NCBI GenBank assembly: GCA_014653815.1
Contig: JACWDZ010000008.1
Location: forward strand, 1 to 33,965
Length of the DNA stretch: 33,965 nt
Source of the DNA: Pelagibacterales bacterium SAG-MED29
Lineage (GTDB): Bacteria > Pseudomonadota > Alphaproteobacteria > Pelagibacterales > Pelagibacteraceae
Reading direction: 5' to 3'
Under the pieces are notes generated by a model. The model saw nothing but the letters and a program-made list of their open reading frames with translations, did not search any database and was not told where the DNA came from. Of this stretch, positions 1-33,965 are shown piece after piece; the first letter of the stretch is position 1, and each line of letters begins with the position of its first letter. Made by a program: the position numbers and the translations under genes.

Positions 1-87
1 TTCCTTAATATATCTTCTTACCATTTCAGTGGATTTATGCCCTGTCATTGCCATTATACTTCTTTCCTCAGCGCCAGACTCAGCTGC
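1..87 (-). repeat. Inverted 87-base copy of the integrase 3' region, at the window edge
   Basis: Read on the minus strand, these bases are identical at all 87 positions to 4425-4511, inside the tyrosine recombinase gene (residues from about 276 to 304, including the conserved His and the catalytic Tyr). Identity stops abruptly at base 88, where sequence resembling a different gene begins. The copy runs off the left edge, so its full length is unknown. Perfect identity in inverted orientation 4.4 kb away could be a recent inverted duplication, a second integrase copy outside the window, or a chimeric join made during whole-genome amplification or assembly. Confidence 0.95.
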
Positions 88-223
88 TTATTCACCAAAG
101 TTTAATAAAATAGTTGGAATAGCTATGATTGAAAAAAATTTTTGGGCAATATCCAAGAAATTTAAGATAAATATTGATGGAAATTTTGTCTCTGGAGAAA
201 CTTGTAATTTACCAATTGTATAA
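88..223 (+). pseudogene. C-terminal fragment of a GcvT/DmdA-like folate-dependent methyltransferase
   Basis: The frame ending at the TAA at 221-223 encodes about 44 residues that look like the end of the C-terminal barrel of the aminomethyltransferase (GcvT) superfamily. It begins SPKFNK, continues IVGIAMI, and ends GETCNLPIV, the usual 'G..C..P.V' type of ending. In SAR11 the DMSP demethylase DmdA is one member with such a tail, but the fragment is too short to separate DmdA from GcvT or dimethylglycine-dehydrogenase relatives. The gene is cut at base 88, where the inverted integrase copy starts, so no start codon is visible; the ATG at 29 lies in the repeat. It may be truncated only because the contig edge is chimeric. 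It ends four bases before the next gene. Confidence 0.4.
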
Positions 224-227
224 TTAA

Positions 228-512
228 ATGAAAAAAGCAAAAATTTATATACCAACAAAAACAGCGATGCAGTCGGGTAGAGGTAAGCTTAAAAAATGGG
301 TTTTAGAATTTGTAACTAAAGATTCTTCAATTAATCCTTTAATGGGTTGGGAAAGTTCTACGGATACACTTGGTGAGTTAATTTTAAAATTTTCATCTAA
401 AGATCAAGCAGTTGAATACGCCAAAACGAACAATATTTCTTATACTGTTATAGAACCTAAAAAAAAAGAATTCGTTATTAAATCATATGCAGATAACTTT
501 CTTAAAGATTAA
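228..512 (+). CDS. NDUFS4-like NADH dehydrogenase (complex I) accessory subunit
   Basis: The protein has 94 residues and no signal peptide or membrane segment. It matches the small ETC complex I family of alphaproteobacteria and mitochondria (NDUFS4 / 18 kDa subunit). The N-terminal stretch AKIYIPTKTAMQSGRGK is the usual opening, followed by WVLEF and the central PLMGWESSTDT motif. The middle part (LKFSSKDQAVEYAKTNNI) is the region that aligns to the peripheral arm. Family knowledge places it at the matrix/cytoplasmic arm of NADH:ubiquinone oxidoreductase, where it helps stabilise the N-module. The nuo operon is not in this window, which is normal for this subunit. The start at 228 is the only one giving the full family N-terminus. 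SbmA follows after two bases, so the genes are probably co-transcribed. Confidence 0.9.
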   Translation: MKKAKIYIPTKTAMQSGRGKLKKWVLEFVTKDSSINPLMGWESSTDTLGELILKFSSKDQAVEYAKTNNISYTVIEPKKKEFVIKSYADNFLKD

Positions 513-514
513 TT

Positions 515-1519
515 ATGTGGCGTAGTTTTTTTAAAGATAAAAAGTGGTTTTATTGGTCTTACGGTGGTGGTTTTTTTATTTTGCTTTTATTAGTAAGCCA
601 AACTTATTTGGACGTACTATTTAATAGTTGGTATAAGGATTTTTACGATATTCTTCAAACAGCAGAAAAAAGAAATATCTCTGAATTTTGGGATTCAATT
701 AAAAAATTCCTTTATATTGCTTTACCTTATGTAACATTATTCGCGTTTACTAATTGGTTTACAAGACTTTGGGCCTTTAGATGGCGAGAAGCAATTACTT
801 TTTCTTATATGCCATATTGGAGAGCTACAGAGGCAAAAGTAGAAGGTTCATCTCAAAGAATACAAGAAGATTGTATGGCATTTGCAAAAATAGTTGAGTC
901 TATTGGTTTACAAGTTGTCAAAGCAATCATGACATTAATTGCATTTATACCTATATTATGGGCACTATCATCCAACGTAAGTGTTTCTTTTCTTAATAAT
1001 GTTTCAGGATCATTAGTTTGGGTTGCTTTAGTGTTAAGTATTGGAGGTATTTTAATAAGCTGGTTTGTTGGAATTAAACTTCCAGGTTTAGAATATAACA
1101 ATCAAAAAGTTGAAGCAGCTTTTAGAAAAGAATTAGTTTATGGAGAAGATGATAGAAAGAATTATGTTCAAGCTCCTACAATTTTGCAATTATTTACTGG
1201 AATCAAATATAATTATCATAAACTATTTTTACATTATGGATATTTTGATCTCTGGGCGATATGGTATCGCCAGTTGTTTGTTATAGTGCCTTTCTTAATT
1301 ATGGCTCCAGGTTTATTTACAGCAGCTTTTACGCTTGGTATCATGATGCAAGTAGTTAATGCCTTCGGAGAAGTAAAAGATGCTTTTTCTGTATTTTTAT
1401 ATAATTGGACCAGAATTACAGAATTAAGATCTATTTATAGACGTCTTATGGAATTTGAGACTGCTATTAATTTCAAAAATAAGTTGAGAAAACCAAGAAA
1501 ATCTGATGTAAGAGCTTAA
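515..1519 (+). CDS. sbmA: SbmA/BacA-family peptide transporter
   Basis: An inner-membrane protein of 334 residues closely following the SbmA/BacA family, proton-driven importers of peptides and of peptide-like antibiotics. Family signatures are clear: NSWYKDFYDILQTA near residues 37-50, the EGSSQRIQEDCMAFA segment near 110-124, the VGIKLPGLEYNNQKVEAAF stretch near 185-203 followed by RKELVYGEDD, and TELRSIYRRL near the C-terminus. Hydrophobic segments lie near residues 15-35, 65-85, 130-150, 165-187 and 250-280. It resembles the membrane half of an ABC exporter without an ATPase domain. It is roughly 70 residues shorter than enterobacterial SbmA at the N-terminus, seemingly lacking the first membrane segment. 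Its stop overlaps the AEC permease start by one base (TAATG), arguing for coupled translation. Confidence 0.93.
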   Translation: MWRSFFKDKKWFYWSYGGGFFILLLLVSQTYLDVLFNSWYKDFYDILQTAEKRNISEFWDSIKKFLYIALPYVTLFAFTNWFTRLWAFRWREAITFSYMPYWRATEAKVEGSSQRIQEDCMAFAKIVESIGLQVVKAIMTLIAFIPILWALSSNVSVSFLNNVSGSLVWVALVLSIGGILISWFVGIKLPGLEYNNQKVEAAFRKELVYGEDDRKNYVQAPTILQLFTGIKYNYHKLFLHYGYFDLWAIWYRQLFVIVPFLIMAPGLFTAAFTLGIMMQVVNAFGEVKDAFSVFLYNWTRITELRSIYRRLMEFETAINFKNKLRKPRKSDVRA

Positions 1520-2418
1520 TGGAGCTCTATCTCAAACTCATCGACGTATTATTTCCTGTTTTTTTTGTTATAGGCGTTGGATATTATCTTGGAAAAAAAG
1601 ATCCAAATTTTGATACTACATTTATAACTAATTTTGCTGGCAATATCGGTACACCAGCAATGATTTTTTACACAATCACAACTACTGGAATTACACTTGA
1701 TATATTTATTGAATATTTCATTTATGCTTTGATAGTAATTGGAGGTTTTTCTTTAGTTGGATTGTTTTTTTTATTTATACTTAAAAAAGACGTTATTAGT
1801 GAATTACCGCCTTTGATACTTCCCAATACCGGAAACATGGGTGTCCCAATATGTCTTTTTGCTTACGGAACAGTAGGGCTAGGAGTGGCTTCAGCTATTG
1901 CTTCAGTAATAATACTTCTCCATTTTACCATAGGTGTATTACTGGCTAAAAAAAGTTTTTCACTCGAAATTCTTATTAAAAATGTTCCAATTTATGCTAT
2001 TTTAGCATCAGTTGTTTTTTTGTACTTTAGATGGGATGTTCCAGGGTACATTGAAAACACTACTTTTCTTTTGACATACACAACTATCTTTTTAGTTTTG
2101 ATGTCTTTAGGAATTGCATTATCTAGATTTCAAGTAGTTTCCTGGACTAAAGCTTCAATTTTAGGAGCTGTTAGAGTCATAATAGGTCCTATTATAGGGT
2201 TTAGTTTAATCAAATATTTGGATCTAGATGGATTTGCTGCAGGTGTTTTATTAATTCAATCCTCAATGCCTAGTGCAGTTTTAACTTATTTGGTTGGTTC
2301 AATGTATTCAGATAAAAAAGTTGTTGATAGCGTTGCAAGCGTTATTGTAACATCTACAGTTATGTCTTTAATTACAGTGCCGATAGTCGTATTTTATAGT
2401 TTAAAATATTTTCAATAA
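1519..2418 (+). CDS. AEC-family transporter (auxin efflux carrier-like permease)
   Basis: The 299-residue protein is hydrophobic throughout, with about ten predicted membrane segments in two similar halves, the layout of the AEC/BASS transporter fold. Family marks are the start VLFPVFFVIGVGYYLGKK, the discontinuous helix motif LPNTGNMGVPI near residue 100 and a second such element, QSSMPSAVLTYLVGSMY, near residue 250. Bacterial AEC proteins are often annotated as malonate, malate or other organic-anion permeases, but nothing here identifies the substrate. It is the last gene of a three-gene plus-strand run (NDUFS4-like, sbmA, AEC) and overlaps sbmA by one base. Confidence 0.88.
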   Translation: MELYLKLIDVLFPVFFVIGVGYYLGKKDPNFDTTFITNFAGNIGTPAMIFYTITTTGITLDIFIEYFIYALIVIGGFSLVGLFFLFILKKDVISELPPLILPNTGNMGVPICLFAYGTVGLGVASAIASVIILLHFTIGVLLAKKSFSLEILIKNVPIYAILASVVFLYFRWDVPGYIENTTFLLTYTTIFLVLMSLGIALSRFQVVSWTKASILGAVRVIIGPIIGFSLIKYLDLDGFAAGVLLIQSSMPSAVLTYLVGSMYSDKKVVDSVASVIVTSTVMSLITVPIVVFYSLKYFQ

Positions 2419-2828
2419 ATACAATGACTTATACAAAGATATTAAAGTATATTATTATCATATTAGTAAATATTACTTACTTATAATAGAAAATACCTCA
2501 AAAAACGTTGATAATTAATGCTTATTTAAGCTTTCTTAAAGCATTAAAAAATAAAAAAAAGATTAATTATTTAAAAAAATGTTTAAAAATAAGGGAAATA
2601 CCAGAATAAGAGTTAAAAAATTCAATAATACCAACTATTTTAGTCGACTTAAAAGCCTCAAATAGCAACAATTCTAGGAGCTTTGCAATACAGGAATATA
2701 GCGTTTAAACGGCCATAGAGGGCTAATTTTTTGATATTGTTATGTGCAGAGTACAACTAACTGGTGAATCAAATAAAAAAGCAAGTGTAGTGGGGTAGTT
2801 CGACTAAATCGCCCGTAAAATAACAATT
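2419..2828. other. Repeat-rich gap between convergent genes
   Basis: This 410-base stretch lies between two genes that converge and has no convincing ORF. The left part (2419-2640) is very A+T-rich and holds a dyad with seven-base arms at 2517-2523 and 2539-2545; neither side has the T-run of an intrinsic terminator. The right part (2641-2828) is visibly richer in G+C and contains two related 37-base segments, 2641-2677 and 2796-2832, which share an identical 11-base end (AACAATTCTAG) and a CGACT/AAA/GCC core. Part of the second copy recurs inverted at 3096-3122. The right part could be a recombination site, a non-coding RNA or a decayed gene; I cannot tell which. Confidence 0.6.
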
Positions 2829-3122
2829 CTAGACGATTATACCCTCTTTTTTTAGTAGTAATTTCTTAACTTTAACACCACCTATTCCTGAATATCCTCC
2901 TAATAAGCCATCTGATCTAATCACCCTATGACAGGGTATTTTTGGCGCAAAAGGGTTCTTTCCCACAGCATTGGCAACAGCTCTTGCTGATTTAGGCCTA
3001 TTTATACCTATAGCAACCTGTTTATAGGTCTTTACGGTGCCTTTTCTTATAGTTTTAAGATAATTCCATACCTTTTTTTGAAATTTAGTTCCTATAAAAT
3101 CATTATTTGACGGGCGATTTAG
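2804..3122. repeat. 27-base inverted repeat bracketing the alkyltransferase gene
   Basis: The arms are 2804-2830 and 3096-3122. The outer 13 bases (CTAAATCGCCCGT) are identical and about 23 of 27 positions match overall. The left arm ends on the stop codon of the alkyltransferase gene; the right arm lies in its first codons (residues 3-11). The arms are G+C-richer than the surroundings. They could pair in a transcript or be the ends of a small mobile cassette; no target-site duplication was established. Confidence 0.75.
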
Positions 3123-3128
3123 CTTCAT
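2829..3128 (-). CDS. Single-domain O6-alkylguanine-DNA alkyltransferase (MGMT/Ogt catalytic domain)
   Basis: The 99-residue protein consists only of the DNA-binding and catalytic domain of the MGMT/Ogt family. FQKKVWNYLKTIRKGTVKTY is the winged-helix entry, ARAVANAVGKNPF (48-60) carries the Arg finger region, PCHRV (65-69) holds the acceptor Cys66, and GLLGGYSGIGG plus LLLKKEG close the domain. Because the Cys is kept, it should transfer alkyl groups to itself. Alkyltransferase-like proteins have Trp there and do not react. The N-terminal domain of full-length Ada or Ogt is absent. The start overlaps the stop of the upstream cupin-like gene by four bases, so they form a pair transcribed away from the integrase. 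Both ends of the gene lie in an inverted repeat, hinting at cassette-style movement. Confidence 0.93.
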   Translation of the reverse strand: MKLNRPSNNDFIGTKFQKKVWNYLKTIRKGTVKTYKQVAIGINRPKSARAVANAVGKNPFAPKIPCHRVIRSDGLLGGYSGIGGVKVKKLLLKKEGIIV

Positions 3129-3511
3129 TTTGAGTATTTAGCAAACTGTTTAGAACCCTTAATTGGCCCCACAAAAATCAAGGTCCATGCTGATTTTCCT
3201 TTTGGAATCCTTAAACTATGCCTATCTGAGGCCTTTCTAAAGCCTATATAGCCTGGACCTCTCCAGAAAGTCCCATTTTCATTGGTTTCCCAGTACCCAC
3301 CTTTAAGGATTATTGTTATATATGACCAATAGTGGTCATGCAGATCTCCTAAATCACTCTTTAAGATCTTATGAATGAGAATATTGAAAGGAAACCACTT
3401 TGGTCTTCTTCGAAATAGCAAATAGTATCTCACCATGAATGGCTCAGCTTTGTCGTAGTCAGGCCAGCTAGGTCCACGATCCAAAAGTAATCTTTTTCGA
3501 CTCTCAAACAT
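3125..3511 (-). CDS. Small cupin-like protein of unknown substrate
   Basis: A 128-residue soluble protein that I read as a single cupin barrel. HDH at 58-60 in LGDLHDHYWSY, Glu75 in GGYWET and His98 in DRHSL are spaced like the metal-binding His-X-His, Glu and His of the two cupin motifs. The middle is rich in beta-prone residues and the end reads AWTLIFVGP, a typical last strand. Metal-dependent dioxygenases, isomerases and sensor domains share this fold, so the reaction cannot be named. It is the first gene of a two-gene unit and overlaps the alkyltransferase start by four bases, which suggests a shared role, possibly in alkylation damage or nucleic-acid metabolism, though accessory genes are often packed by chance. 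It is divergent from the integrase across an 88-base gap. Confidence 0.6.
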   Translation of the reverse strand: MFESRKRLLLDRGPSWPDYDKAEPFMVRYYLLFRRRPKWFPFNILIHKILKSDLGDLHDHYWSYITIILKGGYWETNENGTFWRGPGYIGFRKASDRHSLRIPKGKSAWTLIFVGPIKGSKQFAKYSK

Positions 3512-3550
3512 GTATTGAATTTAAACACTTGACACTAGAAATCATCTATT

Positions 3551-3589
3551 ATATTACTATCGATAATTAATGGTTATCAATAGTAATAT
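3551..3589. promoter_or_regulatory. Dyad with seven-base spacer upstream of the integrase
   Basis: Arms 3551-3566 and 3574-3589 are inverted copies of 16 bases with one mismatch (3561 against 3579), separated by TTAATGG. The dyad sits 10 bases before the integrase ATG, in the gap between divergent genes. Two imperfect inverted arms around a 6-8 base spacer are the usual shape of a tyrosine-recombinase core site, so it could be the attachment site of this integrase. It could equally be an operator controlling one or both divergent genes. Confidence 0.55.
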
Positions 3590-3599
3590 ATAGAAAATT

Positions 3600-4556
3600 A
3601 TGAAAGATCTAGTAACTGATATTAAATCTCTCCAAGAAGAAACATTAAAAAACTTACAAAGCTCCAAAGCTATGAATACTGTAAGAGCTTATAAATCTGA
3701 CTTTAAAGATTTTGGACTATTCTGTGTGAAGAATGGACTTAAAAACCTACCCTCAGATCCAAAAATAGTATCTTTGTATTTAACCCATCTTTCTACAAAA
3801 GAAGTAAAATTAAGCACAATTAAGCGTAGATTAGTGTCAATTGGAGTGATCCATAAGATGAAAGGACATTATCTAGACACAAAACATCCGGTAATCGTTG
3901 AGAACTTAATGGGTATAAAACGAAGAAAAGGTACAATTCAAAAAGGAAAAAAACCTATATTAATCAATGATTTAAAAAAAATACTTAAAGTTATTGATGA
4001 GCGAAATATCCAAGATATAAAAAAATTAAGAGATAAATCGATAATATTAATAGGATTTTCAGGAGGCTTTAGAAGAAATGAAATAGTTTCTCTAAACTAT
4101 GAAGACCTAGATTTTGTCCATGAGGGGCTTAAAATTACAGTTAAAAGGTCTAAAACAGACCAATTTGGAGAAGGATCAATAAAGGCTCTACCCTATTTTG
4201 AGAACAGCGTATATTGCCCAGTTACAATTTTACAAAGGTGGTTAAATATATCAAAAATAAGGAAAGGATCGCTATTTAGAAGATTCTCAAAAGGATCAAA
4301 ACTGACAAATGACAGATTAACAGATCAAACAGTAGCTTTATTGATTAAAGATTATTTAAATATTGCTGGAATTGATAGCAAAAATTATTCTGGACATAGT
4401 TTAAGATCAGGTTTTGCAACATCTGCAGCTGAGTCTGGCGCTGAGGAAAGAAGTATAATGGCAATGACAGGGCATAAATCCACTGAAATGGTAAGAAGAT
4501 ATATTAAGGAAGCCAATTTATTTAAAAATAATGCATTAAATAAAATTAAATTATGA
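3600..4556 (+). CDS. Tyrosine recombinase / phage-type integrase
   Basis: A 318-residue tyrosine recombinase with an N-terminal SAM-like core-binding domain (about 10-105) and a C-terminal catalytic domain (about 115-315). All active-site positions are visible: Arg158 in GGFRRNEIVSL, Lys185 in RSKTDQ, His266 and Arg269 in SGHSLRSG, His292 in TGHKS and the nucleophile Tyr301 in RRYIKEA. The protein is complete and should be able to cut and rejoin DNA through a 3'-phosphotyrosine intermediate. Length and layout are XerC/D-like rather than lambda-Int-like, since there is no arm-binding domain. A 16-base dyad with a seven-base spacer lies just upstream and is a candidate core site. The stop overlaps the glycosyltransferase start by four bases. 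Residues 276-304 are duplicated in inverted form at the left window edge. Confidence 0.96.
   Translation: MKDLVTDIKSLQEETLKNLQSSKAMNTVRAYKSDFKDFGLFCVKNGLKNLPSDPKIVSLYLTHLSTKEVKLSTIKRRLVSIGVIHKMKGHYLDTKHPVIVENLMGIKRRKGTIQKGKKPILINDLKKILKVIDERNIQDIKKLRDKSIILIGFSGGFRRNEIVSLNYEDLDFVHEGLKITVKRSKTDQFGEGSIKALPYFENSVYCPVTILQRWLNISKIRKGSLFRRFSKGSKLTNDRLTDQTVALLIKDYLNIAGIDSKNYSGHSLRSGFATSAAESGAEERSIMAMTGHKSTEMVRRYIKEANLFKNNALNKIKL
4425..4511 (+). repeat. Partner arm of the 87-base inverted repeat, inside the integrase gene
   Basis: Identical at every base to the reverse complement of 1-87. It covers the integrase codons from about residue 276 through the catalytic Tyr301. The identity ends at 4425 on the left; on the right it is limited only by the window edge at base 1, so the real repeat may be longer. 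Confidence 0.95.
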
Positions 4557-5425
4557 GAGAAATATTAAATAAAATTTCAATAGTTTTGGTTTGTTATAAA
4601 AGTTCATTTAAAATAAAAAAAATTGTACAAAAAATACCAAATGAAACAAAAATTTATATTATTGATAATTCTAAAGATTATTCTTTAAAAAAAATATTTA
4701 GAAGTAAAAAAAACTTAAAAATTTATTTTAAAAAAAATGAAGGTTATGGATCTTCAATAAACTTTGCAGCGAAAAGAATTAAAACACCATATTTTTTAGT
4801 TTTACAACCTGATGTTACAGGAATTAAAAAAAGCTCATTAATAAAATTCTATCAATATGCAAAAAAAATAAAAGACAAATTTTCAGTTATTGGTCCCCAC
4901 TTTTTAAATCCCTCTAAAAGCGGTCATTTTCAAACAAGTCTAAAATACAAAATAAAAGAGATTCATAATGTTCATGGATCAACCATGTTTTTTAATAAAA
5001 AAATATTTAATAGAAACAAAGGTTTTGATAAAAATATTTTTTTATACTGGGAAGAAACAGATTATACCAAAAGAGCTAATAAAAATGGTTTTAAGGCATA
5101 CCAACTAAATATAGTTAAGGTTAAACACGAAAAAGGTAAAGCAGTTAAAACCAGCAATCTCAAAGATATAGAGAAATTAGAAAATCTCTACACATGGCAT
5201 TTTATATGGTCAAAATTTTACTACTTTGAAAAATATTATGGAAAGTTTTTATCTTTAATATATTTTACTCCAATTTTACTTAGAATTTTATTTAGAATGT
5301 CTTTTTATAAATTTATTAACAGCAATAAATTTTTTAAATATTATTGCAGATGGGACGGTTTAAAAAATTCGATTTTACATAAAAAATCCTTTATGAGGTT
5401 AGAAAATATACCAACAAACTTATAA
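4553..5425 (+). CDS. Family 2 glycosyltransferase, rhamnosyltransferase-like
   Basis: The 290-residue protein has a GT-A fold of glycosyltransferase family 2. The opening strand ISIVLVCYKS is followed by IYIIDNS (nucleotide-sugar binding), NEGYGSSINFAAK near residue 63 and LQPDV near 84, which stands where family members carry the metal-binding DXD-like motif. GFDKNIFLYWEETDYTKRA near 158-176 is the acceptor/base motif seen in WbbL and RfbF-type rhamnosyltransferases. The sugar and acceptor are not identifiable from sequence. The C-terminal part has a hydrophobic stretch near 225-245 that may anchor it to the inner membrane. It begins inside the last codons of the integrase gene and converges, with a six-base overlap, on the minus-strand glycan genes. 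Confidence 0.88.
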   Translation: MREILNKISIVLVCYKSSFKIKKIVQKIPNETKIYIIDNSKDYSLKKIFRSKKNLKIYFKKNEGYGSSINFAAKRIKTPYFLVLQPDVTGIKKSSLIKFYQYAKKIKDKFSVIGPHFLNPSKSGHFQTSLKYKIKEIHNVHGSTMFFNKKIFNRNKGFDKNIFLYWEETDYTKRANKNGFKAYQLNIVKVKHEKGKAVKTSNLKDIEKLENLYTWHFIWSKFYYFEKYYGKFLSLIYFTPILLRILFRMSFYKFINSNKFFKYYCRWDGLKNSILHKKSFMRLENIPTNL

Positions 5426-5989
5426 TATTTTACTTAATAATAATTGATTTTCTGTTTCAGCTAATATTTTAAAATCATTTTTGACAAAATAATCTTTTGA
5501 GTAAAGAGTTTTAGCCCCTTTATCATCCAATAAGATTAAAGAATTGTCTTTTAGCTTGTCAATCGATGCTTTAGCTTCATTCAGTTGGTGTTTTGAAGCA
5601 AGTTCAACATTATGACCGTCAAACGAATCTAAATATAAAAGGTCTATTTTTTTATGAAATTCCTGAAGAAAAATAACGCTATCTTTTGTATAGAAATTTA
5701 CATTAGAATTATACTTTTTAGTAAAACCTTTAGCATTATTAATATTTTCCACAGAAATATCACAACTATGAAGTTCTCCTTTTATAAAATGAGCAAATTC
5801 TGAAAACATTAATGTACTCATCCCATCTTTCCAATTATATTTTGTGAAAAATAAAAACTTTTTCTTTCCTCTAGATGTTCCTGTTTCAACAATAGTTTTA
5901 AAATTTCTTTTTAGAGCTATCTCTAATGTTTTTTTAAACATATTAAATCTAATATTTTGTTTTTTATTATATGATTCAACAAATTTCAT
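5420..5989 (-). CDS. Class I SAM-dependent methyltransferase
   Basis: The 189-residue protein has the Rossmann methyltransferase pattern. IVETGTSRGKK (33-43) is motif I for S-adenosylmethionine, LHSCDIS near residue 73 is the second strand with its acidic residue, and IDLLYLDSFDGHN near 115-127 is the motif around the active site, with acidic residues that could hold a metal as in macrocin-type O-methyltransferases. Relatives in such gene clusters often methylate sugars or glycan ends. It is the last gene of the minus-strand glycan unit, starting with a four-base overlap on the GT9 stop and ending in a convergent overlap with the GT2 gene. The acceptor is unknown. Confidence 0.75.
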   Translation of the reverse strand: MKFVESYNKKQNIRFNMFKKTLEIALKRNFKTIVETGTSRGKKKFLFFTKYNWKDGMSTLMFSEFAHFIKGELHSCDISVENINNAKGFTKKYNSNVNFYTKDSVIFLQEFHKKIDLLYLDSFDGHNVELASKHQLNEAKASIDKLKDNSLILLDDKGAKTLYSKDYFVKNDFKILAETENQLLLSKIL

Positions 5990-7017
5990 GAATTGTTAAT
6001 TATATCTTCAGATAATTTTAAAAAATTGTCTCGATATATAAGTTTATAGTTTTTCATATGATTTGTAATTTTAGAATAGTGAACATCTTTATCTTTTTCT
6101 ATAATGTCTAAAATCTTAATATTATAATTTGAAGCAATATGTGTAAATGCTCCATGACATGTTACAAATAAAGAACTTTTAGAAATTATGTGAGATACTG
6201 AGAAAAAATTTTCATTTATTAATAAATGTGCCTTTGTGTTATTTAAATCTATTTCGTACACAAATTCATTAATTTTATTAGAAGAACCTTTAAGTTCATT
6301 TATAATTTTTGTTTCAATCATTCCTGTGGTTACGACTATCTTTTTGGATGTTTTTTTCGCAAGTTTCGATAGAAAATTAATAAAGTCTTTTAAATTAATA
6401 TTTATATCAGTAAGTTCTGTTGCTTTTTTAAATAATTTTGAATAATTTTTGATTTCCCACTTTTCATCATAATGAAATAATAAAAAATCCAATTTTTCTA
6501 AGTTTAATAAGTTATTATGTGAGTATTCATTTATAAATTGATCTTTTCTTAAATAGTGAAAGTCTTCATCCTTTAAATCGTAATTAAGAGACGTACAATT
6601 ATTTTTTAATATATCTTTTGCCGTCTGTTTATTAAAACTATCGTTATCTAAAAAAACATTTTTATAAAAAAAACTGAGTAAGTTTTTTTGCATTTTTTTG
6701 GAGACATTAAATATTTTATTCCTTGATTTTAAAAAAATACTTAAAAAAATTGATCTATTTTTTTTATCTGCAATTATAATATTGTCATATTTTTTTTTTC
6801 TTAGTTGCAATAATAAGTTAAATCTATCAGCTATATTTTTTGACTTTAAAACAAACACTTCATCAACAAAATTATAATCTCTTATAAAATCTTTATTTTT
6901 ATTAGATGCAACTATAGATATCTTTGAATTTGAATCGTTTCTCTTTATTGCTTTTATAAGAGTTGATGTTATTAAGAAATCTCCTATCCGATCAGTTCTA
7001 AAAATAAGATAATTCAT
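5986..7017 (-). CDS. Family 9 (heptosyltransferase-like) glycosyltransferase
   Basis: The 343-residue protein looks like the GT9 family, which includes the ADP-heptose:LPS heptosyltransferases. The N-terminus IFRTDRIGDFLITSTLIKAI (4-23) is the family opening, with an acidic residue after GD as in WaaC and WaaF. The C-terminal domain contains SLFVTCHGAFTHIASNYNIK near 280-300, which corresponds to the donor-binding stretch ('G..H.A...G'). The middle is divergent and rich in Lys, Asn and Ile. A role in adding a sugar to a cell-surface glycan fits the neighbouring genes; the donor may not be heptose, since no heptose biosynthesis genes are in the window. It lies 11 bases after the DegT-family gene and overlaps the methyltransferase start by four. 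Confidence 0.8.
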   Translation of the reverse strand: MNYLIFRTDRIGDFLITSTLIKAIKRNDSNSKISIVASNKNKDFIRDYNFVDEVFVLKSKNIADRFNLLLQLRKKKYDNIIIADKKNRSIFLSIFLKSRNKIFNVSKKMQKNLLSFFYKNVFLDNDSFNKQTAKDILKNNCTSLNYDLKDEDFHYLRKDQFINEYSHNNLLNLEKLDFLLFHYDEKWEIKNYSKLFKKATELTDININLKDFINFLSKLAKKTSKKIVVTTGMIETKIINELKGSSNKINEFVYEIDLNNTKAHLLINENFFSVSHIISKSSLFVTCHGAFTHIASNYNIKILDIIEKDKDVHYSKITNHMKNYKLIYRDNFLKLSEDIINNS

Positions 7018-7028
7018 AAAACTTAATT

Positions 7029-8231
7029 TTATCTTGGGATTTTTCTAATAAAATTCAAAAAATTCTTTTTAATATATTCAAGATCTTTATTTCTTAATCC
7101 ATGATGGCAACCTATTAAAATACCATTTTCCATTACGTTATTGCTGTTTACCTCTGCATTTTTCACCTTTTTATATTTTCTTTTTTTCATTATTGGTTGT
7201 CTTAAAATATTACCTGTAAAAATAGTTCTTGTTTGAATGCCTTTTTTTTCTAGAAATATTTGTAATTTTTGTCTTTTTATTTTAGATGTTGATTTAATTA
7301 TTACAGGATAGGCTAACCAAGGTGTTACCAGACCTTTAAGTTGGACAGGTAATTCAAAAAAATTTGGAAACTTTGAAAAAAAAAATTTTAGGTTTTCAAA
7401 ATTAGAAACTCTATCTTTGATATTTCTTGGTAATTTCTTTAATTGTTCTAATGCAAAAGCAGCTGAGATTTCAGAAGGTAAAAAATTATAACCTATGTCA
7501 TGAAAAATGTATTTTCCATCATAAGGTATACCGTCTACCTTGACACTTAATCTTTTTTTTATTCCTTCAGATTCATTAAAAATAGCTGATGACCTTCCCC
7601 ATCCCCTGAGTAATTTTGCTCTATCATATGTTTTTTTATCGTTAAAACAAACCATGCCACCAAATCCTGCTCCAGTTATTATATGTGAAGCATACATACT
7701 GTTAGTCGTAATATCGGAATAGTTTCCTAAATTTTTTTTATTCAATCTGTAGCCAATAGTATCAGCTGAATCTTCTATAATCTTAAGTCTATTTTTTTTT
7801 GCCAATAAATAAATTTTTTTCCAATCAGGAACATTACCTAATAGGTTTGGTATCATAATTGCTTTAGTCTTTTTATTAATTGCTTTTTTTATTTGATCTA
7901 AATTAGCTATAAAAGTATTTTTACCAACATCTATAAAATGAGGTATTAAACCTAATTGATATATGGGCGCTACAGTTGTCGAAAAAGTTAAAGTTGTGGT
8001 TATAATTTCACTTCCTTTTTTTAAGTTCAAGGATGCAAGAGCTAAAAGATTTGCTGAAGATCCAGAATTTACCATTAGACCATATTTTTTTCCGAATGAT
8101 TTTGATATTTTACTTTCAAGATTTTTGACAGCAGGTCCATCAATTAAAGTAAGAGATTTATCTTTAAGAACTTTTAAAGAAGCTTGAATTTCTTTTTGAC
8201 CATAAACAGCTTTTCCATAATAAATTTTCAT
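7029..8231 (-). CDS. DegT/RfbH-type PLP-dependent sugar enzyme with His in place of the PLP lysine
   Basis: A 400-residue member of the DegT/DnrJ/EryC1 fold, most like the dehydratase branch (RfbH/E1 and ColD). MVNSGSSANLLALASL (53-68) binds the cofactor phosphate, IIEDSADTIG (151-160) supplies the Asp that pairs with the pyridine nitrogen, and YDGKYIFHDIGYNFLPSEI near 238-256 matches the RfbH block. In aminotransferases of this fold a Lys sits six residues into the SF.x.K motif; here the motif is SMYASHIITG and residue 183 is His. In RfbH and ColD that change converts the enzyme from aminotransferase to 3-dehydratase, which removes the C-3 hydroxyl of a 4-keto-6-deoxy sugar. The Cys cluster that binds iron-sulfur in RfbH is absent, which is closer to ColD. 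It probably makes a 3-deoxy sugar for the glycan built here. Confidence 0.85.
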   Translation of the reverse strand: MKIYYGKAVYGQKEIQASLKVLKDKSLTLIDGPAVKNLESKISKSFGKKYGLMVNSGSSANLLALASLNLKKGSEIITTTLTFSTTVAPIYQLGLIPHFIDVGKNTFIANLDQIKKAINKKTKAIMIPNLLGNVPDWKKIYLLAKKNRLKIIEDSADTIGYRLNKKNLGNYSDITTNSMYASHIITGAGFGGMVCFNDKKTYDRAKLLRGWGRSSAIFNESEGIKKRLSVKVDGIPYDGKYIFHDIGYNFLPSEISAAFALEQLKKLPRNIKDRVSNFENLKFFFSKFPNFFELPVQLKGLVTPWLAYPVIIKSTSKIKRQKLQIFLEKKGIQTRTIFTGNILRQPIMKKRKYKKVKNAEVNSNNVMENGILIGCHHGLRNKDLEYIKKNFLNFIRKIPR

Positions 8232-8232
8232 T

Positions 8233-10362
8233 TTAATTATTCCATAAATAATTTTTTTTATTGTTAATACCTAAGGTTTTATCAATAATAAATTCAGCAA
8301 CTAAAGTTGAATTAAAATATTTCATATATTTTTCTTTACCATTTCTTCCTAAAATTTTTCTTAATTTTTCATCGTTTGCAAATTTTATAATTTTTTCAGA
8401 AAGATCATTAATGTTCTTATAAAAAACCATTTCCTTATCATTAAAAAAATCTCTATATTGAGTTTTTTCATCTATTAAGCAAACTAGTCCATTGCCCATT
8501 ATTTGAGTAATTCTGTCACTACTATAATACTTTATGGCGTCTCCTCTACTTAAATTTAATCCCATTTTAGCATTTTCAATAGTTTTAAAATAATGATCCG
8601 CCCAGATTGGTTGAATATTGTTTATACCGTAAACGTCAAACTTTGTATTAGGAGTAAGGTCAATTAATTTGTTGACGAAATTAACCCTATCATCAGTTTT
8701 ACCTTGTTTTAGCACTCCCCTATGAACCCCATGGCTTAGAGCAAAAAAGACATCTACATTACAGGATTTATTAAAATTATTTAAAGTTTCAAAAGATTTG
8801 TCCGCAGGATTAGGTATATAGAATGATTTATCTTTTGGTATAAAACTGAGAACTGACGGACTTGTTGTTAAAAAAGTAGCATCAACATTATTGATTTTGT
8901 TCAAAATACGATCTTTATTTCTTTTAAAGTCAGGGCCTTTTTTATTTAAAGGGTCAAGAAACCATTGGCCAATTCTTACATTTGGGTAATCATTTTTGAG
9001 TTCGTCTATCTGTTCAGGGGATATTAAATCAGCGTGACCGAGCATGATAATATCAGGTTTATAATTATAACAAGTTTTTTTAAGCTTATCATTTAATGTT
9101 TTAGCGCCTTTGAAATCCTGAAATGATTTATAATATTTTTGAATATCTCTATCACTAAAACCTAAGACACTATGGCCCAGTCTTATAAATCCATTGTTTA
9201 TTCTACGCCCCGTATTAAAAAAAAGCCTACCATCTAATCTTTCATTAAAATTAGTTATATGAAGGATTCTTAAATTATCAAGTTTTTTCTTTGTATTGAA
9301 ATTTGTGATTTTATTTATTTTATCAGATCTATAATTGTCTATTAAATTTGAAATAAATTTATGTGTTAAATAAAAATTTTTTATAGAAAGACGTTGAATT
9401 TTTTTTCTTAAATTCGTTTCATTAATTAATTCATTTAATGATTTTTCTAAATTTTTAATAGACAGACTTTGTAAAATTTTTGCATTAGTTACAGTTTCAG
9501 GTAATCCACCACGTTTTGTAATAATTACCGCACAACCATTGGCAGCAGCTTCTAGACTAGTTCTTCCGAATGGTTCTTCCCATCTAGAACAAGCTACTGC
9601 TATACTTGTTTTTTTAAAAATTTTTATTACTTCTTCATGTTTTTTAAAGCCAAGTATATCCGCATTTTTATGTGAAAGTTTAATTTTTTCTCTTTTTTCA
9701 TCACCAATTATTTTAGCTCGCCATTGAGGATACTTGTTTAAAACTTTAATAATAGCTTTAGAAAATATGTCATAACCTTTTGCTCTATTTAACTTTCCTA
9801 CAAATGTGATCCATTTTTTTTTATTTTGAATTAATTTTAAGGAACCTTTTTCAGCGGATTGATAAAAAACAGCTAATTTATTACTATTAACAAATTTATT
9901 TTCTAAACCTTGTAAAAATCTTTTTTTTGACCAATTGCTATTAAAAATTATCTTATAACATTGTTTAAGAAGAAATTTTCTATCATTAATTGATTTAGAA
10001 CCATCCATTGAAAGAGGATCGTTATGAAAATATAAAGCTAATACCTTTTTACTGTCTTGAGATGAGATAATTTTTACATAACTTGGTCTATTATGTATCT
10101 CAATTATTGATGAATTTTTCTCTTTTTCCAGTTTGATAAATTTATTTACATAATTTCTAGTTTGACTTGTTAAAGGAATATTGAGTAAAGATATATTTCT
10201 ATATTTTATCGGAAATTTTTTTTTTAGTTTAGTACTTCCATAAACAATAATATTTTTTTTAAAAATGCTTTTTTTACTAGTTTCATACACAAACAAAGAT
10301 ACTGCACCAGGATATTCTGGCGAAAAATTTTCTTTATATGGAAGTAAAATAGAAATTTTCAT
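8233..10362 (-). CDS. Two-domain glycosyltransferase: GT4 domain fused to a CgeB-like GT domain
   Basis: The 709-residue protein carries two GT-B units. Residues 1 to about 345 form a family 4 glycosyltransferase, with WITFVGKLNRAKGYDIF near 185 and the EX7E motif in EEPFGRTSLEAAANG near 258-272, followed by GGLPETV. Residues from about 365 begin again with LRILHITNFNERLDGR and resemble the CgeB / glyco_trans_1_2 type, with QWFLDPLNKKG in the middle and LNLSRGDAIKYYSSDRITQI near 620-640. Both units look complete, so the protein could add two sugars in sequence or polymerise a disaccharide. It has no membrane segments. Its start overlaps the stop of the repaired GIY-YIG frame by four bases, and the DegT-family gene starts one base after its end. 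Confidence 0.87.
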   Translation of the reverse strand: MKISILLPYKENFSPEYPGAVSLFVYETSKKSIFKKNIIVYGSTKLKKKFPIKYRNISLLNIPLTSQTRNYVNKFIKLEKEKNSSIIEIHNRPSYVKIISSQDSKKVLALYFHNDPLSMDGSKSINDRKFLLKQCYKIIFNSNWSKKRFLQGLENKFVNSNKLAVFYQSAEKGSLKLIQNKKKWITFVGKLNRAKGYDIFSKAIIKVLNKYPQWRAKIIGDEKREKIKLSHKNADILGFKKHEEVIKIFKKTSIAVACSRWEEPFGRTSLEAAANGCAVIITKRGGLPETVTNAKILQSLSIKNLEKSLNELINETNLRKKIQRLSIKNFYLTHKFISNLIDNYRSDKINKITNFNTKKKLDNLRILHITNFNERLDGRLFFNTGRRINNGFIRLGHSVLGFSDRDIQKYYKSFQDFKGAKTLNDKLKKTCYNYKPDIIMLGHADLISPEQIDELKNDYPNVRIGQWFLDPLNKKGPDFKRNKDRILNKINNVDATFLTTSPSVLSFIPKDKSFYIPNPADKSFETLNNFNKSCNVDVFFALSHGVHRGVLKQGKTDDRVNFVNKLIDLTPNTKFDVYGINNIQPIWADHYFKTIENAKMGLNLSRGDAIKYYSSDRITQIMGNGLVCLIDEKTQYRDFFNDKEMVFYKNINDLSEKIIKFANDEKLRKILGRNGKEKYMKYFNSTLVAEFIIDKTLGINNKKNYLWNN

Positions 10363-10620
10363 ATATTATTGTTTTTAATTTTATTTCTTAATGTTCTATT
10401 TTTCTTTATATAATATTCTCTAGAAATTGCTTTGTTTTTTTGATTTAAAGATCTCTTTATAGATCAATTTCCAAGTTCTTCCTCTGGTAAATTTAGCTCC
10501 TTTTCCAGAATTATGAAGATGCATCCTTTCTTTAATATTTTTAGTATATCCAACGTAAGTAACGGATTTGCCACCCTGAGATTTGAGCATATAAACATAA
10601 TAGCTCATTAATTTCAGCAA
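10359..10620 (-). pseudogene. GIY-YIG nuclease-domain protein (UPF0213-like), frameshifted
   Basis: The frame starting at 10620 gives the GIY-YIG core: YYVYMLKS, TYVGYTKNIKERMHLHN and GAKFTRGRTWKLIYKEIF. It then meets a stop at 10420 after 66 residues, before the family's end. Removing one A from the seven-base run at 10435-10441 restores the frame, which then reads KAISREYYIKKNRTLR and stops at 10359. That restored tail holds the expected catalytic Glu (SREYYIKK) and gives a normal family length of about 86 residues, with a four-base overlap on the next gene. The gene is therefore either inactivated by a one-base insertion or misread at a homopolymer. Proteins of this family are small, putative DNA endonucleases of unsettled function. 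The start overlaps the aldehyde dehydrogenase stop by seven bases. Confidence 0.85.
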
Positions 10621-12053
10621 ATGCCTAGATGAGTATACTTAACATTGAGATAATCTTTAATAGCCATAGAGCCACCTTCTCTGCCATACCCAGTTTGTTT
10701 AATTCCGCCAAATGGGGCCTCTGGAAGAGCTACAACAGCTGTATTTACAGCTACAGTGCCTGTTTCCATTAATTCCGAAGCTTTATGCGCTTGTTTTAAA
10801 TTATTAGTATAGAGGTAACTAGCTAAACCTAAATCATTATTATTTGCTCTTTTGATAACTTCATCAAAATCTTTAAATGAAAGAATAGGAACCAATGGAC
10901 CAAAAGGTTCCTGGTTCATGATAGTAAAATTATCTTTAACATCATCAAATATTGTAGGTTCATAAAAATAACCTTTGTTAAATCCGGCTGGTTTTTTTCC
11001 ACCACAAAGAATTCTCGCACCTTCTTTTTTGGTAGTTTCAACTAAGGCCTCTATTTCATCCAACCTTTTTTTTGTCGTTAATGGACCTAAAATTGTATTT
11101 TTTTCTAATCCATTTCCTATCTTTAATTTTTTTGTTTTTTCGACCATTAATTTTGTAAAATCATTTTTTTTACTTTCATGAATATAAAAGCGACTTGGGG
11201 AAATACAAACTTGACCATTGTTTCTAAATTTTGCAAAAATAGCCATATCAGTAACTTTATTTAAATCAACATCATCAAAGACGATAAAAGGAGAATGACC
11301 ACTTAATTCCATTGTTACTCTTTGAACTTTATCTGCAGCTTTTTTTAAAATAAGTTTTCCAACTCTTGTTGAACCAGTTATTGAAACTTTCTTAATTATG
11401 TTTGAAGATAATAATTGATCTGAAATGTATGCTGGATCACCTGATAAAAGATTAATTACCCCCGGCGGAACGCCTGCTTCGTTACAAATATCAACTAATT
11501 CCATTACAGCACCTGGAGTAATTACATCTGGTTTAACGATTACTGAGCATCCTGCTGATAAAGCTGTAGAAATTTTTCTTGAGGCAAGAGTAATTGGAAA
11601 ATTCCATGGAACTAAAGCAGCAACAACACCTACAGGCTGGTAATAAACATGAATTCTTGTATCGGGTGATCTCCCTTGTAATGTTTCACCGTAGATTCTT
11701 TTTGCTTCTTCAGAGCTCCATTCAAAAATATCTGCAGCACCATTAGCCTCTCCAACACTTTCAGATAGAGGTTTTCCTACTTCCAGTGTTAACCATTTAG
11801 ACAAGGATTCATTTCTTTTTCTTATTAATTCAGAAATTTTTCTTATTATTTTAGATCTTTCCCAAGGAGAAGTATTTTTCCAAATTTCAAATCCTTTAGC
11901 AGCAGATTTAAGACACAAATTAATATCTTCTTTATTAGCTTTCGAAGCTTTACCAATAAGTTCTTCTGTAGCTGGATTTATAACTTCGTAGGTTTCTCCG
12001 CCAGACGAACTTTGCCATTTACCATCTATAAATTGTCCAAATTTTTCGTACAT
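10614..12053 (-). CDS. NAD(P)-dependent aldehyde dehydrogenase
   Basis: A full-length 479-residue aldehyde dehydrogenase. PWNFP (149-153, with Asn151), VIVKPD (Lys174), SITGSTRVGK (nucleotide-binding loop), MELSGHSPF (general base Glu249), NNGQVCISPSR (nucleophile Cys283) and NQEPFGPLVPI are all in place. The C-terminal GYGREGGSMAIKDYLNVKY resembles the succinate-semialdehyde and 2-oxoglutarate-semialdehyde dehydrogenase group (GabD-like), but ALDH substrates are hard to read from sequence, so I give no symbol. In this location it might oxidise succinate semialdehyde or a related aldehyde to the acid in the cytoplasm. It is the first gene of a minus-strand run that continues through the GIY-YIG gene into the glycan cluster. 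The gap upstream of it holds the tRNA-Glu 3'-end remnant. Confidence 0.9.
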   Translation of the reverse strand: MYEKFGQFIDGKWQSSSGGETYEVINPATEELIGKASKANKEDINLCLKSAAKGFEIWKNTSPWERSKIIRKISELIRKRNESLSKWLTLEVGKPLSESVGEANGAADIFEWSSEEAKRIYGETLQGRSPDTRIHVYYQPVGVVAALVPWNFPITLASRKISTALSAGCSVIVKPDVITPGAVMELVDICNEAGVPPGVINLLSGDPAYISDQLLSSNIIKKVSITGSTRVGKLILKKAADKVQRVTMELSGHSPFIVFDDVDLNKVTDMAIFAKFRNNGQVCISPSRFYIHESKKNDFTKLMVEKTKKLKIGNGLEKNTILGPLTTKKRLDEIEALVETTKKEGARILCGGKKPAGFNKGYFYEPTIFDDVKDNFTIMNQEPFGPLVPILSFKDFDEVIKRANNNDLGLASYLYTNNLKQAHKASELMETGTVAVNTAVVALPEAPFGGIKQTGYGREGGSMAIKDYLNVKYTHLGIC

Positions 12054-12086
12054 ATTTTATAATACCAAAAAAAATCTTTTAAATTA

Positions 12087-12113
12087 TGGCAGTCCCAAGA
12101 TGAATCGAACCCT
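12087..12113 (-). repeat. Decayed copy of the tRNA-Glu 3' end (candidate att remnant)
   Basis: On the minus strand this reads as the T-arm and acceptor end of a tRNA finishing in GCCA. It matches the tRNA-Glu 3' end (15604-15630) at 22 of 27 positions in the same orientation. The T-stem no longer pairs and no matching 5' acceptor strand, D-arm or anticodon arm was found in the following 70 bases, so it is not a tRNA gene. A partial 3' copy downstream of an intact tRNA is what integration at a tRNA gene leaves behind. Confidence 0.7.
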
Positions 12114-12186
12114 ATTTGGTAGATCTTGACCCTTGGTCTTTTCCGCTTATTAAACAATTATAATAGAATTTTATAGTTAACAAAAA

Positions 12187-13440
12187 CTAAAAATAAATCA
12201 CCAAATAGCCAGAAATAGCTGAAAATAGAAGTATTAAAAATAAAACTACCCAAGAAATTTTTCTAAATTTTAATAGCGATAATTTATCTTCTCGTGGTTT
12301 TTTTAAGATATCGTAAATACCTAGTCCCATGAAATGTCCAATATAAACGGACTCTATAAAACTAACTAAAAGTACGGATATAGCATTAATATATGCGGTA
12401 AAAATAAACCAATCAAAAACGTTCAAGTAGGGCATTTCTGGAATTTTTGCAGTTGCAGCAACAAGATTAAAAGCTACAAGTGATAACACCAAGGTTATGC
12501 AGACAGATATTCTACCGTATTCCATCGGTACAAAAATTGTACAGTAATTTATGATTATAATAAGTAATATTGGAATAATAAATTTAAATACAAAACTGAT
12601 TGAATTTCTATCTATAGTAATTTCAGATTTAACTGATTGTTTTGCATAATCCGAATACAAATCTCCCAAAGGTTCTAAGTCAGGGTAAGTGGTATATTGT
12701 TTTATAGTCCAACCAGGAGATGATATATTTGAAAATTCTAATTTTTTAATATCAGTATTTAATAACTTAAATTTATCTGACATCCCAAATGACAAATTTT
12801 CGAAAATTTGAGATGAAACAGCAATTTTAAAACTTTGTGTATCAAATGGATATTTTTTATAATCAAATTCAGAAGAGTTATATGTTACTTGCTCATCAAA
12901 GTAGAGATATTCAATTGTACCATCAAAATAAATTATAATCTTAGGTGCCACATTTGTCTCAACTTTTGTTGAATTTTCAAATACAATTTTAAAATCAAAA
13001 AATTTTCCATCTGATATAGATTTTTTAAGATCATATTCACAAACAACTATCTTTTGAGTTCCAGCATCTTCTATTTTTTTATTAATGGACTCCATTTCAT
13101 CAGAAAAAAAATCATCTGATATGCTGTTAAAAATTGTTACACCAAGTTTAGGTTCTTTATAAGAAAACGATCTTTGATCAAAATATAGCGACAAATTTGA
13201 ATTAGTTTCATTAACATTTAATCTTTTTAAATTAAAATAAGCTTTTAATTCAACTTCTTCAGATAATTTGTTTTCTTTTCCAAAGGAACTATCTTCATAA
13301 ATTTTATTACAAATCTTTTTTGGAAAAAGTTCACTAAACTCTAATTTTTTTTCTGCCTCTAAAGACGATACTTCAATTGCAAAAGATTTACAAAAAATAG
13401 AGATAAAAAATAATAATGTTATAATAGTTATATTTTTCAT
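12187..13440 (-). CDS. Prokaryotic pentameric ligand-gated ion channel (Cys-loop receptor family)
   Basis: The 417-residue protein has the whole plan of the GLIC/ELIC family. A signal peptide (1-21) precedes a beta-rich extracellular domain (about 25-275), with YPFDTQ (197-202) equivalent to the conserved FPFD.Q of the Cys-loop region; the flanking Cys pair is absent, as in bacterial members. TM1 is about 281-303 with the conserved Pro290, TM2 about 309-331, TM3 about 341-365 and TM4 about 396-416. TM2 lines up with animal receptors as Arg310 at 0', Ser312 at 2', Thr316 at 6' and Leu319 at 9', the usual pore-lining pattern, then continues AFN and IPEMPYL much like GLIC. Glu307 lies at about -3', so cation selectivity is plausible but not certain. 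The start overlaps the glutaminase stop by four bases (ATGA), implying one mRNA. The ligand is unknown; glutamine, glutamate, ammonium or protons are worth considering from context. Confidence 0.9.
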   Translation of the reverse strand: MKNITIITLLFFISIFCKSFAIEVSSLEAEKKLEFSELFPKKICNKIYEDSSFGKENKLSEEVELKAYFNLKRLNVNETNSNLSLYFDQRSFSYKEPKLGVTIFNSISDDFFSDEMESINKKIEDAGTQKIVVCEYDLKKSISDGKFFDFKIVFENSTKVETNVAPKIIIYFDGTIEYLYFDEQVTYNSSEFDYKKYPFDTQSFKIAVSSQIFENLSFGMSDKFKLLNTDIKKLEFSNISSPGWTIKQYTTYPDLEPLGDLYSDYAKQSVKSEITIDRNSISFVFKFIIPILLIIIINYCTIFVPMEYGRISVCITLVLSLVAFNLVAATAKIPEMPYLNVFDWFIFTAYINAISVLLVSFIESVYIGHFMGLGIYDILKKPREDKLSLLKFRKISWVVLFLILLFSAISGYLVIYF

Positions 13441-15443
13441 AATAATTTCTTTAAAAAATTATACACAGATATTCGATTTTCACGTTTAGCTTCATCTAAT
13501 GGGGTTGATTTCCAGCGATCTCTAACATTAATAGGGTGTTTGTAATTTATCAAAAGTTTTACTGTTTCAAGATTACCTTCAGCGGCAGCAAGATGTAGCG
13601 CTGTTCTTGAGTCAAAATTTCCGGCATGTACAGGAACTCCTTTTGCTATTAATTGACGAATACCGGTTATATCATTTCTTGCAGCTGCAAATAAAAGTTC
13701 ACTTACCATTAATTCATCATCATAATTTGCAACTTCATCAGTCTTACCATTCGGGTCTTCTACAAGATGTATTGGCTGCAAAAATTTAATATTTAGCTTA
13801 TCTAATTCTTTTAAGATTTTATCATGATTATTATTTTTTGCATCAAAATATCCATAACCACCCCAACGATCTGGTACAGGCTTAACACCCTGCTTGATTA
13901 AAAACTGTACAACTTCTAACTGACCCTCTGCAGCAGCTAGATGCAATGGAGTTCTCATATCTGAGTTTCCTACACTTAAATCTTTTTGTTCACTTGCTAA
14001 ACGTTCTAACGTCCTTATATCTCCATTACTTGCTGCCCAAATTGCTTCGCCACAACTATTCGCACGCCATCTTGAAATAGGTATTCTAGGATCTATACGA
14101 TCAGCATTAGTCATAGCTCCGTCAAACATGTGAACCAAATATTTTGAAGTAATTCGTTTTGCCATTTCAATTCCGCGCACACTATTACCTTGCTCATCCA
14201 GTCTTGGTGAAAAAATACATATACCCATTAACTGAGGTATAACTAAAAAAACTCCACCACCTACTCCACTTTTTGCTGGTAAACCAACTTCTTGAAAAAA
14301 AGCCCCACTAGCATCATACATACCGCTACTTTGTAAAACAGGTAAGCAGTCTCTTACAGTTTTTTGATTGAGTATTCGACTTTGAGTGATAGGACAAACT
14401 CCATTATTTGCTAATGTTGCAGCTGCAGTAGCGATTTCTGTTGATGTCATTTCTAATGAGCATATGCTAAAATATAGTTTTAAAGCTTCTGTGACTGCCG
14501 GCTCTATATAAAAATCAAATCCATCTTTCTTATTATCTATATCTTTTTTAAGTTTAGTTTTTTTACCAGGAAGATTCCCTGTAGCCATTAATAAATAACC
14601 AATAGCTAAATTATTATGACCTGTAAAATTTTCTTCACGGGCTACATCCTTATTAAATCTTGGAAACTTTGAATCAAACTTACCTTTAGCAGACCATCCT
14701 ATGAGTTTTCCGTATTGTTCTTTTACAAAGCTTAATCTATTCTCATAATTATCATTTGAATTTATAAGACCAGCTGTCATTATTGCTCCAGCATTAATCA
14801 TTGGATTATAAGGTATACTCGTTAATTTTTTTTCAGAATTTGATTTAAGTGAACGAGTTAGTAAAGTTAAGTCATTAAATTGTCGACCAGATGGTTCTTG
14901 TCCCACATGTTTATGTACTAATTCTAAACCTAATTTTTCTAGTACAAAACAATAATTAAAAGGTTTACACAGTGACTGTAAGGAAAAATCTACGTCAAAA
15001 TCACCTTTCTGGTAAACTTGTCCATCTACGGTAACAATAGAAATGCCGAATTGATCCGGATCAACTTTAGCTAGTGGGGGTATATAAGACGCAAGTTCAC
15101 CTGATTTATTTTTAGCAACCTCTTTAAACATTTCATCAATATTTTTAGAAAAATCACTAAAGTCAGGTAAAGCTAATTCCCCACGTAAAGTTTTCTCAAC
15201 TAGTAGACCTGCTGAACTAATAATTTTAATAAAATCATCATAATAAATTTCGTTTGCACAAGTATCCAACTTTTGAAAAAGAGTATACAATCTATTATCA
15301 TTACTTTTTAAGCCAGATTTTAATAAAGCATTCTTTATATTTTTTGTTTTAATTAGATTAGGATTTTTTTTCACACAAAGAATAAAATAAGTCTTTTTCA
15401 CGCTTTGACGTATGTTTGGAATTATAATCATTTGTTGACTCAC
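13437..15443 (-). CDS. glsA: Long-form glutaminase with EF-hand-like and ankyrin domains
   Basis: Hydrolyses L-glutamine to L-glutamate and ammonia. The 668 residues follow the layout of animal kidney-type glutaminase almost end to end. An EF-hand-like helical region (about 30-85) is followed by the linker ALPDFSDF and the serine-dependent catalytic domain (about 115-440), then ankyrin repeats (about 465-540 and 580-668; clear units begin TPLHLAAAEGQLEVV and TALHLAAAEGNLETV). Catalytic residues are present: Tyr120, Ser157 and Lys160 in LQSLCKP, Asn217 in MINAGA, Tyr324, Tyr376 in SGMYD and Val394 in KSGVGGG. Typical bacterial GlsA is about 310 residues with only the catalytic domain. No signal peptide is seen, so it should be cytoplasmic. 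It overlaps the ligand-gated channel gene by four bases. The gene appears richer in G+C than many neighbours, and it lies in an island next to tRNA-Glu. Confidence 0.95.
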   Translation of the reverse strand: MSQQMIIIPNIRQSVKKTYFILCVKKNPNLIKTKNIKNALLKSGLKSNDNRLYTLFQKLDTCANEIYYDDFIKIISSAGLLVEKTLRGELALPDFSDFSKNIDEMFKEVAKNKSGELASYIPPLAKVDPDQFGISIVTVDGQVYQKGDFDVDFSLQSLCKPFNYCFVLEKLGLELVHKHVGQEPSGRQFNDLTLLTRSLKSNSEKKLTSIPYNPMINAGAIMTAGLINSNDNYENRLSFVKEQYGKLIGWSAKGKFDSKFPRFNKDVAREENFTGHNNLAIGYLLMATGNLPGKKTKLKKDIDNKKDGFDFYIEPAVTEALKLYFSICSLEMTSTEIATAAATLANNGVCPITQSRILNQKTVRDCLPVLQSSGMYDASGAFFQEVGLPAKSGVGGGVFLVIPQLMGICIFSPRLDEQGNSVRGIEMAKRITSKYLVHMFDGAMTNADRIDPRIPISRWRANSCGEAIWAASNGDIRTLERLASEQKDLSVGNSDMRTPLHLAAAEGQLEVVQFLIKQGVKPVPDRWGGYGYFDAKNNNHDKILKELDKLNIKFLQPIHLVEDPNGKTDEVANYDDELMVSELLFAAARNDITGIRQLIAKGVPVHAGNFDSRTALHLAAAEGNLETVKLLINYKHPINVRDRWKSTPLDEAKRENRISVYNFLKKLL

Positions 15444-15603
15444 TTATATTTCTCATAGTTAAATTTATTCAAATTTTACTTAGATTAACTATGCTAAAAT
15501 TTTATTCCAGGTATGCAATTTCTAAACAATTATTGACCTTAATCAATTACTTATCTTAAGTTTTAAAAATTAATTATCTAGAATGCTCATTTACTTGAGC
15601 TTT
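15444..15603 (-). promoter_or_regulatory. Leader region of the glutaminase-channel unit
   Basis: These 160 bases separate tRNA-Glu from the glutaminase start and hold no gene. A small hairpin (GCTCA/TGAGC arms, 15585-15600) lies just after the tRNA 3' end and may mark the end of that transcript, though no strong T-run follows it on the minus strand. The rest is A+T-rich and is the likely place for the promoter of the two-gene unit; I could not pick out a -35/-10 pair with confidence. Confidence 0.35.
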
Positions 15604-15678
15604 TGGCGGTCCCACGGGGAATCGAACCCCGATTAGGTGATTGAAAACCACCTGTCCTAACCGTTAGACGATGGGACC
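15604..15678 (-). tRNA. tRNA-Glu (anticodon UUC)
   Basis: The minus strand folds into a complete cloverleaf of 75 bases including an encoded CCA end. The acceptor stem GGTCCCA pairs with TGGGACC, the anticodon stem GGTGG/TCACC closes the loop TTTTCAA with anticodon TTC, and the T-arm is CGGGG/CCCCG around TTCGATT. The recJ stop codon lies immediately upstream with no intervening base, so the tRNA is probably cut from a read-through transcript of that operon. Its 3' end matches a decayed copy at 12087-12113. Confidence 0.98.
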
Positions 15679-17442
15679 TTAGTTTTTCAGGTTCTTATTA
15701 ACAGAAATATCATCGATAATAAACTCCACATTTTTTTGTCCTCTCCATTCATTTAAAGACAATTTTCCCGCTATATTAAATGTATTGTTATTTTTTTTAA
15801 GTAAATAAGCTCCTAATTCATTATCTGCGGCATTAAAAGCAATAGTTTTTATACTTGTTCCTTCAGAACCAATCAAAACAGACTTGATATGCTTATCTCC
15901 AACTATCTTACTGTTAGCAGGTTTCAAATTTTCTATAATAAATCTTGGCTCTGGGTTGCCAGATCCAAATGGAGATAAAACATTAATTTTATCATAAAAA
16001 TCTAAATTAATCGCAGAAGGCGCGATTATACTGTCCAGCAATAATGGTTTTTGTTGATTTAAATCTTCATTAATATTTTTAAATTTACGAAATATAAACT
16101 CTTTAAATTTATCTATATTAGAAATATTTATTGAAAATCCTCCTGCCATTTTATGCCCTCCACCTTTTAATAGAATTTTTTTTTGAGTAGCGGCTATAAT
16201 TGCAGATCCAATATCGAAACCAATAATTGATCTTGCTGAGGCCTTGCCTATATCACCGTTTATAGAAATGATAATAGCTGGCTTATTAAACTTGTCTTTT
16301 AATCTTCCTGCAACAATACCAATAATTCCTTCATGCCAATTGGCGCCATGCAAAATTAAGACTGGATCTTTTAATTTACTTTCTGATTCGATTAAAATCT
16401 TTTCTATAAGATCTTTTTCTAACATTTGCCTTTCCTTATTGTACTGATCTAATTCTGTAGCTAATTTAAAAACTTCTTTTGGATTTGAATTTAATAATAA
16501 ATTTGCACCATGAGAGCACTTGCCAACTCTTCCTCCTGCATTAATTCTTGGTCCTAAAATATATCCTAAATGATAAATAGATGGATTTGCTTCAATCTTA
16601 CAAACATCAAGCAATGTTTTTAAACCAAGATTTTTTTTTGCTTTTAAAATTTTTAAACCTTGTTTGACAATAGCTCTATTCAAGCCAACTAAAGGCACAA
16701 CATCACAAACAGTTCCTAGAGAAACTAAATCTAAATAATTGATTAAGTTTGGTTCATCTATTAAATTTTTTTTAAACCAATCAATTAATCTAAGTTCTCT
16801 ATTTATTGAAACTAAAAACATAAATGATACACCCGCCGCACATAAGTATTTAAGATCAGATTTGTCATCCAATCGATTTGGATTAACAACCGAATAAGCT
16901 TTTGGTAAATTAATTTCGGATTGATGATGGTCTAAAACAATAACATCTATATTTTTACTTTTGGCATAATCAATAGCTTGGAATGATAATGTTCCACAAT
17001 CGACAGTAAAGATGACTTTAACATTTTTATCAATTAATTTCTTAAAACCTTTAATGGAAGGTCCATAACCTTCGGTTTTTCGATCTGGAATATATATTTC
17101 ATAAGATAATTTTAATTCATCAAAATATCTTCCTAGTAAAGCTGTTGAAGTAGCTCCATCCACATCGTAGTCACCAAAAACTCCTATTTTTTCTTTATTT
17201 TTAATTGCCTGCAATGTTCTTAAGGACGACTTTTCCATATCTAATAAGTTGTTTGGGTTGGGTAAAAAATTCTTAATCGAAGGATTTAAAAAACTACTAA
17301 TATCTTCTTTTTTGATATTTCTTAATGTAAGCAATTTTGCTGTAATTTCGTCAAGAGAAAATGTATCTTTTAAATAAATTATTTTTTCTTGATCAAATTT
17401 CTTTAAGATCCAATTTTTTCCAGTAACTGATACTGAATTCAT
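15679..17442 (-). CDS. recJ: Single-stranded-DNA-specific exonuclease RecJ
   Basis: A 587-residue DHH-family 5'-to-3' exonuclease acting on single-stranded DNA in recombination and repair. The N-terminal half has the phosphoesterase motifs: GDYDVDGATSTALL near residue 92, FTVDCGT near 145, the DHH signature in VIVLDHHQSE near 168 and SLGTVCDVVPL near 242. The DHHA1 part follows with GGHKMAGGFSI near 427, and an OB-type domain forms the C-terminus. Length is normal for RecJ. The start overlaps the glpX stop by four bases, making it the last protein gene of an argC-lipoprotein-hom-glpX-recJ run. The stop codon abuts the tRNA-Glu gene with no gap. Confidence 0.97.
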   Translation of the reverse strand: MNSVSVTGKNWILKKFDQEKIIYLKDTFSLDEITAKLLTLRNIKKEDISSFLNPSIKNFLPNPNNLLDMEKSSLRTLQAIKNKEKIGVFGDYDVDGATSTALLGRYFDELKLSYEIYIPDRKTEGYGPSIKGFKKLIDKNVKVIFTVDCGTLSFQAIDYAKSKNIDVIVLDHHQSEINLPKAYSVVNPNRLDDKSDLKYLCAAGVSFMFLVSINRELRLIDWFKKNLIDEPNLINYLDLVSLGTVCDVVPLVGLNRAIVKQGLKILKAKKNLGLKTLLDVCKIEANPSIYHLGYILGPRINAGGRVGKCSHGANLLLNSNPKEVFKLATELDQYNKERQMLEKDLIEKILIESESKLKDPVLILHGANWHEGIIGIVAGRLKDKFNKPAIIISINGDIGKASARSIIGFDIGSAIIAATQKKILLKGGGHKMAGGFSINISNIDKFKEFIFRKFKNINEDLNQQKPLLLDSIIAPSAINLDFYDKINVLSPFGSGNPEPRFIIENLKPANSKIVGDKHIKSVLIGSEGTSIKTIAFNAADNELGAYLLKKNNNTFNIAGKLSLNEWRGQKNVEFIIDDISVNKNLKN

Positions 17443-18380
17443 TTTTTGTGCTTATTTTTGAATAAAGTATTAACTTTACCATCTTTATGTAAGGCTATTG
17501 TATTAGCCTCGAAGAATTCCTTTTGATCTTTAATTCCATTAGCTAAATCGCCATTAGTTATAGCTGTAGCACAGAACATAACATCGCCTTTTATCATATC
17601 ATCAATATTATATTTTCTTTTTAAATCAGTTATTCCCATTTTTTTTGCTCTAACTGATTCATCGGAATCTAATACAAGTCTTGTTTGTATTTGACCTCCG
17701 TAACAACTCAATGCTGCAGCAGCTAGAACACCTTCAGGCCCTCCTCCAATACCTATATATATGTCAACAGGAGAATTTTGATCAACTATATAAATTATAC
17801 CTGAAACATCTCCATCGCTAATTAATTTTAAATTTACTTTCATTTTTTTTAAAGATGATATTATTTTTTCATGTCTAGGCCTGTCTAAAACACATGCAGT
17901 TATCTTACTGGGAGTAGTATTTTTGGCCTCAGCTAAAAGAGATATATTTTTTTCTACGCTATTATCTAGATCTACTAAATTTTTTGGTAAATTTGATCCT
18001 ATGGCTATTTTTTCCATGTATGTATCTGGTGCAAAAAATAATTTATTTTCCTCTGCAGCAGCCAGCACAGAAAATGAATTTGGTAAATTTTTTGCAACAA
18101 AGTTTGTTCCTTCTAATGGATCAACTGCTATATCTAGTTTTTGACCTTTTTTTGTGCCAACTTTTTCACCAATAAAAAGCATCGGTGCTTCATCCATTTC
18201 ACCTTCACCAATAACAATTTTGCCATCCATACCAATTTTATTAAATTCTCTTCTCATAGCATCGACAGCTGCTTGATCAGCCGCAATCTTATCATTTTTT
18301 CCAATAAATTTAGATGCACCATAAGCTGCTTTTTCGGTAGCATTAACAAATAGTTTTAAATATTCAGACTTAATAGACAT
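17439..18380 (-). CDS. glpX: Class II fructose-1,6-bisphosphatase GlpX
   Basis: Removes the 1-phosphate of fructose 1,6-bisphosphate in gluconeogenesis, using divalent metal; some relatives also act on sedoheptulose bisphosphate. The 313-residue protein has GEGEMDEAPML near residue 58, the metal-site motif DPLEGTNF near 87, and GIGGGPEGVLAAAALSCYGG near 210, all GlpX hallmarks. It is soluble and of normal length. The gene starts two bases after the homoserine dehydrogenase stop and overlaps recJ by four. The hom-glpX-recJ order is, to my recollection, shared by many alphaproteobacteria, which argues that the region right of tRNA-Glu is the ancestral chromosome. Confidence 0.96.
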   Translation of the reverse strand: MSIKSEYLKLFVNATEKAAYGASKFIGKNDKIAADQAAVDAMRREFNKIGMDGKIVIGEGEMDEAPMLFIGEKVGTKKGQKLDIAVDPLEGTNFVAKNLPNSFSVLAAAEENKLFFAPDTYMEKIAIGSNLPKNLVDLDNSVEKNISLLAEAKNTTPSKITACVLDRPRHEKIISSLKKMKVNLKLISDGDVSGIIYIVDQNSPVDIYIGIGGGPEGVLAAAALSCYGGQIQTRLVLDSDESVRAKKMGITDLKRKYNIDDMIKGDVMFCATAITNGDLANGIKDQKEFFEANTIALHKDGKVNTLFKNKHKK

Positions 18381-18382
18381 TA

Positions 18383-19678
18383 TTAATTAGCACCAATTCT
18401 AATTAATTTAGGTTTTTTAATTATATAAGGTTTCTTTTGAGTTTGTTTAATAATTTTGTTTAAAAATTTATCTTTAGAATTATGTGTGATTATTATGATC
18501 GAAGAAAACTTTTTTGATTTATTTGGGTTTTGAATTAATCTTTTTATTGAAACTTTGTTTTTAGAAAATATTTTTGTTATATTTGATAAAACTCCTTGTT
18601 TATCTAACACTTCAAAACGCAAGTAAGCAGAAAAAAACCTTTCCGATATATTCTCATACTTTATTTTTTTCCTTTCTTTACTAGATATGGAAAAAGGGAA
18701 CTTAATGTTTCCTCTTAAAATAGAAGAAATATCGGATACTAAAGCAGAAGTAGTTGCTTCTGGCCCAGCACCTTCCCCTTGAATAACGTTTTGACCTACA
18801 GGGTTCCCATCTACTATAACAGCGTTTAAAACGCCATCAATGCTAGCAATATAAGAACTTTTTTTAATTAAAGTTGGATGTACACGCTGATAAACTTTAT
18901 TATTAATTATTTCTGACACACCTAATAATTTTATCTTATATCCAAGTTTATTAGCATTATCTATATCTAGTTTGTCGATAAAATTAATTCCTTCTACATG
19001 AATATTGTTATCGATAAATGAGTTGAAACATAACGAAGATAGTATTTTTAATTTTGCAGCAACATCATCGCCATTTAAGTCAGATAAAGGATTTGACTCT
19101 GCATAACCTAATTTTTTTGCATCTTCCAAAACATCTTTAAAGTTTTTATTCTCTTTCTCCATAGTAGAAAGAATATAATTAGATGTTCCGTTGAAAATTC
19201 CATAAACTCTATTGATTTTATTTGCTATCAAACCTTCTTTTAAAGATCTTATAATTGGAACACCTCCACATACGGCAGCTTCAAATTCTAAATTGACATT
19301 ATTTTTTTCAGCAATTTTAGAGAGCTGGTCGCCATATTTTGCTATTAGAGCTTTATTTGCAGTTACAACATGTTTTTTATTTTTTAGTGCATTAAAAACT
19401 AATTTTTTTGCTGCACCTTCTGCCCCACCTATCAATTCAACAATTATATCTACACTTTTCAATTTTGTTGCATCCAAATAATTTTTAAGCCATTTTTTTT
19501 TATTTATTTTAATATTTCTTTTTTTATTTCTACTTTTTGCTGAAACAAAAATAATATTGGGTATACAGTTATTTTTTTTTGATAATATTTCTTTGTTATT
19601 ATGTAAATATTTATATAAATAACTACCAATATTGCCTAAACCAACAATGGCTATATTTAATTTATTATTATTTTTCAT
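18383..19678 (-). CDS. hom: Homoserine dehydrogenase with C-terminal ACT domain
   Basis: Reduces aspartate semialdehyde to homoserine on the route to threonine and methionine. In the 431 residues, the dinucleotide-binding fold opens with IAIVGLGNIGSYLY (9-22), and VTANKALIAKYG near 105 carries the conserved Lys. GIFNGTSNYILSTM near 157-170 and YAESNPLSDLNGDDVAAKL near 192-210 form the catalytic region. A C-terminal ACT domain (about 350-425; RFEVLDKQGVLSNITKIF) is the usual site for allosteric inhibition by threonine. The start overlaps the upstream lipoprotein stop by four bases, and glpX begins two bases after its end. Confidence 0.97.
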   Translation of the reverse strand: MKNNNKLNIAIVGLGNIGSYLYKYLHNNKEILSKKNNCIPNIIFVSAKSRNKKRNIKINKKKWLKNYLDATKLKSVDIIVELIGGAEGAAKKLVFNALKNKKHVVTANKALIAKYGDQLSKIAEKNNVNLEFEAAVCGGVPIIRSLKEGLIANKINRVYGIFNGTSNYILSTMEKENKNFKDVLEDAKKLGYAESNPLSDLNGDDVAAKLKILSSLCFNSFIDNNIHVEGINFIDKLDIDNANKLGYKIKLLGVSEIINNKVYQRVHPTLIKKSSYIASIDGVLNAVIVDGNPVGQNVIQGEGAGPEATTSALVSDISSILRGNIKFPFSISSKERKKIKYENISERFFSAYLRFEVLDKQGVLSNITKIFSKNKVSIKRLIQNPNKSKKFSSIIIITHNSKDKFLNKIIKQTQKKPYIIKKPKLIRIGAN

Positions 19679-20241
19679 TTATCTTCTCTAATTGTAATAT
19701 CAGGAAATTTTTTTTTTTTACCCTGTTTAACTAAATATTCGGATATTTCATCAATACTACATTTTTTAAGTATAGTACAAATATCAGTTATTTTTTTTTC
19801 AGTCTTATTAACAATTTTTTTTGTTTCTGTTGCAGTATTTAGAGTTTTTTGCTTTTTTTTGGGCTCTGTTAATTTTTTTTGTTTTGTTATCTTTTTATCT
19901 TTAATTTTTTTATTCTTATTTTTTTTTCTATTTCTTAATTCTGTTTTTTTTCTCTCAATTTCATCATTAGATAAAACTTTAATCTCCTTTTTAGTTTGTT
20001 TTTTATTTAATACAGTAATTTCTTTTTTACCCTCAGAGTTTGATTTTAAATTAAGTTCAACAAGATCAATTTCTTCTGCTTTATTGTTTATAACTCTTAC
20101 TTCTAATATCAGATTATCCTCAAAAAATTGCTCTGCTTCTGCTTTATTTATACAAACATGATCTCCACAAATCAGAACAGTTTTTGGTTTGTTGCATCCA
20201 TAAATCGTTAATATAATTAAGAGAAATAATAATTTTTTCAT
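19675..20241 (-). CDS. Lysine-rich predicted lipoprotein of unknown function
   Basis: I do not recognise a family. The 188-residue protein starts MKKLLFLLIILTIYGCNK, a lipoprotein signal peptide whose lipobox (TIYGC) would attach lipid at Cys16. A short conserved-looking segment with three more Cys (CGDHVCINKAEAEQFFEDN) follows; Cys25 and Cys30 could pair by a disulfide. Residues about 90-150 are an extremely Lys/Glu/Asn-rich, probably disordered or coiled-coil linker. The C-terminus (CTILKKCSIDEISEYLVKQG) has two more Cys and looks folded. It could be a periplasmic, envelope-anchored spacer protein with small domains at both ends. It overlaps argC and hom by four bases each, an odd place for an envelope protein, but such packing is common in streamlined genomes. 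Confidence 0.7.
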   Translation of the reverse strand: MKKLLFLLIILTIYGCNKPKTVLICGDHVCINKAEAEQFFEDNLILEVRVINNKAEEIDLVELNLKSNSEGKKEITVLNKKQTKKEIKVLSNDEIERKKTELRNRKKNKNKKIKDKKITKQKKLTEPKKKQKTLNTATETKKIVNKTEKKITDICTILKKCSIDEISEYLVKQGKKKKFPDITIREDK

Positions 20242-21272
20242 TTTAGGCCAAGAGATTGTGGAAGCTTATACATTAGATTCATATTCTGAATCGCTTGACC
20301 AGAAGCCCCTTTAATTAAATTATCAATTGAAGAAAAAATAACAATCTTATTTTTTACTCTAGTATTACAAATTGAAACTTCACAATTATTTGTGTTTAAA
20401 ACATTGCCTGAACCAAGTTCTGAGTTCAATTTTAATATTTTTATAAATTTATCATTTTTATAATATTTGATTAATTCATTTCTCAATTTATTTGATGATG
20501 AATTCTTTTTTAATTCAATATATATAGATGTCAAAATACCTCTAAATGTGGGAAGTATATGAGGATTAAAAGTAAATTTAATATTTTTTTTTGTATATTT
20601 TTTAAATTCCTGATCAATTTCAGAAATATGCCTATGATTTTTTGTGCTATAAGCAAAAGTAGAATGATATAAATTTTTATGTTTAAATTTTTTTTCTAAA
20701 TTTTTACCTGCACCAGAATAACCGGATTTTGAGTCTATAGTTATATTATTAATATTAATCAAATTTTTTTTAATCAATGGCAATAAAGGAATTTGTATTG
20801 ATGTTGGATAACAACCTGGATTTGCTATTATTCTATACTTAAAAATATTTTTTTTAACAAACTCAGATATTGCATAAATTGAATCTTTTATAAGTTTTTT
20901 TGCTTTATGTTGTTTTTTGTAATTTTTTCTATATTTATTTGGGTCAGTAATTCTAAAATCAGCAGATAAATCAATAAATTTTATCTTTCTATATTTATAG
21001 TAGATTCTTTTAATAATTTTTTGAGCCTCTCCATTTGGTAAAGAAAAAAAAACTAAATCAATTTTTTTCCAATCAATCTTATTAATAGAAGATATTTTTG
21101 GCAACTTCTTCTTGATTCTTTGATCGAAAAAAGAAATTTTTTTGCCTAAATTTCTTGTAGCACATAAATTTATAATATTTGCTTTAGGATGTTTAGATAA
21201 TAAATAAACTAAATCTAAACCTGTGTATCCCGTTGCTCCTATTATAGCTATATTAATCTTTTTTTTAGACAT
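20238..21272 (-). CDS. argC: N-acetyl-gamma-glutamyl-phosphate reductase
   Basis: Third enzyme of arginine biosynthesis: NADPH-dependent reduction of N-acetylglutamyl phosphate to the semialdehyde. The 344-residue protein begins with the nucleotide-binding motif IIGATGYTGLDLVYLLSKHP, has DLSADFR near residue 108 and the catalytic Cys in NPGCYPTSIQIPL near 151-163, and shows SGYSGAGK and a late His-containing block (FNPHILPTFRGILTSI) typical of the long ArgC type. It heads the minus-strand run argC-lipoprotein-hom-glpX-recJ and follows rpsI after 43 bases, so it may be read from the ribosomal-protein promoter. Confidence 0.96.
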   Translation of the reverse strand: MSKKKINIAIIGATGYTGLDLVYLLSKHPKANIINLCATRNLGKKISFFDQRIKKKLPKISSINKIDWKKIDLVFFSLPNGEAQKIIKRIYYKYRKIKFIDLSADFRITDPNKYRKNYKKQHKAKKLIKDSIYAISEFVKKNIFKYRIIANPGCYPTSIQIPLLPLIKKNLININNITIDSKSGYSGAGKNLEKKFKHKNLYHSTFAYSTKNHRHISEIDQEFKKYTKKNIKFTFNPHILPTFRGILTSIYIELKKNSSSNKLRNELIKYYKNDKFIKILKLNSELGSGNVLNTNNCEVSICNTRVKNKIVIFSSIDNLIKGASGQAIQNMNLMYKLPQSLGLK

Positions 21273-21315
21273 TTAATCTTATAACATTGTCCAGTTAATT
21301 ATTAAATTTAAATGA

Positions 21316-21756
21316 TTATCTCTTAGAGAATTGGAAACTTCTTCTGGCTTTTCTGTGTCCGTATTTCTTTCTCTCAACAACACGTGAGTCACGGGTGGTT
21401 AATTTGTCTTTCTTTAGATTTTTTTTCAAAAGTTCATCATGAGATATTAATGCTCTAGAAATACCTAAGATTATCGCACCAGCTTGGCCTGATAAGCCGC
21501 CGCCTTTAACGGAGCATTTTACATCATAATTAGTTCTTATTTCTGAGATTTCGAGTGGCCTTGTTACAATAATTTGATGAACGGGTCTTTTAAAGTATTC
21601 ATCCATCTTAATTCCGTTAACATAAATATTGCCAGAACCTTTTTTTATCCAAACTTTTGCTATTGATCTTTTTCTTCTACCAGTGGCATACTTACTGTCT
21701 TTAAAATCAAGTTTAATTTTTTTAGTAGGTGCAGGCGAAGTATTTAAATTATCCAT
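21316..21756 (-). CDS. rpsI: 30S ribosomal protein S9
   Basis: A 146-residue S9. The core starts at YATGRRKRSIAKVWIKKGSG and continues through YFKRPVHQIIVTRPLE, VKGGGLSGQAGAIILGISRAL and the basic tail KKYGHRKARRSFQFSKR, whose last residues reach the P-site tRNA in the ribosome. The short N-terminal extension before the core is common in alphaproteobacteria. The start codon shares its first base with the rplM stop (TAATG), the classic rplM-rpsI coupling. Confidence 0.98.
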   Translation of the reverse strand: MDNLNTSPAPTKKIKLDFKDSKYATGRRKRSIAKVWIKKGSGNIYVNGIKMDEYFKRPVHQIIVTRPLEISEIRTNYDVKCSVKGGGLSGQAGAIILGISRALISHDELLKKNLKKDKLTTRDSRVVERKKYGHRKARRSFQFSKR

Positions 21757-22217
21757 TAATTTCTTACTAAATTTCTTTTATTTAATTTTTTAAATTCTAT
21801 GATTTTTGGTTTTTGAATATCATGAGGATGGTTCTCACCATTATAGATTTTTAATTTTGTTAATTGTTTTTTTGCCAAAGGGCCACCTGGCAACATTCTT
21901 TTAACAGCTAATTTTAGAATTTCTTGAGTTTTATTTTTTTCTTTTAATAGGAAAGGTGTTGTTTCTTTTATACCTCCTGGGTAACCTGTATGTTTAAAAT
22001 ATTTTTTATTTTTAAATTTTTTTCCAGTAAATTTAATTTTGTCAATATTAGTAACTACAACAAAATCACCATTATCAATATGCGGATTAAAAGTTGGTTT
22101 ATTTTTGCCTCTTAGAACTTTTGATATGTAAGAAGCTAGTCTTCCAACTGCAGCATTTTCAGCATTAATAATATACCAGTCTTTTTTAATTTCTTTTTTT
22201 TTAATAAAAGGTGTCAT
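21756..22217 (-). CDS. rplM: 50S ribosomal protein L13
   Basis: L13 with the expected DWYIINAENAAVGRLAS opening, GDFVVVTNIDKIKFTGKK in the middle and AVKRMLPGGPLAKKQLTKLK towards the end; 153 residues from the chosen start. The open frame extends further upstream to 22259, but the extra 14 residues do not belong to L13, and the ATG at 22217 gives the normal N-terminus (MTPFIKKKEIKKDW). No clear Shine-Dalgarno sequence precedes it. The 42 bases up to the ctaA stop would hold the leader. It is followed directly by rpsI. Confidence 0.97.
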   Translation of the reverse strand: MTPFIKKKEIKKDWYIINAENAAVGRLASYISKVLRGKNKPTFNPHIDNGDFVVVTNIDKIKFTGKKFKNKKYFKHTGYPGGIKETTPFLLKEKNKTQEILKLAVKRMLPGGPLAKKQLTKLKIYNGENHPHDIQKPKIIEFKKLNKRNLVRN

Positions 22218-22259
22218 TTTAATAGAGCGATAAATACGCACAAAATTTAATAAAGTCAA

Positions 22260-23288
22260 TTAATTAATAGATTTATAGTAAAAATTTAACGAGAGAAGTA
22301 TTAAAAAAATGCTAGAAATTTGATGTAGCGATGCTATTGCAATATGTAAATCTGTAATTAAAGCTAATATACCTAAAATTATTTGAATAAAAATAAATAT
22401 TAATAAATAAAAATAAGGCTTATATAAATTTTTTCTATTAAACTTTTTAATACTAAAACCTATAAAAATTAAAAGAAAAAATATTATATACGCTACATTT
22501 CGATGTATAAATTGAACTACACTTCTATCATTCAAATTTAAAAATTCTTTATAATCTTTAAAATTGATGTCATTTGGATAAAAAGATTCATTCATAAGTG
22601 GCCAAGTTTGATAGATCTTACCTGCATCTAAACCTGATACAAAAGCACCTAATATAATTTGTAGAAAAATTAAGAATAAAAAAACTTTTATAGAAATAAA
22701 CTTTGAATTATTTAAAAAAAAACTTTTATTTGAATTTGTCTTGAAATTTAAATAATTCCATGTCAAACTTGCTAAAATTATAAATGCTATAAATAAATGT
22801 GCTGAAAGTCTAAAATGACTTACATCTATTTTATCAACTAAACCACTTGCAACCATATACCATCCCATAAATCCCTGAAAGCAAACTAGTAAGAAAATAA
22901 TATATAAATTTATTATTTTTTTATAATTAATTTTAAATGAAAAAAATATTAAAGGTAAAATTATAGCCAGACCAATTATTCTTCCTAAAATTCTATGTAT
23001 CCACTCCCACCAAAAAATAACCTTAAACTCATTAATATTCATAGAATAGTTTTGTAATTTATATTCTGGTATTTCCTTGTATAAATTAAAATAATAAATC
23101 CAATCTTTTTCTGTTATAGGTGGGATCACACCAGAGAACAGCTCCCATTGAGTTATTGAAAGACCAGAGTCCGTCAATCTAGTTAATCCTCCAACTATAA
23201 TCATTAATCCTATTAATAAAATCAATAAGATCAACCAGTTGAGAAAAAATTTATTCAATTTATGATTTAAATTAATATTCATAAACAA
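22260..23288 (-). CDS. ctaA: Heme A synthase (CtaA/COX15)
   Basis: Oxidises the C-8 methyl of heme O to the formyl group of heme A for aa3-type cytochrome oxidase; integral to the inner membrane. The 342 residues contain eight hydrophobic segments and the four heme-ligand His regions: FWWEWIHRILGR near 93-104, DVSHFRLSAHLFIA near 155-168, VVQFIHRNVAYII near 257-269 and IASLHQISSIF near 318-328. GGLTRLTDSGLSITQWE near 33-49 is the conserved first loop with its Glu. This is the long alphaproteobacterial/mitochondrial type. A start at the third codon (22282) is equally possible. It is divergent from the chorismate mutase gene over a 44-base gap. Confidence 0.96.
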   Translation of the reverse strand: MFMNINLNHKLNKFFLNWLILLILLIGLMIIVGGLTRLTDSGLSITQWELFSGVIPPITEKDWIYYFNLYKEIPEYKLQNYSMNINEFKVIFWWEWIHRILGRIIGLAIILPLIFFSFKINYKKIINLYIIFLLVCFQGFMGWYMVASGLVDKIDVSHFRLSAHLFIAFIILASLTWNYLNFKTNSNKSFFLNNSKFISIKVFLFLIFLQIILGAFVSGLDAGKIYQTWPLMNESFYPNDINFKDYKEFLNLNDRSVVQFIHRNVAYIIFFLLIFIGFSIKKFNRKNLYKPYFYLLIFIFIQIILGILALITDLHIAIASLHQISSIFLILLSLNFYYKSIN

Positions 23289-23332
23289 AGTATATAATTA
23301 AATTAAAAAATGAATATAATATTAATGTCGCT

Positions 23333-23614
23333 ATGAAAAATAAAAAAATCGATTTAATTAGAAAAAAATTAGACAAATTAGATCTTAAAATGCTTAACTT
23401 AATTAAAAAAAGAAGCATATTGGTCAATAAAATATTAAATGAAAAAAGATATAAAAATCAAATTATAGATAATAAAAGAATTAACATTATTTTGAGAAAA
23501 ATTACTAAAGAATCTCAAAAAAGAAACTTAGATTCAAAAATAACTAACACTATATGGAAAGCTATGATTAGATCGTTTATTAATTATGAGTTTAGAAATT
23601 TTAAAAAAAAATAA
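23333..23614 (+). CDS. Chorismate mutase, AroQ type
   Basis: A 93-residue all-helical protein matching the monofunctional AroQ chorismate mutase fold. IRKKLDKLDLKMLNLIKKRS (9-28) is helix 1, with the conserved Arg and Asp spacing, and ILVNKI plus KNQIIDNKRINIILRKI carry the later Lys, Asp and Arg positions of the active site. It would convert chorismate to prephenate on the way to phenylalanine and tyrosine. It is the only plus-strand gene in this part and ends two bases before the stop of the convergent rpmG gene. Sequence identity to the family looks low, as expected for such short, A+T-rich genes. Confidence 0.8.
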   Translation: MKNKKIDLIRKKLDKLDLKMLNLIKKRSILVNKILNEKRYKNQIIDNKRINIILRKITKESQKRNLDSKITNTIWKAMIRSFINYEFRNFKKK

Positions 23615-23615
23615 A

Positions 23616-23807
23616 TTATTTACTGTGTGGTGGTAATTTTTTTTCAACAAAAAATTCATGTTTTCTAGTATTTGGATTATACTTTTTTAATTTTAATTTA
23701 TCTTTAGCTTTTTCACCTTTAGTAGGCTTTTTTGCATAATAGATAAATTTACTATCATGATTATTTTCTGGAACCATTCTTACTTTAATATGTGTTTTTT
23801 TTGCCAT
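23616..23807 (-). CDS. rpmG: 50S ribosomal protein L33
   Basis: A 63-residue protein with the L33 pattern: a short N-terminal strand (MAKKTHIKVRMVPE), FIYYAKKP in place of the usual FYTTTKN, and the C-terminal block LKLKKYNPNTRKHEFFVEKK, which is close to the canonical KKFDPVVRKHV. It lacks the zinc-binding Cys pairs, as do many L33 proteins. It is slightly longer than most family members in its middle part. Its 5' end overlaps the MerR-like gene by 23 bases, an unusually long overlap; the ATG at 23807 is the natural family start. Confidence 0.9.
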   Translation of the reverse strand: MAKKTHIKVRMVPENNHDSKFIYYAKKPTKGEKAKDKLKLKKYNPNTRKHEFFVEKKLPPHSK

Positions 23808-24165
23808 ATTTTTTTATTTTCTTAAGTTTCTCTAATATTTTTTTGCTTTTATCTTTAATGATTTTTCTATGATAGTCAGCTTTTAAACTATAAGAATTAT
23901 AATCGTCAAGACTATTTATATTTGATTTAAGTATGTTTTTAACCCCACTTATAGTCATTCCTTTATCTTTTAGCAGAAACTTTATCAATTTAATGATGTT
24001 TATTTGTTTTTTAGAATAATACCTTCTACTTTTAATAATTGTTGGTTTAATTTGCTTAAATTCTTTTTCCCAATATCTTAAAATGTAATTAGAGGGTTTT
24101 TTTGTCTTAATGTTTATTATTTCTAATAACTTCGATACTTCAGAAATGTTTATTAATTTATCCAC
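23785..24165 (-). CDS. MerR-family transcriptional regulator
   Basis: The 126-residue protein is the MerR-like regulator commonly found right after ihfA in alphaproteobacteria. INISEVSKLLEI opens the helix-turn-helix, LRYWEKEFKQIKPTIIKSRRYYSKKQIN (about 29-56) is the MerR signature with the wing, and DKGMTISGVKNIL begins the dimerisation helix. There is no ligand-binding domain beyond a short Lys-rich tail, so it is probably a simple DNA-binding factor. Its target is unknown. The start shares one base with the ihfA stop, and its end overlaps rpmG by 23 bases. Confidence 0.88.
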   Translation of the reverse strand: MDKLINISEVSKLLEIINIKTKKPSNYILRYWEKEFKQIKPTIIKSRRYYSKKQINIIKLIKFLLKDKGMTISGVKNILKSNINSLDDYNSYSLKADYHRKIIKDKSKKILEKLKKIKKYGKKNTY

Positions 24166-24461
24166 TATATATTAATTTTATTATTTAAATTTTGTGAAGT
24201 TTTAAAGCTTAATGATTTTCTTTCTTTAATAAGGTAAGTTTCATTGTTTTTAGGATTTCGGCCAATTCTTTCATTTTTTCTAAGCATCTTGAAAGAACCA
24301 AAATTTTTAATATTTATTCCTTTACTTTTGACTAGGTCTTTTAATATTAGCAATAAATTATCAGTAATTTTATTAGTATAGGATATTGGTAGACCAATTT
24401 TTAAGTTTATTTTTTTTGAAATATCTTTTTTGGTTAATTGAGTTTTTTTAATCTTTAACAT
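24165..24461 (-). CDS. ihfA: Integration host factor alpha-type DNA-bending protein
   Basis: A 98-residue HU/IHF-family protein. LTKKDISKKI forms the first helix, INIKNFGSFKMLRKNERIGRNP (about 50-71) the beta-arm base with the family signature, and NNETYLIKERKSLSFKTS the second arm and C-terminal helix. IHF binds and sharply bends DNA, serving in recombination, replication and transcription. The position between plsX and a MerR-like gene, the standard alphaproteobacterial location, supports ihfA over HU. The start lies 14 bases inside the end of plsX; no fabH lies between, although that gene often does in relatives. Confidence 0.92.
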   Translation of the reverse strand: MLKIKKTQLTKKDISKKINLKIGLPISYTNKITDNLLLILKDLVKSKGINIKNFGSFKMLRKNERIGRNPKNNETYLIKERKSLSFKTSQNLNNKINI

Positions 24462-25485
24462 CTAAGTGACTTAAATTATTTTTTATTTGATGCATTAAAT
24501 TGCCCTTTATTATTCTATAGCATAAATCAATAGAATAATAAAAACCAATCGCATCTGTTCCTCCATGACTTTTAACTACAGGACCATTTAAGCCTAAAAA
24601 TATTGCACCATTGTACTTTCTTGGATCAAGCTTTGATTTAAACTTTTTTAGTGAAAAATAAGAAAATACCAAAGATAACTTTGAAAATATATTCTCAGAT
24701 AAAGATTTTTTTAAACTATCTGTTAAAAATTTTGCTGTTCCCTCTGCAGTTTTAAGAGCTATATTTCCAGTAAATCCATCTGTCACTATCACATTACTTT
24801 CACCGTTCATTATTTTATTTCCTTCAATGTATCCATTAAAAATAAAATTTTCATCACCGCTTAAATTTTTTAGTTCGGAGTATGTTTTTTTTAATATTTC
24901 AGTTCCTTTAATTTCCTCAGAACCTATGTTTAAAAGTGCAACATTTGGTTTTTCTGATGGAAAAATGGATTTATATAAAGCTGATCCCATTTCAGAAAAA
25001 TCAATTAAATTTTTTTCATTACACTCAATGTTTGCACCTAAATCTAATACTACGCTCATTCCTTTTTTGCTTGGCCACAGTCCTGCTAACGCAGGTTTAC
25101 TTACATCTTTCATCATTTTTAAAATCATTTTAGAAATAACAAATAGAACACCTGTGTTTCCTGCAGATAAGCTGATATCTGCATCTCCATCAATTTGTGC
25201 CTTTATGGAGTTCCACATGCTAGTGTTTTTTGAATTTTTAATTGCTGTCAAAGGTGTTTCCTCATCAGACACTACACCATCTGTATGAACTACCTTTATT
25301 AAATCATTATTTATATTTAGCTTTAAGATCTCTTCATCTATTATTTTTTTATCTCCATATAAATGAACGATAAAATCTTTTTTAGATTTATTCTTTTTTA
25401 AAAATATATTTAAACCTTCTATATTTTTCTTGGGTGCATTTTCACCTCCCATTGCATCAATAGCAATAGTAATTTTTTTTGTCAT
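24448..25485 (-). CDS. plsX: Phosphate acyltransferase PlsX
   Basis: Makes acyl-phosphate from acyl-ACP for phospholipid synthesis, with PlsY as partner. The 345 residues start with ITIAIDAMGGENAPK, the family N-terminus, and include DISLSAGNTGVLFVISKMIL near 103, LDLGANIECN near 148, NIGSEEIKGTEI near 188 and the late NGPVVKSHGGTDAIGFYYSI (about 305-324). It is a soluble or peripheral membrane protein. It follows rpmF with a nine-base gap, the usual rpmF-plsX order, and overlaps ihfA. Confidence 0.97.
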   Translation of the reverse strand: MTKKITIAIDAMGGENAPKKNIEGLNIFLKKNKSKKDFIVHLYGDKKIIDEEILKLNINNDLIKVVHTDGVVSDEETPLTAIKNSKNTSMWNSIKAQIDGDADISLSAGNTGVLFVISKMILKMMKDVSKPALAGLWPSKKGMSVVLDLGANIECNEKNLIDFSEMGSALYKSIFPSEKPNVALLNIGSEEIKGTEILKKTYSELKNLSGDENFIFNGYIEGNKIMNGESNVIVTDGFTGNIALKTAEGTAKFLTDSLKKSLSENIFSKLSLVFSYFSLKKFKSKLDPRKYNGAIFLGLNGPVVKSHGGTDAIGFYYSIDLCYRIIKGNLMHQIKNNLSHLDVKD

Positions 25486-25494
25486 GTCTATCGA

Positions 25495-25668
25495 TTAGAT
25501 ATCTAATATTTTTTTTCCGTTATAGTAACCGGATTTTAAATCTATATGATGAGAAAGTTTATATTCACCACTTTTTTTATCTTCAAGAATATTTATTGAA
25601 GAAAGTCTATGGTGAGATCTTCTCATTCTTTTTCTTGAAACTGATGTTTTTCTTTTTGGTACAGCCAT
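25495..25668 (-). CDS. rpmF: 50S ribosomal protein L32
   Basis: A 57-residue protein beginning [20 protein letters not shown], the unmistakable L32 start, and continuing with the short linker [20 protein letters not shown] and an ending ILDI. It has no zinc-binding Cys, like other alphaproteobacterial L32 proteins. The ATG shares its first base with the stop of the upstream chaperone gene (TAATG). It is followed nine bases later by plsX. Confidence 0.97.
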
Positions 25669-26165
25669 TATGTTACCTCAAATTTTATGGCATCTTTTAT
25701 CATAGTTTTAGGGTTTAATTCAAAACAAAAATGATAAAATTTTGTAAAATATTGAGCAAAAAGCTCATATTTGTCAAAGTTTGAATCTTTTAAATATTCA
25801 AAATACTTTAAAACTAAATCTTCATTTATCAAAAAATCATGATTTGATTTATTGATCTTTAGCAAGATATCATAAAAAATCTTATTCATATTTTTCATTT
25901 TTTTATTAACAGCTACATCTCCAAAACCTAATTCACGTAAATCATTTTCTATGGAGTGAAAAAGATCATCATAATTTTGTTGAGAAAAATTGATTTTTTT
26001 ATTTTTAAATACAGTTAATATAATGGAAAAATGAAAAAATATTAAATAAACTCTAGTTTCAAATGTATCTTTTAAGTTAATTTTGCTATAGAAAAATAAA
26101 TTTCGAGACAAATATAGCAATGTATTATAAAGCTTATAGTTATGTTTTTTTGGTTTAAAAATCAT
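25668..26165 (-). CDS. Ubiquinol-cytochrome c chaperone (CBP3-like) family protein
   Basis: A 165-residue helical protein matching the ubiquinol-cytochrome c chaperone family (mitochondrial CBP3/UQCC1). The key block is [19 protein letters not shown] (about 74-92), where the family has its RE.G.GD..V.KKM signature; [15 protein letters not shown] near 35-49 is the conserved helix before it. In mitochondria the protein helps make and assemble cytochrome b of the bc1 complex; the bacterial role is less well known. Its 5' end overlaps the divergently transcribed bamE gene by 24 bases, so each promoter must lie inside the other gene. Confidence 0.87.
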
Positions 26166-26606
26166 TTTAATAAATTATTCATAGTTTTATTCATTATTTT
26201 AACGGCTTGTCAATTACAAGAACCTATAAAAAATCACGGAATAGTGTTTCTTGAAAATAGATCTAATAAGTTAATCATAAATAAGAGCAATAAAAATGAT
26301 GTAATTAAAGTTATAGGCCAGCCTCATTCTAAATCGATAAATGATTATGATATTTGGATTTACGTTGAAAGAACACTAAGTAAAGGTAAATATCATAAAT
26401 TAGGTAAACATGTGCTTAAAAAAAATAATACACTGGTATTAGAATTTGATAAATTTGGTATTCTAAAATCTAAAAAAATTTATGATATAAATAATACTAA
26501 TAAAATTGCATTTAGCAAAAATGAAACTAAAAATGAATTGAGTAAAAGAAGCTTTGTTGAAACTTTTTTACAAAGCATTAAACAAAAAATGTATGGAATG
26601 CGATAA
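26142..26606 (+). CDS. bamE: Outer membrane assembly lipoprotein BamE (SmpA/OmlA)
   Basis: A 154-residue lipoprotein. The signal peptide ends in the lipobox LTAC (Cys23), then HGIVFLENRSNKLIINKSNK (about 33-52), DVIKVIGQPHSKS (54-66) and WIYVERT (73-79) form the SmpA/OmlA domain. BamE supports the BAM complex that folds beta-barrel proteins into the outer membrane. The C-terminal end (VETFLQSIKQKMYGMR) is an extension also seen in alphaproteobacterial BamE. It is divergent from the CBP3-like gene, overlapping its 5' end by 24 bases, and convergent with hppA across eight bases. Confidence 0.92.
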   Translation: MFFWFKNHFNKLFIVLFIILTACQLQEPIKNHGIVFLENRSNKLIINKSNKNDVIKVIGQPHSKSINDYDIWIYVERTLSKGKYHKLGKHVLKKNNTLVLEFDKFGILKSKKIYDINNTNKIAFSKNETKNELSKRSFVETFLQSIKQKMYGMR

Positions 26607-26614
26607 AAAATATA

Positions 26615-28717
26615 TTAGTGAGCAATAACAGCTAATAATAAAAGCGCTACTATATTAGTAATTTTAATCATTGGATTTATTGCTGGTCCAGCAGTATCTT
26701 TGTAAGGATCTCCAACCGTGTCCCCTGTAACAGCTGACTTGTGAGCTTCAGAACCTTTACCACCAAAATTTCCATCCTCTATATATTTTTTAGCATTATC
26801 CCATGCTCCGCCGCCTGCTGTCATTGATACAGCTACGAATAAACCAGTAATTATAACTCCTAGTAACATAGCGCCTAAAGATGAAAGAGCAGCTTCAATT
26901 CCACCAATTTGTAAAATTATAAAGTATAAAATAATTGGAGATAAAACTGGCAATAAAGAAGGTACTATCATTTCTTTAATTGCAGCCTTTGTAAGTAAAT
27001 CAACCAGTCTTCCGTAATCTGGTTTTCTTTTTCCTTTCATAATTCCAGGTATTTTTTTAAATTGTCTCCTCACTTCAATCACAACTGCGCCACCTGCTCG
27101 ACCAACAGCTTGCATGCCCATAGAGCCAAATAAATAAGGTAACATTCCACCAATTAAAAGTCCTGCAACAACAAATGGATTAGATAAATCAAAAGTTACA
27201 TTTACACCTTCTAAAGTAGAATTTTTAACTGTAGAAAAATATTTTATATCTTCAGTATAAGCTGCAAACAAAACTAAAGCACCGAGTCCAGCTGATCCAA
27301 TTGCGTATCCTTTTGTTACAGCTTTTGTTGTATTTCCCACCGCATCAAGAGCGTCAGTAGTTTTTCTTACATTTTTAGGAAGTTTAGACATTTCTGCAAT
27401 TCCACCGGCATTATCTGTAACTGGCCCATAGGCATCTAGCGCAACAACCATTCCAGTTAAAGCTAACATTGCTGTAACAGCTATAGCAATACCATAGAGT
27501 CCTGCTAAATTATTTGTGTATAAAATTCCAGCAACTATAATTAATGCAGGTATAGCTGTGGCTTCCATAGAAATAGCCAAACCTTGAATAACATTTGTGC
27601 CATGTCCAGTTGTTGATGATTTAGCAACTGATTGAACTGGTCTATAATTTGTACCAGTATAGTATTCTGTAATCCAAATTAACAAACCTGTAATCACAAA
27701 TCCAACCACTCCACAAATATAGAGATTTAGACCGGAAAAACTTTTTCCATCATTACTATAAATTTCATTTAATCCTAATATTGAATCAGTTACAGGATAC
27801 AAAATTAACAACGATGTTATTGCAGTAACAACAAAACCTTTGTAAAGAGCTCCCATTATATTTTTGCTCTTACCTAGTTTTACAAACCAAGTTCCAATTA
27901 TTGATGTAATAATACATGAACCGCCTATTGCCAAAGGATAGATCATTAAATTATAATCTGTAGGAAAAAATATTGAAGAAAGAACCATTGTAGCAACAAT
28001 TGTTACAGCATAAGTTTCAAATAAATCTGCAGCCATTCCTGCACAGTCACCAACATTATCGCCTACGTTATCTGCAATAACAGCTGGATTTCTTGGATCA
28101 TCCTCTGGAATACCAGCTTCAACCTTACCAACTAAATCAGCTCCCACATCTGCACCTTTAGTAAAAATACCACCGCCTAATCTAGCAAAAATGGAAATTA
28201 ATGATGCTCCAAAACCTAATGCAACTAAAGCATTTATAATTTCTCTGCTATCTACTTCAAGTTTAATTAAAATTATATAATAAATTGTAATAGCCAACAA
28301 AGCTAAACCAGCTACAAGTAATCCAGTAATTGCTCCTGATTTAAAAGCTATGGTCAAGCCTGCTTGTAAGCTCTTTCTTGAGGCTTCAGCTGTTCTTACG
28401 TTTGCTTTAACTGAAATTAACATACCTACGTAACCGGCTACACCTGAAAGAAATGCGCCAATAAAATAACCTAAACCAACAAGATAATTAAAAAAATAAG
28501 TTACAATTGCTAATACAATAATACCTACAACTGCTATTGTTTTATATTGACGATTTAAATAAGCTTTAGCCCCGATTTGTATTGCTTCGGCTATTTCTTG
28601 CATTCGACTATTACCTGGGCTAGCAGAAAGTATCTGACCTGATAGTAAATAGCTGTAAGCCACAGCAAGTATTCCTGTAAAAGAGACTAAATATAGTAAT
28701 TCTAAATAATTATTCAT
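26615..28717 (-). CDS. hppA: Membrane-bound H+-translocating pyrophosphatase, K+-independent type
   Basis: Hydrolyses pyrophosphate to pump protons across the inner membrane. The 700-residue protein has about 16 membrane segments. The catalytic motifs are visible: [20 protein letters not shown] near 181-200 with the pyrophosphate-binding acid residues, [19 protein letters not shown] near 217-235, and the late block [18 protein letters not shown] near 664-681. In [14 protein letters not shown] (about 459-472) the residue after GNTT is Lys, which marks the K+-independent subfamily; K+-dependent enzymes have Ala. It is among the most conserved and least A+T-biased genes here. It stands alone, with 80 bases up to nusB. 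Confidence 0.97.
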
Positions 28718-28797
28718 TTATATCAGGGATAAATGCCAAAAAAATTAAAAAAAGGCAAGTTAAACTTATAAATTAATAGAGACAAATTGTGAGTTTA

Positions 28798-29196
28798 TTA
28801 CTCTTTCCTAATAAGTTTTGATAACTTGTCCAGGATTGCATTGAGATAGCTTATTTGGGACTTTTCTAAAAAGAATTCTGACGCCTTAACATACTCACTA
28901 ATAACAACATTTTTTGGAGTGTTATGTTTAAAAATTAACTCAAAAACTGCAGAAAATAATATAATTTTTAATAATTTATCTGTTTTCTCAAGATTAATAT
29001 CTTTGTCTAAATGTTTAATAATGGTTTCTTCAATAAGATCCTTTCTCTCTAAAGTTCCTTCAGTAACGTCTTTAATAAATTTCTTATACTGACTTTTAGC
29101 GTAACTAATTTGCTCATCAGGATTCAATAAGTGACCGTATATTTTCTGAATAATTCTAATTCTTGGAGAAGAATTTCTATCTACTTTGTGGATCAT
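28798..29196 (-). CDS. nusB: Transcription antitermination factor NusB
   Basis: The 132-residue all-helical protein matches NusB, which with NusE (S10) binds boxA RNA in rRNA antitermination. The start region SSPRIRIIQKIYGHLL has the helix 1 pattern, FIKDVTEGTLERKDLIEETI the middle helices, and LKIILFSAVFELIFKHNTPKNVVISEYVKASEFF (split around residue 95) the conserved end. It starts 20 bases inside the end of ribH, the common ribH-nusB arrangement, and ends the seven-gene glyA-to-nusB run. Confidence 0.92.
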   Translation of the reverse strand: MIHKVDRNSSPRIRIIQKIYGHLLNPDEQISYAKSQYKKFIKDVTEGTLERKDLIEETIIKHLDKDINLEKTDKLLKIILFSAVFELIFKHNTPKNVVISEYVKASEFFLEKSQISYLNAILDKLSKLIRKE

Positions 29197-29617
29197 TTTT
29201 TAAAACTTCTACTACTGCCTTTGCTGCCTCAAGGCCTTTACCTTTTTCTTTCTGTTTTGAAGATGACAAATCTAAACCAGTCCTTTGCTTAGCTTGTAAA
29301 TTATTAAGGGCTGTAATTATTCCATTACCTATAGGTTTTTTATATTCTACAGATAACTTCATCAAGGCATCAAATGTTGATCTTGAAATATATTCAAAGT
29401 GGGGAGTCTCACCTTTTATTACACATCCTAAAGCCACAAAACCATCAAATTTTTTGATATTTCTTGCTATAACAACAGGTATTTCAAAAATTCCAGGTAC
29501 ATAGATACACTTTGTTTTAATTTTTGAATTATATAAAAATTTTTCAGCATTCAATTTTAATATAGTTGAGTGATCTTTGTAATAATTAGCGCAAATTATC
29601 AATACTTTTTTTTTCAT
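29177..29617 (-). CDS. ribH: 6,7-dimethyl-8-ribityllumazine synthase
   Basis: Condenses the RibD product with 3,4-dihydroxy-2-butanone 4-phosphate. The 146-residue protein has CIYVPGIFEIPVVIARNIKK near 37-56, GFVALGCVIKGETPHFEYIS near 59-78 with the catalytic His, KPIGNGIITALN near 93-104 and EKGKGLEAAKAVVEV near 124-138. All are lumazine synthase hallmarks; the protein assembles as pentamers or icosahedra. It overlaps ribBA by four bases and nusB by 20. Confidence 0.97.
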   Translation of the reverse strand: MKKKVLIICANYYKDHSTILKLNAEKFLYNSKIKTKCIYVPGIFEIPVVIARNIKKFDGFVALGCVIKGETPHFEYISRSTFDALMKLSVEYKKPIGNGIITALNNLQAKQRTGLDLSSSKQKEKGKGLEAAKAVVEVLKNDPQSR

Positions 29618-30675
29618 TTCATTATTTCTTGTTTATTAATTTTTATACCATAGCCATCTAGAGCAATAATTCGTTTAATTGATCTTGAAACTAATATCAT
29701 TTTTCTTATTTTCAATTCTTTAATTATTTGAGCACCTATACCATAATATCTTAATATTTTGCTACTTTCTGAAGAAGATGGACTCAGATTTGTTCCTTTA
29801 ATCAAGATAAGTGCAAAATTATTAAATTTATTTAGGTGTTTTAAAGAATTTTTATAAATATCTTTATTAAAGTTGAAAAAACTATTTAAAACATTTGTAG
29901 ATATAACCCTTACTCTAGAAGCTTTATTTTTATTAAATTTACCCTTGGTTATTGCAAAATGCTCTGACCCATCTAATTTATTCTTAAATACTTTTAAATT
30001 AAAGTTTCCAAATTTTTTAATATTTATCTTTTTATTTGATATTAATTTTATAAGTTTTTCATTTTTTAATCTGTATGAAATCAAATCTTCTATTTTTGCA
30101 ATTTTTAGTCTGTGTTTTTTTGCAAAAAAGATTAAATCATTGTAACGCGCCATTGTTCCATCTTCATTCATAACTTCACAAATAACAGCGCTAGGATTTA
30201 ATTTTGCTAACTTTGAAATGTCTACTGAAGCTTCTGTATGCCCTGCTCTTTCAAGAACGCCTCCATCCTTAGCTACAAGAGGAAATACATGGCCAGGAGA
30301 AACAATACTATGTCTATTTGATTTTGGTTTAATGGCAACTTTAATTGTTTTTGCTCTGTCATGTGCTGAGATACCAGTGGTAACACCTGTTTTAGACTCT
30401 ATAGAAATCGTAAATGCAGTTTGTGTTCTAGATTTATTAATTGAAGACATTAAAGGTAAATTTAATTTTTTAACTTTTTTTGAAGTAAGGGCTAGGCAAA
30501 TTAAACCTCTTCCATGCTTTGCCATAAAATTAATATTTTTTGAATTACATTTTGAACCAGGAATTACCAAATCACCTTCATTTTCACGATCACCATCATC
30601 GACAAGAATAAACATTTTACCTTTCTTAGCATCACGCAAGATTTCTTTTATTTTTGAAAAAGTTTTTTTTTTCAT
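29614..30675 (-). CDS. ribBA: 3,4-dihydroxy-2-butanone 4-phosphate synthase with a degenerate GTP cyclohydrolase II domain
   Basis: The N-terminal half (about 1-200) is a complete RibB: FILVDDGDRENEGDLVIPGS near 23-42 with the acidic metal-binding loop, RTQTAFTISIESKTGVTTGI in the middle, and HTEASVDISKLA near 147. It makes the four-carbon precursor of riboflavin from ribulose 5-phosphate. The C-terminal half (about 210-353) has the size and position of RibA (GTP cyclohydrolase II) but lacks the zinc-binding Cys triad (normally in GD...CDC). It is therefore probably inactive as a cyclohydrolase. Its end still carries IGAQIIKELKIRKM, like the last part of RibA. A separate RibA or another first-step enzyme would be needed elsewhere in the genome. 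It overlaps ribE by one base and ribH by four. Confidence 0.93.
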   Translation of the reverse strand: MKKKTFSKIKEILRDAKKGKMFILVDDGDRENEGDLVIPGSKCNSKNINFMAKHGRGLICLALTSKKVKKLNLPLMSSINKSRTQTAFTISIESKTGVTTGISAHDRAKTIKVAIKPKSNRHSIVSPGHVFPLVAKDGGVLERAGHTEASVDISKLAKLNPSAVICEVMNEDGTMARYNDLIFFAKKHRLKIAKIEDLISYRLKNEKLIKLISNKKINIKKFGNFNLKVFKNKLDGSEHFAITKGKFNKNKASRVRVISTNVLNSFFNFNKDIYKNSLKHLNKFNNFALILIKGTNLSPSSSESSKILRYYGIGAQIIKELKIRKMILVSRSIKRIIALDGYGIKINKQEIMK

Positions 30676-31274
30676 TATTTAGATAATTTGATTATATATT
30701 TTCCAAAAATATCTAATTCTACATTGACAATATCTTTGTTCTTTAAATTATTTAGATTAGTAAGTTTTAAAGTATGGGGTATTACATTAATTTCAAAAAA
30801 GCCCCTAGCAACTTTAGAAATAGTCAAAGAAACTCCATTAATAGAAATAGATGCTTTTTCAATTAAATATTTATTTAATTTTTTATTTTCTAGTTTTAAT
30901 TTAATTATCCAAGTTTTATCGACTATAGATATCTTTTTAATTTTAGCAGTAGAGTCAACATGGCCTTGGACATAGTGACCTGAAATTTTTTGACCTTGTA
31001 ATAAAGACTTTTCAATATTTATATGTTTACCTATTTTAGCATATTTGAAATTTGATCTCTTAAGAGTTTCTTTTGAAAGATAAAATAAAAAAGATCTTTT
31101 TTTAATTCTTATTAATGTAAGACAAACTCCATCACAACATACTGACTCACCAATATCAGATTTTTTAAATTTAATATTTGAAGTTATCTCAATTACCTTA
31201 CTCCCAGAGACATATTTAGAGCTTTTTTTGATATTCTTAATTATCCCTTTGTTATATATAATTCCATTAAACAT
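30675..31274 (-). CDS. ribE: Riboflavin synthase, alpha type
   Basis: Dismutates two 6,7-dimethyl-8-ribityllumazine molecules into riboflavin and the RibD product. The 199-residue protein consists of two lumazine-binding repeats: [10 protein letters not shown] at the start, with CCDGVCLTL near 44, and the second beginning KISGHYVQGHVDSTAKI near 96-112 with ASISINGVSLTISKV near 142. It should form the usual trimer. The first ATG gives the canonical MF.GII start. It shares one base with each of its neighbours ribD and ribBA. Confidence 0.96.
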   Translation of the reverse strand: MFNGIIYNKGIIKNIKKSSKYVSGSKVIEITSNIKFKKSDIGESVCCDGVCLTLIRIKKRSFLFYLSKETLKRSNFKYAKIGKHINIEKSLLQGQKISGHYVQGHVDSTAKIKKISIVDKTWIIKLKLENKKLNKYLIEKASISINGVSLTISKVARGFFEINVIPHTLKLTNLNNLKNKDIVNVELDIFGKYIIKLSK

Positions 31275-32365
31275 TATTTAAATTTAATTTTGAATAGTTT
31301 ATCTCCGTTTAAATTAACATTAACTTTTTTCTTTAATGAAAGTTTTTTCAATAATTTATTTGATGTGTTATTTTTTCCATTTTTTCCTAATTTGGTAGAT
31401 GATTGAAACAAATATAAATTAAAAATTAACTTTTCCTTTAATAGTTTGTTCAAAAAAACTAAACCACTTTCAACTAAAACTCTATTATAACCATATTTTC
31501 TTAAAATTCTAAATAAATTTATAAAATCATTTTTTTTATCTAATGACTTCAATGAAATAATTTTTACCCCTTTTTTTCTTAGGTAAGAAATTTTTTTACT
31601 ATTAAGTACCGATGTAACAACTAAAATCTTTCTTTTATTAATCTTTTTTAATAAGTCTAAATTTTTTTTAATTTTAAGGGTTAAATCAATAATTATAAGA
31701 TCAGGTTTATTTTGATTAAATCCGCTTAAGCGACAATTTAGAAGCGAATTATCTTTATTAATTGATTGAGAAGTAGATATTATAGCGTCATATTCTGATC
31801 TAATTAAATGAGTTCGTTTTCTAGATAACTGGTTAGTAATCCATTTTGCTCTTTTATTAATAGTTAAATAGTCTTTTGATAAAGCAATCTTTGCATCAAT
31901 AAATGGAATGTCTTTTTTTTGACTTAAAAAATAACTTTGATAAAAATCCTTATAATAATTGTTGAACTTTTTATAAACTTTAATTCTTTTTTTACTTAAT
32001 TTATCTTTTGATTTATTGGCTGTTCTTTTATCAACATCATTAAAAGAATAAAAAACACGTTTTATTTTCTTTATTTTAATTAAATTCGTACAAGGTGGAG
32101 TTAAACCATAATGAACGCAAGGTTCCATCGTTACATATAAATCTGTATTCTTAAGATTTTTTTTAAATTTTAATGCATTATATTCAGCGTGTGGTCGTCC
32201 TCCAAAAGATGTGTAGCCTGAAGCAATAACTGAATTATTCCTTACTAAAACACAGCCTACGGAGGGATTTAATTTTGTTTTTCCTAAATTAATCTTAGCC
32301 TTCTCAAAAGCAAGGTTTAAAAATATTTTGTGTAAGTTGGGATTTCTATTTTTTTGACTTACCAT
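31274..32365 (-). CDS. ribD: Bifunctional riboflavin biosynthesis deaminase/reductase RibD
   Basis: Carries out steps two and three of riboflavin synthesis. The N-terminal deaminase domain has the zinc site HAEYNAL near residue 61 and [12 protein letters not shown] near 84-95. The C-terminal reductase domain begins around 150 (IDAKIALS) and has [20 protein letters not shown] and VLVESG later. The chosen start at 32365 ([10 protein letters not shown]) gives 363 residues and a normal distance to the zinc site. The open frame reaches back to 32452, but those extra codons lie within nrdR and look unlike RibD. With this start the gene overlaps nrdR by 20 bases. Confidence 0.93.
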
Positions 32366-32810
32366 GTAGCTCTTCAATAACCTCTTCAAATTCTCCAACT
32401 TCTTTAAAGTTTGTGTATACTGAAGCAAATCTAATATAAGCAATTTTATCAAGTTCTTTCAAAGCATCCATAACTTTTTTACCAATCGTATTTGATTGAA
32501 TTTCTGATTGACCTAGTTCTTCAAGCTCTCTTGAAATTTTTGAAACAACTTTTTCAATAGTATCATTATCTATTGGTCTCTTTTTTAAAGCAGTAAAAAG
32601 GGACTTTGCCAATTTTTCTCTATCAAAAGGAGATCTTCTACCATTTTTTTTTATGACAGTTAATTCTCTAAACTGAACTCTCTCAAATGTAGTAAATCTC
32701 TGCCCTCCACCACAAGCACAAATTCTTCTTCTTCTTATAGCGGTGCCATCTTCTGTTGGTCTAGAATCAACAACGGAAGTATCTTTTTCTCTGCAAAATG
32801 GACAAATCAT
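32346..32810 (-). CDS. nrdR: Transcriptional repressor NrdR
   Basis: Zinc-ribbon/ATP-cone repressor of ribonucleotide reductase genes. The 154-residue protein starts [20 protein letters not shown] and has [19 protein letters not shown] near 26-44, then the ATP-cone with [18 protein letters not shown] near 54-71. The second half of the zinc ribbon is unusual: family members usually have Cys-X-X-Cys before the RFTT motif, here it is Cys-Ala-Cys-Gly-Gly-Gly, with one residue fewer between the Cys and one more before RFTT. The rest is canonical and the length is normal. It lies 16 bases after glyA, a common alphaproteobacterial pairing. Confidence 0.96.
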
Positions 32811-32826
32811 TGTTATTTTTTAATTT

Positions 32827-33965
32827 TTAATCACTATATATAGGGAAAGATGAACAAAGATCAATCACCTCTTTTTGTACATCTTTTTCTATTTTTGAGT
32901 TATTTGATCCATTTTTGCTTAAGCCTTTAACTACTTTTGAAATTAAATCTGCAATTAAATTAAACTCCTTTGGACCAAATCCTCTAGTAGTGCATGCCGG
33001 AGTTCCAAGTCTAATTCCTGATGTTATCATCGGGCTTTGAGTATCAAATGGAATGCCGTTTTTATTACATGTTATATTTGAACGAACTAAAGATGACTCT
33101 ACATCTTTGCCTGTAACGTTAAATTTTCGTAAATCTACAAGCATTAGATGTGTGTCTGTGCCGCCAGAAAATATTTCAAAACCATTATCAATTAATCTAT
33201 TAGATAAAATTTTTGCATTATTGATAACATTTTTAGAATAATTTTTAAAATCATCCGACAGCGCTTCCTTGAAACAAACAGCTTTAGCAGCAATAACATG
33301 CATTAATGGCCCACCTTGAAGGCCTGGAAAGATTGCACTATTAAATTTTCTAATTAATTCTTCGTTATTAGTAAGTATGATCCCTCCTCTCGGTCCACGT
33401 AAAACTTTATGAGTAGTTGATGTCACTGCATCTGCATACTTAGTGGGATTTGGATAAACTCCTCCAGCAACAAGTCCGGAGAAGTGAGCCATATCTACAA
33501 GAAGATAAGCATTTACTTTGTCACATATCTCTCTAAATTTTTTAAAATCTATTATTCTTGAATAAGCGCTTCCACCAGCAATAATTAATTTTGGTTTATT
33601 CGTAATAGCTAGTTTTTCCACATTCTCATAGTCAATTAATCCTGTTTCTTGGTTCACATCATAATGAATTGCGTTGAACCATTTTCCTGATTGAGCGGGT
33701 TTAGCGCCATGAGTAAGATGACCACCTGAATTTAAACTCATACCTAGTATAGTATCTCCAGGTTTGATTAAAGCTAAATATACAGCTCCATTTGCTTGAG
33801 CTCCAGAATGAGGTTGTACATTTGCAAATTTACAATTAAATAATTTTTTCACTCTTTCTATTGCCAGCGACTCTGAAACATCAACATGCTCGCATCCTCC
33901 ATAGTATCTTTTGCCAGGATATCCTTCAGCATATTTATTTGTTAGAACAGATCCTTGGGCTTCTA
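32827..33965 (-). CDS. glyA: Serine hydroxymethyltransferase (5' end outside the window)
   Basis: PLP enzyme interconverting serine and glycine while moving a one-carbon unit to tetrahydrofolate. The gene runs off the right edge; the visible 378 codons lack only the first part of the protein. The frame continues from the edge through [16 protein letters not shown], so the internal Met at 33852 is not the start. The visible motifs are [34 protein letters not shown] and the PLP lysine in [14 protein letters not shown]. It heads the visible glyA-nrdR-rib-nusB run. Confidence 0.98.

Follow-up and report, generated by a model that had tools for sequence, protein, structure and literature searches.

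The question raised by this locus is why a bacterium of SAR11, one of the ocean's most abundant groups and one with very small genomes, should carry a long glutaminase of animal type and a pentameric ligand-gated ion channel as one overlapping gene pair, and whether the enzyme and the channel work together. The window, by which we mean the whole stretch of 33,965 nucleotides that was analysed, contains both genes, their flanks and a tRNA gene (Table 1). Our preferred reading is that the pair is, quite likely, the two-gene cargo of a tRNA-targeting element of about 3.5 kb that lacks its own integrase, and that the genes are separately useful accessory genes rather than an enzyme that feeds a channel.

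Table 1. Features of the glutaminase and channel locus, in window coordinates
Feature	Positions	Strand	Basis
Pentameric ligand-gated channel homologue, 417 aa, ATG start	12187..13440	-	ORF complete and open
Long-form glutaminase, 668 aa, GTG start	13437..15443	-	ORF complete and open
Overlap of glutaminase stop and channel start, 4 nt	13437..13440	-	ORF coordinates
EF-hand_14-like N-terminal region (aa 24-93)	15165..15374	-	Pfam EF-hand_14
Glutaminase catalytic domain (aa 115-440)	14124..15101	-	PF04960
First ankyrin block (about aa 468-550)	13794..14042	-	Pfam; limits by eye; inside human GLS alignment
Second ankyrin block (aa 583-664)	13452..13697	-	Resembles first block; past end of human alignment
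tRNA-Glu (TTC), insertion site; cassette begins at its 3′ end	15604..15678	-	ARAGORN, Rfam tRNA
Inserted cassette, about 3.5 kb	12087..15603	.	Occupied and empty sites compared
Degenerate copy of tRNA-Glu 3′ end, far cassette boundary	12087..12120	-	28/35 alignment columns identical
RecJ, conserved flank, not cargo	15679..17442	-	Pfam; relatives' loci
Aldehyde dehydrogenase (ALDH), conserved flank, not cargo	10614..12053	-	Pfam; relatives' loci

The preliminary description had identified the first gene of the pair as a complete glutaminase of 668 residues with an EF-hand-like region, a catalytic domain and ankyrin repeats, and this identification holds. The reading frame is complete, the Pfam Glutaminase family matches at E 4.6e-94 (PF04960, 315.2 bits against a cut-off of 27), NCBIfam TIGR03814 matches at 282.4 bits (cut-off 255.4), and the closest solved structure is human kidney-type glutaminase (E 1.8e-93, residues 35–554 aligned). 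The EF-hand_14 match, at 23.4 bits, lies just below its Pfam cut-off of 23.7. Ankyrin families exceed their Pfam cut-offs, with PF12796 reaching 76 bits over two stretches; the repeats are therefore present as described, with the correction that they form two blocks and that the human alignment stops after the first. All the active-site residues are present (Y120, S157, K160, N217, E271, N278, Y324, Y376 and V394), and these nine, whose human equivalents we take to be Y249, S286, K289, N335, E381, N388, Y414, Y466 and V484, are invariant across 11 SAR11 copies. Inspection by eye of the 11 SAR11 copies revealed no signal peptide, the window copy being assessed by hydropathy as well. Judging from the conserved active-site residues, the enzyme would most likely act in the cytoplasm, converting glutamine to glutamate and ammonium. 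As in animal kidney-type glutaminase (GLS/KGA), the putative EF-hand-like region of the window enzyme comes first, followed by the catalytic domain and an ankyrin block, and the active-site residues are kept; the window enzyme differs in having a second ankyrin block and about 20 additional residues, split into three pieces, between the AIGYLLMATG and LYFSICS stretches.

The second gene had been described as a complete pentameric ligand-gated channel that overlaps the glutaminase gene by 4 nt, which is borne out by the open frame of 417 residues and by matches to TIGR00860, GLIC and ELIC. The protein has a signal-like start, an extracellular domain and four hydrophobic segments by hydropathy. 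There was no Pfam match at 1e-3, the ligand-binding domain (LBD) model scoring 15.6 bits (cut-off 26) and the membrane model 14.7 (cut-off 28.1), both below; NCBIfam TIGR00860 gave E 2.5e-12, far under the curated cut-off, and the GLIC and ELIC chains were matched at about 3e-11 (2.9e-11 with the single sequence). Every one of the 14 members of the SAR11 channel family matches the Pfam LBD model when E values up to 1 are admitted, the best being 5.5e-5; 11 of the 14 match the membrane model, and a profile of the family matches ELIC and other channel entries at E 1.8e-13 to 5e-13.

The similarities to GLIC and ELIC lie in the PFD motif of the loop (P198-F199-D200) and the arginine before the first membrane segment (R278), which are invariant in 14 of 14 family members, and in the four hydrophobic segments and the proline-bearing loop past the second. 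Unlike those channels, the SAR11 protein is too divergent for the Pfam cut-offs and its family has an invariant pair of cysteines, C44 and C134, that lie away from the usual loop in 14 of 14 members; the remaining cysteines of the protein are C17, within the signal-like start, and two located in hydrophobic segments, C300 and C314. In pairwise alignments the acidic residue at the inner mouth precedes its GLIC counterpart by one position and its ELIC counterpart by two, and it is missing from one branch of the family (L077/L078). The label "Cys-loop-type" that had been given to the channel has to be dropped: the loop, FDYKKYPFDTQSF, has no flanking cysteines, and the bracketing cysteines, which could form a disulfide as in animal Cys-loop receptors, are absent from all 14 family members. 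The AlphaFold model of the channel is poor (mean pLDDT 42.5). From what its family does, the channel would most likely reside in the inner membrane with a periplasmic sensor domain and be opened by some small dissolved molecule.

Could the two proteins nevertheless form one functional module, in which the channel senses an external amino acid or amine, the co-made glutaminase handles internal glutamine, and membrane potential is coupled to nitrogen use? We regard this as unlikely. In its favour, the genes are adjacent on the same strand with a 4-nt overlap and were inserted without any other gene. In addition, channel relatives in two genomes lie directly 3′ of TRAP transporter genes (L066 by Pfam, L070 by a match of gene lengths), so this channel group can be tied to solute uptake. 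As evidence of function the overlap was rejected and counts for little, since overlaps of 4 nt are commonplace in SAR11: 6 of the 14 co-directional neighbour pairs at window positions 515–21272, this pair included, show one, as do 29 of the 190 close co-directional pairs among ORFs called mechanically in 20 SAR11 stretches (L045–L064). The enzyme and the channel's sensor domain are moreover expected on opposite sides of the membrane; because the enzyme has no signal peptide, its products would be formed on the side opposite the expected ligand-binding domain.

Recurrence of the pairing had been set beforehand as a test, and among the SAR11 genomes sampled only the window genome has both genes together, so the proposed functional link between enzyme and channel is not supported. 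In the DNA examined, a glutaminase partner was found at none of 22 other SAR11 channel loci, of which 20 could be seen on the upstream side, and a channel partner at none of 10 other SAR11 glutaminase loci. Channel genes occur in many unrelated contexts across the SAR11 loci sampled, with no conserved neighbour seen, some neighbours having been checked with Pfam. Six of the 11 SAR11 glutaminases are located between glutamine synthetase and a SUF operon, and no channel lies beside them in the DNA examined, which counts against the module; as this is a non-tRNA place, the location also weighs against our cargo view. A sample of 299 genomes from the phylum contains glutaminase matches at E 1e-40 in 10 genomes besides G000, covering at most about residues 77–483 (some frames reach 622 aa or more), and Neur_chan_LBD matches in five genomes, none among the glutaminase-matching ones, a weak test of pairing because that model misses the window channel itself. 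No paper joining SAR11 with a ligand-gated ion channel was found in the openly licensed literature.

Comparison with relatives at the tRNA-Glu site points to how the pair arrived. RecJ, tRNA-Glu and ALDH are contiguous, giving an empty site, in 7 of 15 same-genus loci (L110, L111, L112, L115, L116, L117 and L125), while the remaining eight hold unrelated genes; neither a glutaminase nor a channel was present at the site in any of the 15, in the DNA examined. The alternative cargo is a 2-hydroxyacid dehydrogenase in L113, a group of three small ORFs bounded by a tRNA-end repeat in L114, and about 10–12 kb of other genes in six genomes (L119–L124), one of which, L121, carries an exact 36-nt repeat. 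In the window the tRNA-end repeat scored 20, whereas 2000 base shuffles of the spacer reached at most 13 and the next best unrelated place in the window 12; a second scoring run gave 19 with a shuffle maximum of 12. Two features of the site weigh against the cargo view: the window repeat is degenerate, and the intact tRNA-Glu has the same sequence as in the empty-site relatives, so there is no sign of a foreign tRNA end brought by the element. The locus has the marks of a tRNA-integrated element, with a tRNA at one border, a degenerate copy of that tRNA's 3′ end at the opposite border and an empty site in relatives. The cassette consists of two genes with no integrase among them, and the one Phage_integrase match in the genome lies in a gene common to relatives, which also counts against the cargo view. 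Searches for RNA families at gathering cut-offs, in six sources, returned only tRNAs and one RNase P, and no regulatory RNA.

Glutaminase genes are also found directly 3′ of other tRNA genes, namely tRNA-Val (G204), tRNA-Ser (G055 and G079) and a tRNA-Glu of another family (G075), and none was found in flanks of up to 1.5 kb at 19, 18 and 19 related loci, respectively. In the glutaminase tree the window copy groups with that of G204 (100/100) and is separated from the two that belong to its own genus. Against the cargo view, the insertions at tRNA-Ser and the other-family tRNA-Glu showed no repeat of the tRNA end that exceeded the null; at tRNA-Val the top score, 13 where shuffles reached 12 at most, falls within the glutaminase gene and probably arose by chance. 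Because the pair is inserted beside a tRNA gene and its members are apart in the sampled relatives, it looks like travelling cargo. We propose that, in a single SAR11 lineage, an element entered the genome at the 3′ end of tRNA-Glu and would have left two copies of that end, one in the working tRNA and one, decayed at the far border, that may represent an attachment site. As the cassette has no integrase, it was probably mobilised in trans by a tyrosine recombinase. From their position the two genes may constitute an operon.

The joint insertion of two genes could itself mean joint selection, which is a further consideration against the cargo view. A broader proposal is that SAR11 has a class of very small tRNA cassettes, integrase-less and with only one to three genes, by which animal-like genes for signalling and nitrogen use are moved from one tRNA site to another, and that channel and glutaminase were here co-selected as a portable module for nitrogen sensing and use; it seems to us rather doubtful. 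We give still less credence to a chance and transient association, in which the channel entered a glutaminase cassette, or the reverse, and one gene is heading for loss with no operon function. The single genome, the differing G+C of the two genes (0.327 and 0.254) and the fact that the closest relatives of the channel (77% and 74% identical) occur in other contexts would suit such an accident, but both frames are open with key residues intact and the exact overlap suggests some time together. An assembly or amplification chimera is most improbable: the source SAR11 genome is fragmentary (46 contigs, 80% complete) and the record names of close relatives are of the kind given to single-cell genomes, but the two genes, both intact, meet in a 4-nt overlap, and the expected tRNA and tRNA-end remnant flank the pair exactly at the relatives' empty site.

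Earlier papers treat SAR11 and marine genomic islands (PMC2217521, PMC3478194), and such tRNA insertions may already have been noticed. Like the tRNA-associated additive islands and tycheposons (PMC10872708), the cassette has a tRNA gene at one border, tRNA-end repeats and metabolic cargo. The size given for tycheposons in that paper is 4–200 kb. At about 3.5 kb and with no recombinase inside, the SAR11 cassette is not a tycheposon, an element with a tyrosine recombinase of its own. The transfer of phnCDEubiE in Pelagibacterales (PMC12416821) likewise places an accessory operon beside tRNA genes in SAR11, but there tyrosine recombinases adjoin the operon, and none lies in the glutaminase–channel cassette. 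A phage origin was considered and rejected, short peptide pattern scans having found no relative of either protein in viral contigs and a search with only the channel as query having found no relative in phage records. A plasmid origin was also rejected; with the glutaminase as the only query, 209 plasmid records gave matches, but in no record did a single place cover 80% of the query.

The movement of an animal-type long glutaminase among tRNA sites in SAR11, together with a divergent channel family found in many contexts, offers a testable case. The cassette bears on how a streamlined genome acquires nitrogen and signalling genes, and a bacterial long glutaminase on the origin of the ankyrin-bearing animal enzyme, while the SAR11 channel family consists of relatives of neurotransmitter receptors with an unusual pair of cysteines.

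Two intact genes, encoding a glutaminase and a homologue of the pentameric ligand-gated ion channels, lie together in one insertion beside a tRNA-Glu gene, and this insertion is absent from the relatives read. The preliminary description had presented them as an overlapping pair and this was borne out, with 4 nt shared between the end of the glutaminase frame and the start of the channel frame. Homologues come from genomes named as SAR11 (Pelagibacterales).

Coordinates of the two genes and of comparable features. L-numbers are fetched loci and G-numbers are sampled genomes, G000 being that of the window.
Feature	Location	Strand	Remark
Insertion between tRNA-Glu and aldehyde dehydrogenase gene	window 12087..15603		about 3.5 kb
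Glutaminase, 668 aa	window 15443..13437	minus	intact gene
Channel homologue, 417 aa	window 13440..12187	minus	intact gene, directly after glutaminase
Gene with Phage_integrase match	window 3600-4556		match at 3966-4514
2-hydroxyacid dehydrogenase	L113		cargo at tRNA-Glu site
Three small ORFs	L114		cargo at tRNA-Glu site, closed by a tRNA-end repeat
Other genes, ~10-12 kb	L119-L124 (six)		cargo at tRNA-Glu site
Glutaminase between SUF iron-sulfur operon and convergent glutamine synthetase gene	L046-L051		6 genomes; Pfam in L046 only
Glutaminase directly 3' of tRNA-Glu	window
Glutaminase directly 3' of tRNA-Val	G204
Glutaminase directly 3' of tRNA-Ser	G055, G079
Glutaminase directly 3' of tRNA-Glu of another family	G075
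Channel relatives directly after TRAP transporter genes	L066:3628-9200; L070:2113-7699		two genomes
Second, distant channel homologue, 490 aa	L126:9431-10903 (G000:C1)		23% identical

We read 15 same-genus loci, hand-picked from those 59 genomes, out of 81, in which RecJ was present (16 were fetched, one of them too short). In seven the RecJ, tRNA-Glu and aldehyde dehydrogenase genes are contiguous, while in the window both genes sit exactly between the latter two. Just before the aldehyde dehydrogenase gene there is a decayed copy of the tRNA-Glu 3' end with 28 of 35 alignment columns identical; it scores 20, whereas 2000 shuffles of the spacer's bases never exceeded 13 and the next-best unrelated position of the window scores 12. 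The remaining eight loci carry other genes at the same site, and L121 has an exact 36-nt repeat there. The tRNA-Glu of the window is identical to those of the empty sites L110-L112, so nothing in it points to a tRNA end of foreign origin. L117 holds no cargo, and the 3' half of its tRNA-Glu (3' end at 7919) differs from its relatives and resembles the L114/L121 type, a possible trace of an earlier, excised element. Stretches of ~1-2 kb closed by near-exact tRNA 3'-end repeats were also seen, at tRNA-Glu (L114, L121), tRNA-Met (L045) and tRNA-Thr (L056, L072); their proteins are mostly of no known function, and they may represent a more widespread kind of minimal tRNA cassette in SAR11.

The insertion contains no integrase. 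The window corresponds to contig C45 in a genome of 951,358 bases and 46 contigs (80% complete). The sole Phage_integrase match of this genome lies in a gene that nine of the 15 same-genus loci also have (70-96% identity), probably a housekeeping recombinase. Together these suggest that the cassette would be mobilised in trans by a tyrosine recombinase. In Methylophilaceae, tycheposons and islands that are flanked by tRNA genes and carry tRNA-end repeats have been described (PMC10872708), and in Pelagibacterales a phosphonate operon that adjoins both tRNA genes and tyrosine recombinases (PMC12416821).

The pair did not recur. We searched for the channel in two overlapping samples, 297 genomes of the order and 397 of the family (the latter with E up to 1e-20), and in genome contigs (15 loci). 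Matches were found in 29 of the 297, 20 of them solely to distant channels with open frames of ~380-700 aa, and in 11 of the 397. Channels at least 44% identical to that of the window occur in nine genomes of the order, its own included. After loci with contigs of equal length were merged there were 22 such loci besides the window, and none had a glutaminase in the DNA fetched; the upstream side is lost at a contig end in two (L079, L134) and reaches only ~0.4-0.7 kb at some (L062, L065/L131). The glutaminase, searched in the order sample only, is full-length in 11 of 297 genomes, two fragments near E 1e-3 being left out, and no channel adjoined it in the DNA fetched from the other 10. Both genes are present on different contigs in G204 and G247, as are the glutaminase and a distant channel in G055 and G079. 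This leaves a single genome in which the pair is known. A literature search found no paper on a glutaminase-channel pair or on SAR11 channels.

The identification as a long-form glutaminase held: the catalytic domain and ankyrin repeats score above the Pfam cut-offs, EF-hand_14 falls just short, and the best-aligned solved structure is human kidney-type glutaminase. Nine residues corresponding to the human active site are kept and are invariant across 11 SAR11 copies. Unlike the human enzyme, the glutaminase of the window has two similar ankyrin blocks, and the alignment stops after the first. A review places the gain of ankyrin repeats early in glutaminase evolution and describes a conserved filament interface absent from bacterial glutaminases (PMC13142944).

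The 11 copies occupy five kinds of place, with flanking genes assigned by Pfam in L045, L046 and L054, by blastp for RecJ in L052, and otherwise from agreement in the length and order of genes. At the tRNA-Val, tRNA-Ser and other-family tRNA-Glu sites the flank of 19, 18 and 19 related loci (from the first 20 of each search; up to 1.5 kb) yielded no glutaminase, and no convincing tRNA repeat was found at these three glutaminase sites. At the RpoD site tRNA-Val was seen in 15 of 19 relatives, 1.3 kb away in one, with no tRNA in reach in four; in eight, tRNA-Met follows within ~75 nt with nothing between. Every relative of the tRNA-Ser and other-family tRNA-Glu sites has the tRNA, which lies 0.8 kb off in L193. 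In a tree the window glutaminase groups with the G204 copy (support 100/100) and not with the two copies from its own genus.

The second gene had been called a Cys-loop-type channel. Significant matches to GLIC and ELIC place it in the pentameric family, as do four hydrophobic segments, a basic residue ahead of the first of the membrane segments and the PFD motif in the loop, but the Cys-loop cysteines are absent. It scores under the Pfam cut-offs and its predicted structure was too poor for use; all 14 homologues share C44 and C134. A distant homologue lies elsewhere in the same genome, and genes with open frames of ~490-570 aa occur in 13 other genomes of the order search.

The channel gene moves too. 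Relatives directly follow DctP, DctQ and DctM, adjoined by an iron-type alcohol dehydrogenase (by Pfam in L066 and matching lengths in L070), or an ATP-grasp gene in three genomes (L067 by Pfam; L068 and L069 by matching lengths), and at the remaining loci various other genes. In L055, L056 and L072 the channel lies upstream of tRNA-Leu, an arrangement unlike the tRNA placement of the glutaminase. An earlier study reports that bacterial channels of this type adjoin periplasmic binding protein and Cache genes, and its main text lacks the word stem 'glutamin' (PMC549065).

A functional link between enzyme and channel had been proposed. The overlap is weak evidence for it, because overlaps of 4 nt occur in 29 of 190 closely spaced co-directional pairs. 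The glutaminase would be cytoplasmic, and the channel would lie in the inner membrane with a periplasmic sensor, a topology that makes it unlikely that the enzyme directly supplies the channel's ligand. The synapse-like pairing is probably a coincidence of cargo, and the more interesting fact is a tRNA cassette in which a long glutaminase sits beside a divergent channel.
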